Shown piece after piece: positions 1 through 40,646 of a DNA stretch of 40,646 nucleotides. Source of the stretch: Anaerolineales bacterium (GTDB lineage: Bacteria; Chloroflexota; Anaerolineae; Anaerolineales; RBG-16-64-43); NCBI GenBank assembly GCA_016928575.1, contig JAFGKK010000038.1, forward strand, positions 1-40,646, written 5' to 3'. The notes beneath the pieces are model-generated. The model saw only the letters and a program-made list of their open reading frames with translations. It ran no database searches and was not told the DNA's origin. Each line of letters starts with the position of its first letter. Within the stretch, counting starts at the first letter, position 1. A program made the translations under genes and the position numbers.

Positions 1-41
1 CCCCCTCCTCCCTTCCCGTAATACGGGAAGGGAGGAGGGGG
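1..41. repeat. Perfect 20-bp inverted repeat (GC hairpin)
   Basis: The first 20 bases are perfectly reverse-complementary to bases 22-41, with a single central base. The arm is pyrimidine-rich (CCCCCTCCTCCC...). It resembles the CCTCCCC/GGGGAGG hairpins found at 5584-5606, 8767-8975 and 9343-9465, so it is probably another member of that dispersed family. It may continue beyond the left edge. No U-tract follows, so it is not a clear terminator. Confidence 0.85.
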
Positions 42-932
42 TTTCCCGAGCGTCGGCGAGGGACGGGGGAGGCAGGATGGGATGGATAACATAATACTAC
101 TCCATCGGCAGATCCTTTGCACTATACTCACTGCCATAGGCAGTGGTTTTAAGAGCTAACAACCTGCGGGATTTTTCCATTCCTCCCGATTCCCCGGGGG
201 CGAATCCCCGGACCCTTACCGGCGCCCGGCTTCGCCGGGTTGTGAACCTCTTTTGAGAGGACCGGGGAATTTTCTCCAACGGGTCATTGTTTATGATCTC
301 CCAATATACCGTTGATCGGATGGTTGAAATATGATTCATCGGCGACGCCGATTCTTCCGTGCCCTCCGTGTCCTCCGTGTCCTCCGTGGAAAAAATTTTT
401 CTCCGGCATCGAATGACTCCTATTATCTCCTCAACCTCCCCCTCATTCGTCCTTCCCTCGCTTTCCCTCGCTTCGCGCGGGACAAGCGCTCGGGACAGGC
501 GCTCGGGCCAGGTGCCTCGGAATAGGTTCGGTCATTTTTCCTGGAATCGCGCCGGGACCGTTTCCCCGACCCAACCTGTGCGGATGAAGAGATGCATTTG
601 TCTGAAGCCATCCAACTGTAAAGCTGGGATGGGGGGAGGAAAATCGGCACGTGTTTTTCGGCGATTCTTCCTATCCTTGAATCGGGCTGAGAAGATACGT
701 TTCTTTTTCAACAAACCGATTGGAAATTGGAAATGTCCGGTTTATGTTAATCCTCTGAGGCATGTGGATAATCCCAGCGGGAATCCGCCGGATGCCGTAT
801 CCAGTATACCCCTACCATTTCCGGAAACGGTCCGTCACACTCCGGGTCAATTCTCGCTTTCCATTGAAGCGGGAAGGCCGCTCAAGACAATCCGGCTTCG
901 ATCTCTCGCCCGGTTTCCCTGCGCCCGCGCCG
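42..932. other. Non-coding, structured stretch; no gene recognised
   Basis: No convincing gene is seen here: the open frames are arginine/serine/proline-rich shadows without motifs. The left part is rich in small hairpins, for example CACTGCC-ATA-GGCAGTG at 129-145, CCCGGCTTCGCCGGG near 226-240 and CCTCTTTTGAGAGG near 247-260. A short tandem repeat of CCTCCGTGT lies at 363-388. A 13-base near-duplicate built on GCGCTCGGG lies around 484-510. The region ends at the promoter-like site ahead of the ABC-F gene. Confidence 0.6.
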
Positions 933-941
933 TGGTATACT
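933..941 (+). promoter_or_regulatory. Extended -10 promoter ahead of the ABC-F gene
   Basis: TGGTATACT reads as an extended -10 element (TGn followed by TATACT). It lies about 155 bases before the ATG at 1097. The same TGG plus TAT/TAG hexamer arrangement occurs before proB, proA and the DUF1361 gene. No good -35 was seen. Confidence 0.45.
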
Positions 942-1096
942 CTCCGGAGAATCATCGAAAGGATTCCTCCCCATGGCTGGCAGCGACCTGTAAACCGATT
1001 TTTCCGGGCACTTCCCCCTTCGCCGCGGCGGAACGATTCGCGCGGCTCGGCCGTGGAGCGTTGCCCACGGTTTTTATTTTCTCACCACAGGTCGAT

Positions 1097-2725
1097 ATGC
1101 TAACCGCCACTCAAATCCGAAAAACCTACGGCGACAACGTCATCCTCGACGGCGTCACCCTCAGCCTCAATCCGGGCGAGCGCGCGGGCCTGGTCGGCCC
1201 CAACGGCTGCGGAAAAACCACCCTGCTGCGGATCCTGGCCGGAATCGATTCCCCCGATTCCGGCTCCGTCCGCAAGCCGAACGCCCTGCGCATCGGATAC
1301 CTCCCGCAGGGGCTCGTCCTTCCGCCCGACGAGACCCTCGCCGGGTATCTGGACCGCGCCCAAGGCGACTTGCCCCGGCTCACCGCCAAGGTGGAACGCC
1401 TGGCGGCGGCTTTGGCGCAGCTGCCGGGTGACACCTCACTGCACACGGCCTACGACCAGGCGCTCAGTCGGCTCGCCGCCGCCGGCGAGGGATCCGGCGC
1501 GGCGATCGACGCGCTGGCCGCGCTCGGTTTGGACCATATCCCTTCCGGGGAAAAAATCTCCACCCTCTCCGGCGGGCAGAAGACCCGCCTGGCGCTGGCC
1601 GGCGTGCTGCTCGGGCATCCTCAGCTGCTGCTGCTCGACGAACCGACCAACTACCTCGATCTGGCGATGCTCGAATGGCTCGAAAAGTGGCTGAACGGAT
1701 TTCGCGGCGTTGCACTGGTGGTATCCCACGACCGGGCTTTCCTCGACCGGGCGGTCACCCGGATCCTGGAACTGGACGAGCGGACCCGCGCGATCCGGGA
1801 GTACGAGGGCAACTACTCCGCCTACCGCTGGGCGAAAGCCGCCGAACGCGCACGCCTGGCGCAGGCGTATTCCGACCAGGAGGCGCAGATCGCCGAACTG
1901 CGCAGCGCGGCAGTCCATTTGCGGGGGATCGCCCGCTTCCGCAAAGGCGGCAAGGCGGATTCGGGGGACAAATTCGCGCGCGGATTCTTCGCCAACCGCG
2001 GTGCGGGGACGGTGAAGCGCGCCAAGCAGATCGAGCGCCGGATCGAGCGCTTGTTCGCCGAAAACCGCGTGGAAAAACCCGGCTGGGAGTGGGGGATGAA
2101 GCTGGAGTTCGAGCCAGCCGCCTCCGGGAACTTCGTCCTTTCACTCGAGAGCCTCTCTGCAGGGTATTCCAACACCGTTATCCTCGAGGGAGTCAATCTC
2201 CAGCTGTGGCGCGGCGCGCGGGCGGTGATCACCGGCGCCAACGGCAGCGGCAAGACGACCCTACTGCGGACGATCGCTGGCGCGCTGCCGCCGCTCGCCG
2301 GCCGGGTGCGGATCGGGTCCAACGTGCGGATCGGATTCATAGCCCAGGAGCAGGAAACACTCGATCCGGGCAAGGACGCGCTCCAAACCGTCCAGGCCGA
2401 GATCGCCGCCGACGAGACCGACGCCCGCCGCTTCCTGCATTGCTTCCTCTTCTCCGGCGACGACGTCTTCACCCCGGTCGGCTCGCTTTCCTACGGCGAA
2501 CGCGCCCGGCTGCAGCTGGCGCTGCTGGCGGCCCGCGGCAGCAACTTCCTCCTGCTCGACGAGCCGATCAACCACCTCGATATCCCCTCCCGGGAGCGGT
2601 TCGAAGAGGCGTTGCGCGCCTTCCCGGGGACCGTCCTGGCCGCGGTGCACGACCGGTATTTCATCGAGCGGATGGCAGGCGAAGTCTGGGCCGTAGGCAA
2701 CGGGATCGTCAGGAAGCTGGGATAG
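1097..2725 (+). CDS. ABC-F family ATPase (ribosome-associated, two NBDs)
   Basis: This 542-residue soluble protein has two ABC ATPase domains and no membrane segments, as in ABC-F translation factors. These bind the ribosomal E site and rescue stalled or antibiotic-blocked ribosomes. NBD1 has Walker A GPNGCGKT (34-41), signature LSGGQ (157-161) and Walker B LLLLDEPTNYLDL near 177-189. NBD2 has Walker A GANGSGKT (380-387), signature LSYGE (464-468) and LLLDEPINHLDI. A charged linker of roughly residues 235-340 matches the position of the P-site-tRNA-interacting linker. I chose the ATG at 1097 because the ABC homology begins there and AGGT lies just upstream; the open frame runs back to 359 without family-like sequence. 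The variant DEPI (for DEPT) in NBD2 is a small oddity. Whether it is a housekeeping EttA/Uup-like factor or an antibiotic-protection factor cannot be decided here. Confidence 0.93.
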   Translation: MLTATQIRKTYGDNVILDGVTLSLNPGERAGLVGPNGCGKTTLLRILAGIDSPDSGSVRKPNALRIGYLPQGLVLPPDETLAGYLDRAQGDLPRLTAKVERLAAALAQLPGDTSLHTAYDQALSRLAAAGEGSGAAIDALAALGLDHIPSGEKISTLSGGQKTRLALAGVLLGHPQLLLLDEPTNYLDLAMLEWLEKWLNGFRGVALVVSHDRAFLDRAVTRILELDERTRAIREYEGNYSAYRWAKAAERARLAQAYSDQEAQIAELRSAAVHLRGIARFRKGGKADSGDKFARGFFANRGAGTVKRAKQIERRIERLFAENRVEKPGWEWGMKLEFEPAASGNFVLSLESLSAGYSNTVILEGVNLQLWRGARAVITGANGSGKTTLLRTIAGALPPLAGRVRIGSNVRIGFIAQEQETLDPGKDALQTVQAEIAADETDARRFLHCFLFSGDDVFTPVGSLSYGERARLQLALLAARGSNFLLLDEPINHLDIPSRERFEEALRAFPGTVLAAVHDRYFIERMAGEVWAVGNGIVRKLG

Positions 2726-3010
2726 GAACAGACCATCGACCATGGAAAAACCGACGATGGGCTATCGACCATGGACCATCGTCGAGCCTCCGATCCTATC
2801 GATCCCTCCTAAACCCCGCAGACTCCATTCTATGAAACCGGTTGGCAGGCGAAACCTTCCCGCCTTCGGCACTTCAGCATACCGACAGGGAATCCCAACC
2901 GGGGAACAAAATCGACGATGGTCGACGGTCAATCGTCAGAAGATACTTCCTCGGTTTATCAGATATCCGTCCCGCGGCCGGCCGATCCAGGTACTCCACT
3001 CCTATTTTGT
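2726..3010. repeat. Intergenic copy of the GATGGTC/GACCATC dispersed repeat
   Basis: Just after the ABC-F stop lies a run of overlapping GACCATCGACCATGG and CGACGATGG words (2731-2795), and again CGACGATGGTCGACGG at 2913-2928. The stretch around 2741-2775 is the reverse complement of sequence at about 23085-23113, so it is an inverted member of the family that recurs at 10.6-10.9 kb, 21.5-21.65 kb and 22.9-23.1 kb. No gene is seen here. Confidence 0.65.
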
Positions 3011-3039
3011 AGACACCGCGCCGAGAGGGAGTCATAATA
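3011..3039 (+). promoter_or_regulatory. Candidate promoter of the first lipoprotein gene
   Basis: TAGACA (3011-3016) and CATAAT (3034-3039) are separated by 17 bases and lie 47 bases before the ATG at 3081. The second lipoprotein gene has a CATAAT at nearly the same distance from its start. Confidence 0.45.
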
Positions 3040-3080
3040 TTCCAAAGACCCGGTACCCACGATTGCGATGGAGAGGCGCC

Positions 3081-4028
3081 ATGAGAAATGGAAAACATCG
3101 ATCCGCACGCCTGTTCTTCCCCCTGATGATCCTGCTGGCCGGAAGCGCCTGTAAGCCTCAGCCAGCGGCCAAGGAAGATTCCGCGGCTCAGAGCGCCGTC
3201 GCCTCCGGGTTTGCGCCTGGGGCGGCAGAGGCTGCGATCAAAACCCCGTATCCGACGCCCTCCAAACCGGTCACGATGACCGCCGGCCAGCCGTTGAACT
3301 GCGCGAAAGGTCCGCACTGGATCCTGTACGACATGGTGGCCATGATCCAGCCGGGGGAGACGGTCACCCTGACCGCGCGCTCGACGCCCGATTGGCCGGA
3401 TTACTACTACGTCCGGAAAAGCGACGGAACGGAATGCTGGGCGTCGAGCATCGGCGGCAGGATCGACGGCGATCCCCGGGGACTGCCGGAATTGGAGGCC
3501 CCGCCGCTGCACGAGATCTACTTCCAGGTCGAGAACCAGACCGGCCTGAAAATCTGCGATGTAACCGTTCGCCAGCCGCCCGGAAAACAATGGGGACCCA
3601 ATCTGCTCCCCGCCGGAGCCGGCGCGCCCGGCTTGACCTTCGGGTTCGTCCTGATGTCGGGATTTTACGACGTGCAGATCGCCGATTGCTTCGGCGGGAA
3701 ATTGTTCGAGGCGGAGAATACGCCCATCGGGCCACTGGAACAATCGCGGATCGTGAAAGTCAACGCGCTGGTAACGTTCGCGATCCTCAACCAATCCGGA
3801 AAAGACGTCTACTGGATCCAGTATTCCCGCCACGGGGAGGATTCTTGGCAGGATATCACCGGCATGTACGATGACGCCCTGCGCGACGGAAAAACGATGC
3901 ACTTCACGGTGCAAGCCGGGCTGTACGACTTCCGGGCGCACGAAAGTTATGAGACAAACTACAAATTGATCTTCTCCGCCGAAGCCGTCGCCATCTCGCC
4001 GGCCAGGGTAACCGTGACGATCTCCTGA
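3081..4028 (+). CDS. Probable secreted lipoprotein, SH3-like N-terminal domain plus two repeated domains
   Basis: The predicted protein has 315 residues. An N-terminal hydrophobic segment ends at Cys near residue 20 (LLAGSAC), a weak lipobox because the -3 position is Gly. After a short Ser/Ala/Pro-rich spacer comes a domain with PGETVTLTAR...DYYYV...DGTECWAS, which looks like a bacterial SH3-type module. Two copies of a roughly 90-residue unit follow, each containing an F-x-(V/I)-x-N-Q segment and an aromatic FYDV/LYDF segment. The ATG at 3081 is preceded by GGAGAGG five bases away. The next gene is a clear paralogue with the same domain order (shared TMTAGQ, CxKGPxW, DGTECWA and G-Y/F-YDVQI-x-DC). 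Function is unknown; it is probably displayed outside the cell. Confidence 0.75.
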   Translation: MRNGKHRSARLFFPLMILLAGSACKPQPAAKEDSAAQSAVASGFAPGAAEAAIKTPYPTPSKPVTMTAGQPLNCAKGPHWILYDMVAMIQPGETVTLTARSTPDWPDYYYVRKSDGTECWASSIGGRIDGDPRGLPELEAPPLHEIYFQVENQTGLKICDVTVRQPPGKQWGPNLLPAGAGAPGLTFGFVLMSGFYDVQIADCFGGKLFEAENTPIGPLEQSRIVKVNALVTFAILNQSGKDVYWIQYSRHGEDSWQDITGMYDDALRDGKTMHFTVQAGLYDFRAHESYETNYKLIFSAEAVAISPARVTVTIS

Positions 4029-4241
4029 AGCGTGGACCAAGGAGGAGGGTTCGTCGCCCATGGCGGCGGATGCCCGGAGGGCGATTCGCATGCCGCCGGC
4101 GGGGCGATGCTTCATGAAGGGTGCCATGCCGGACCGCGCGGCCCAGGACGACTCGTTTCCGGAAAATTCCCGGCTCCGGTCCATCCTTCATAAGAATCTC
4201 CAGATTCCCTCCAGAATTCGTTTTTCCAAGCCAAAAACCGT

Positions 4242-4270
4242 ATACGAATCGGGGTCCATTGATACATAAT
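4242..4270 (+). promoter_or_regulatory. Candidate promoter of the second lipoprotein gene
   Basis: CATAAT at 4265-4270 lies 46 bases before the ATG at 4311, matching the arrangement at the paralogous gene upstream. The upstream element (near 4241-4247, TATACG) is poor, so confidence is limited. The rest of the 282-base gap from 4029 holds nothing else recognised. Confidence 0.3.
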
Positions 4271-4310
4271 AGGTGAACGACCCGACTCCCACCCGTAGAG
4301 GAGAGGAACC

Positions 4311-5303
4311 ATGAAAACACCGGAAACCCTTCGCGCGATTGCCTTCATCAGCGCCGCCTTATTGAGCGGAGGGTGCATCCTGGAGGCGGCCGCGCCCGCC
4401 GGCCCCCCCCAGGTGGTGGTCGTCACCGCCACCCCGGACGGAGATGGCCAAAACCAAACCTCCGCAGATGCCTCGGCCACCACGACCCAGGAGCCGGCCC
4501 AGACTCTCATGGCCACCTTCACTTCGTCGCTCACCGCAACCTTCACCGCCGAGCCGGTGACGATGACCGCCGGGCAGGACCTCAGCTGCGTGAAAGGACC
4601 GGATTGGAAGCTCTATGAGTGGGTCGCCCGGATCGCCGAGGGCGAGACCGTCACCCTGATCGCCCGCGCCGTCCCCGAGATCCCGGATTACTACGTCGCG
4701 CGCACCGGCGACGGAACGGAATGCTGGGCCTTCGGCGGCAGTTCGACGATCAGCGGCCCGGCCGGGACTCTGCCTGTGCGCGAAACCCCGCCCCTGCCGA
4801 CCGTCACCTACGTGATTGAGAACCAGGTTCTCATCACCCTGTGTGCAGTTTTCATCCGCGGGAAGGAGGAGACCGCCTGGGGTGCCAACCGATTAAGCGG
4901 AGTCATCATTATAAACGGCACATTCAGCGTGAGCATCCTCGCAGGGTATTACGATGTTCAGATTAATGATTGCGCGATGTCGACGCTGTATGAGGAGCAC
5001 GACCGGGCGATCGGCGCCGATCCAGCGTATCGCTACCAGCTGATCGCCAACGACGTGGATTTCTACATTCAGAATAACCACCCGTTCAGTATCTGCTGGA
5101 TCGATATCCTTCCCCCGGGCGGCTCGTGGACCAAGCTCTACGCCACGGAAGATGGCGGCGGATCCATCCTTACCGGACAGCGGAGGGATTTCACCCTGCG
5201 CGCCGGTTCGTACGGGATCCAGGCTACGCGCTGCACCAGCGCCGTCCTCCCCGCCGCCGGTCTATACGTTCATCCGGGAATGGGCGGGGTCACCTGGGCA
5301 TAA
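4311..5303 (+). CDS. Secreted lipoprotein, paralogue of the preceding gene
   Basis: The 330-residue product has a classical lipobox (LLSGGC, Cys near residue 22) and then a Thr/Ala/Pro/Gln-rich stalk of about 60 residues, as in surface lipoproteins. The remainder parallels its neighbour: an SH3-like segment (GETVTLIARA, DYYVART, DGTECWAF), then two repeat units around VIENQVLITLCAVFI...AGYYDVQINDC and YIQNNHPFSICWIDI...AGSYGIQATRC. Paired cysteines in the units suggest disulfides outside the cell. AGAGGAGAGGAACC directly precedes the ATG. The stalk and lipobox are better preserved here than in the first copy. The origin is probably tandem duplication. No function is known. Confidence 0.8.
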   Translation: MKTPETLRAIAFISAALLSGGCILEAAAPAGPPQVVVVTATPDGDGQNQTSADASATTTQEPAQTLMATFTSSLTATFTAEPVTMTAGQDLSCVKGPDWKLYEWVARIAEGETVTLIARAVPEIPDYYVARTGDGTECWAFGGSSTISGPAGTLPVRETPPLPTVTYVIENQVLITLCAVFIRGKEETAWGANRLSGVIIINGTFSVSILAGYYDVQINDCAMSTLYEEHDRAIGADPAYRYQLIANDVDFYIQNNHPFSICWIDILPPGGSWTKLYATEDGGGSILTGQRRDFTLRAGSYGIQATRCTSAVLPAAGLYVHPGMGGVTWA

Positions 5304-5652
5304 AACACGACCATCGACTTTCGGCTATCGCCGGCCCCTCTCCTGTTGGGGAGGGACCGGTTTCCCAAAAACAGCAAGCCGTAATTGCCGCCGGCATTCC
5401 GAATTCACATGGACAATCTTCGGCAGTTACCAGAGGATTACCGCAAGATCGGCTGCGGCGCAGGTTGCCAGCCCGGTTAGTGCCTTCCCGGCCACGAGCC
5501 GCCCCCTGCCTACCGGCGACACCCTCAACATGTCCGGCTTCCGAGAGTTGCGATTGCATAAAACCGCTGACGGTAAAAAATTCCCCCTCCCCATGATGGG
5601 GAGGGGATAAAGGGGAGGGGTTTTGCGATTGCCGATGGTCGACGGTCGAATC
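5304..5652. other. Convergent intergenic region with GC hairpins
   Basis: No gene is seen between the lipoprotein (+) and permease (-) genes. The region holds a short CGACCATCGAC word at 5309-5319, a small CCTCTCC/GGGGAGG hairpin near 5338-5356, the perfect hairpin annotated at 5583-5607, and GATGGTCGACGGTCGA at 5636-5651, a fragment of the GATGGTC repeat family. Confidence 0.55.
5583..5607. repeat. GC hairpin between convergent genes
   Basis: CCCCTCCCCA and TGGGGAGGGG form a perfect 10-bp stem with a 3-base loop, placed between two convergent genes. It could block transcription from either side, but neither flank has a real U-tract. It also resembles the dispersed CCTCCCC/GGGGAGG hairpin family. 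A second GGGGAGGGG follows at 5612-5620. Confidence 0.55.
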
Positions 5653-7971
5653 CTACACGCCGTGCTTCCTCCGCATGATCCATCCCGCCAACGCGTAGAA
5701 AACCGCCGAGACGGCCGCCAGCACCGCGGCGGACTGCCACACCATCTGCGCCGGCGCTTCGCCCGCGATCGCGAGCCGGAACATGCGCATGATCACGGAA
5801 GTCGGAAACCAGGAGAGCAGATCCGTCAGCCAAGCCGGCCAGACTCCGACTAAGAAGGTTTCGAAGAGCAACGGGAGGACCACGAGAATGAAGAGCGGGC
5901 TGCCCCAGAACGCCGCGGCGGTCGGCGAATCCGCCAGCACGCCGACCAGCGTTCCGACCGAGACCACGAACAGCGCACCGAGGAACAGGGTCAACGCCAG
6001 AACGTCCCAGTGGACGATCTGCTTAAGGTTCATCAGCGCGATCACGATCCCGACAAACAGGCCGTAGGTCATCCCGGCGAGCAGCTTGCCGACCAAGATC
6101 TGCACGTACCCTGCGGGGGAGACCCTGAGGATGTCCATCGTGCGCGATTCCTTCTCCTCCACGAAAAGCAGCGGCACGATCGCGAATCCGACCACCGCCA
6201 GCATCAGGATCTGGGTGAGCAGGTTGATCAGCGGCCGCCCTGAGGAATCAGCCGACGGATACAAACCCTCCTCGGCCATGGTGATCTTCACATCGGTGGA
6301 TGCGGCAAGGCTGAGTTGTTCGGAAAAATGGACGGCATCCTGCGCGGTTTTTTCCGGATCCGCCCAGTGCGCGGCGTAGGCTTCGAGCCGGATCTCGGCC
6401 CGGCTTTGCACAAGCGCGTCGAAATCAGCCGGGAGCACGAACCCGATCCAAATGCCGGTGGCCTCCACAACCCGCATTTCCATATCCTCGCGCGATGCCG
6501 CCGCCACCAGCCGGCCGTCGATCTCCCCGACCGCCTCTCGGAAAGCGGCCGATTTTCCCTCGTCGAAGACGACCGCCGACGGCGGGCTGCCCCGGTTGAT
6601 CAGCGCCGGCAACAGGCTCCCGTTGACCGCCAGGAACGCCGTACCGATCATCACCGAAAAGATGAGCCGGTTGCGGAATGCTTCGCGCACGTCCTTGAGC
6701 GCGATCGCCGCCGTGATCCGCAGAGCAGCGCGTCCGCAGGAAGATTCCGGCGCATCGTTCTTCGTCCCGGAATCTTCCTGCGGAGTCGTGCGCGCCGGCG
6801 GGCGGAATGCTTCCTCCGGCTGTACTTGTGCGGGGGGAACGCCGTTCTTTTTCCTGAGCTTGGATTCGTCCGCCCGATCCCTCCGCCGCAACAGCCAGGA
6901 GACGACCGCAAGCTCGATTCCCGTGCAAACGATAACCCAGCCCAGCCCCAGCAGGGGCGCGCCGAGCGTGATCGGCTGGGCGAATACGTATCGCATCGCG
7001 AGATACGCCGTGACGGAGGGGATAACGGGCAGCACGCGCATGACCGCGTCGGGGATCAACTCGCGCAGCAGGTAGAGGATGACCGGCATGAACAGCGGCA
7101 GGATGATCAGCCAGGCCCAGACGGCGAATTGGGCCCGGGATTCCATCGCGGTTCCGAGGATCAGCCCCATCGACACGCAAAATATCGCATACACCGCCAA
7201 AATAACCAGAAACAGCCCCCAATGGACGATCAGGCTGTGGTTGACGATCACCGCCAGCGCAGCCACCGTGCCGGAGTAGAACAAGCCGGCCAGCAGCTTC
7301 CCCGCCGCTATCTGGGTGGCGCTCGCCGGAGAGACAAGCAGCACGTCGAGCGTGCGAGCCTGCTTCTCGTCAAACATCAGGTGCGGCACCAGGCTGATCC
7401 CGATCATCGTCAGCGAAAAGATCAGCGCCATCGCGGCCTGGGTTCCGGCGCCCTCGTCGTCCACCGGCCCATAGACGACGCTTTTGTCGATCGCGATGGA
7501 TACGCCCGTACCCCAAACGGCGGCGATCGCTTCTTCCACTTCGGCCTTCAGCCCGGCGACCTCTTCCCCGCTCAGCCAGTAGGCGACGATGCCGCGCAGG
7601 GGCGGCGCGTCGCCCCCCGCCGCGATGTCGTCGAAGCCGGCCGGGATCACCAGGCCGAGCTCCGGGCGATCGCCCAGCGCCAGACGGCGCTTCATCTCCT
7701 CTTCGGAGGGAAAATCCGATCTCACCTCCAACCCCGAAGCTTCTTCCAGGCGGCCGGTGTACGCGGAGTTGCCGGCATCATAGATGAAAACGGAGATCGG
7801 ATTTTTGCCGGCGGACAGCGAGGGAAGCGCTTTGTAGAAGAGGATGAGGAACGCGACCGAGAAGAACAGCACCAGGATGTTCCTGTTCTTAATTCCCTGG
7901 ACGATGTCCTTCCGGGCCAGCACGCCGACGACCCGCAGATATTCCAGAATATTTTTCATCGCCGCAACCAT
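5653..7971 (-). CDS. ABC exporter permease: two ABC-2 permease units fused in one chain
   Basis: This 772-residue protein consists of two homologous halves, each with an N-terminal membrane anchor, a large extracytoplasmic loop and a block of membrane helices. The same signature appears in both halves: DEKQARTLDVLLVSPAS...GKLLAG and EEKESRTMDILRVSPAG...GKLLAG. It resembles NatB/ABC2_membrane_3 exporters, which normally have one unit of about 380-400 residues per gene; here the dimer appears to be encoded as one polypeptide. The halves are joined by a hydrophilic linker (roughly residues 365-420) that contains a DNA hairpin (6734-6783). AAGGG lies six bases before the ATG at 7971. The ATPase gene is immediately upstream (33 bases), so the two should form one exporter. 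The substrate is unknown. Confidence 0.88.
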   Translation of the reverse strand: MVAAMKNILEYLRVVGVLARKDIVQGIKNRNILVLFFSVAFLILFYKALPSLSAGKNPISVFIYDAGNSAYTGRLEEASGLEVRSDFPSEEEMKRRLALGDRPELGLVIPAGFDDIAAGGDAPPLRGIVAYWLSGEEVAGLKAEVEEAIAAVWGTGVSIAIDKSVVYGPVDDEGAGTQAAMALIFSLTMIGISLVPHLMFDEKQARTLDVLLVSPASATQIAAGKLLAGLFYSGTVAALAVIVNHSLIVHWGLFLVILAVYAIFCVSMGLILGTAMESRAQFAVWAWLIILPLFMPVILYLLRELIPDAVMRVLPVIPSVTAYLAMRYVFAQPITLGAPLLGLGWVIVCTGIELAVVSWLLRRRDRADESKLRKKNGVPPAQVQPEEAFRPPARTTPQEDSGTKNDAPESSCGRAALRITAAIALKDVREAFRNRLIFSVMIGTAFLAVNGSLLPALINRGSPPSAVVFDEGKSAAFREAVGEIDGRLVAAASREDMEMRVVEATGIWIGFVLPADFDALVQSRAEIRLEAYAAHWADPEKTAQDAVHFSEQLSLAASTDVKITMAEEGLYPSADSSGRPLINLLTQILMLAVVGFAIVPLLFVEEKESRTMDILRVSPAGYVQILVGKLLAGMTYGLFVGIVIALMNLKQIVHWDVLALTLFLGALFVVSVGTLVGVLADSPTAAAFWGSPLFILVVLPLLFETFLVGVWPAWLTDLLSWFPTSVIMRMFRLAIAGEAPAQMVWQSAAVLAAVSAVFYALAGWIMRRKHGV
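6734..6783. repeat. 17-bp perfect inverted repeat inside the permease linker
   Basis: CCGCAGGAAGATTCCGG (6734-6750) is perfectly reverse-complementary to 6767-6783, around a 16-base loop. It is translated in the minus frame as residues about 397-413 (PQEDSGTKNDAPESSCG), exactly between the two permease halves. It looks like a former intergenic hairpin now read through as a linker. Confidence 0.9.
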
Positions 7972-8004
7972 GATACCCTTTCGATTTGTGAAAAGAAAAC
8001 ACTA

Positions 8005-8742
8005 TTACTGCGGTTCCACGGGCATCGGGGATCCGGTGAGTTTGAGGAATACGTCCTCCAAGGTCCCCTGCGGCCCGCCATGCGCGGCTTTAAGGGCGGC
8101 CGGCGCATCCATGGCGACGATCCGCCCGCGGTCGAGGATCGCCACCCGCGCGCAGAGCCGGTCGGCCTCCTCCATGTAGTGTGTGGTGAGGAAGACCGTC
8201 GTGCCGCTCCGGGCCAGGCCGGCGATAATCGAGCGGACGTCGCGCGCCACAGCGGGATCCAGCCCGCGGGTCGGCTCGTCGAGGAAGAGCACTTGCGGAC
8301 GGGGGATCAGCGCCCGCGCGATCAGCAGACGCTGTTTCATACCGTTGGAAAAGCGCTTGATCGGCTCACACGCCCGCTCCGCCAGCCCCACCTGCTCCAG
8401 CACCTGCGCGACCCGCTTGCGGGAAGCGCCGTACAGGTCGGCGATGAAGTGCAGGTTTTCGATCGCGGACATCCGCTCGTAGAGGTTCTGGTATTCGAAG
8501 ACGACGCCGATCCGCCGCTTGAGCTCCGCCCGTTCGGTGACCGCGTCGTATCCGGCCACCTTCGCGCTCCCGGAGGTCGGCCGCAGTTGGCCGGTGAGGA
8601 TCCGGATGGTGGTCGTCTTGCCCGCGCCGTTGGGCCCGAGGAAGCCGAAGAGCTCGCCCGCCGCGGCGGAGAACGTGATCCGGTCGACCGCTTTCACGGT
8701 TCCGAAATCCCTGCTCAGTTCGTGCGTTTCGATGGCGTTCAT
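8005..8742 (-). CDS. ABC transporter ATP-binding protein (exporter ATPase)
   Basis: The 245-residue ATPase has a complete set of motifs: Walker A GPNGAGKT (36-43), Q-loop region FEYQNLY, signature FSNGM (131-135, a common variant of LSGGQ in NatA/CcmA-like ATPases), Walker B VLFLDEPTRGLDP (151-163) and the H-loop TTHYMEEADRL. It belongs to the drug/Na+ exporter type that pairs with ABC-2 permeases. The fused permease follows 33 bases downstream on the same strand. Upstream, between this gene and the small membrane protein gene, lies an array of GC hairpins that starts 13 bases before its ATG. It should energise export through the fused permease. Confidence 0.93.
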   Translation of the reverse strand: MNAIETHELSRDFGTVKAVDRITFSAAAGELFGFLGPNGAGKTTTIRILTGQLRPTSGSAKVAGYDAVTERAELKRRIGVVFEYQNLYERMSAIENLHFIADLYGASRKRVAQVLEQVGLAERACEPIKRFSNGMKQRLLIARALIPRPQVLFLDEPTRGLDPAVARDVRSIIAGLARSGTTVFLTTHYMEEADRLCARVAILDRGRIVAMDAPAALKAAHGGPQGTLEDVFLKLTGSPMPVEPQ

Positions 8743-8754
8743 GATTTTCTCCTT

Positions 8755-8988
8755 CCCCCTCCTCTATCCTCCCCCGTTTAGAAAACCACTAAACGGGGGA
8801 GGATTCTGCTTTTGTCCTCCCCCGTCAGCTTGCTTGTGGGGGAGGCTTCAGTTGTCTTCCTCCCCCGTCAGCTTGCTTGTGGGGGAGGCTTCGGGTTTCT
8901 TCCTCCCCCGTCAGCTCTCTTGCGGGGGAGGCTTCGGTTGTCTTCCTCCCCCGTCAGCCAAGCTGACGGGGGAGGGAAGGGAGGGGGC
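8755..8988. repeat. Array of five GC hairpins with 43-bp period
   Basis: The first unit, TCCTCCCCCGTTTAG/CTAAACGGGGGAGGA (8767-8781, 8789-8803), is a perfect 15-bp hairpin. Four further units begin at 8816, 8859, 8902 and 8945, exactly 43 bases apart, each with CCTCCCCC...GGGGGAGG arms and often GTCAGC inside. The last is a perfect 14-bp hairpin (8945-8958/8962-8975). The leading 62 bases (8755-8816) are identical to 9331-9392. The array sits between the start of the ATPase gene and the stop of the small membrane protein gene. Internal sequences are too similar to be CRISPR spacers. Confidence 0.9.
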
Positions 8989-8989
8989 A

Positions 8990-9313
8990 TCACCGTGCAA
9001 TCAACTCGAAGAGGATGATCATGCCGACCAGAACCGCCACCCCGCCGATCGCCGCGATCACGTAGATCCACCGCCTGCCGGGGGTTTCAGCGGTTTCCAT
9101 TTCCGCGCCCATGCGGCTGACGCTCATGGCGATCCCGATCACGACGCCGATCCCCGCCCCGATGGTGATGCCCAGGGCGAGATTCCCCAAAGCGAGCCCC
9201 AGAGCGACACCCGCCCCCGTGCCGACGGGGATCCAGACGGCGCTATTCGCCGCGCGCCGGTTTTCCTGCATCTCGTTCCGTGCCTGCTTGTTCGAATTCG
9301 GTTCGTAGGCCAT
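8990..9313 (-). CDS. Small glycine-rich two-helix membrane protein
   Basis: The predicted protein has 107 residues. A polar Asn/Gln/Arg-rich N terminus (about 26 residues) is followed by a long glycine-zipper-like helix region with repeated GxGxGxxxGxxxGN and GxxxGIG spacing (about 29-65), then a second hydrophobic helix (about 83-105). ATG at 9313 is preceded by AGGAGAAACGAAG. No family was recognised with certainty. Hairpin arrays flank it on both sides (8755-8988 and 9331-9465), and it lies between a LytTR-type regulator and an ABC exporter on the same strand. It may therefore be an accessory or immunity-type membrane protein of that exporter; this is inference only. Confidence 0.7.
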   Translation of the reverse strand: MAYEPNSNKQARNEMQENRRAANSAVWIPVGTGAGVALGLALGNLALGITIGAGIGVVIGIAMSVSRMGAEMETAETPGRRWIYVIAAIGGVAVLVGMIILFELIAR

Positions 9314-9330
9314 CTTCGTTTCTCCTATTC

Positions 9331-9465
9331 CCCCCTCCTCTATCCTCCCCCGTTTAGAAAACCACTAAACGGGGGAGGATTCTGCTTTTGTCTACCCCCG
9401 TCTGTCTTCTTGCGAGGGAGGCTTCGGGTTTCTTCCTCCCCCATTAGCTGCGCTAATGGGGGAGG
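9331..9465. repeat. Second GC hairpin array, three units, 43-bp period
   Basis: Bases 9331-9392 repeat 8755-8816 exactly, including the perfect 15-bp hairpin (9343-9357/9365-9379). A degraded unit starts at 9392. A further perfect hairpin with arms CCTCCCCCATTAGC and GCTAATGGGGGAGG lies at 9435-9448/9452-9465. The 43-base spacing is kept between the second and third units. Compensatory changes (GTTTAG/CTAAAC, GTCAGC/GCTGAC, ATTAGC/GCTAAT) keep the stems paired. Confidence 0.9.
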
Positions 9466-9522
9466 AGAGAGGAGGAGGCAATCCGCGATTTCAATATAGA
9501 AATCTTCCCAATAACCCGCAAC

Positions 9523-9544
9523 AAAAAAGCGCCCGAAGGCGCTT
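9523..9544 (-). terminator. Intrinsic terminator of the ABC-LytTR gene
   Basis: On the minus strand AAGCGCC-TTCG-GGCGCTT (stem 9527-9544) is followed by a run of T. This is a textbook rho-independent terminator about 45 bases after the stop codon of the regulator gene. It separates that gene from the downstream membrane protein and exporter genes. Confidence 0.9.
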
Positions 9545-9588
9545 GGGAGAGGTTGAATGAAGCAAAACAGGTGATGAATGGAACGCGG

Positions 9589-10578
9589 TTAATAGCCGAA
9601 AAAGGCCTTGAGTTCCGCGGCCGCGGACTTGCTCAGCGGGATTTTCGTCCCCGCGGCATCGTCCAGGCGGATGCTGTAACTGTTGCGGGTGTAGGGAATC
9701 ACTTCCTTGACGTGCTGCAGATTCACCAGGATGCTGCGGTGGGCCCGGAAGAAGCCGCTGCGAGATAGTTTGTTTTCCAGATCGGCCAGCGTGTACTGCG
9801 TCGGCAACCGTCCCTCGGGGGTGACGAGGGAAATCCGGCCTTCGCCAGCGTCGGCATAGAGGATTTCGACGGGATTGAGCAGGACGACTTTATCTTCAAG
9901 TTTTACCGGCAGTTTGAAGGCCCGGCGTCCGGCATCCTCCGATTCGAACTTGGTTTCCAGCAGGCGCCCCTGTTGGAGGTTATAGATCCGGAAGCATAGC
10001 GGTGCCAGCCGGGCGGACGTACTCGACAGCAGCAGGACGGCGGTTCCGCTCTCCGCCTCAGCCCGGACCAAACTTTCCAGGAGCATGATCGTGGCTTCAT
10101 CGCAGCGGGCAAAGAGTTCCTCAAGGACCAGCGCCTTCGGCCGGTGAAGGACGGCGCGCCCGAAGGCCAGCCGACGCTGTAAACCCGGCGGCAATTTTCC
10201 GGCGGATACCGATTCCTGGTCCGCCAGCCCGACCTGCGCCAGGACCTCATCGATCCTGGCTTTCGGCGTTCCGAATAAATCCGCTTGAAATTCCAGATTG
10301 GCGCGCGCGGAAAGGTTTTTATACAGCGCGTCTTCGGTGAACACGATTCCCGAGAGGCGGCTGAACCGCTCCCGGGACTGCGCGGGGTCCGCTCCGCCGA
10401 GCCTGACCGTGCCGAGCGTCGGGCGGATGCGGCCGATCAGCAGGGCGAACAACGCGTCGCGGCCGCTGTCCTCGAGCCCGAACACGCCCGCCGTTTCGCC
10501 CGCGCCGACGGCGAGCTCGGGGATGTCGAGGACGGTCTTGCCGCCGAGGACCTTCTGGACGTTGCGGAGCTCGATCAT
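9589..10578 (-). CDS. Degenerate ABC-ATPase domain fused to a LytTR DNA-binding domain
   Basis: The predicted protein has 329 residues. Residues 1-215 have the fold pattern of an ABC ATPase, but every catalytic motif is altered: Walker A reads GLEDSGRD (34-41, Lys replaced by Arg), the Q-loop region reads VFTEDALY, the signature reads LPPGLQRR, Walker B reads ALVLEELFAR and the H-loop His is replaced (LLLSSTSARL). Residues about 225-329 are a LytTR domain (VEILYADAGEGRISLVT, FFRAHRSILVNLQHVKEV, YSIRLDD). It is thus probably a DNA-binding regulator using a dead ABC domain as sensor or dimerisation module, plausibly controlling the exporter genes downstream. The start at 10578 is where ABC homology begins; upstream frame is repeat DNA. 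A TACAAT -10-like hexamer lies only about six bases before the ATG, so a near-leaderless transcript is possible. Confidence 0.85.
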   Translation of the reverse strand: MIELRNVQKVLGGKTVLDIPELAVGAGETAGVFGLEDSGRDALFALLIGRIRPTLGTVRLGGADPAQSRERFSRLSGIVFTEDALYKNLSARANLEFQADLFGTPKARIDEVLAQVGLADQESVSAGKLPPGLQRRLAFGRAVLHRPKALVLEELFARCDEATIMLLESLVRAEAESGTAVLLLSSTSARLAPLCFRIYNLQQGRLLETKFESEDAGRRAFKLPVKLEDKVVLLNPVEILYADAGEGRISLVTPEGRLPTQYTLADLENKLSRSGFFRAHRSILVNLQHVKEVIPYTRNSYSIRLDDAAGTKIPLSKSAAAELKAFFGY

Positions 10579-10609
10579 CCCACCATTGTACCCATATCCG
10601 ACGAAGGCG

Positions 10610-10875
10610 AGATCCAACCATCGACCATGGACGATGGACCATGGCCGTTTGAAGACCCGATCATCGACAATCGACCATCGCCGCTGATCGTCCGAGTTCC
10701 TCATATCGTGTCCGAATTTTTTTTCGCGGCCGCGGGCATAGGAAGCATTTCAACAATTGACGACGGTCGATGGTCGATGCCTGCCCACAAATGTCTTTGT
10801 CGGGGGGGGGGCCATCGTCTATCGTCGGTTTTCCGATGGTCTATCGTCTATGGTCGGTCGTGCGATGGTCCAGAG
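10610..10875. repeat. Long copy A of the GATGGTC dispersed repeat
   Basis: Overlapping GACCATC/GATGGTC words flank a core (about 10680-10745) containing GAGTTCCTCATATCGTGTCC, a T-run and CGCGGCCGCGGGCAT. The same core stands at about 22938-23000, followed in both places by GATGGTCGATGCCTGCCC, CTTTGTCGG and CTATGGTCGGTC. The copies differ by scattered substitutions, so they are not recent. The repeat fills the gap between the ABC-LytTR gene and the RPH fragment. Confidence 0.8.
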
Positions 10876-10885
10876 AGCGGGAAGT

Positions 10886-11098
10886 CCAAGAGGGATCGGT
10901 CCCCGGGCAAACGAGGATATCGCCCGTCTGGTGGTTCGCCTGCCGCGGATCCCACACCATGCTCACCCGGTCCTCGCCCCTCGGCCAAACCGGGCCGCCG
11001 AGGATGCGCTTGTCGGATCCGCCGGCGGCGCTTATGCCTTCATAGAAGGCCCGGCCGTCGCTCAGGAACAGGCGCGGGATCTGGTGCCGGCGGAAGGT
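10886..11098 (-). pseudogene. Fragment of a rifampin-phosphotransferase/PEP-synthase-like gene
   Basis: Read on the minus strand this piece encodes QIPRLFLSDGRAFYEGI, then ILGGPVWPRGEDRVSMVWDP, then GDILVCPGTDPSWT. It aligns over about 70 residues with residues about 771-841 of the intact protein encoded at 23136-25871 (QIPRLLLSDGRAFYEGI ... GEILVCPGTDPSWT). It stops before the catalytic His segment and is joined directly to repeat copy A. It has no start, no N-terminal domains and several substitutions at conserved glycines, so it is a remnant. The intact gene has the same repeat beyond its 3' end, which suggests co-duplication followed by deletion. Confidence 0.85.
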
Positions 11099-11667
11099 GC
11101 GGACGGCGCGTTTCGGAAGGAATGGATCGGAAGTGGAATACCCGCCGCCATCCAATAAACTTCTTCCGCCCGGGCCGCCAGCCGCTGGTTGGCCCGCCCC
11201 AGCAGGTCGCGGTACAGCCGTCCCGCCGGGTAGGGCGGGACAAGCCCCGATCCAACTTCGTTGGTGACCACGATCCAATCTGCGGATCCGTTTTCGACGA
11301 CGCGCAGCAAACCGTTTAGTTCAGACTCCACCCGCCCTTCCGCGGCGGATTCGTCCAGCGGATCCTCGTTTTCCGTTCCCGCCAGCATCGCGTTGCTCAC
11401 CAGCAGGGTGATGCAATCCAGAACGATCACATCGGCCTGCGGAGGATCCTTCGTAAAAACTTCCGCGACGCCGCGCGGGATCTCGAGCGTCGTCCACCCC
11501 GCCGGGCGCTCGCTCCGATGCCGCCGGATCCGCGCGCGCATGTCGTCGTCGCCGGCTTCGGCGGTGGCCACGTATACAACCCGCCCGCCGCGTTCCTCCG
11601 CCAGCCGCCGGGCATGGGCGCTCTTTCCGCTGCGCGCGCCTCCCAGGATAAGGGTCAGCTTTCCCAT
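11062..11667 (-). CDS. cobU: Adenosylcobinamide kinase / guanylyltransferase
   Basis: The 201-residue enzyme phosphorylates adenosylcobinamide and transfers GMP to give adenosylcobinamide-GDP. Seen: Walker A GGARSGKS near the start, VYVATAEAGDDDM, VLDCITLLVSN and VTNEVGSGLVPPYPAGRLYRDLLG, all CobU hallmarks. The ATG at 11667 overlaps the end of cobQ by 13 bases; the frame extends upstream of it but without CobU sequence. The family normally ends near GIPLPI; here about 18 further residues (FRNAPSAPSAGTRS...) are read out of frame from the RPH pseudogene fragment before a stop. The core is intact, so the enzyme is probably active. It is the last gene of the cobalamin operon. Confidence 0.93.
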   Translation of the reverse strand: MGKLTLILGGARSGKSAHARRLAEERGGRVVYVATAEAGDDDMRARIRRHRSERPAGWTTLEIPRGVAEVFTKDPPQADVIVLDCITLLVSNAMLAGTENEDPLDESAAEGRVESELNGLLRVVENGSADWIVVTNEVGSGLVPPYPAGRLYRDLLGRANQRLAARAEEVYWMAAGIPLPIHSFRNAPSAPSAGTRSRACS

Positions 11668-13160
11668 AGGATCTTCTCCAGGCGTTCCATATCCAGCGCA
11701 TCCTCCACCGCATCGGCCAAGGCTTCCAAGCCTTGCTCGACGTTCGCGGACAGCGCGGACCCCGCTCCCCGCCAGCCCAGGCTGCGCAGCCAGCCGCGGC
11801 GGAAGCGCGGATTGCCGAACAAGCCGTGCGGAGAGCAGCCCCAAATGCGCCCTTGCGGATCGGCCGCTCCGGCCGGAATGCGGACAGCCGCGCCGTTCCT
11901 CTCCGTGATCGTCAGCCAGACGCCCTCCGCGGCGGCGGTTTCTCCGGAGTGTATCTCGTAGCCCCCCAGCCGTTCACCCGCGACCGACTGCAGCCATCCG
12001 GGGCCGGAAGCTGCTTGCGCCCGGGATTGAAACGTCGCTTTCCCGCCGGTAAAAACCGTTTCCGCCGGCAACAATCCCAAGCCCGCCGCCTCCTCCGCGC
12101 TCGATTCCATATGCGCGGGATCGCGGATAATCCGGCCAAGCATTTGGTATCCACCGCAGATCCCGGCGACCGCCCCGCCGTTTGCGGCGAACCGGACAAC
12201 GGCCTCGGCCAGGCCGCTCCGGCGCATCCAGGCCAGGTCGGCGATCGTGCTCTTCGTCCCCGGAAGGATGACGGCCCGCGGGTTTCCGAATTCCGCGGCG
12301 GTTTTCACATACCGCAAGCGCACGCCCGCTTCGGCGCGCAGCGGATCGAACTCGTCGAAGTTGGCGATGCGCGGAAAGGCGATCAGGGCGATCTCGACGC
12401 ATTCCGCGCCGCCCGGCGAGCCTCCGCGGTCCGTCTCCACCGCAACGGCGTCCTCCTCCGGAAGCGAAAGCGCGGGCAGAAAGGGGACGACGCCGAGGAC
12501 CGGAATGCCTCCCCGCTCCTCCAGAACGCGGACACCCCCGTCGAACAGAGAACGGTCGCCGCGGAACTTGTTGACCAGCAGACCTTTCACCAGCGCGCGA
12601 TCTTCCGGTTCGAGAAGCCACAACGTACCCAGGAGTTGGGCGAAGATTCCGCCCCGGTCGATGTCGCCGGCAAGCAGGACGGGGGAGCGGGCGTAGCGGG
12701 CGACGGCCATATTGACGATGTCGCCTTCCCGCAGGTTCAATTCGGCCGGGCTGCCGGCTCCCTCGATGACGACCAGCTCGAAGGATTCGCGCAGCCGATC
12801 CAAAGCGGCGCGGACGGTCTCCCACAAGATCAGTTTTTCCCGATAGTACTCCTTCGCGGCGAGCGTCCGCCACGGCCTGCCCATCCGGACGATTTGGGAA
12901 CGCGCATCCGCCTCCGGCTTGATCAAGACAGGATTCATATCCGTAGCAGGAGGCAGGCCGGCGGCCGCGGCCTGCAGCGCCTGGGCGCGTCCGATCTCGC
13001 CCCCGTCGGCGCAGACGGCCGCGTTGTTCGACATATTCTGAGCCTTGAACGGCGCAACCCGAACCCCGCGGCGGGCGTAGATGCGGCATAGCGCGGCGGA
13101 AAGCAGGCTCTTCCCGACCGAGGAGCCGGCCCCCTGCAGCATGAGCGTTTTAGCAGCCAT
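11655..13160 (-). CDS. cobQ: Cobyric acid synthase (glutamine-hydrolysing)
   Basis: The 501-residue enzyme amidates four side chains of adenosylcobyrinic acid a,c-diamide using glutamine and ATP. The N-terminal dethiobiotin-synthetase-like domain shows MLQGAGSSVGKS (7-18), APFKAQNMSNN (36-46) and VIEGAGSPAELNL. The C-terminal class I glutaminase domain has the nucleophile Cys335 in GICGGYQMLG and His404 in YEIHSGE. The length is normal for CobQ. It overlaps cobC by 11 bases and cobU by 13, so translation is probably coupled. Confidence 0.96.
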   Translation of the reverse strand: MAAKTLMLQGAGSSVGKSLLSAALCRIYARRGVRVAPFKAQNMSNNAAVCADGGEIGRAQALQAAAAGLPPATDMNPVLIKPEADARSQIVRMGRPWRTLAAKEYYREKLILWETVRAALDRLRESFELVVIEGAGSPAELNLREGDIVNMAVARYARSPVLLAGDIDRGGIFAQLLGTLWLLEPEDRALVKGLLVNKFRGDRSLFDGGVRVLEERGGIPVLGVVPFLPALSLPEEDAVAVETDRGGSPGGAECVEIALIAFPRIANFDEFDPLRAEAGVRLRYVKTAAEFGNPRAVILPGTKSTIADLAWMRRSGLAEAVVRFAANGGAVAGICGGYQMLGRIIRDPAHMESSAEEAAGLGLLPAETVFTGGKATFQSRAQAASGPGWLQSVAGERLGGYEIHSGETAAAEGVWLTITERNGAAVRIPAGAADPQGRIWGCSPHGLFGNPRFRRGWLRSLGWRGAGSALSANVEQGLEALADAVEDALDMERLEKILWES

Positions 13161-13767
13161 CGGCCGCCTCGTTCAGGCGGTTCAGAACCGCCCCCTCGGG
13201 ATGCACGGCGAGTTCGGAGAGCGACCCGGGACGGAGCGGAAACTGCCGGTACCGCTCCGGCGGGAGATCGAGCGCGATGCAGATGAGCATTTGGAGCGAT
13301 CCTCCGTGCGCGACGACGGCGACATGCCGCGGCGATTGAAGCGCCCGTAAATCTCCCCAAACCGACCCGGTGCGGGCGGCGAGTTGCGCCAGGGTCTCGC
13401 CGCCGGGCGGCGCATTGGCCGTCGGATCCCGGCGCCACGCCCGGAATTGGTCCGGATGACTCTCGGCGATTTCGGCGAAGGTCTTTCCCTCCCAATCGCC
13501 GAACGACAATTCCCGCAGGCGCGGATCGGCGCGGAGCGGGCAGCCGCGCCGGCCGGCGATGATCCGCGCGGTCGCCGCGGCGCGGATCAAATCGCTGGAG
13601 TACACGGCGTCCAGCGGCCGGCCGGCCAGGCGGCGCCCGAGGAATTTGGCTTGCTCCAGCCCCTCGTCGTCGAGCGGCGCGTCGCTCCATCCCTGGAACC
13701 GGCCTTCCCGGTTCCAGGCGGTCCGCCCATGGCGGACGAGGAACACCGTCAGGGGCTCAGCCTTCAT
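13150..13767 (-). CDS. cobC: Histidine phosphatase, probable alpha-ribazole-5'-phosphate phosphatase
   Basis: This 205-residue protein of the phosphoglycerate-mutase-like histidine phosphatase superfamily has LVRHGRTAWN near residue 10 (catalytic His), RELSFGDWEGKTFAEI and VVAHGGSLQMLI with the second His. Context between cobD and cobQ makes removal of the 5'-phosphate from alpha-ribazole phosphate or adenosylcobalamin phosphate the likely role. Sequence alone would also fit a generic phosphatase. The ATG at 13767 (MKAEPLTVF) lies inside the end of cobD, an 11-base overlap. Confidence 0.85.
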   Translation of the reverse strand: MKAEPLTVFLVRHGRTAWNREGRFQGWSDAPLDDEGLEQAKFLGRRLAGRPLDAVYSSDLIRAAATARIIAGRRGCPLRADPRLRELSFGDWEGKTFAEIAESHPDQFRAWRRDPTANAPPGGETLAQLAARTGSVWGDLRALQSPRHVAVVAHGGSLQMLICIALDLPPERYRQFPLRPGSLSELAVHPEGAVLNRLNEAADGC

Positions 13768-14848
13768 CGCGAGGCATCCCGGCCAGCGCGGCGAGCAGCC
13801 TGGCGTTTTCCTCCCCGGTCCGGGTGGCGAGGCGCGCGTTCTCGGGCAGGCCGAAGGAGGCGCAATTGCGCACCGCGATCCCGCGCGGCAGGAGCCGGGC
13901 GCGGAACGCCGCGGAGTCCCCGACGGGGAGAAGGAAGAAATGAGTCCGCGACGGTACGGGGGCAAACCCGAGCCCTTCCAGCCCGGCAAGCAGATTGTTT
14001 TTTTCCACCTGCAATCGTTCCAGTGTTCTGCGCAGGAACTGCTCTTCCTCCAACGCCGCCAATCCGGCCGCCTGGGCGAAGGCGTTGACGTTCCACGGCG
14101 GACGGACGGCGGCCATGGCCCGGACGGTTTCCTCCGCCCCGACGGCGTATCCCAGGCGCAATCCGGCGAGGGCGTAATCCTTGGTCATCGAGCGCAACGC
14201 CAGGACGTTCCGGTGCGGGTGGCGCAGGACGGATTCGATCCCGGGGACGAAAGCGAGGTACGACTCGTCGACGACATACAGCGTTTCGGGATGCGCCTCC
14301 GCCCAGGCCGCGATAACCTCCGCCGCGAGGAGTTGTCCGGTGGGGTTGTTCGGATTGCACAAGAACACGGCGCGATACTCCGTGGCGGCGTTTTTTTTCG
14401 CCAACAGGGAGGGATCCAGCCGGAAGCCGTCCTCGGCCGACGCGGTCCAAAAGCGCGGACGGGCGCCCATCCGCCGGGAAGCGCGTTCGTATTCGGAGAA
14501 CGTCGGCGCGAGAATCAGGACTTCGTCGCCGGGCCGGAGGAAGGCGGACGCCGCCAGGCCGATCAGCTCCGCCGCGCCGTTGCCGGCGAGGATTTGATCG
14601 GGCGGCACGCCGATCCGGGCGGCAAGCGCGCGGCGCAGGGCATGCGATTCCCGGTCGGGGTACCGGTCCAATCGGACGGTCTCCAGCGCCTCGCGGACGC
14701 CCGGAAACGGCCCGAACGGGTTGACATTGGAGCTGAAATCGATGATGGATTCGGGCCGGAGGCCGAGCGCTTCGAGCTCGGCGCTGTCGATCCCGCCGTG
14801 TTCCTCCGGGCCGCGCGGCGCACGGACATCCATGATTATTTCCACCAT
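13757..14848 (-). CDS. cobD: Threonine-phosphate decarboxylase (PLP-dependent)
   Basis: This 363-residue fold-type I aminotransferase-like protein is closest in look to CobD/HisC. Motifs are FSSNVNPFGP near the start, NGAAELI, NPNNPTGQ, YVVDESYLAF and SMTKDYALAGLRLGYA, where the Lys binds PLP. In cobalamin synthesis CobD decarboxylates L-threonine-O-3-phosphate to (R)-1-amino-2-propanol phosphate, the linker that CbiB attaches. The operon position directly after cbiB supports this over histidinol-phosphate aminotransferase. The start is ambiguous: ATG at 14848 or ATG at 14833 (MDVRAP); the former overlaps cbiB by 13 bases. No threonine kinase gene is nearby. Confidence 0.88.
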   Translation of the reverse strand: MVEIIMDVRAPRGPEEHGGIDSAELEALGLRPESIIDFSSNVNPFGPFPGVREALETVRLDRYPDRESHALRRALAARIGVPPDQILAGNGAAELIGLAASAFLRPGDEVLILAPTFSEYERASRRMGARPRFWTASAEDGFRLDPSLLAKKNAATEYRAVFLCNPNNPTGQLLAAEVIAAWAEAHPETLYVVDESYLAFVPGIESVLRHPHRNVLALRSMTKDYALAGLRLGYAVGAEETVRAMAAVRPPWNVNAFAQAAGLAALEEEQFLRRTLERLQVEKNNLLAGLEGLGFAPVPSRTHFFLLPVGDSAAFRARLLPRGIAVRNCASFGLPENARLATRTGEENARLLAALAGMPRDEG

Positions 14849-15762
14849 CCCGCGGCGGGCAGCGGAAACAGGAAGGTGGCGGCCAGGATCGATGCGATTT
14901 GAAGGAGTCGGCGCGCCCGACGGATCTCGCCGGCCGAGGGGGAGGGGAATTCCCCTCCGAGCGAATAGTGTCCGGCCTTCTCGAGCCTCGCGCCCAGCGC
15001 ACCCGCCATCGCGCTCGTCGGCACGCCGGCGTTCGGGCTGGCGGCGAGTCGCGCATCGCGGCGCATGATCCGCCATGCCCGCGGGCCGTTTTCGCGCGCG
15101 AGAAACGCCGCGGCGGTCAGCAGCAAGCCCGTCAGGCGCGAGGGGATGAAGTTCAACAGGTCGTCCAGGCGCGCCGGAAACTTCCCGTACCACTCGCGCG
15201 GCGGATCGCGGTAGCCGAGCATCGAGTCGGCGGTGTTGACGAAGCGGTAGGCCAGCGCGGCCGGAAGCCCGCCGACGGCGAAAAAGAACATCGGAGCAAC
15301 GACGCCGTCGGACGCGTTTTCGGCGACCGATTCGACCGCCGCGCCCGCCGCCTGGGATTCCGCGAGCAGCGCGGTTTCGCGGCTGACCAGATGCCGGGAT
15401 AATTTCCGGCGCGCTTCGGCCAGGTTGCGCGATTCCAAGGCTATCTGCACTTCGCCCGCGGCGCGGTCCAAGCCGCGCAACGAAACGGATGCCTTTAGGA
15501 TCACTGCGGATGCCAGCCACCCGAGCGGGGCGGGAAAGGAATCGAACCATTCGGTCAGCACCCACCCAATCATTCCGGTGAGCGCCGTTCCCAGCAGAGT
15601 CAACCCGATGCCGGCGATGAACTCGAGCGCCGGCCGGCCGTAAGGCCGGATCCGGTCGGCGGCGGCGATTAATCCGCCCATCCAAGCGGTCGGGTGGAAC
15701 CGGTTCAGCGGATCGCCGAGAAGCCAGTCCAGGAGCAGACCGATGACGACGGGCGGATTCAT
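14836..15762 (-). CDS. cbiB: Adenosylcobinamide-phosphate synthase
   Basis: This 308-residue integral membrane protein attaches aminopropanol phosphate to adenosylcobyric acid. Seen: LLLDWLLGDPLNRFHPTAWM at the N terminus and AVESVAENASDGVVAPMF in the middle, then RFVNTADSMLGYRD, all typical of CbiB/CobD-type synthases. The ATG at 15762 overlaps the cobS stop in an ATGA, so coupling is likely. The open frame runs far upstream (to 16392) but that part is an out-of-frame shadow of cobS. The naming varies: cbiB in Salmonella, cobD in Pseudomonas. Confidence 0.94.
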   Translation of the reverse strand: MNPPVVIGLLLDWLLGDPLNRFHPTAWMGGLIAAADRIRPYGRPALEFIAGIGLTLLGTALTGMIGWVLTEWFDSFPAPLGWLASAVILKASVSLRGLDRAAGEVQIALESRNLAEARRKLSRHLVSRETALLAESQAAGAAVESVAENASDGVVAPMFFFAVGGLPAALAYRFVNTADSMLGYRDPPREWYGKFPARLDDLLNFIPSRLTGLLLTAAAFLARENGPRAWRIMRRDARLAASPNAGVPTSAMAGALGARLEKAGHYSLGGEFPSPSAGEIRRARRLLQIASILAATFLFPLPAAGWWK

Positions 15763-16487
15763 GGCGTGAGCGCGGCCGCCGTCAGCGCCGCGGTTTCCAC
15801 GGTTTCCACGACCGCGCCGAAGACGTCGCCGGTGACCCCGCCCAAGTTCCTCCGCGCGATGCGCCGTACGGCTAACCCAACCGCCAGGCCCGCCCCGAGC
15901 GCCAGCAGGCCGGGAACGCCCAGCCAGACCGCCGCCGCGAGGGGGATCGGCGCGGCCAGGATCAGGGTGGATTTCTTCAGCCCGGCGTGCAGATCCGCTC
16001 CCATGCCATCGGCGCGGGCGGGCCGCGTCACACCGGCAAGGAGGATGCACCAGCGCCCCAGGCTGGCGGCGAGGATCAGCGCGGCGGGGGCCCGCTCCGG
16101 CGCGATGGAAACCAGCGCCGAGTACTTCATCAACAAAAGGAGCATGAGGCCCGCCGCACCGAAGGCGCCGAGATGCGGATCCTTCATGATTTGAAGGCGG
16201 CGTTCCGAGCCGCCGGGATGGAATATTCCGTCGCAGCAATCGGCCAACCCGTCGAGGTGCAAGCCGCCGGTCATAACGGCCCACGCCAGAAGCGCGAGCG
16301 CGGCGGCCATCGGCGGCGGGCCGAACCGGCCCGCCAGGAGAAAGACCGCGGCGGCAAGCGCGCCCAAGCACAGGCCGACAAAGGGGAACCACACCGCCGC
16401 GCGCCCGGAGTCGCCATTTCGCGGCCGGCTGTACTCCGGGACGGGAAATATGGTCAGCAGACGGAACGCAGCCAGAAGGTATTTCAT
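15759..16487 (-). CDS. cobS: Adenosylcobinamide-GDP ribazoletransferase (cobalamin synthase)
   Basis: This 242-residue membrane protein joins adenosylcobinamide-GDP to alpha-ribazole, the final assembly step. The Mg2+-binding hallmark appears as GGLHLDGLADCCDGIF near residues 74-89, followed by KDPHLGAFG. About six hydrophobic segments follow. ATGA overlaps join it to cobT (16484-16487) and cbiB (15759-15762). Confidence 0.95.
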   Translation of the reverse strand: MKYLLAAFRLLTIFPVPEYSRPRNGDSGRAAVWFPFVGLCLGALAAAVFLLAGRFGPPPMAAALALLAWAVMTGGLHLDGLADCCDGIFHPGGSERRLQIMKDPHLGAFGAAGLMLLLLMKYSALVSIAPERAPAALILAASLGRWCILLAGVTRPARADGMGADLHAGLKKSTLILAAPIPLAAAVWLGVPGLLALGAGLAVGLAVRRIARRNLGGVTGDVFGAVVETVETAALTAAALTP

Positions 16488-17536
16488 GCCTTACCGGAAA
16501 TTCCCGCCTCGTCGAACGTCGCCATCTCCGCCTGGAGACGGCAGGCGGCTTCGGCCAGTGCGATCCCGAGTGCCGCGCCGGTTCCTTCGCCGAGGCGCAG
16601 GTTGAGGTCGAGCAGAGGGAGCAACCCGAGGCTCTCGAGCATCCTGCCGTGCCCGGATTCCCCGGCTCGGTGCGCCGAAAGCAGGTACGGCCGGCACGCG
16701 GGGGCGATGGCGGCGGCGATCATAGCCGCCGCCGTGGCGATGAATCCGTCCAGCATCACCGGTTTTCGGCGGGCGGCCGCGCCCAGGATCACGCCCGCCA
16801 GGCCGCCGATCTCGAACCCTCCCACTTTGGCAAGCACGTTCAGGCCGTCGCGCGGGTCGGGTTTGTTCACCGATAGGGCCCGCTCGACGGCGGCGGCCTT
16901 GCGCTTCAATCGCCCGTCATCGATGCCCGTGCCGCGCCCGACGATCCTGCTTGGCGGCGCTCCCGTCAACACGCAGGCGATTGCGGCGGCGGCGGTCGTG
17001 TTGCCGATGCCCATCTCGCCCGTGCCGACGATGTCTGCGCCGCGAGCGATTTCCGCTTCGACCACTTCCACACCGGCCAGGACGGATTCCAACGCCTGCC
17101 CGTGCGTCATCGCCGGACCCAGCGCCATGTTCGCCGTTCCGTGGGCGATCTTTCTGCTCTGCAGTTGGTCGTGCGGGGGAATATCGGCGGCGACGCCCAT
17201 ATCGACGAACACCGCGCGGGCGCCGGCGGCGCTGGCCAGCACGTTGATCGCCGCGCCTCCCCGCAGGAAGTTGGCCACCATCTGCGCGGTGACCTCCCGC
17301 GGATAGGCGCTGACTCTCTCGTCCGTAACCCCGTGATCCGCGGCCATGACGATGACAACCTTATCCCGGATCACGGGCAGTTCGGCGCCGGTGATGCCTG
17401 CGAGCTGAATCGCCAGCTCTTCCAGCCGGCCCAAGCTTCCCGGCGGTTTGGTCAGCCGGTCCTGCCGTGCGCCCGCTGCTTTCGCTGCGGCGGCGTCGAA
17501 GGGCGGGATCTTTGCGATCAAGTTCTCCAGCGACAA
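16484..17536 (-). CDS. cobT: Nicotinate-nucleotide:dimethylbenzimidazole phosphoribosyltransferase
   Basis: The roughly 350-residue enzyme makes alpha-ribazole phosphate from the lower-ligand base and nicotinate mononucleotide. Seen: LTKPPGSLGRLEELAIQLAG, VIVMAADHGV, GEMGIGNTTAAAAI and AGESGHGRMLESLGLLPLLD...LGEGTGAALG, the last holding the catalytic Glu. No ATG starts this frame. I chose the TTG at 17536 because GGAGAG lies six bases upstream and the resulting N terminus (SLENLIAKIPP) matches usual CobT starts. A TTG at 17566 is possible but falls inside the 17565-17597 hairpin. It follows cobO after about 60 bases. Confidence 0.92.
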   Translation of the reverse strand: MSLENLIAKIPPFDAAAAKAAGARQDRLTKPPGSLGRLEELAIQLAGITGAELPVIRDKVVIVMAADHGVTDERVSAYPREVTAQMVANFLRGGAAINVLASAAGARAVFVDMGVAADIPPHDQLQSRKIAHGTANMALGPAMTHGQALESVLAGVEVVEAEIARGADIVGTGEMGIGNTTAAAAIACVLTGAPPSRIVGRGTGIDDGRLKRKAAAVERALSVNKPDPRDGLNVLAKVGGFEIGGLAGVILGAAARRKPVMLDGFIATAAAMIAAAIAPACRPYLLSAHRAGESGHGRMLESLGLLPLLDLNLRLGEGTGAALGIALAEAACRLQAEMATFDEAGISGKA

Positions 17537-17564
17537 GGCGTTCTCTCCATCTTCCGCGGCGGCC

Positions 17565-17597
17565 AACCCTTGCCGACCCTTAGGGTCGGCAAGGGTT
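17565..17597. repeat. Perfect 16-bp hairpin between cobO and cobT
   Basis: AACCCTTGCCGACCCT and its exact complement surround one base. It begins two bases after the cobO stop codon and ends about 28 bases before the cobT start (TTG at 17536). There is no U-tract, so an mRNA processing or stability element, or a dispersed repeat, is more likely than a terminator. Confidence 0.9.
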
Positions 17598-17599
17598 CC

Positions 17600-18151
17600 C
17601 TAAAATTCGATTCCCGGCTGCCCTTGGATCCCCTGATCGTAGGCGTGCTTGATGAGCTTCATCTCGGTCACGGTATCGGCGTACTCGATCAGCGCCGCGG
17701 GGGCGTACCTGCCGGTAACGATCAGGTGCATCCGCGGCGGCTTGTTGCGCGCCAGCCAATCGACAACCCCGGCGGGATCCAGCCAGCCGAAATGCAGGGG
17801 AAAGGTGAACTCGTCAAGGATGACCAGATCGTATTCCCCGCCGGAGATTTTTTCCCGCGCCGTCTGCCAGCCCCGTTCCGCGCAGCGCTTGGATCCCTCC
17901 GCATCCCTGTCGGGCCAGACGTAGCCGTCGCCGCTGATGTGCCACTCGATCCCCAGCTTGGCGGCGGCCTGCGCCTCGCCCGAGCCGACATCGGCGGACT
18001 TGATGAATTGGATCATGCACACGCGCAACCCGCGGCCCCACGCCCGCAGGAGGACTCCGACCGCGGCGCTGGTTTTGCCCTTGCCCTCCCCGGTGTTCAC
18101 CAAAACCCGCCCTTGCGCGGAGCGGCCGGTTTTCGGTTCACTCTGCGTCAT
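17600..18151 (-). CDS. cobO: Corrinoid adenosyltransferase (CobA/CobO/BtuR type)
   Basis: The 183-residue enzyme transfers the adenosyl group of ATP to cob(I)alamin or corrinoid precursors. Seen: P-loop VNTGEGKGKTSAA near residues 18-30, MIQFIKS, LVILDEFTFPLHFGWLD and TGRYAP, all typical of the CobA/BtuR family. The ATG at 18151 is preceded by GGAGGG with good spacing; a GTG six bases further upstream is too close to that site. It overlaps btuD by 14 bases. Confidence 0.94.
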   Translation of the reverse strand: MTQSEPKTGRSAQGRVLVNTGEGKGKTSAAVGVLLRAWGRGLRVCMIQFIKSADVGSGEAQAAAKLGIEWHISGDGYVWPDRDAEGSKRCAERGWQTAREKISGGEYDLVILDEFTFPLHFGWLDPAGVVDWLARNKPPRMHLIVTGRYAPAALIEYADTVTEMKLIKHAYDQGIQGQPGIEF

Positions 18152-18944
18152 CGGCACCCTCCATCGAATCGAAATCCGGCGTGACGAACAGGGAATCCCT
18201 GGTCGGGTGCCGGGTGACCAGAATAGGAACGCCGTAGGCCCGCGTCAGGCGGTCCGGAGTGAGCACCTCCGCCGGCGTTCCCAGCGCGTCCAGCGTTCCG
18301 CCGCTCAGGAGCGCCACCCGGTCCGCGTAGACCGCGGCCAGGTTCAGGTCGTGCAGGCTGACGACGACCGCCAACCCGTTGTGATGCGCCAGCCGGTGGA
18401 CCAGACCGAGGATGCCGGTCTGGTATTTCAAGTCGAGATGCGAGGTGGGCTCGTCCAACAATAAGAAGGAAGGCTCTTGGGCCAGGACGCGGGCCAGGAC
18501 CATGCGCTGGTGCTCGCCACCGGAAAGCTCCGTCGCCAGCCGGTCCGCCATGCCCTCCAACCCGACCAGGGCAAGCGCTTCCTCGGAGGCTTGGCGGTCG
18601 CGCCCGGTGAGCGGAAGGAGCCAGCCGCGGTGCGGCGCCCGCCCGAGGGAGACGATCTGCATCACCGTCGCCGGCCAGGGATCGCCGTCCTTCTGCGCCG
18701 CGAAGGCCAGACGCCGGGCGGTTTCGCGCGCCGAGAGACCCCAGAGCTCGCGTCCGGCGAGGATCACTTTGCCGCGTGCCGGCTTGAGCAAGCGGGCCAT
18801 CGCCCGCAGCAGCGTACTCTTGCCCGCGCCGTTCGGGCCGATCAGCGCCAACACCTGGCCGGGCCGAGCTTCGAGCGAAATCCGTTCCACCACCGTCCGG
18901 CGGTCGTACGCGCAGGCAAGATCGCGCAGTTCGAGCGCGGTCAT
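18138..18944 (-). CDS. btuD: Cobalamin/corrinoid ABC transporter ATP-binding protein
   Basis: The 268-residue ATPase of the FecE/BtuD importer class has Walker A GPNGAGKST, signature LSGGEHQRMVLARVL, Walker B FLLLDEPTSHLDL and the switch His in VSLHDLNLAAVYAD. It pairs with BtuC, with which it shares an ATGA overlap (18941-18944). Sequence alone cannot separate iron-siderophore from B12 transport; the riboswitch and cob genes decide for corrinoids. Confidence 0.93.
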   Translation of the reverse strand: MTALELRDLACAYDRRTVVERISLEARPGQVLALIGPNGAGKSTLLRAMARLLKPARGKVILAGRELWGLSARETARRLAFAAQKDGDPWPATVMQIVSLGRAPHRGWLLPLTGRDRQASEEALALVGLEGMADRLATELSGGEHQRMVLARVLAQEPSFLLLDEPTSHLDLKYQTGILGLVHRLAHHNGLAVVVSLHDLNLAAVYADRVALLSGGTLDALGTPAEVLTPDRLTRAYGVPILVTRHPTRDSLFVTPDFDSMEGADDAE

Positions 18945-19966
18945 GCTCCCCTCCGCAGTTCCTGCTGGCGCGTCTTCAGCAGGAAGAGAAAGAACGCGCC
19001 GCCGAGGAGCGAGGTGACGATGCCCACCGGCAATTCCATCGGCGCGAGCAGCACCCGCGCCAAGTCATCGGCCAGAAGCGTGAGCAGCGCGCCGGTGAGC
19101 GCGCTGGCGGGGATCAGCCGCCCGTGCGAGGCGCCGAACAGCATCCGGGCGATGTGCGGCGAGACCAGTCCGACGAATCCGATGATCCCGCCGGAGGCCA
19201 CCGCGGCGGCGGTCGCCAGACTGGCGGCGGCGACCACCACGCCGCGCGCGCGCGGCAGCGAGAGGCCGACCGTTTGGGCGGTTTCCTCGCCGCAGGCAAG
19301 GGCATCCAGCGGACGCGCCAACAGCCACAGGGCGGCGATCCCCGCCGCCAGGTAGGGCGCGCCGCTCCACAGGTGAGGCCAACTGCGTCCGCTGAAACCG
19401 CCCATCAGCCAGACGAAGATCTCGTGGAGAGTCTCCTCGCGGGTGAGCATCAGCAACGAAACGGCCGAGGAGAGCACGGTCGACAACGCCGCTCCCGCCA
19501 GGAGCAGTCCGATCACGGTGGCTTTCCCGCCCCCGCCGGCGATCAGGTACACGGTCAGGACCGCCAGCAGGGCACCGGCGAAGGCCATGAGCGGTGTGGG
19601 ACCGAAGCCCGCCAGGTTCCACGTCAAGCCGAGGGTGATGGCTAGAGTCGCCCCCAGGGCCGCGCCGCTCGACGCGCCGATCACGTACGGATCGGCCAGC
19701 GGGTTGCGGAACAGCGCTTGGAAGGCGGCGCCCGCCGCGGCCAGCCCGGCTCCGACCAGCGCCGCCAGGAGGACCCGCGCCAGGCGCAGATCGCGGACGA
19801 TGGCGACCTCTGCGGGATTCAAACCGGGCTTCTGCGGATGGAAGAGCACATCGACTACCCGCTCCGGGGGAATATTCACCGCGCCGACGCCCAGGCTGAA
19901 CACCAGCACCGCGGCGAGGGCGAGGACAAGCAACAACAAGAGGAAGGCAAAGCGGCGCGAACTCAT
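18941..19966 (-). CDS. btuC: Cobalamin/corrinoid ABC transporter permease (FecCD family)
   Basis: This 341-residue, strongly hydrophobic protein has about nine to ten membrane helices. Family features are [37 protein letters not shown]-like sequence near residues 55-95 and [16 protein letters not shown] with the L-loop that contacts the ATPase. Proteins of this class form a dimer that receives the corrinoid from BtuF. It follows btuF after 85 bases that carry a large hairpin. Start ATG at 19966; the ribosome site is weak. Confidence 0.94.
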   Translation of the reverse strand: [341 protein letters not shown]

Positions 19967-19986
19967 ACAATCCTATCCGAAGAAAG

Positions 19987-20039
19987 CTCCACCGCAGAGG
20001 CGCGGATCCTGATTTACTTCCCGCGCCTCTGCGGTGGAG
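19987..20039. repeat. Perfect 19-bp inverted repeat between btuF and btuC
   Basis: CTCCACCGCAGAGGCGCGG (19987-20005) is exactly complementary to 20021-20039, with a 15-base loop. The CACCGCAGAGGCGC core resembles the termini of the element at 37273-37377 (CACCGCAAAGACGC). With no U-run it is likely a dispersed repeat or an mRNA-stabilising hairpin that sets BtuF above BtuCD. Confidence 0.9.
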
Positions 20040-20051
20040 GAAAGCCATGGA

Positions 20052-21044
20052 TCAATGGAACAGCTCGGGGTACAACGCTTCGGCGACGTCTTCCAAGGCG
20101 TCCACCAGGCGCGGTCCCGGGCGCGAGCAGATGTTCCCGTCGATCAGGTACACGCGGTTGTTGACGACCGCGTCGATCTCCCCCCATCCGGGCCGGGATC
20201 CCAAGAGCTCGGCGGTCAATTTATCGCCGTGGTAATCCGGCCCCATGATCACCGCCGGATTGCGCTTGACCACTTCCTCGGCGCTGACGGTCGGATAATC
20301 CCCGCTCAACTCAGCGAAGATGTTGACTCCGCCCGCCAGGCCGATCATTTGGCCGGCAAAGGTGCCCGGCCCGGCGGTCATCAGCGGCTCGTCCCAGACC
20401 TCCCAGAACACGGACAGGCGCTCCGCGGCGGGGACGGCGGAGACGGCTTCGGTCACGGCCGTTGTGCGCGCCTTCATCCACTCGACCACGGCGGCGGCTT
20501 CCCCGGCGTGGCCGGTGATTTTTCCGACCAACTCGATGTTGGCGTAGACATCGTCGAAGGACGCGCCCTTGAGCGCGGCGACGGCGATCCCCGCCTGCCC
20601 CAGTGCGGCGATGACGATTTCCTGCTGGGTGTCGTTGGCCAACACCAGATCCGGAGCGAGCGATACGATGGTTTCCACGCTGATCGACTCGCCGGTGAAA
20701 CCGCCCACCGCCGGAAGCCCTGCGGCTTCGGGCGGGTAGTCGCAATAGGAAGTGTTTCCCACGACCATGCCGCCGGCGCCGACCGCGAAGAGGATCTCGG
20801 TGTTGGAGGGGGTCAGCGATACGATCCGCGCGGGAGCGGTTTTCAGGGTAACCGAGCGCCCCGCCCCGTCGGTGAAGGTCAATGGAAAAACGGGCTCGGC
20901 CGTCGGTTCGAGAGTCGGAGACGGTTCGGCCGTCGGGGGAGCATTGGTGGGTTGTGGAGCCTGAGTCGGAGCGGCCATGGGAGCGCATCCCGCCAGGCAA
21001 AGCGAGAATACGAAAAACATGGGCAATGCAATCTTTCGGAACAT
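20052..21044 (-). CDS. btuF: Cobalamin/corrinoid-binding lipoprotein of the ABC importer
   Basis: The 330-residue substrate-binding protein has a lipobox (SLCLAGC, Cys at about residue 19), then a Pro/Thr/Glu-rich linker of about 40 residues as in Gram-positive-type tethered binding proteins. The BtuF/TroA fold follows: PARIVSLTPSNTEILFAVGA, VGGFTGESISVETIVSLAPDLVL and GWGEIDAVVNNRVYLIDG. The ATG at 21044 has a strong GGAGGT four bases upstream; an earlier in-frame ATG at 21083 lies in the terminator U-tract and is rejected. It is the first gene after the riboswitch, so corrinoid scarcity should raise it and the whole operon. Confidence 0.95.
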   Translation of the reverse strand: MFRKIALPMFFVFSLCLAGCAPMAAPTQAPQPTNAPPTAEPSPTLEPTAEPVFPLTFTDGAGRSVTLKTAPARIVSLTPSNTEILFAVGAGGMVVGNTSYCDYPPEAAGLPAVGGFTGESISVETIVSLAPDLVLANDTQQEIVIAALGQAGIAVAALKGASFDDVYANIELVGKITGHAGEAAAVVEWMKARTTAVTEAVSAVPAAERLSVFWEVWDEPLMTAGPGTFAGQMIGLAGGVNIFAELSGDYPTVSAEEVVKRNPAVIMGPDYHGDKLTAELLGSRPGWGEIDAVVNNRVYLIDGNICSRPGPRLVDALEDVAEALYPELFH

Positions 21045-21082
21045 CCAGACCTCCAAAAGAAAAATAGGGAACGAACTTGCCA

Positions 21083-21116
21083 TGAAAAAGAATAACCCGG
21101 CCTTTCGGTCGGGTTA
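21083..21116 (-). terminator. Riboswitch-controlled intrinsic terminator
   Basis: On the minus strand TAACCCGACC-GAAA-GGCCGGGTTA (21093-21116, one mismatch) is followed by TTCTTTTTC. It stands 70 bases after the riboswitch B12 box and before the btuF start, where a cobalamin-dependent terminator is expected. Confidence 0.85.
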
Positions 21117-21182
21117 CGGGTCTGGCGATTGCGGGTCTGCCATACTCCACCTCCTTAATCCGAGAAGGGTTTTCGAGTATCG

Positions 21183-21313
21183 TCGAGGCAGGCGTCCTGG
21201 CTTGTCGGAGGATCCGACTCACAGTTGCGGTACAGCGCTGGACTCGCACCAGCTTCCACCTTTATGCCCTGGCTTCCGGGCGGCGGGTCACCTCAACGTT
21301 ATTCGGTTGTTAA
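21183..21313 (-). ncRNA. Cobalamin riboswitch
   Basis: Read on the minus strand, the leader contains GGTGCGAGTCCAGCGCTG, TACCGCAACTGTGAG and the B12 box AAGCCAGGACGCCTGCC (21187-21203), in the order and spacing of the AdoCbl riboswitch. Upstream paired segments (CCCGCCGCCCGGAAGCCAGGG) fit the P3-P4 region. It is followed by an intrinsic terminator and then btuF, so it should shut transcription of the uptake/synthesis operon when cobalamin is plentiful. The exact 5' edge is approximate. Confidence 0.96.
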
Positions 21314-21322
21314 TCCACGGGA

Positions 21323-21351
21323 ATTCTATGAAGGAACGCGGTTTTTGTCAA
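21323..21351 (-). promoter_or_regulatory. Sigma-70-type promoter of the cobalamin operon
   Basis: On the minus strand TTGACA (21346-21351) and TAGAAT (21323-21328) are separated by 17 bases. The predicted transcript would start near 21316, right at the 5' side of the riboswitch. Confidence 0.85.
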
Positions 21352-21666
21352 TCGGCTTCATGCCCGGAATAGGATTGGATGTAATACCGGATGATTTTCC
21401 GTCGGCAACATGCCGTGCGGTCGAACCGCATCACGAACGGGATGGGCGGACCGCAAGGAACCGGCGCCCGAGCTCAAGCGCGATAATCCGTCGCCGCTTG
21501 GGAAAACGCCGGCCTATAGCAGGCAGACGATGGACCGTGGACGACGGACCACAGCCGTCATCCGTTTTGGTTCATCATCTCACGTCCGGGGTTTTTCCCC
21601 GGCCGCGGATACAGGGACCACTGCGAAAATCAACCATGGTCGTGCATATCCTCCGGGGGGCGGACC
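21352..21666. repeat. Intergenic region with diverged copy of the GATGGTC repeat
   Basis: No gene is seen. From about 21508 the sequence parallels 22908 onward: CGCCGGCCTATAGCAGGCAGAC matches CGCCGGCCTATGGCAAGCAGAC, followed by GATGG/GACC words, a CATCTCACGTCCG segment and CCGGCCGCGG. It is the most diverged of the three long copies. It lies just beyond the 3' end of the serine hydrolase gene, so that gene has related repeats on both sides. Confidence 0.6.
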
Positions 21667-22872
21667 TCACAGGCACCCGTACACCGCCTCGCGGACTGCG
21701 CGTTCGCGCGGATCGCCGGAAACGGAGAAGCCCATGTGGTTCATGACATATGCGTAGCCGATTCCCGGGTCCGGGTCGGCGAAGGCGAGCGATCCGCCCG
21801 CTCCGCCGATTCCAAACGCGCGGCTGCTGGTTCCGAACGGAAGATCCGGCGACGGCTTGGCAAACCCCAGCGAGAAGCGGAAATCCATCCGCGCCACCCG
21901 GTCGATCTTTTCGCCGGGCGGAAGCGCAACGGGCGATTCCAAATCGGCGAGGAATTCGGGGGTTAGCCCCAGCTTCTTTCCGCCTGCGGCGAACTCGTGG
22001 AACAGGAGCGCCATTCCGCGCGCGCTTCCGATCCCGTTCCCGGCCGGCATCTCCACCGACTGCAGCTCCCGCCGGTTGAAGTTGTCGTGCTTGAGGAGCT
22101 GCTTCGGGTCGATCATGCTGCGCCAGGTGAGCGACCAGGGGTTAAAGAATTGGAACAGGATGCGGGTGTCCATCTCCCTCAGATGGGAAAACAGCTGGAA
22201 TACCGAATTCATTCCGCCGTGCAAAACGGCAATCCGCTCCTGCGGAGTCTCCGGAGGCAGGCCGATATGGAACTCCGCCCCCAGCGGTCCGGCGATCTCC
22301 TCGCGGAAGAACCTTCCCAGGCTGCGGTGCCGCGGATCGACCCGGCGCAGGAGTTCCCCCATATACCAGCCGATCGTCCAACAGTGGTATCCCTGCCGGG
22401 TCCCGGGCTCCCACAACGGCTTCTTCTCCGCCAGCGACGCGGCCTGCGCCGAGGTGTCAAAATCGGCAAAGGCGCGCAAGCGCAACCCGTCGAGCGTGCA
22501 CAACCCCGCGCGGTGCCCGAGCAGCGTGCGGACGGTGATATCCTGCTTGCCATTGTGGGCGAACTCCGGCCAATAGGCGGCCACTTTCCCGTCGTACTCC
22601 AGCCAGCCGCGCCCGTTGGCCACGGCCAGGGTCATCGCCGCGAAGCCCTTGGTCGAGGAAAAAACCGGGACGAGGGTATCCTCTTGCCACGGCGCCCGCG
22701 TTCGATCGTCGCGCGCGCCGCCCCACAAGTCCACGACCTTGCGGCTTTGCCGGAAGACGGCGCAGGCCGCACCGAGTTCCCCGCGCCCGGAAAAATTGCG
22801 GGCGAACGCCTCGCGCACCGGCTCGAATCCGGGCGCTACGCTGCCGTGGACGGTTTCGCTTCTCGCTGTCAT
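21667..22872 (-). CDS. Serine hydrolase of the beta-lactamase/EstB fold
   Basis: This 401-residue protein has no signal peptide, so it is probably cytoplasmic. The catalytic SxxK appears as SSTK (72-75) in VFSSTKGFAAM, and a Tyr motif as GYHCWTIGWYMGEL. The third motif region may be FGIGGAGGSLAFADP near the end, without a canonical KTG. This pattern fits class C beta-lactamase-like esterases and carboxylesterases (EstB, LACTB-like) more than true beta-lactamases. The ATG at 22872 follows GGTGGCAG; the frame extends 20 residues upstream into repeat DNA. It stands alone between repeat copies. The substrate is unknown. Confidence 0.85.
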   Translation of the reverse strand: MTARSETVHGSVAPGFEPVREAFARNFSGRGELGAACAVFRQSRKVVDLWGGARDDRTRAPWQEDTLVPVFSSTKGFAAMTLAVANGRGWLEYDGKVAAYWPEFAHNGKQDITVRTLLGHRAGLCTLDGLRLRAFADFDTSAQAASLAEKKPLWEPGTRQGYHCWTIGWYMGELLRRVDPRHRSLGRFFREEIAGPLGAEFHIGLPPETPQERIAVLHGGMNSVFQLFSHLREMDTRILFQFFNPWSLTWRSMIDPKQLLKHDNFNRRELQSVEMPAGNGIGSARGMALLFHEFAAGGKKLGLTPEFLADLESPVALPPGEKIDRVARMDFRFSLGFAKPSPDLPFGTSSRAFGIGGAGGSLAFADPDPGIGYAYVMNHMGFSVSGDPRERAVREAVYGCL

Positions 22873-22904
22873 CTGCCACCCCAACGATCTTGATGTTCGG
22901 CGCC

Positions 22905-23120
22905 GGCCTATGGCAAGCAGACCTTCGACCATTGCCGCTGATTGTTCGAGTTCCTCATATCGTGTCCGAAATTTTTTTCCGCGGCCGCGGGCATGGGAAC
23001 CACACCAATAATCGGCGATGGTCGATGCCTGCCCCCGAGTGCCTTTGTCGGGAGGGGTTTATCGTCTATGGTCGGTCATGAGATGGTCCATCGCCCATCG
23101 GCGGTTTTTCCATAATCGTG
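22905..23120. repeat. Long copy B of the GATGGTC dispersed repeat
   Basis: It contains CGAGTTCCTCATATCGTGTCC, CGCGGCCGCGGGCATGGGA, GATGGTCGATGCCTGCCCCC, CTTTGTCGG and TATCGTCTATGGTCGGTC, in the same order as copy A at 10.68-10.87 kb. It fills the gap between the serine hydrolase and the RPH-like gene, ending about 15 bases before the latter's stop codon. Confidence 0.8.
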
Positions 23121-23135
23121 GAGTAATAGGAGCGC

Positions 23136-25871
23136 TTAAGAACCTTCCGCCTCAGCGCGGTCCAGCACTTCGACAACCCCCCGCGACCCATCGACCCGTA
23201 CGCACTGCCCGGTTTTCAAGCGGGTGGTCGCCTCTTGCACGCCGACCACGCCGGGGATGCCGTACTCGCGCGCCACAACCGAGCCGTGGGTCATCATCCC
23301 GCCCGTCTCCATCACCAGCGCGGCAGCCGAGAGGAACAACGGGGTCCAGGAAGGGTCGGTCCCCGGGCAGACGAGGATCTCCCCCGGCTGGAGGTTCGCC
23401 CGGCGCGGATCCAGGACCACCCGCACGCGGCCTTCGGCCACCCCCGGCGAAACCGGGCTGCCGAGAATGCAGCCATCCGAGCGGCTTCCCCCGGCGATGC
23501 CCTCGTAGAACGCGCGCCCGTCGCTCAGGAGCAAGCGCGGGATCTGCTTGCGGCGCAATTCGCGTTCGTATGCGCGCCGCCGTTCGGCGACCGTTTCGCG
23601 CCACCCACGGGTTTCCCTCGCGGCGAAGGCGCGCAGCTCGGCGAGGGTCAAGTGGAAGAGATCGTCCGCGCGCGCCAGCTCCCCGGCCGTCACAAATTCC
23701 CGGCCGAGCGCGAGCAGTTCGCGGCGGATGATGTACATCATCCGCACCGCGAAGAACTTCGGGCTTTCGCGCGCGCCCATCAGCTGGCGCGCCCGCCCGG
23801 CGAAGAAGCGCACCAGGCGGGCTTTAATCCATCCGCCGCGCGTCCGCCCGACCGCCCGGGCGAGCTCTTCCACCGCCTTGTGGGCCGCCTCCGCGCTGCG
23901 CGCGAAGACCGCGTCCGGCGCCTGGGCTTCGTCCCCGATCGCCAGGAAGCTCCCCAGCATCTCGAACACATGGGTCGGATCCTCGGCCCAGCGCGTGCGG
24001 CCCAGGTCGATCTCCCCGAACCCCCGCCCGCCGTATTTTTCTATGAAGGCCTGCGCCGCCCGCATCACCGGCGCGGGCAGATCCCCCGCCGCGTAGCGCG
24101 CCGCAAGCTCCGCCGCGTTTCGGTTTTGGATCACGGCGCTGGATTCACCGTCCCGCCGGATGGCCTTGGCCGCTTCCCACAGCGCCAGGTCCATCTCGGT
24201 AGTCGGGTTGTACGGCATTCCACGGGTGATCTCCAGGACGAGGTCGCGGGCCCGCTCCCGCTCCCCGCTTTTTTCGATCGCCTTGCGCGCGATGATATTC
24301 AGCGCGTTCCAGGACACCATCCCCGCCGCCACGGCGGAGACGAAGCGGATTAACGTACGCGGCAACTCCCGGTCGACCAGCGTCGGCATTATTCCGACGG
24401 CGGCGGCGAGGCGTTCGTGGCGGTCTCCGGCGAGTGCCGCGGCCCGGGCCTCCATCTCCAGCAAGATTCTTTCGCCCCCGGCGACGATGGATTCCCGCCG
24501 GGCGCGGGGCGCAAGCAGGTTCAGCAAGACGTTTCCCCCCAGCGGCACGGCGAACCGCGCCAGGCGGATAAAACCGCGCGGGCTGAACGGCGCGCGGCCG
24601 GGCTGGAGTTCCGCCTCGTCGAGCAGCCGCCCCAGCGCCTGTCCGACCGTCGGCTCGACCATCGCAAACACGTAGGGGAGGATCCGGCGGCCGATCGGAT
24701 TTTTCAGCAAGGGGGTGATGTTGATCCACAGCCGCTCGCCGGCCGCGAGCAGCGCGGTCTGCGTTTCGGGAGTGACGCGCACGCCGAGCATCCCCGCGCC
24801 GACGGCGAAGATCAGGCGGATTGTGTCCCTCCCGAGAGTCGTCATCGGATCCAGCATCCCCTGCACGGCCGCGAACGAGAAGAACACACGCAATCCTTCG
24901 GCCGGCGGATCGTGCGGAACCGGAAAGAGCGAAGTGATCGGGCGCGATTGGACGAGGAAAAATTTTCCGTCCGCCAGCGCCCATTCGATATCCTGCGGAT
25001 CGGGGAAGAGGGCGCGGGCCCGTTCCCCCAGCCGCGCCAGTTCGAGAATCTGGCCGTCGACGAGCGCCTGCCGCCCGGCCGCGTCCACTTGATGAATCTC
25101 GGTCCCGCCGCCGGTCTTTCCGCGGATCTGCAGCGCCTTGGCGCCCAACGTTTTGGAGATGATCCGGTTTTCCGCCGGGCGGACGACGTAGTGGTCCGGT
25201 TCGACCTTGCCCGCCACCAGCGCCTCGCCCAACCCGAAGGTTGCGTCGATCACGGTCTCGCGCCGGCTGCCGCTGAGCGGGTTGGCGGTGAAGAGCACGC
25301 CCGAGCACTCCGAGGGGATCATCCGCTGGACGACGACCGCCAGCGCCAGCCCTTCCGCCGGAACGGCGTTGCGCATCCGGTACAGAATCGCGCGCGCGGT
25401 CCACAGGCTCGCCCAGCACTCCACGACCGCCCGGAGCAGCGCCTCTTCGCCGACGACGTTCAGGAAGGTTTCCTGCTGGCCGGCGAAGCTCATCTCCGGG
25501 AGATCCTCTGCGGTGGCGGAGGAACGCACGGCGACCGCGGCAGCGCCCTCCGGCTTCAGCCCGCGGTAGGCGGCGAGAATCTCGCCGGCGATCCCCTCCG
25601 GAACAGGACGGGAAGCGAACGCGGCGCGGATTTTTCCGGCGGCGGATTCGAGCGCCGCCGGCGCTCCGCCGCGGCATTCCGCAAGCGCCGCATCGATCGC
25701 CGCCTGCAGACCGCCGCGCCGGACGGCTTCGCGGTACGCGCCGGTCAGCACGCAGAACCCCGGCGGCACCGGCATCCCGCCGCGGATCAGCGCGCCGAGG
25801 TTGGCACCCTTGCCGCCCGCCAGGGGCAGATCCCGGCTCGACAATTCGGAGAGAATTCTGCACCAGTCCAT
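23136..25871 (-). CDS. Rifampin-phosphotransferase-like / PEP-synthase-like enzyme
   Basis: This 911-residue protein has three parts. Residues about 1-310 are a PPDK-type ATP-grasp domain (AGGKGANLGALI, VAVRSSATAEDLPEMSFAGQ, DIEWALADGKFFLVQSRPI). Residues about 320-770 are a helical middle domain. The C-terminal swivelling phosphohistidine domain (ILVCPGTDPSWTPLF ... TGGMMTHGSVVAREYG) has catalytic His862. It lacks the C-terminal PEP/pyruvate barrel of true PEP synthase, so the architecture matches rifampin phosphotransferase (RPH), which uses ATP to phosphorylate the drug and releases AMP plus phosphate. The real substrate is uncertain. It is coupled to a TetR regulator whose stop lies five bases before this ATG, with the ribosome site AAAGGA inside the regulator gene. 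A fragment of a relative lies at 10886-11098. Confidence 0.85.
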   Translation of the reverse strand: MDWCRILSELSSRDLPLAGGKGANLGALIRGGMPVPPGFCVLTGAYREAVRRGGLQAAIDAALAECRGGAPAALESAAGKIRAAFASRPVPEGIAGEILAAYRGLKPEGAAAVAVRSSATAEDLPEMSFAGQQETFLNVVGEEALLRAVVECWASLWTARAILYRMRNAVPAEGLALAVVVQRMIPSECSGVLFTANPLSGSRRETVIDATFGLGEALVAGKVEPDHYVVRPAENRIISKTLGAKALQIRGKTGGGTEIHQVDAAGRQALVDGQILELARLGERARALFPDPQDIEWALADGKFFLVQSRPITSLFPVPHDPPAEGLRVFFSFAAVQGMLDPMTTLGRDTIRLIFAVGAGMLGVRVTPETQTALLAAGERLWINITPLLKNPIGRRILPYVFAMVEPTVGQALGRLLDEAELQPGRAPFSPRGFIRLARFAVPLGGNVLLNLLAPRARRESIVAGGERILLEMEARAAALAGDRHERLAAAVGIMPTLVDRELPRTLIRFVSAVAAGMVSWNALNIIARKAIEKSGERERARDLVLEITRGMPYNPTTEMDLALWEAAKAIRRDGESSAVIQNRNAAELAARYAAGDLPAPVMRAAQAFIEKYGGRGFGEIDLGRTRWAEDPTHVFEMLGSFLAIGDEAQAPDAVFARSAEAAHKAVEELARAVGRTRGGWIKARLVRFFAGRARQLMGARESPKFFAVRMMYIIRRELLALGREFVTAGELARADDLFHLTLAELRAFAARETRGWRETVAERRRAYERELRRKQIPRLLLSDGRAFYEGIAGGSRSDGCILGSPVSPGVAEGRVRVVLDPRRANLQPGEILVCPGTDPSWTPLFLSAAALVMETGGMMTHGSVVAREYGIPGVVGVQEATTRLKTGQCVRVDGSRGVVEVLDRAEAEGS

Positions 25872-25876
25872 ACGGC

Positions 25877-26485
25877 TCAGGTCCTTTCTGTCGTCATCCG
25901 CTTCCCCCGTCCACGGGATTCAATTCCCCGGAAGAAGATCTCCAGCATCGACCGGATCGTTTTTTCCGGATCGGGGAACGAACCGGCGCCCAGGTAGATC
26001 TGCACGTACAACCCGGTGATCATCGCCAGCAGCGCACGTGCCGCCTGGGCGGGATCCACCGGCCGGAACATGCCGCGCCGGATTCCCCCCCCGATCGCCT
26101 TGGTCACCTCGCGCATATAGACTTCCAGGAAGGAAGCCAGCTGGGCGTGGAGCACGGGCCGGCTGTCGGGGACTTCGCGGCGGATCACCTGGAACAGATC
26201 GAAGGTTTCGCTGCGCATTCGTACGGCGGCCAGGGCGACGGATTCGATCTGCCGCCGCGGATCCCGCTCGGCCTTCCTGTCCGCCAGGACGGCGCGGAGC
26301 CGGCCCGAGTTACGCTCCAGGAGCGCCGTCACGATGGCGCGTTTGTCGGGGAAATGGTGGTAGACGGTGGCCTTGCCGATACCGGTATCGCGCGCGATCT
26401 GGTTGACCGAAGTGGCCGTATACCCTTGGCGGACGATCAATTTGGCTGCGACCTGGAGGATTTTTTCGCGGGTGTCGGCGGCCAT
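25877..26485 (-). CDS. TetR family transcriptional regulator
   Basis: The 202-residue repressor-type protein has an N-terminal helix-turn-helix (TREKILQVAAKLIVRQGYTATSVNQ... IARDTGIGKATVYHHFPDKRAIV, residues 5-55) and a ligand-binding C-terminal domain of variable sequence. It is the first gene of a two-gene operon with the RPH-like enzyme. A perfect 16-bp palindrome just upstream, placed at the transcription start, is the likely operator, so it probably represses itself and the enzyme until an inducer binds. The inducer is unknown; a drug-like molecule would fit the neighbour. Confidence 0.94.
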   Translation of the reverse strand: MAADTREKILQVAAKLIVRQGYTATSVNQIARDTGIGKATVYHHFPDKRAIVTALLERNSGRLRAVLADRKAERDPRRQIESVALAAVRMRSETFDLFQVIRREVPDSRPVLHAQLASFLEVYMREVTKAIGGGIRRGMFRPVDPAQAARALLAMITGLYVQIYLGAGSFPDPEKTIRSMLEIFFRGIESRGRGKRMTTERT

Positions 26486-26492
26486 CGTTTCT

Positions 26493-26520
26493 CCACCTGA
26501 CCGACCGGTCGGTCGGGTGG
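26493..26520. promoter_or_regulatory. TetR operator palindrome
   Basis: GACCGACCGGTCGGTC (26499-26514) is a perfect 16-bp palindrome, extended to 28 bp with one mismatch by CCACCT and GGGTGG. CCGACCGGTCGG cores are typical of TetR-family operators. It lies between the -10 element and the TetR start codon, so binding would cover the start of transcription. Confidence 0.9.
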
Positions 26521-26521
26521 G

Positions 26522-26551
26522 AGGATATCACAGCCGGAAAGGGGTTGTCAA
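26522..26551 (-). promoter_or_regulatory. Promoter of the tetR-RPH operon
   Basis: On the minus strand TTGACA (26546-26551), an 18-base spacer and TATCCT (26522-26527) preceded by TGA (extended -10). The operator starts two bases downstream. Confidence 0.8.
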
Positions 26552-26606
26552 GCACTGCGGAATGCGAGGGGGCTTTTTTCCGGGATCGTACCGTTCTATG
26601 AATGGG

Positions 26607-27107
26607 CTAAGGGACCGGCAGCAGCAATCCGATCCCGAAGCTGGCCGCATTCAGAGCCAAGCTGAGCAACAGCGCCTCCCAAAATGGCGTTTGCTTCCGC
26701 ATGGCGGCCGCCAGAATCGCCGCTTCGACAATCCAAATTAGGAGCTCAAAAAGCACCAGCCAAGAAAGGGAATAGCCGATCCAGGGATGCAAAGCAACCA
26801 CGGCAAAAGAGAGCAGCGGGCGGGTGACCGTGTTCATCCCCCAGACAACGGTCAGGAGGAGAGCCGCCGGAAGCTTGCGCCACAGCGTATACCCGACCGC
26901 CAACGGCATCTCGACGGTCAACGTGGCCAGAAGCCCCTCCTGAAGCGGGGGAAAATCCGCAAGCCGCCAAGCTACAAAGAGAGCGGACAGCCATGCCGAC
27001 AGGTATGCCGCCCGGGATTCCCGGAATCCGGTCGCCCGAACGGCAATCAGTACGAGCAGGATCGGCAATAGAAGGAGAACAGCTGCAAAGGGGAAGATTG
27101 CGGGCAC
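26607..27107 (-). CDS. Small integral membrane protein, paralogue of the next gene
   Basis: The 166-residue product has four to five hydrophobic segments. Its sequence parallels the membrane half of the 321-residue protein encoded upstream: GFRESRAAYLSAWLSAL versus AFEESRKVYLAAWILSL, AALLLTVVWGMNTVTRP versus ALVLTVVFLLTVVKAP, and AAAMRKQTPFWEALLLSLALN versus GMALRKTARFPETLLFALANN. It lacks the secreted N-terminal domain. The start is the GTG at 27107; no ribosome site is obvious and an in-frame stop lies nine codons before it. Function is not known. It probably shares a transcript with its neighbour (54-base gap). Confidence 0.6.
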   Translation of the reverse strand: MPAIFPFAAVLLLLPILLVLIAVRATGFRESRAAYLSAWLSALFVAWRLADFPPLQEGLLATLTVEMPLAVGYTLWRKLPAALLLTVVWGMNTVTRPLLSFAVVALHPWIGYSLSWLVLFELLIWIVEAAILAAAMRKQTPFWEALLLSLALNAASFGIGLLLPVP

Positions 27108-27161
27108 GGCGTTCGCGACGGAGGAAGCGGATTATTCCTCCGGCCTCTGTTTCGATTCTGT

Positions 27162-28127
27162 TCAACGCATAGAAATCGCCAACCGCAGGATGATGGAAAT
27201 CAAACCCATCACCCAATAGGGAACGTTATTCGCCAAGGCGAACAACAGCGTCTCCGGGAAGCGCGCCGTTTTTCGCAGGGCCATCCCAAGGACTCCCGCA
27301 TCCAAAAGGCAGAAAAATAGACCCGAGAGGAGAATCCACTTTATGCCTTCCGTCTCCGGCGGAATGAATCCCGCCACGAAGGCAAAGACCGGCGCCTTGA
27401 CGACGGTCAGGAGAAATACAACCGTCAGCACCAATGCCATCGAACGCTTTCTCAACGCGGCGTAGAGGATGGCAATAACCGCCTCCGCCAGGAGAACTAT
27501 GATCATTCCGGAAAACAAGGAGGCCAACAGCACAATCCCCGCTGTCGGCAGGGAGAGGATCCATGCGGCAAGGTATACCTTGCGGCTTTCCTCAAATGCG
27601 CGGCCTCGCAGGGCAATCACGATCAGAAGAACGATCGACACCAGAAATCCGGCGGCGAGCAGGACGGCCCCGCCCAGCAGGAACCAATACACGGAAAAGA
27701 AGGGTTCGATCTCCCCCGCCCGCTCCGTCACCAGCAGGTCATTCTCCCGGACGGCGACCTCGTACCGGGCGTAGTAGTTGCGCTTGGTGAAGACATTGCT
27801 CAGGCGCGTCTTCCCGTCGGAAAAGGAAAACTTCAGGCGTTGATATTCGGAGTAGGAGTAGCCCAGAGAGTCGCAGCTTCTCCAACTGCAGGTGAAATGC
27901 GCCGGACCGCCCTGGGTAAACGGAGAGGAAGACGAACAATTGGGATCCGAGCATTGCTCCAGCACGGCGGCGACGATCCCGGGCGCCGGCGAGATTTCGT
28001 AGACGATTTCGAACTTCATCGTGGGCTTGGGGCCGATGTCCGCCCGCGCGGTTTGCGGCGAAATCGCCGCCAAAAACAATACGGCCAATCCAATCCATAA
28101 CCGCCCCCGGGAGCAGTGAACAGGCAT
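27162..28127 (-). CDS. Membrane protein with signal peptide and secreted N-terminal domain
   Basis: The predicted protein has 321 residues. A signal peptide ends at about residue 29 (QTARA-DIGPKP), then an extracytoplasmic domain of about 110 residues has four cysteines in CSDPNCSS and CSWRSCD, suggesting disulfides. Five or so membrane helices follow. The DIGPKPTMKFEI start of the mature part is a recurrent pattern in uncharacterised membrane proteins. GGAGA lies eight bases before the ATG at 28127. The downstream gene is a shortened paralogue of its membrane part. No function is recognised. Confidence 0.75.
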   Translation of the reverse strand: MPVHCSRGRLWIGLAVLFLAAISPQTARADIGPKPTMKFEIVYEISPAPGIVAAVLEQCSDPNCSSSSPFTQGGPAHFTCSWRSCDSLGYSYSEYQRLKFSFSDGKTRLSNVFTKRNYYARYEVAVRENDLLVTERAGEIEPFFSVYWFLLGGAVLLAAGFLVSIVLLIVIALRGRAFEESRKVYLAAWILSLPTAGIVLLASLFSGMIIVLLAEAVIAILYAALRKRSMALVLTVVFLLTVVKAPVFAFVAGFIPPETEGIKWILLSGLFFCLLDAGVLGMALRKTARFPETLLFALANNVPYWVMGLISIILRLAISMR

Positions 28128-28470
28128 GGATCATTCTCCCCGATCGCATCGAGAGATCCCGATCCCGCGAGAAATAATATCTCTGCGTGCGTCTATCGTC
28201 CCCCGGATTCGCCGTTTTGTCAACGCCCGCGCCCTTCATGCTCCCCGGCTTGCCGATCCTGAGCAGGCCGCCTGGATACATCTATCCAATGCCCGGAATT
28301 CACCACGGGCACACCCGTTGTATGCAATCCGCGTTCCTGCCTTCCGCTTTTTGCCGCCCGGATGCCGGAGCACACATCCGTACGTTTCCCATTCCCGATT
28401 GCCGGCGGATCGAGGATAATAGGAGCCGCAACGCCTTTTGCAATCCAGCCCCGGAGAAAGGAATCCGATC
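28128..28470. other. Divergent intergenic region
   Basis: No gene is seen between the divergently oriented membrane protein and GNAT genes. On the plus strand a -10-like GATAAT stands at 28415-28420 before the GNAT gene. On the minus strand TTGACA occurs at 28218-28223, but no well-spaced -10 was found. GGGTGTGCCCGTGG-type short complementarity occurs near 28295-28320 but is weak. Confidence 0.5.
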
Positions 28471-28941
28471 ATGCCGGAGGAATTGCTTGTCCGCGCCTTC
28501 CAACCCCGGGATCAACCCGCCGCCAAAGCCCTGATCCTCGGAGGATTGCGTGAACGCTGGAACAGACTAGATCCGAGCAAGAATCCCGACCTCGACGACA
28601 TCGCCGCCGCGTACGGCCGCGGGGCGTTTCTGGTCGCCGTTCTCGGCGGGCAAATCGTCGCAACCGGGGCGTTGGCCTTTCATCCGCAGCGCGTGGCGGA
28701 AATCCGGCGCATGTCCGTCCGCCGCGATCTGCGCCGGCGCGGGATCGGCGGCGCGATCCTCCGCCGGCTGATCGCGGATGCCCGCTCCGCCGGCTGCCGC
28801 CGGGTGATCCTCGAGACCACCTCGGAATGGACCGACGCGGTCGCCTTCTACCGCGGGAGCGGATTCGCCGTCACCCACCATCGGGGGGGAAATACGCACT
28901 TCCAACTGGAGCTCAATCCCGGACCGGCTTCTGTGGTATAA
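28471..28941 (+). CDS. GNAT family N-acetyltransferase
   Basis: The 156-residue protein has the GNAT acetyl-CoA site RRDLRRRGIGGAILRRLI near residues 88-105, preceded by the beta-strand EIRRMSV and followed by RVILETTSEWTDAVAFYRGSGF, the usual C-terminal motif. The ATG at 28471 is preceded by AAAGGA nine bases away; an earlier in-frame ATG at 28438 has no family sequence. The substrate cannot be inferred. The stop codon overlaps the -10 element of proB. Confidence 0.88.
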   Translation: MPEELLVRAFQPRDQPAAKALILGGLRERWNRLDPSKNPDLDDIAAAYGRGAFLVAVLGGQIVATGALAFHPQRVAEIRRMSVRRDLRRRGIGGAILRRLIADARSAGCRRVILETTSEWTDAVAFYRGSGFAVTHHRGGNTHFQLELNPGPASVV

Positions 28942-28942
28942 C
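28934..28942 (+). promoter_or_regulatory. Extended -10 promoter of proB
   Basis: TGGTATAAC ends at the GNAT stop codon and lies 33 bases before the proB ATG. It matches the TGGTAKAAT-type sites before proA and the DUF1361 gene. Confidence 0.6.
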
Positions 28943-28974
28943 CGCCGCTTAAGCCGATTCGAAGGACGGACGCC

Positions 28975-30081
28975 ATGGCGTTCCATCGGATTGTCGTAAA
29001 GCTCGGCACCTCCACCCTCACCGCCGGCACACCCCGACTCTCCATGCCCTACCTGGTCGACATCGCCCGCCAGCTCGCGGCGCTCAGGGCCAAGGGGACG
29101 GGCGTGGTCCTGGTCACCTCCGGCGCGATGGCCGCCGGGCGCGAACGGCTGGGGTTTCCCTCCCTGCCCAAGGGCCTGCCCGCCAAACAGATGCTCGCCG
29201 CCATCGGCCAGCCGCGGCTGATGGCCCTCTACGAGCAGGTCTTCGGCATGTTCGGGCTGGTGCCGGCGCAGGTTCTGCTGACCCGCGCCGACCTGTCCGA
29301 GCGCCGCCGCTACCTCAATTCGCGCAACACCCTCACCGCCCTGCTCGATTACGGCGCCGTCCCGGTAATCAACGAAAACGACACCGTCGCCACCGAGGAG
29401 ATCCGCATCGGCGAGAACGACAACCTCTCGGCGCTGGCGGCCAACCTGATTGACGCCGACCTGCTGCTGCTGCTCACCGACCAGAGCGGCCTCTACACCG
29501 CCGATCCGCGCTCCGACCCGGAGGCGATCCTGGTGAATGAGGTAAGCGAGCCGGAAATCCCGGAGGCGCTGTGGAAGGCCGCCGGCGGCACCGACAGCGG
29601 CCTGGGGACCGGCGGGATGCTGACCAAGCTTCAGGCGGCGGACCTTGCCCGCCGCTCAGGGACCACGGTGATCATCGCCTCGGGGGATACACCCGACGTG
29701 CTGTTGCGCGCGGCCGCCGGCGACGCCGTCGGCACCCGTTTCCGGCCGGTGGCCACCTCGGTCGAGAGCCGCAAGCGCTACATCCTCGCCGGCGGGAGGG
29801 CCGCCGGGTCGGTGAGGCTGGATTCCGGCGCGGTCAAGGCGTTGGCGCACGGCAGCTCGCTGCTCCCGGTCGGCGTGAATTCCGTCGACGGCTCGTTCGA
29901 ACGCGGCGATTCGATCCGCGTCCTCGACCCGGACGGCAAGGAAATCGCCCGCGGTATCGCCAACTACGGCTCGGGCGAACTGTCACGGATCATCGGGAAA
30001 AAATCCGACGAGATCGAATCGATCCTCGGGTTCAACTTCGGCGACGAGGTGATCCACCGCAACGATTTGGTGTTGCTGTGA
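28975..30081 (+). CDS. proB: Glutamate 5-kinase
   Basis: The 368-residue enzyme phosphorylates glutamate, the first step of proline synthesis. The amino-acid kinase domain shows VVKLGTSTLT (7-16), TSGAMAAGRERLG, INENDTVATEEIRIGENDNLSA and LLLTDQSGLYTADPR. Residues about 275-368 form the PUA domain of longer ProB forms. Feedback inhibition by proline is usual in the family. The partner proA is 3.6 kb downstream, separated by three unrelated genes and with its own promoter. Confidence 0.96.
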   Translation: MAFHRIVVKLGTSTLTAGTPRLSMPYLVDIARQLAALRAKGTGVVLVTSGAMAAGRERLGFPSLPKGLPAKQMLAAIGQPRLMALYEQVFGMFGLVPAQVLLTRADLSERRRYLNSRNTLTALLDYGAVPVINENDTVATEEIRIGENDNLSALAANLIDADLLLLLTDQSGLYTADPRSDPEAILVNEVSEPEIPEALWKAAGGTDSGLGTGGMLTKLQAADLARRSGTTVIIASGDTPDVLLRAAAGDAVGTRFRPVATSVESRKRYILAGGRAAGSVRLDSGAVKALAHGSSLLPVGVNSVDGSFERGDSIRVLDPDGKEIARGIANYGSGELSRIIGKKSDEIESILGFNFGDEVIHRNDLVLL

Positions 30082-30141
30082 TCAACAAGAGGTTTCGAAA
30101 CGGGGCTGTCGAAAAAAGGCAATATTATCATCCAGGTGATC

Positions 30142-30217
30142 GTCATGCCCGCGCGAACTTGGCGGGCATCCACTTCAGCAAACCCCTGGATTCCCACCAA
30201 GAACACGCGGGAATGAC
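30142..30217. repeat. Short interspersed repeat with inverted ends
   Basis: GTCATGCCCGCG (30142-30153) and CGCGGGAATGAC (30206-30217) are inverted ends with one mismatch. Inside lie GGCGGGCATCCA and CCCCTGGATTCCCACC, typical wording of the widespread 'GTCATTCCCGCG...CTGGATTCCC' dispersed repeats of bacteria. It sits in the gap after proB. No gene. Confidence 0.75.
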
Positions 30218-30309
30218 GAACTGACAAGGGCAAGCGTTATCCTGGAAAATCCGGTTTCGTTTTTTAAAATAGCCCCCACCCGACCGCCTAGTCCATCAGG
30301 AGATCCCGC

Positions 30310-30963
30310 ATGGCCAAAATCGAGTTCACCCAAAACTACTCCGACCTCTCGACCGACACCGGGTTCCAATTCGAGTTCAACTGCGACCGCTGCGGCACGG
30401 GCTTCCGGACCGAGTTCCAGGCCTACGCGATGGGAACCGTCGCCGGCGCGCTGGATACGGCCAGCTCGCTGTTCGGCGGCGTGTTCGGCCAGGCGGCCGA
30501 CCTCGGGGAGCGGGTGCGCTCCGCCGGCTGGCAGAAGGCCCACGATGCGGCTTTCGCCCGGGCGATGCAGGATCTTAAACCGGATTTCATCCAGTGCCCG
30601 CGCTACTCTTCTTGGGTCTGCCGTAAAAGCTGTTGGAACACTTCGAAGGGTCTGTGCAAGGAGTGCGCCCCCGACCTGGGCGTGGAGATGGCCGCGGCTC
30701 AATCCAGCCGCACGACCGAGGAGATTTGGGCGCACTCCAAAATGGCCGAAGAAGACCGCGAGATGCTGAAGGAGAAGAGCTGGCGCGAGGGCGTGCGCGC
30801 CACCTGCCCGAAGTGCAACGCGCCGCTGGCGAAAAACGCCAAATTCTGCCCCGAGTGCGGCGCGAAGATCAAAGCCGAAGCCCACTGCACGCAGTGCGGC
30901 GCCAAACTCAAGCCCGGGGCGAAATTCTGCGCCGAGTGCGGGGCCAAGGTGGGCGAACGGTAA
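30310..30963 (+). CDS. Zinc-ribbon protein
   Basis: The 217-residue soluble protein is built from cysteine pairs: C25/C28 (CDRC); C96, C104, C108, C116 and C119 (CPRYSSWVCRKSCW, CKEC); and two tandem C-terminal zinc ribbons (C166/C169/C180/C183 and C193/C196/C207/C210; CPKC...CPEC and CTQC...CAEC). A glycine-rich 45-65 segment lies between the first and second sites. Tyr99 stands where the CPxC pattern would expect the partner cysteine of C96. ATG at 30310 follows CAGGAGATCCCGC. Such proteins may bind protein partners or nucleic acid; the role is unknown. Confidence 0.8.
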   Translation: MAKIEFTQNYSDLSTDTGFQFEFNCDRCGTGFRTEFQAYAMGTVAGALDTASSLFGGVFGQAADLGERVRSAGWQKAHDAAFARAMQDLKPDFIQCPRYSSWVCRKSCWNTSKGLCKECAPDLGVEMAAAQSSRTTEEIWAHSKMAEEDREMLKEKSWREGVRATCPKCNAPLAKNAKFCPECGAKIKAEAHCTQCGAKLKPGAKFCAECGAKVGER

Positions 30964-30989
30964 ATCCGTCTCCGGGCGGAGTGGCTATT

Positions 30990-31979
30990 ATGATCCGAAA
31001 CGGCGATCGAAAAAAACCTTGGTTGCGTGCCGCAGTCTTGGGAACGGCAAGCATTCTGCTCCTTGCAACGGCGCTCATCGCTTACGCCAACTACGCCTAC
31101 CACCGCGTACCGCCGGCGGATCTTCCCTGCCGGCAGTGCACGGGCGAAGCCCGTGCGGTTTCCATCGGGGGGTTCGACCTGTTCTACCGGGAACTCGGTC
31201 CGGCCGATGATCCGGCGCCGGTCGTCCTGTTGCACGGCGGACCGGGCCATTCCAGCCTTTCCTTTAAACAGGGGTTTGATTTCCTGGCTCCCGACCGACG
31301 GGTGGTGTACTACGACCAGCGCGGATCCGGAAATTCGCAGATCCGGCCCGATCCGTCGCTCTACACCATCGAGCAACTGGTCGAAGAGTTGGACGGCCTT
31401 CGCCGGGATATCCTCCGCGCGGAGAAAATCGTCCTCGTCGGCCATTCGGCCGGCGGCGCGCTGGCCCAGCGGTATGCCCTGGCGCATCCGGATCGCGTCG
31501 AGCGCATGATTCTGGTCGGCTCGATCCGGATCAACAACGGCATCGGCATCCCGCTGTTGTGGGATGTTTTCGGCCCCCTGTTGTACGCCGCCGGTCCCGG
31601 CCTGCCGCCCGCCGATCCCCAAGCCGCCGACGCTTGGTTTGCCGGACTGCTGCTTGCCACATCGCTTCCGCGGCTGCATGACCCGGCAAAGCGATCCCTG
31701 ATTGAGGATTCCGGATATGTTTCCTTCGCGACCTGGCGCGAAGTCTCGCGCTCGTTGGGCGGAACGGATTACACCGCAGCGCTCCAGGAGCTGTATGTAA
31801 AGACGCTTGTTCTGTACGGTTCGGCCGATGCGGACGCCACCGGGAAGACCGCGGCGGAGGCCATCTGCGGGCTGCTGCCGGATTGCCTGCTGGCCGGTTT
31901 CGACCGCAGCGGGCATTGGCCTTTTCTTGAGGAGCCGGAATCATTCCAATCGACCGTCCTCTCCTTCCTCTCCGAATGA
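30990..31979 (+). CDS. Membrane-anchored alpha/beta hydrolase (proline iminopeptidase-like)
   Basis: The predicted protein has 329 residues. A single N-terminal membrane helix (about 12-35) is followed by a Cys-containing spacer and an alpha/beta hydrolase domain. It carries the HGGPG oxyanion motif (82-86), YYDQRGSGNS, nucleophile Ser153 in VGHSAGG, an acid candidate in VLYGSADADAT and His309 in DRSGHWPFLEEP. The HGGPG plus DQRGxG pair is typical of the S33 proline iminopeptidase family, though the substrate cannot be set. The helix should leave the enzyme on the outer face of the membrane. ATG at 30990 follows GGAGTGG; a GTG at 30981 is an alternative. Confidence 0.88.
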   Translation: MIRNGDRKKPWLRAAVLGTASILLLATALIAYANYAYHRVPPADLPCRQCTGEARAVSIGGFDLFYRELGPADDPAPVVLLHGGPGHSSLSFKQGFDFLAPDRRVVYYDQRGSGNSQIRPDPSLYTIEQLVEELDGLRRDILRAEKIVLVGHSAGGALAQRYALAHPDRVERMILVGSIRINNGIGIPLLWDVFGPLLYAAGPGLPPADPQAADAWFAGLLLATSLPRLHDPAKRSLIEDSGYVSFATWREVSRSLGGTDYTAALQELYVKTLVLYGSADADATGKTAAEAICGLLPDCLLAGFDRSGHWPFLEEPESFQSTVLSFLSE

Positions 31980-32202
31980 ACCGCCTGCCGGCGGCGAGAG
32001 GTGCAATCACGCGCCGCTGCGCCGAGCATGGATAATCCTCCCGGAGAGGGGTAAAAGGCCGTTGGACGGAGTGCGGGCAGCGCGGAGATTTCTGGATCGC
32101 AAAGCCGCCTTGCTTTGGATAGTCTTTTAGGGGCGAATCCCAGCTGTGCGCGCGCCCATCATCCAGGCATCCGCATTTGCGGTTCCGAAAAGGAGAGGAA
32201 CG

Positions 32203-33567
32203 ATGAAGCTCGCAACGAAGCCCTCCGTACGCATCCTTCCTCACACCGCGGCGCTCGCCGCGCTCCTTGCGGGCGCGTTTGCCTGCAGCCTCTTCGGCGG
32301 CGAAGCGGCCGGCGGCGCGCTTGAACCCGCATTCATCTACCGCTTCGGCGGCGACCATTTGGACGATCTGGCCGATCTGTCCCCGGACGGGGCGGGCGGC
32401 GCGTACCTGCTTTCCGGCACATTGACCGCCGGAACGCTGGTGCGAATCGACGCCTCGGGGAAGGAGCTTTGGCGCGCCGAGGTTGCCTTCGGCGCCCATG
32501 CCATGGCGGTGACCGGCGAAGGGGTGTACGTCGCCGGCGACAAACGGGACACCCAGCAGAAGGTTCAGCGCTCCCACATTGCGTTCGTTTCCGCTGCGGG
32601 AACCCTGCAATGGACAAGCGATTCTCCGCCGCCCCCCGCGGCAGCCGCCGACGGGCGCGATTCCGTGTGGGATCTCTCCTCCCCCGGCGACAGCAAGCTG
32701 TGGGGGATGTGCGCCCTGCCGGATGGCGACGCCGTCGCGGTCGGGGTGGAAGGCGAGAGTTCGGTGCGCCATCTGCGGGTCGATCCGCAAGGCAACGTTG
32801 TTTGGGAAACTTCGATCCCCGCTTCTTTTAATTGGATGTACACCGGCGGCACGTCAGGAAAAGTCAAACCCTATCTGGCCGCCTTCGAGGGCGCGGTCAT
32901 CAGCGTCGGCGCCTGGCATGCCGGCGCGGGGGGAGCGGATCTGGCGGCCTTCAAACTCGACGCGGAAAACGGCCGGCTGGCGGCGCAGTACTCCGGAGAA
33001 CATTTCGGATCGAGCTTCAGCGCCGCCGCGCTCCACCGCCCCTCCGCAAAACTGGCGGCGGCGTGGAATTCGGCCTCGTCGGGGAGCGGAGTGGTGGTGC
33101 TCGACTCCGGATTGAACCCGGTCGTTGAGGAGACGGTGGATTTTCACGCGCGCGGCGGCGCCGCGTGGGCGTCGGAGGAAACGGTTTGGGTTGCAGGCTG
33201 GCGGAAAGGCAGCCGGAAATTCGTCAACCATCCCGTCGTAGCATGCCTCGACGCCTCCGGCAAAGGATCCCTGGCGCAGGCATCCTGGGACGACGCGCGG
33301 GTGATCGATCAGACCGATCTGGTCGTCGTGGACGGATTGTGCGTCCTGGCCGCCGCGGAAAACCTTTCCGAACACGACGATATTGTGAACAATTCCCGGA
33401 TCACGCTGCGCCGGTGCGAGGGGGATCCGGAGCCGCTGTTCACCTATCAACGGGGCGAGGTCTACCATGGCAGTCCCCGCCTGGCGGCGTTTGACGGTGG
33501 GTTCCTGCTGGGCATCGATCACGGATCGGAGGGCCCGATTCTCGTCCTGTTCCATACCGGGAAATAG
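32203..33567 (+). CDS. Secreted beta-propeller-like protein
   Basis: The predicted protein has 454 residues. A signal sequence (about 1-28) ends in LLAGAFAC, which may be a weak lipobox. The rest consists of repeated blocks of about 45-60 residues with a hydrophobic strand, GA/GG turns and D-x-x-G-x-x-W/V endings: VRIDASGKELWRAEV, VSAAGTLQWTS, LRVDPQGNVVWETS, VACLDASGKGS. These read as blades of a PQQ/delta-60-type beta-propeller. AGGAGAGGAACG precedes the ATG at 32203. No enzyme motif is recognised. The 223-base gap before it (31980-32202) holds nothing noted. Confidence 0.75.
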   Translation: MKLATKPSVRILPHTAALAALLAGAFACSLFGGEAAGGALEPAFIYRFGGDHLDDLADLSPDGAGGAYLLSGTLTAGTLVRIDASGKELWRAEVAFGAHAMAVTGEGVYVAGDKRDTQQKVQRSHIAFVSAAGTLQWTSDSPPPPAAAADGRDSVWDLSSPGDSKLWGMCALPDGDAVAVGVEGESSVRHLRVDPQGNVVWETSIPASFNWMYTGGTSGKVKPYLAAFEGAVISVGAWHAGAGGADLAAFKLDAENGRLAAQYSGEHFGSSFSAAALHRPSAKLAAAWNSASSGSGVVVLDSGLNPVVEETVDFHARGGAAWASEETVWVAGWRKGSRKFVNHPVVACLDASGKGSLAQASWDDARVIDQTDLVVVDGLCVLAAAENLSEHDDIVNNSRITLRRCEGDPEPLFTYQRGEVYHGSPRLAAFDGGFLLGIDHGSEGPILVLFHTGK

Positions 33568-33704
33568 GCGAATCCCCCCGCGCTCCGCTCCGCAAGGGCG
33601 AGCTTCCCCGCGGCATGGCCGGCCGAAAATCCGCGGCCGGATTTCCGCCGGATTGCCAAGTCGCTATCCCTGCTTGCGCCGGACAATTTATTACAAAAGG
33701 AAAA

Positions 33705-33713
33705 TGGTAGAAT
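33705..33713 (+). promoter_or_regulatory. Extended -10 promoter of proA
   Basis: TGGTAGAAT lies 24 bases before the proA ATG, giving a short leader that still contains GGGAGGG. The identical nonamer precedes the DUF1361 gene. Confidence 0.6.
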
Positions 33714-33737
33714 TTCCCCCTCGAATGGGAGGGTGCC

Positions 33738-35003
33738 ATGTCGGTTGACATCCCCGATCTCGGTAAGCGGGCCAAGGCCGCCGCAGCCTTGATGGCCAAG
33801 GCGCCGACCGATCAAAAGAATGCGGCCCTCGCGGAACTCGCCGCGCGGATGCGCACGGACCGTCTGTCGATTCTGGACGCCAACGCCAAAGACGTCGCCG
33901 CGGCGAAGGCCGCCGGCCTGGCCGAAGGGCTGATCGACCGGCTGACGCTCACCCCGGCGCGCCTGGAAGGCATCGCCGCCGACCTGCAGAAGGTGATCGA
34001 CCTGCCCGACCCGGTCGGTGAGCGCTTCGACGAGAGCCTGCGTCCCGGCGGGCTGCGCCTGTGGCGTCAGCGCGTCCCGCTCGGCGTGCTCGGCGTGATC
34101 TACGAATCCCGCCCCAACGTCACCGTCGACGTCGCCGGCCTGGCGATCAAGACCGGCAACGCCGCGATCCTCCGCGGCGGCAGCGAAACAATCCATTCAA
34201 ACCGCGGGCTCATCGCCGCGGTCCGCCGGGCCCTGCAAAAAGCCGGCCTGCCCGGCGACGCGGTGCTCTTTGTCGACGACCCGGACCGCGCCCGCGTCAC
34301 CGAAATGCTCGCGCTCGACGAAGCGATCGACATGATCATCCCCCGGGGAGGGGCGAGCCTGCACAAATTCTGCCGCGCCAACAGCCGCATCCCGGTCATC
34401 ACCGGCGGGGTGGGGATCTGCCACCTGTATGTCGAGCAAAGCGCCGACCTCGCCCGCTCGGTGGAGGTGATCCGCAACGCCAAGATCCAACGCCCCTCGG
34501 TGTGCAACGCGCTGGATACGGTCCTGGCGGAGCGCCCCATCGCGGGCAAGCTGCTCCCGATGGTGGTGGCGCGGCTGGAGCAGGACGGCGTGACGTTCCG
34601 CGCCCACGAAAACGCGATTCCCTTCCTCGGCAATCCCCTGCCGGCCTCGGTGCGGCCGGCCGGGCCGGAGGATTTCGACACCGAGTGGATGTCGCTGGTC
34701 CTCGGGCTCAAGGTGGTGGAGGGGCTCGACGAAGCGATCGAGCACATCGCGCGGCATTCGCAGAACCACTCCGACGGGATTCTCACCGAGGACAAGGAGC
34801 ACGCGGCGCGCTTCACGGCCGAGGTGGATTCGGCCGCCGTGTACGTCAACGCCAGCACGCGCTTCACCGACGGCGCGCAATTCGGGCTGGGCGCGGAAGT
34901 GGCCATCTCCACCCAGCGGCTGCACGCCCGCGGCCCGATGGGCCTGCGCGAACTGACCACCTACAAATGGGTCGGCGAAGGGGATTACCTGGCCCGCCCC
35001 TGA
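33738..35003 (+). CDS. proA: Gamma-glutamyl phosphate reductase
   Basis: The 421-residue enzyme reduces glutamyl-5-phosphate to glutamate semialdehyde with NADPH, the second step of proline synthesis. Seen: PLGVLGVIYESRPNVTVDVAGL-type sequence near 114-135, AILRGGSETIHSN, IPRGGASLH, TGGVGICHLYV and catalytic Cys256 in RPSVCNALDT. The C terminus has NASTRFTDGAQFGLGAEVAIST. Length and motifs are normal. GGGAGGG precedes the ATG. Confidence 0.97.
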   Translation: MSVDIPDLGKRAKAAAALMAKAPTDQKNAALAELAARMRTDRLSILDANAKDVAAAKAAGLAEGLIDRLTLTPARLEGIAADLQKVIDLPDPVGERFDESLRPGGLRLWRQRVPLGVLGVIYESRPNVTVDVAGLAIKTGNAAILRGGSETIHSNRGLIAAVRRALQKAGLPGDAVLFVDDPDRARVTEMLALDEAIDMIIPRGGASLHKFCRANSRIPVITGGVGICHLYVEQSADLARSVEVIRNAKIQRPSVCNALDTVLAERPIAGKLLPMVVARLEQDGVTFRAHENAIPFLGNPLPASVRPAGPEDFDTEWMSLVLGLKVVEGLDEAIEHIARHSQNHSDGILTEDKEHAARFTAEVDSAAVYVNASTRFTDGAQFGLGAEVAISTQRLHARGPMGLRELTTYKWVGEGDYLARP

Positions 35004-35019
35004 CCGCCGCAAAGCCTTC

Positions 35020-35028
35020 TGGTAGAAT
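35020..35028 (+). promoter_or_regulatory. Extended -10 promoter of the DUF1361 gene
   Basis: TGGTAGAAT is identical to the site ahead of proA. The leader contains a perfect 8-bp hairpin (CGGCGGCC/GGCCGCCG, 35037-35057). Confidence 0.55.
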
Positions 35029-35078
35029 CCTTTCCGCGGCGGCCGACCGGGCCGCCGTTCGCTTCGAATTCGGGAAAA

Positions 35079-35831
35079 ATGCAAATGGAAAACGCCGCTT
35101 CGCCGGATGCCCCCGCCGCTTCCGCCCCCGCCGCTAAACCGGAGGTCGGACGCTTCTCCTGCCTGCACCAGGGATTGCTGGTATTCACCATGGTCGTCTG
35201 CAGCGGGGTGAGCGTCCTGCTGTGGTTCATCCGCGCGGCCAAATCGGATTCGACGGTCTACGCTTCGCTTAATTTCAACCTCTTCCTGGCCTGGATCCCG
35301 GCGGTGTTCGCACTCATCGCCTACAACGCCTACCGCAAGGGATCCTGCGTCGGCGCGGTCGTCGCGCTCGGCTGCGCGGCTATCTGGCTGCTCTTCTTCC
35401 CCAACGCGCCGTACCTGATCACCGATCTGGTGCACCTCCGGCCGCGGGAGGAGGAGATGCCTTACTGGTTCGATCAGATCCTGTATATGGCATTTTCCTT
35501 CGCCGGCTGCTACCTGGGCATGGTCTCGCTGATCCTCATGCAGGGCATCGTCAAGCGGGCGCTCGGGACGGTCCTGAGTTGGCTGTTCGCCCTCGCGGCG
35601 ATCGTCGCCGCCGGATTCGGGATCTACATCGGCCGCTTCCTGCGCTTCAATTCCTGGGATCTGTTGGTGAATCCCAAACCCCTTCTGAAGGAAATCCTGG
35701 ATTGGATCCGCCACCCGCGTTCGAATTCAGACGCCTTTATCTTCTCGCTGACCTTCTCGCTGTTCTTCACAGCGATCTACTTCGTGGTGGTGGCGATCCT
35801 CAACCTGCGGAGGGCGGAAAGGAAAGAATAA
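35079..35831 (+). CDS. DUF1361 integral membrane protein
   Basis: The 250-residue protein has about six membrane helices. After a Pro/Ala-rich cytoplasmic start come LFLAWIPAVFALIAY, WLLFFPNAPYLITDLVHL (the hallmark of DUF1361), LYMAFSFAGCYLGMVSLILMQ and GFGIYIGRFLRFNSWDL. The family is widespread and uncharacterised. ATG 35079 and ATG 35085 are both possible. It shares a bidirectional terminator with the opposing MFS gene. Confidence 0.9.
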   Translation: MQMENAASPDAPAASAPAAKPEVGRFSCLHQGLLVFTMVVCSGVSVLLWFIRAAKSDSTVYASLNFNLFLAWIPAVFALIAYNAYRKGSCVGAVVALGCAAIWLLFFPNAPYLITDLVHLRPREEEMPYWFDQILYMAFSFAGCYLGMVSLILMQGIVKRALGTVLSWLFALAAIVAAGFGIYIGRFLRFNSWDLLVNPKPLLKEILDWIRHPRSNSDAFIFSLTFSLFFTAIYFVVVAILNLRRAERKE

Positions 35832-35874
35832 AAGCCGGTGCGGATTTCCGCCGCAGGAATTGAATCCCTTCTCC

Positions 35875-35914
35875 AAAAAAGCCCGCCGGGACTCGGAACC
35901 CGGCGGGCTTTTTT
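35875..35914. terminator. Bidirectional intrinsic terminator
   Basis: AAAAAAGCCCGCCGGG and CCCGGCGGGCTTTTTT form a perfect 16-bp stem with an 8-base loop, giving a U-run on both strands. It separates the convergent DUF1361 and MFS genes. Confidence 0.96.
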
Positions 35915-35929
35915 AGACGGACGCTGCCA

Positions 35930-37237
35930 TCACTGCGCCGCGGATCCTTGCTCCAGATCCCGCAGGAAACTCTCGCTGAGGGTTTTTAATTCCGGCTGGC
36001 GGGAAGCCCAGATCGGCACCAGGATCAGCCCGATCCCCGCCGCAATGAACAAAACCGCGATGTCCCATTTGATGACCGCGCCGGATAGGGCCTGGGAGAC
36101 GGGGCTCATACCGGCGATTGACAGCATGACCATGCTCATCATCCGGCCGAGCATCTCGCGCGGGGTGCGCGACTGGAACCAGGTCAAGGCCATGATCACC
36201 AGGTACCCGTTCCCCAATCCCAGCATGCACATGATCGCAATCAGCGCCGGGGTGGAGCGGAGAAATCCGAGCGATCCGATGGCCGCCCCGAAAACAGCCA
36301 AACCGGCCAGCAGGGCGATCCGCAGAATCCGTCCGTTCGGCCGCGGCAGTTGGGCGGCCAGGACGTAGCCGGCCAAATTGCCCCCGGCCACGGCCGACAT
36401 CAACAGGCCGTACGCCACCGCGCCCTCCGGCAAATAATTATTGGCCAACACAGGAATTCCGACCAGCACCGGCCCGATGATCAGAAAGTTCACCGCCGTG
36501 ACCACCATAAACAGCAGGCGCAAAGCCCGGTCGTCCCAGAGGTATTTCATCCCCATTAAAATGGAAGCCCAGATGCCGTTCCGCTCCTCCGCAATGGCGG
36601 CCGCCGGATGGTTCCGCCCGGAGATCATGAGCAGCAGGGCCACGGCCGACGCGGCGAAGCTGGCGGCGTCGACGGCGTACGCCAGACCGACTCCGAGCAG
36701 GGATTCCGACAGCCCGCCGATCGTCAGTCCGGCCAGAGTCGGGCCGACAAACCCCGCGATTTGGGTGGTTCCGAGGATGACGGAGTTACCCGCCTGCAGG
36801 TCGCAGTCCTCCACCAGCAGGGGGACGATGCTGTTGCCGGCCGGGATCGCGAAACCGGCGACGATCCCGAATCCCAGGGAGACCGCGTACAGCATCCAGA
36901 TCTGAACCTCCCCGCTGAACACGGCCATCGCCAGCAGGCCGGTGAAGGCCAGTCGCAGAATGTCGGCGGCGATCATCACCACGCGCGGCGAAAACCTGTC
37001 GGTGACCGCGCCGCCGAGCAGCATCATCACCGCTCGCGGAATCCCGCCCAAGGCGATAACGATCCCCAACGCCAGCGGATCGTCGGTCATCTGCAGCACC
37101 AGCCAGGGCGTGGCGATGAGATAGAACTGGTCCCCGAGGATCGAGGCGGCCGTGCCGGCGAACAACAGCCGGAAATCCCGCAAGGCCAGGACTCGCTTAA
37201 TCGGGCTTCGTGAGGTCGTGCCGGAATCGTTTGGCAT
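35930..37237 (-). CDS. MFS transporter (enterobactin-exporter/MFS_3 type)
   Basis: This 435-residue protein has about twelve membrane helices. N-terminal RDFRLLFAGTAASILGDQFYLIATPWLVLQM and the loop GGAVTDRFSPRVVMI (motif A-like) are typical of the MFS_3/EntS-like efflux group. SRTPREMLGRMMSMVMLSIAG lies between helices 10 and 11. The ATG at 37237 (MPNDSGTTS) fits the family. A TATAAT at 37250-37255 on the minus strand lies only 12 bases before it, implying a very short leader. The substrate is unknown. Confidence 0.9.
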   Translation of the reverse strand: MPNDSGTTSRSPIKRVLALRDFRLLFAGTAASILGDQFYLIATPWLVLQMTDDPLALGIVIALGGIPRAVMMLLGGAVTDRFSPRVVMIAADILRLAFTGLLAMAVFSGEVQIWMLYAVSLGFGIVAGFAIPAGNSIVPLLVEDCDLQAGNSVILGTTQIAGFVGPTLAGLTIGGLSESLLGVGLAYAVDAASFAASAVALLLMISGRNHPAAAIAEERNGIWASILMGMKYLWDDRALRLLFMVVTAVNFLIIGPVLVGIPVLANNYLPEGAVAYGLLMSAVAGGNLAGYVLAAQLPRPNGRILRIALLAGLAVFGAAIGSLGFLRSTPALIAIMCMLGLGNGYLVIMALTWFQSRTPREMLGRMMSMVMLSIAGMSPVSQALSGAVIKWDIAVLFIAAGIGLILVPIWASRQPELKTLSESFLRDLEQGSAAQ

Positions 37238-37249
37238 AGAATGGTGATT

Positions 37250-37255
37250 ATTATA
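37250..37255 (-). promoter_or_regulatory. -10 element of the MFS gene
   Basis: TATAAT on the minus strand is 12 bases ahead of the start codon. The -35 region would fall in the border of the 37273-37377 element (GGTGAA), which may have contributed it. Confidence 0.4.
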
Positions 37256-37272
37256 CTCATTCGGCCAACCCA

Positions 37273-37377
37273 TTCACCGCCAAGACCGCGAAGGGCGCGA
37301 AAAAATCCAAAGAATTCAAAGGGGGAAAATCGGAAAACGTTCGCGAGTCTTTGCACTTTTTGCGTCTTTGCGGTGAA
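37273..37377. repeat. 105-bp MITE-like element with imperfect terminal inverted repeats
   Basis: The left end TTCACCGCCAAGACCGCGAA and the complement of the right end TTCACCGCAAAGACGCAAAG agree at most positions. The inside is A-rich on this strand. CTTTGCGTCTTTGCGGTGAA wording is a common dispersed repeat in environmental bacterial genomes. It occupies the divergent gap between the MFS and prfA genes. Confidence 0.75.
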
Positions 37378-37423
37378 AGGGTTTGCCGCTTCACCCCTTT
37401 TCGGATGGCGCGTTGGTTAAGGA

Positions 37424-37429
37424 TATAAT
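37424..37429 (+). promoter_or_regulatory. -10 element of the prfA-prmC operon
   Basis: A consensus TATAAT stands 50 bases before the prfA ATG, just after the MITE-like element. No clear -35. Confidence 0.45.
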
Positions 37430-37478
37430 TCCAATCACCCGCGGAACAGAGCGGAATTTCCACCGAAACCGAGGGACC

Positions 37479-38543
37479 ATGCTGGAAAAATTGGCGGGCA
37501 TCGTATCCCGCTACGAGGAACTGCAGCGGATGATGGCCGAGCACGCGCAGGATTACGCGCGCGTGGCTGCGTTGGCCCGCGAGCGGGCCGAAATCGAACC
37601 GTTGGTGGCGAAATACCGCGAGTTCCGGCGCGCCGGGGATTCCCTTTCCCAAGCCAAGGCCATGCTGACGGATCCGGACCCCGAATTCCGGGCGATGGCC
37701 GAGGGCGAGGCCGCGGACCTCGAGCCGAAAATTGCAGCGCTGGAAAAAGAGCTGAAATCCCTGCTCCTCCCCCGGGATCCGCGCGACACACGAAACGTGA
37801 TTGTGGAGATCCGGGCCGGGACCGGAGGCGAGGAGGCGGCGCTGTTCGCCGCCGACCTGTTTCGGATGTACAGCCGCTATGCGGAGAAGCACAATTGGAA
37901 GTCGGAGATCCTCTCCCAATCCGACACGGGGATCGGCGGATTCAAGGAAATCATTTTCGAGTTGAAAGGCCAAGGCGCCTATTCGCGGCTGAAGTTCGAA
38001 TCCGGCGTGCACCGAGTCCAGCGCGTGCCGGTGACCGAATCTTCGGGCCGGATCCACACCTCCACCGCCACCGTCGCCGTGCTGGCCCAGGTCGACGAAG
38101 TGGAGATCGCCATCCCCGAGAAAGACATTAAGATGGAGGTCTACCGCTCCTCGGGTGCGGGCGGACAGAACGTGCAGAAGAACTCCACCGCGGTGCGGCT
38201 GACGCACGTGCCCACCGGGATGGTGGTGCAGTGCCAGGACGAGCGCTCCCAACTGCAGAACCGCATGCGGGCGATGGCCATTCTCCGCGCGCGGCTGTAC
38301 GAAATCGAGGAGGAGAAGCGCCGCTCCGAGATCGAAAACGCCCGCCGGTCGCAGGTGGGCAGAGCGGATCGCTCCGAGAAAATCCGCACCTACAACTTTC
38401 CGCAGTCGCGCATCACCGACCACCGGATCGGTTTTTCCCTGCACAACATGGCCGCCGTGATGGACGGCGAGATCGAGCCCTTCATTGAGGAGCTTACGCT
38501 GCGCGACGAGACCGAGCGGCTGCAGGCCGCCGGCGAAGCGTGA
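37479..38543 (+). CDS. prfA: Peptide chain release factor 1
   Basis: The 354-residue factor terminates translation at UAA and UAG. Stop-codon recognition tripeptide PVT (184-186), catalytic GGQ (228-230) in SSGAGGQNVQKNSTAVRL, and the N-terminal EIRAGTGGEEAALFAADLFRMY are all present. PVT rather than SPF identifies RF1, not RF2. The start at 37479 gives the usual MLEKL-type N terminus; the frame runs further upstream without homology. Its stop overlaps the prmC start (GTGA). Confidence 0.97.
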   Translation: MLEKLAGIVSRYEELQRMMAEHAQDYARVAALARERAEIEPLVAKYREFRRAGDSLSQAKAMLTDPDPEFRAMAEGEAADLEPKIAALEKELKSLLLPRDPRDTRNVIVEIRAGTGGEEAALFAADLFRMYSRYAEKHNWKSEILSQSDTGIGGFKEIIFELKGQGAYSRLKFESGVHRVQRVPVTESSGRIHTSTATVAVLAQVDEVEIAIPEKDIKMEVYRSSGAGGQNVQKNSTAVRLTHVPTGMVVQCQDERSQLQNRMRAMAILRARLYEIEEEKRRSEIENARRSQVGRADRSEKIRTYNFPQSRITDHRIGFSLHNMAAVMDGEIEPFIEELTLRDETERLQAAGEA

Positions 38544-39424
38544 CCCCTTCCTCTCCGCCCTCCCTTCCCACCGTCGGCGCGGCCCTCGCCTGGGCCGCCC
38601 GGGAACTGGCCCGGACCGATTCCGCGTCCCTCGTCGGCCAGGCGCTTCTGGCGCACGCCTACCGCCAGCCGCGCTGTTGGACCCTCGCCCATCCGGAAAT
38701 CCCCCTCCCGCCCGCGGTCGCCGCAACCTTCGCCGCCCTCGTCCGGCGCGCCCGCGAAGGGGAGCCGCTGGCTTACCTGACCGGGATTCAGGAATTCTTC
38801 GGATTGGAGTTCGAGGTCACGCCCGCGGTGCTCATCCCGCGGCCGGAAACCGAGCTCATGGTGGATACGGCGCTCGAATGGCTGGCGGAACGATCCGCCG
38901 CGGAAAAACGCGGCCCATCCGCGATCCGCGCCCTGGACCTGGGGACCGGATCCGGCTGCATTGCGGCCGCCCTCGCCGTTCACACGCCCGGACTGCGGGT
39001 GACCGCGGCGGATCTCTCCGCCGACGCCTTGGCGGTGGCCGCGCGGAATTTCCGCCGCCACGCGGTGGCGGACCGCATCCGACCGGTCCAAGCCGACTTG
39101 TTGACTCCCTTCCGCGGACGGATCGATCTGCTGTGCGCCAATCTGCCTTATGCCTTCACCCCCGCGCTGGCCAGCCTGCCCTCGCTGCGGTTCGAGCCGC
39201 GTCTAGCCCTCGACGGAGGCGACGACGGGTTGCGGCTGGTCGGCCGCGCGCTGGGGCAATCCGCCTCGCGGATGGCGGCCGGGGGATTGGCCCTGTTCGA
39301 GCTCGACGCGGTGCACGCGGAAGCCGCACGCCAGATCGCCAAGCGCCTCTTTCCGCAATCGACGATAAAAATCAAAAAGGATCTCGCCGGCTGGGAGCGG
39401 TTGCTGGTGATTCGAGAGCCCTGA
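38540..39424 (+). CDS. prmC: Release factor glutamine methyltransferase
   Basis: The 294-residue enzyme methylates the glutamine of the GGQ motif (Gln230 of the adjacent RF1) using SAM. Seen: LTGIQEFFGLEFEV, LIPRPETELMVD (98-109), SAM site ALDLGTGSGCIAAALA (131-146) and CANLPYAF (199-206). The NPPY motif that holds the target glutamine reads NLPY here. The start is the GTG at 38540, sharing GTGA with the prfA stop, so translation is coupled. Length is normal. A CGGCGGCGCCGCCG palindrome follows the stop without a U-run. Confidence 0.95.
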   Translation: MTPSSPPSLPTVGAALAWAARELARTDSASLVGQALLAHAYRQPRCWTLAHPEIPLPPAVAATFAALVRRAREGEPLAYLTGIQEFFGLEFEVTPAVLIPRPETELMVDTALEWLAERSAAEKRGPSAIRALDLGTGSGCIAAALAVHTPGLRVTAADLSADALAVAARNFRRHAVADRIRPVQADLLTPFRGRIDLLCANLPYAFTPALASLPSLRFEPRLALDGGDDGLRLVGRALGQSASRMAAGGLALFELDAVHAEAARQIAKRLFPQSTIKIKKDLAGWERLLVIREP

Positions 39425-39553
39425 CGGCGGCGCCGCCGGGGCGTACACACCCAGTCCTTGGGAGACGGAGCCCGTCACCCGCCGGACGCTGCAACGGGAG
39501 ATGATCCGTCCCGACGGAAGGGCCGACCCGCCGCGTTTCCATGCGGCCGGGCT

Positions 39554-39562
39554 TGATATAAT
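39554..39562 (+). promoter_or_regulatory. Extended -10 promoter of the RCC1 lipoprotein gene
   Basis: TGATATAAT matches an extended -10 and lies 39 bases before the ATG at 39601. The gap from 39425 holds nothing else. Confidence 0.6.
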
Positions 39563-39600
39563 TGCCTCGATTATTTCCGACCTTGGATCTGATTTCCCCA

Positions 39601-40646
39601 TGGAAAAAAGAAGGATTATCCATTCCGTCCAATTCCTGTTGTTGACGGTTGCCTTCACCGCCGGCTGCGAGCCGAATCGAACTCCCGCCTTGACCCTTGT
39701 CTCCGATGCAGAAACCATCCCTCCGATGCCGGAAGCCCTGGCGACCTTGACTGTCGAAGGGCCGACCCCAAGCTCCGACGGGGAGCCGGCGCAGACACGC
39801 TCGCCCACAGCGGTTCCGACAATTCCCGAGACCACCGCTTCGCCGGAGGAATCCCATTGGGACATCATAGCACTGGCGGCCGGAGGAGAACACACCTGCG
39901 CCCTTATCGGCGACGCGGAATTCGGCGACGGATACATCCAATGCTGGGGTAAAAACGATTTCGGCCAATTGGGCGACGATACGACCACGGACAGTAACCG
40001 GCCGGTGGATTTGTATTGGGGAGGAGGAGACGGGATATTCCGCGGCGTGACCGCCGGCTGGGGACATTCCTGCGGATTCGGCGATTTCCTCGACGAACCC
40101 GTGGGCGGAGTGTATTGCTGGGGGTATAACAAAAACGGGGAATTGGGGGACGGCACGGACAGTAATAGCCCCGTGAACGAATATCAGGTGAGAGTCTGGG
40201 GGTTGCATGGCGTGGTCGCCATGGCGGCCGGCGACGACCATACCTGCGCCTTGCTGGGAAACGGCAGCGTGAAATGCTGGGGGTTGAACGATTCCGGCCA
40301 ACTCGGCGATGGGACAACCAATTCCAGCAATACGCCGGTGGAGGTGAAATACCTTACCGGCGGAGTGGTTTCCATAACGGCGGGATGGGGCCATACGTGC
40401 GCCCTGATCCAGGACGGCGGGGTGAGGTGCTGGGGTGACAATCAATACGGGCAATTGGGCGACGGCACGTCCGTCCCCTATCGCGCGGAGCGCGGGATCG
40501 TCGCCGGATTGCCGAACGATATCGTGGCGATCGCCGCCGGCGGGGGCCATACCTGCGCGCTACGGAGTTCGAGCCAGGTGCTGTGCTGGGGGAATAACCA
40601 GTACGGCGAGTTGGGGGATGGGACTTCGTCGAACAGAAATCTGCCC
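39601..40646 (+). CDS. RCC1-repeat lipoprotein (3' end cut by the window)
   Basis: An open frame of 348 codons runs to the window edge. The lipobox is FTAGC (Cys about residue 21). A Thr/Pro/Glu-rich stalk of about 60 residues follows. From about residue 83 come repeats of 45-55 residues, each with AAGxxHTCALxxxG and CWGxNxxGQLGDGT: these are RCC1 propeller blades, and at least five are present. Each blade carries a Cys pair (HTCAL and CWG) that may form a disulfide outside the cell. A seven-bladed propeller would need about two more repeats to the right. The partner is unknown; bacterial RCC1 proteins are often surface binding proteins. Confidence 0.9.

Follow-up and report, generated by a model that had tools for sequence, protein, structure and literature searches.

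Palindromic elements at operon junctions of an Anaerolineales genome, with DUF559 nuclease genes as their putative partner

Known families of bacterial repeats and small mobile elements

REP/BIME elements, whose partner is RAYT, are short, dispersed extragenic palindromes that occur in arrays, lie close to stop codons and have a small nuclease gene between copies. The family reported here resembles them in these respects and differs in lacking the GTAG/CGTC tag, in its long outer arms, and in having DUF559 instead of a Y1 tyrosine transposase as its putative partner. BOX elements of Streptococcus pneumoniae consist of terminal modules around a variable number of inner units of about 45 bp. This architecture recurs in the present family, although the two are unrelated in sequence and host, and to our knowledge no link between BOX elements and DUF559 is known. 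MITEs and small mobile sequences such as Correia, RUP and CIR have inverted-repeat ends, are intergenic and are possibly tied to a coding element. The present family shares the first two traits, terminal inverted repeats included, and may share the third; no target-site duplication was found for it, and its candidate autonomous form carries DUF559. For CIR elements, a review states that the mechanism of mobility needs more information (PMC2229807). DUF559 is a concrete candidate for the means by which untagged palindromic repeats and small mobile sequences spread in bacteria.

DUF559 proteins are EDxHD/Vsr-like nucleases of the PD-(D/E)XK type. EDxHD proteins have been called a homing endonuclease family (PMC9403480), and EDxHD/DUF559 proteins have been described as Vsr-like; for one of them, from Caulobacter, a function as a Vsr-type repair enzyme has been suggested (PMC12907096). 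The genes considered here belong to the same protein family and likewise stand free between conserved genes, but they are bracketed by palindromes and are associated with neither intron nor intein. No published link of DUF559 or Vsr with REPs or palindromes was found in the available text of open papers.

Two hairpin arrays in an ABC transporter gene run

The window is a stretch of 40,646 nucleotides (positions 1 to 40,646 of contig JAFGKK010000038.1, assembly GCA_016928575.1) from an Anaerolineales bacterium. On its minus strand, the order in gene direction is a LytTR/ABC fusion gene, a terminator, array 2, a gene for a 107-aa protein, array 1, an ABC ATPase gene and an ABC-2 permease gene (Table 1).

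Table 1. Coordinates of the arrays and of neighbouring features in the window
Feature	Position	Strand	Remarks
ABC-2 type permease gene	5653..7971	-	same gene run as ABC ATPase
ABC transporter ATPase gene	8005..8742	-	downstream of array 1
Array 1	8755..8988	.	five hairpins enclosed by outer arms CCCCCTCCTCTAT and GAAGGGAGGGGGC; between 107-aa gene and ABC ATPase
Array 1, first hairpin	8766..8804	.	perfect stem of 16 bp, loop of 7 nt
Array 1, hairpin units (n=4, 43-bp period)	8816..8975	.	inner stem imperfect at 8816, 8859 and 8902, perfect at 8945
107-aa gene	8990..9313	-	membrane-protein-like by sequence, no Pfam match; between both arrays
Array 2	9331..9479	.	62-base start as in array 1, degenerate unit 9392, perfect unit 9435-9465, outer arm to 9479
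Promoter-like TTGCGG-17-TATATT	9493..9521	-	read by eye, weak; promoter scan reports none
Intrinsic terminator-like hairpin and T tract	9527..9544	-	behind LytTR gene, upstream of array 2
ABC ATPase/LytTR fusion protein gene	9589..10704	-	upstream of array 2, context

Both arrays described in the first-pass annotation are real, and the 43-bp register was recovered at 8816, 8859, 8902 and 8945. Starting from 8755 and 9331, respectively, 62 bases are exactly identical, as had been noted, and the preceding base differs. The hairpin at the start of each array (9342-9380 in array 2) is indeed perfect, with a stem of 16 bp. Four of the eight window hairpins have an imperfect inner stem: pairing extends over 8 bp in units 8816 and 8859 and over 9 bp in unit 8902, with mismatches beyond, and unit 9392 is degenerate. 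Units 8945 and 9435 are perfect, as is the first hairpin of each array. The lengths of the arrays are those of a draft MAG assembly.

Typical arrays and single copies of the family comprise a pyrimidine arm (e.g., CCCCCTCCTCTNT), one or more hairpins of the form CCTCCCCC...GGGGGAGG, and a closing arm that is the complement of the first (ANAGAGGAGGGGG). Because such arms lie outside the 43-bp units and enclose one or more hairpins, the window arrays represent two elements with extra inner hairpins. The 43-bp arrays may have arisen by local amplification of the inner hairpin, and arrays 1 and 2 may have a recent common origin.

The arrays end close to minus-strand start codons, as had been observed: array 1 lies 12 nt from the ATG of the ATPase gene and array 2 lies 17 nt from the start codon of the 107-aa gene. 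Their proposed role as 5' leaders stands in part. Array 2 is probably part of the 5' leader that precedes the 107-aa gene, because the terminator of the LytTR gene lies upstream of it, whereas array 1 is intercistronic and starts 1 nt past the TGA that ends the 107-aa gene. The arrays most likely affect the ABC operon in a secondary way at most, for example if hairpins in the leader or between cistrons changed stability or translation.

The view that the arrays are neither terminators for these genes nor a CRISPR locus was confirmed. Within the arrays, terminator-scan matches fall on the plus strand only; a terminator was rejected because the stems are not followed by a U tract on the minus strand, which is the transcribed, coding strand here. 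Spacers are similar and stems vary, unlike the identical repeats and unique spacers of a CRISPR array. No Rfam match above gathering score was obtained in window positions 5500-13000 or in six loci, and an RNA regulator was rejected on the absence of an Rfam match together with the absence of a G-U bias.

Dispersal of the family

The 3.84-Mb genome to which the window belongs (G000) contains 45 occurrences of the hairpin pattern, compared with one for the reversed control, and G001, which alone among the listed genomes shares its genus, contains 25. With a covariance model derived from 26 copies, matches were obtained in 32 of 101 relatives, distributed very unevenly, with most in G000, G001 and G019. 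The family sits at dozens of unrelated gene junctions, and the arrays are not private leaders of this operon. Nor did the notion of leaders specific to the exporter ATPase and the membrane protein survive, since the family is scattered genome-wide and its position statistic favours stop codons (see below). The expected recurrence in syntenic leaders was likewise not borne out: G001 has no match to the 107-aa protein, and the closest G001 ABC locus carries no element. No usable synteny for the window operon was found.

Element-like 22-mers were read in Rhodospirillales, Deltaproteobacteria and others (34 stretches), and the DUF559 profile matches 1 of these 34 loci, L078, which is the G001 record. 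Outside Chloroflexota, Deltaproteobacteria MAGs (L060, L063, L074 and L077) contain elements that agree in both outer arm and inner hairpin, for which common descent and convergence are both possible. In open papers, the matches to CCTCCCCC are unrelated by title.

Position and turnover at gene junctions

The family is intergenic and enriched at stop codons. In G000 and G001 together, 55 elements are flanked by a gene on either side. Nine of them overlap called genes and were dropped; of the remaining 46, 17 lie 0-3 nt behind a stop codon. Under uniform placement in the same gaps 4.0 would be expected, and 17 was reached in 0 of 20,000 simulations. If the 12 nt before start codons are closed to insertion, the expectation rises to 8.8 and the observed value is still reached in 0 of 20,000. 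Genes were called with our own script, which had little training sequence for the other genomes. TGA, TAA and TAG are all used as adjacent stops, and several of these stops are common to G001; therefore, the element does not supply the stop codon. In tight junctions, its far end often abuts the ribosome-binding site. No common flank indicating a target motif or target-site duplication was found in 80 element ends, and orthologous sites are strongly diverged.

Elements at these junctions turn over between species. Seventeen gene ends were queried in G001 and 14 places were matched, two of which (to L042) are unassignable. Assigned by eye, the 12 junctions read hold the same family at 2, another palindromic repeat at 7 (including two GTAG-type REPs) and none at 3. 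One empty G001 junction spans 8 nt where the G000 genome has an 83-bp palindrome. When six elements of G000 were compared with G001 and G003, again by eye, the same family was present at none, and a different palindrome occupies four of the G001 junctions that could be aligned. Shared element positions also exist (L017/L097 and L014/L098).

Covariation of the stems

In 14 equal-length copies, all 25 two-sided changes fall in seven inner pairs, and 98.1% of cells are paired, which none of 500 shuffles reaches; these seven pairs are free in the search pattern, and the outer eight are invariant by construction of the 14-copy set. Several copies are perfect palindromes of 27-28 bp that differ in sequence. 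The earlier statement that the stems stay paired therefore finds strong support genome-wide, but not in the four window hairpins with an imperfect inner stem. Compensatory change had also been taken as selection on structure. The variation is indeed compensatory, but the excess of G-U over A-C expected from selection on RNA is absent, with 28 versus 26 in 82 oriented inner stems and, among whole units containing few mismatches (n=62), 44 versus 40. Because the transcribed orientation shows no such asymmetry, we read the palindromes as kept up or born at the DNA level.

DUF559 genes and their flanks

A DUF559 gene in G001 (contig C44) is bracketed by arrays of the window's own family. Its G000 counterpart is in two parts, one at an end of contig C41 and one at an end of C66, with arrays on both. 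Each of these two genomes has five DUF559 genes; palindromes lie beside 9 of the 10, and several of the ten have a matching pair from a palindrome family of their own. The Pfam DUF559 match lies above the curated cut-off (3.5e-30), and a relative with a solved structure is 3hrl, 'Endonuclease-Like Protein'. An alignment of 16 DUF559 proteins (one row, L207, in the wrong frame) has conserved D, E-x-D-G and H positions, and the protein from G001 C44 contains VEVDGDIH. As side observations, the CCCCTCTCCTGG palindrome brackets a DUF559 gene in G000, and none of the five DUF559 matches of that MAG (C41, C66, C101, C130 and C69) is more than about 210 bases away from a contig end, as though the flanking repeats broke the assembly.

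Flanks were compared by the best local alignment of upstream with downstream sequence at a score of at least 20, without regard to palindromes; the downstream flank was taken from the domain end because DUF559 frames run into palindromes. Some frames appear by eye to extend into the downstream palindrome, which then encodes the C-terminus. In a first Anaerolineales set, 16 of 25 DUF559 genes have matching flanks, compared with 2 of 109 control genes. This set contains the ten G000/G001 loci on which the hypothesis arose; they are absent from the second set, which was taken by rank with flanks unseen beforehand and gave 6/17 (p=6e-5). Named plasmid and chromid records gave 10/18 (p=1e-8). Matching pairs are lacking in 9/25, 11/17 and 8/18 DUF559 genes of the three sets. 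Usable loci numbered 25 of 39, 17 of 20 and 18 of 18; those excluded lay in longer frames, had no profile match or had less than 150 bp on one side. Genes closer than 600 bp to a DUF559 gene were left out of the controls. The second set depends on the threshold and on where the flank begins: from the domain end it gives 6/17 (at least 20) or 3/17 (at least 25), and from the stop codon 4/17 or 2/17, respectively. An earlier scoring version gave 16/28 against 3/126 controls, of which one was a DUF559 gene and one the window's 107-aa gene.

Clear palindromes on both sides were found in 11/25, 3/17 and 5/18 DUF559 genes versus 5/109 controls, with p=0.075 for the second set. The flank repeat of L211 does not look palindromic, so matching flanks are not always palindromes. 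Across Chloroflexota, Alphaproteobacteria, Deinococcus and Cyanobacteria, DUF559 genes are bracketed by matching repeats, mostly palindromic, far more often than other genes; this is an association, and the copies in these four phyla include testable ones in laboratory organisms that are harmless, e.g., Picosynechococcus PCC 7002. In an annotated 50-kb stretch of Deinococcus psychrotolerans, the DUF559 gene alone among 41 genes scores at least 20, and the only two CCTCCCC-type hairpins are its flanks. Of 44 genomes that contain the CCTCCCCC hairpin, 34 also have DUF559, compared with 18 of the 57 that lack the hairpin (p=7e-6, with kinship ignored among relatives that share descent). G052, G067 and G078 have at least four hairpins each and no DUF559; G052, with no DUF559 match, has 34 CCTCCCCC hairpins, some arrayed at a spacing of 162-180 bp.

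DUF559 genes also occur as cassettes within operons, where they break up conserved gene runs, a hint of mobility. The arrangements paaD-DUF559-paaZ and pnt alpha-DUF559-pnt each start 0 nt behind a stop codon, and sufB-DUF559-sufC was seen as well. In three Deinococcus species, DUF559 stands at three different places in hpa clusters. One strain of Sphingomonas parapaucimobilis has DUF559 genes inside both its suf and pnt operons on plasmids (L234 and L238).

Origin of the elements

We consider it somewhat probable (roughly 0.55) that each of the two window arrays is a copy of a REP/BIME-like palindromic element whose putative partner is DUF559 and not RAYT; the association is observed, and the partner would act by mobilising the element. 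In this scheme, the DUF559 nuclease would nick or cut the extruded palindrome. Cutting at or near such a structure is plausible, because EDxHD/DUF559 proteins have been described as a homing endonuclease family and as Vsr-like. It could disperse the DUF559 gene itself, along with gene-less palindromes, into operon junctions, where insertions would be tolerated only downstream of a stop codon and ahead of the ribosome-binding site that follows. DUF559 would thereby gain a role, and the filling of operon junctions with unrelated hairpins that resemble regulatory leaders would be explained. More tentatively, and at a little under even odds, DUF559/EDxHD nucleases may constitute a widespread, unnamed class of mobile element, with a nuclease gene between palindromes and many gene-less palindromes inserting behind operon stops. 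Such a class would account for many untagged G/C palindromic repeats that have no known means of spread.

The main alternative, which we judge rather unlikely, places the palindromes first: having spread otherwise, they would act as safe landing or recombination sites into which DUF559 inserts as a free-standing homing-type endonuclease. This would suit the hairpin-rich genomes from which DUF559 is missing, the several DUF559 genes that stand between two complete elements, and the designation of EDxHD as a homing endonuclease family (PMC9403480); a parallel is ISPpu9, which inserts in REPs according to one report (PMC8450116). It is at odds, however, with the finding that DUF559 copies have palindrome families of their own, and with D. 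psychrotolerans, in which the DUF559 gene has matching, often inverted, flanks and no other such palindrome within 50 kb.

It is also conceivable, if improbable, that functional RNA hairpins are selected whatever their sequence, behind stops (through 3'-end protection or effects on termination) or in leaders. The stop adjacency of 17 of 46 elements is compatible with this, as are the minus-strand RNA folds of the two arrays, which beat 200 of 200 dinucleotide shuffles (z -11.1 and -8.5), and the finding that a given junction can have a different hairpin in a sister species. A hairpin score of at least 9 was reached in G001 at 4/4 element junctions versus 4/13 others, a small comparison that is only suggestive, and REPs within 15 nt of stops lower translation in E. 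coli according to one study (PMC12306157). Oriented stems without a G-U excess argue against such selection, as do empty junctions such as the 8-nt G001 gap. A cis-regulatory leader dedicated to the ABC exporter operon would fit the location of the arrays at gene starts and of array 2 downstream of a terminator, but occurrence at dozens of unrelated junctions and the lack of a conserved locus make it highly improbable. Equally hard to credit is an ordinary REP element moved by the RAYT of this genome: the single Y1_Tnp (RAYT-like) gene is flanked by distinct hairpins, of GGCCGAGTCGGCC type, with no CCTCCCCC hairpin near it, and the GTAG/CGTC end tag is absent from this family. Untagged REP families also exist (PMC3733652).

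Other repeats and features

The GGCCGAGTCGGCC-type hairpins, at L044 1259-1284 and around 1897-1912, form a separate REP family. A second palindrome family, CCTCACCCC...CTCTCCTG, likewise lies behind stop codons; the loci concerned, for this family and for the CCCCTCTCCTGG palindrome mentioned above, are L025 2532-2597, L021, L011 and L185. At least four other short dispersed repeat families are common to the G000 genome and G001 or G003 (L121 1962-2018, 3678-3748 and 16303-16453; L122 342-440). Within the window, the fusion of an ABC ATPase domain to a LytTR DNA-binding domain is an unusual combination. Upstream of this gene, a 29-bp tandem unit (10809-10870) is a dispersed repeat with several G001 matches, and near the gene start an ACCATGG heptamer repeat (10613-10648) has short dispersed matches in G001.

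Follow-up and report, generated by a model that had tools for sequence, protein, structure and literature searches.

What function can a transporter-type ATPase domain deprived of its catalytic residues have in one polypeptide with a DNA-binding domain? This question is raised by a gene (9589..10578, minus strand) in the window, i.e., the whole 40,646-nucleotide stretch of contig JAFGKK010000038.1 of an Anaerolineales bacterium (assembly GCA_016928575.1) that was analysed. Its product of 329 amino acids carries a degenerate ABC-ATPase domain followed by a LytTR DNA-binding domain. As far as can be judged from sequence comparison, a role of this fusion as one-component regulator of the adjacent exporter is well supported.

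Domain architecture and distribution of the ABC-LytTR fusion

The ABC part (approximately residues 1-209; 9952..10578, minus strand) was recognized by Pfam as ABC_tran (50 bits, residues 21-155) and the C-terminal part (residues 229-327; 9598..9894, minus strand) as LytTR (PF04397; 83 bits). The PF04397 scores of 83-85 bits lie far above the curated cut-off of 22.6, as expected for a LytTR regulator. The fusion was the only LytTR match in a profile search of the genome, and the solved sequence closest to its LytTR domain was 3d6w. An AlphaFold2 model, built with 13 sequences of its own family, displayed a mean pLDDT of 85, with an ABC fold (approximately 90), a floppy linker (residues 210-220), and a LytTR fold. 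Foldseek ranked LptB (TMt 0.80, rmsd 2.2) and other ABC ATPases at the top for this model, in agreement with the ABC-ATPase fold indicated by Pfam. The initial annotation of the gene as an ABC-ATPase domain fused to an intact LytTR domain was hence confirmed by Pfam, AlphaFold2, and Foldseek. The start codon is the one used alike by the orthologues, though the reading frame stays open further upstream.

Full-length orthologues occur in other Anaerolineae (48-57% identity). In addition, a second clade of fusions (approximately 30-41% identity) was found in other Chloroflexota, many of which have large genomes, and a third group in Bacillales, including two Priestia plasmids. The distribution is patchy: at the thresholds used, the fusion was retrieved from 20 of the 400 sampled Chloroflexota and from 3 of the 299 genomes of the phylum of Bacillus badius, and it was not found in a sampled genome of the same genus as the source organism. 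Many of the loci derive from metagenome assemblies. The conservation of the frame and of the loss of the Q-loop and H-loop residues over approximately 35 orthologues in two phyla exceeds what chance would leave, indicating that the fusion is an old family and not a product of chance decay. A few copies deviate. The fusion gene of L009/L047 contains an in-frame TAG, and that of L017/L051 is broken by a frame change and a missing stretch, either through decay or through assembly errors. On the Priestia megaterium plasmid of L102, the annotation assigns the ABC and LytTR parts to separate, adjacent genes, and two genes for lantibiotics of the mersacidin family lie approximately 3 kb away.

In a phylogenetic tree, of which the deep order is unsure because of long branches, a branch with support 94 set the fusions apart, and the partner ATPases of the adjacent exporters fell elsewhere. 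A recent duplication of the partner ATPase as the source of the dead domain was not supported by this tree, though long branches meet at that point. Fast evolution of the fusion is indicated by its end branch of 1.09, as compared with 0.43 for the partner ATPase encoded in that genome.

Fate of the catalytic motifs in the ABC domain

The ABC part could be aligned without gaps to the neighbouring exporter ATPase (8742-8005) over 206 residues (33% identity), so that altered motifs are easy to read. The Walker A motif GPNGAGKT of the partner corresponds to GLEDSGRD in the fusion, with two glycines kept, Lys replaced by Arg, and Thr by Asp. Similarly, Asp occurs instead of the Q-loop Gln, LPPGL instead of the signature FSNGM (Ser to Pro, second Gly kept), LEEL instead of the Walker B sequence LDEP (Asp to Glu, the next, catalytic Glu kept), and Ser instead of the H-loop His. 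The set of five intact motifs of a catalytic ABC ATPase is therefore absent. The initial annotation, according to which all catalytic motifs were lost, was correct as to the outcome, though not literally, in view of the two glycines of Walker A, the second Gly of the signature, and the catalytic Glu that were kept.

Across 34 fusions (16 from Anaerolineae, 13 from the second clade, and 5 from Bacillales), the Q-loop Gln and the H-loop His were each found in 0/34. Walker A was intact (GxxxxGK[ST]) in 2/16 Anaerolineae, 11/13 second-clade, and 0/5 Bacillales fusions, and the Walker B Asp was present in 0/16, 13/13, and 0/5, respectively. Loss of the motifs in all relatives, which had been named as a point to check, hence holds for the Gln and the His only. 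Close homologues with intact Walker motifs, which had been named as refuting the initial claim, exist in part; they narrow this claim and do not overturn it. The ABC domain of the fusion is predicted to be unable to run a normal hydrolysis cycle, and this predicted loss is general across the family. The likely loss of nucleotide binding, as read from the motifs, is not general across the fusions; the Walker A motif and Walker B Asp kept in the second clade suggest that nucleotide binding may matter there. Furthermore, the D-loop Asp was kept in 33/34 fusions and a Tyr three residues past the Q position in 34/34, which, with the Gln and His lost, fits the retention of a binding surface without catalysis. 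Redox sensing via cysteine C195 was considered and rejected; this residue is invariant in the Chloroflexota fusions, but it is also common in partner ATPases and is absent in Bacillales.

The neighbouring exporter and its conservation

Downstream of the fusion gene, on the same (minus) strand, genes were found for a small hydrophobic protein (107 amino acids; 8990..9313), which is the first gene past the promoter described below, a DrrA/ABCA-like exporter ATPase (245 amino acids; 8005..8742), the conserved neighbour and partner of the regulator, and an exporter permease (772 amino acids; 5653..7971) with two Pfam ABC2_membrane_3 matches. The closest solved relatives of the ATPase are ABCA proteins. 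With intact motifs in this ATPase and an ABC-2 permease present, the earlier description of an intact exporter beside the fusion was correct. Orthologues of the fusion nearly always adjoin one exporter type. At nearly all Anaerolineae loci, the next recognized gene on the same strand encodes an ATPase that is 58-68% identical to that of the window, followed by ABC-2 permeases. Second-clade loci have the gene of the exporter ATPase next to the fusion gene in divergent orientation, and in Bacillales, including Priestia, the gene order is regulator, ATPase, permease.

The 107-amino-acid protein was considered as a conserved membrane inhibitor such as those of the LytTR regulatory systems (LRS). 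This was rejected, as tblastn detected no homologue of it at the loci of relatives, where exporter genes follow instead. Inspection by eye of the gap between the fusion and ATPase genes of L005, L008, L010, and L049 revealed short frames with glycine-rich hydrophobic stretches that apparently replace this gene, with no detectable similarity to it. A 35-bp palindromic sequence is present in exactly two identical copies in the genome, one at 8768-8802, in the leader of the ATPase gene, and the other at 9344-9378, ahead of the 107-amino-acid gene. The leader thus seems to be duplicated around this gene. Several hairpin-like repeats of the type CCTCCCCC...GGGGGAGG fill the flanking spaces (8803-8980 and 9395-9470).

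A predicted LytTR operator at the exporter promoter

In known LytTR systems, the binding sites are repeats of 9 bp separated by spacers of 12 bp, and their distance to the -35 element is most often 10 bp (PMC6193735). Just past the stop codon of the regulator gene, two predicted operator boxes were found on the minus strand, namely box 1 (GTTCCATTCA; 9575..9584) and, 21 bp further, box 2 (GCTTCATTCA; 9554..9563). This pair, which had been noticed by eye ahead of shuffle testing, was matched in 0/500 shuffles, neighbouring spacings lagging far behind. A third, degenerate box (GCGCCTTCGG; 9533..9542) lies 21 bp from box 2, in register across 16 aligned loci, and overlaps an intrinsic-terminator-like hairpin of the regulator gene (AAGCGCCTTCGGGCGCTT followed by a T run; 9527..9544; -11.9 kcal/mol, z -3.2). 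This hairpin suggests that the regulator and its target probably have separate transcripts. The exporter promoter was recognized by a -35 element TTGCGG (9516..9521) and, after a 17-bp spacer, a -10 element TATATT (9493..9498), again all on the minus strand. The boxes, of the form CC[AG]TTC with a period of 21 bp (9533-9584), lie 10-11 bp upstream of this -35 element, in accordance with the layout of LytTR operators (direct repeats of approximately 9 bp, a 12-bp spacer, and a position upstream of the -35 element of the target). The LytTR direct repeats, a search for which had been suggested as a check, were hence found before 9313, i.e., at the exporter operon, and no such pair was found upstream of 10578. 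The predicted LytTR-type operator at the exporter promoter is a new result.

A search of the 3.84-Mb genome returned the pair of the window as the only exact one and one further pair with a mismatch. When one mismatch was allowed in other genomes, several scattered hits appeared; they outnumbered those of a reversed-pattern control, and two genomes lacking the fusion had such hits as well. A wide regulon was therefore not retained, the window genome having a single exact pair and one-mismatch hits elsewhere being no evidence of targets. The genome of L004 contains a second exact box pair (G827:C272:1445-1472), a possible further target.

The operator motif was derived from the second clade, and the Anaerolineae served as the test set. 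Intergenic regions at second-clade loci were seen to contain TGAATGGAGC repeats 21 bp apart, corresponding to GCTCCATTCA on the opposite strand. The core TCCATTCAA of the latter fits 7/9 positions of the LytTR consensus. Shuffle tests within the second clade are partly circular, because the motif was taken from it. In the Anaerolineae test set, pairs occurred at exactly 21 bp, and 9/19 loci reached ≤2/500 shuffles. Five loci (L008, L009, L012, L014, and L015) had a box pair no better than shuffles, which counts against the explanation proposed below. Anchoring on the promoter gave a gap-free alignment of 16 loci, in which three boxes in a 21-bp register are followed by a conserved TTGNNN, 17 bp, and TATNNT; box 3 merges with a hairpin of the form GCGCC-loop-GGCGC-TTTTTT. 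Boxes within one mismatch of CCATTC were most frequent at position 2 (14/16 loci), followed by box 1 (9/16) and box 3 (8/16). At the 13 second-clade loci, the boxes are aimed at the divergent ATPase gene with the same geometry, a TACAGT-like -10 element lying at the same distance with a poor -35 element. In Bacillales, the operator was clear in L103 (0/1000 shuffles) and marginal in L093 (3/1000), and no pair stood out in the shuffle tests of L101, L102, and L104. Two sister exporters without a fusion displayed no such box pair.

Proposed mechanism and alternatives

In the proposed mechanism, the LytTR domain would bind to the CC[AG]TTC direct repeats and thereby control the promoter of the exporter operon, a step well supported by sequence, probably as an activator, a direction taken from the LytTR class. 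The dead ABC domain would serve as the sensory half instead of as a hydrolysing enzyme, probably by binding transporter parts, i.e., by pairing with the exporter ATPase or docking on the permease. The regulator may be restrained by an idle exporter and released once the exporter is working or saturated, or the reverse; the supply of exporter would thus be under feedback, comparable to the control of MalT by MalK. DNA binding, direction of control, and signal are all presumed in this scheme. Contact sensing is favoured because the domain stems from the exporter-ATPase class, its non-catalytic positions are kept with catalysis lost, and such an exporter is nearly always alongside; that the dead domain is no recent copy of the partner ATPase counts against it. 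As a whole, an exporter regulator with a dead ABC domain that senses by transporter contact is the best explanation, its probability being judged slightly above even. More tentatively, at somewhat less than even chances, the fusions may represent a class of one-component, single-chain transporter-coupled regulators across Chloroflexota and Bacillota, in which the dead domain would dock on the live exporter encoded next to it and signal the occupancy of this exporter directly to the promoter of the exporter genes.

Alternatively, the same regulator with the same target might use its dead ABC domain as a dimerising pocket for the exporter substrate or a small molecule, without transporter contact. 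A one-component regulator with an adjacent target fits classic ligand sensing, and what was once the nucleotide pocket can vary freely in Anaerolineae. Yet, no ligand site is apparent from the sequences, and the variation of pocket residues among close orthologues with the same exporter type argues against a shared ligand there; this possibility is considered rather unlikely. The bound molecule could also be ATP or ADP, which the domain would not hydrolyse, the LytTR domain being informed in this way of the energy state. The Walker motifs of the second clade would suit such a sensor, but the scarcity of an intact Walker A among Anaerolineae and its absence in Bacillales, the lack of both Lys and Thr in the window fusion, and the persistence of gene layout and boxes without this motif make it improbable. 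Finally, the ABC half might be junk carried by a working LytTR domain, as its long end branch and the two damaged copies (the stop in L009/L047 and the broken frame with missing stretch in L017/L051) could suggest. Decay of this kind is very improbable, however, the ABC half being full-length in nearly all of the orthologues in both phyla, with invariant non-catalytic positions and a confidently modelled ABC fold supported by Foldseek.

Comparison with known systems

Literature text searches returned no mention of an ABC-LytTR fusion, although older mentions may exist, and we found no described transcription factor in which a dead ABC ATPase forms the sensory half. The earlier remark that such fusions are known by annotation only was retained. 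The RefSeq protein WP_099331387.1, from a Priestia plasmid, shares the ABC-LytTR architecture and the regulator-ATPase-permease order; its annotation, 'LytTR family transcriptional regulator DNA-binding domain-containing protein', names no function. Through the conserved operator, this annotation-only domain fusion becomes a concrete circuit for which a single target is predicted. Among kinases, the use of pseudo-enzymes as sensors is well known.

The LRS of Streptococcus mutans (HdrRM and BrsRM) resemble the fusion in having a LytTR regulator without a receiver domain and 9-bp direct repeats spaced by approximately 21 bp just upstream of the -35 element, and some LRS adjoin ABC transporter genes (PMC6193735). 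In LRS, however, sensing is the task of a membrane inhibitor, a separate protein whose gene is cotranscribed downstream of the LytTR gene and of which no conserved counterpart was found at the fusion loci; the fusion would instead sense through the dead ABC ATPase of its own chain. Similarly, the response regulators AgrA, ComE, and LytR share the LytTR domain and the operator type with the fusion, but possess a receiver domain where the latter has an ABC domain. Lastly, in the MalK-MalT system of Escherichia coli, an ABC ATPase sequesters the activator according to the transport state (PMC10427625). The likeness, a transporter ATPase part controlling a transcription factor, is a working analogy only, MalK being a live, separate ATPase, whereas the fusion has a dead ATPase domain joined to its DNA-binding domain.
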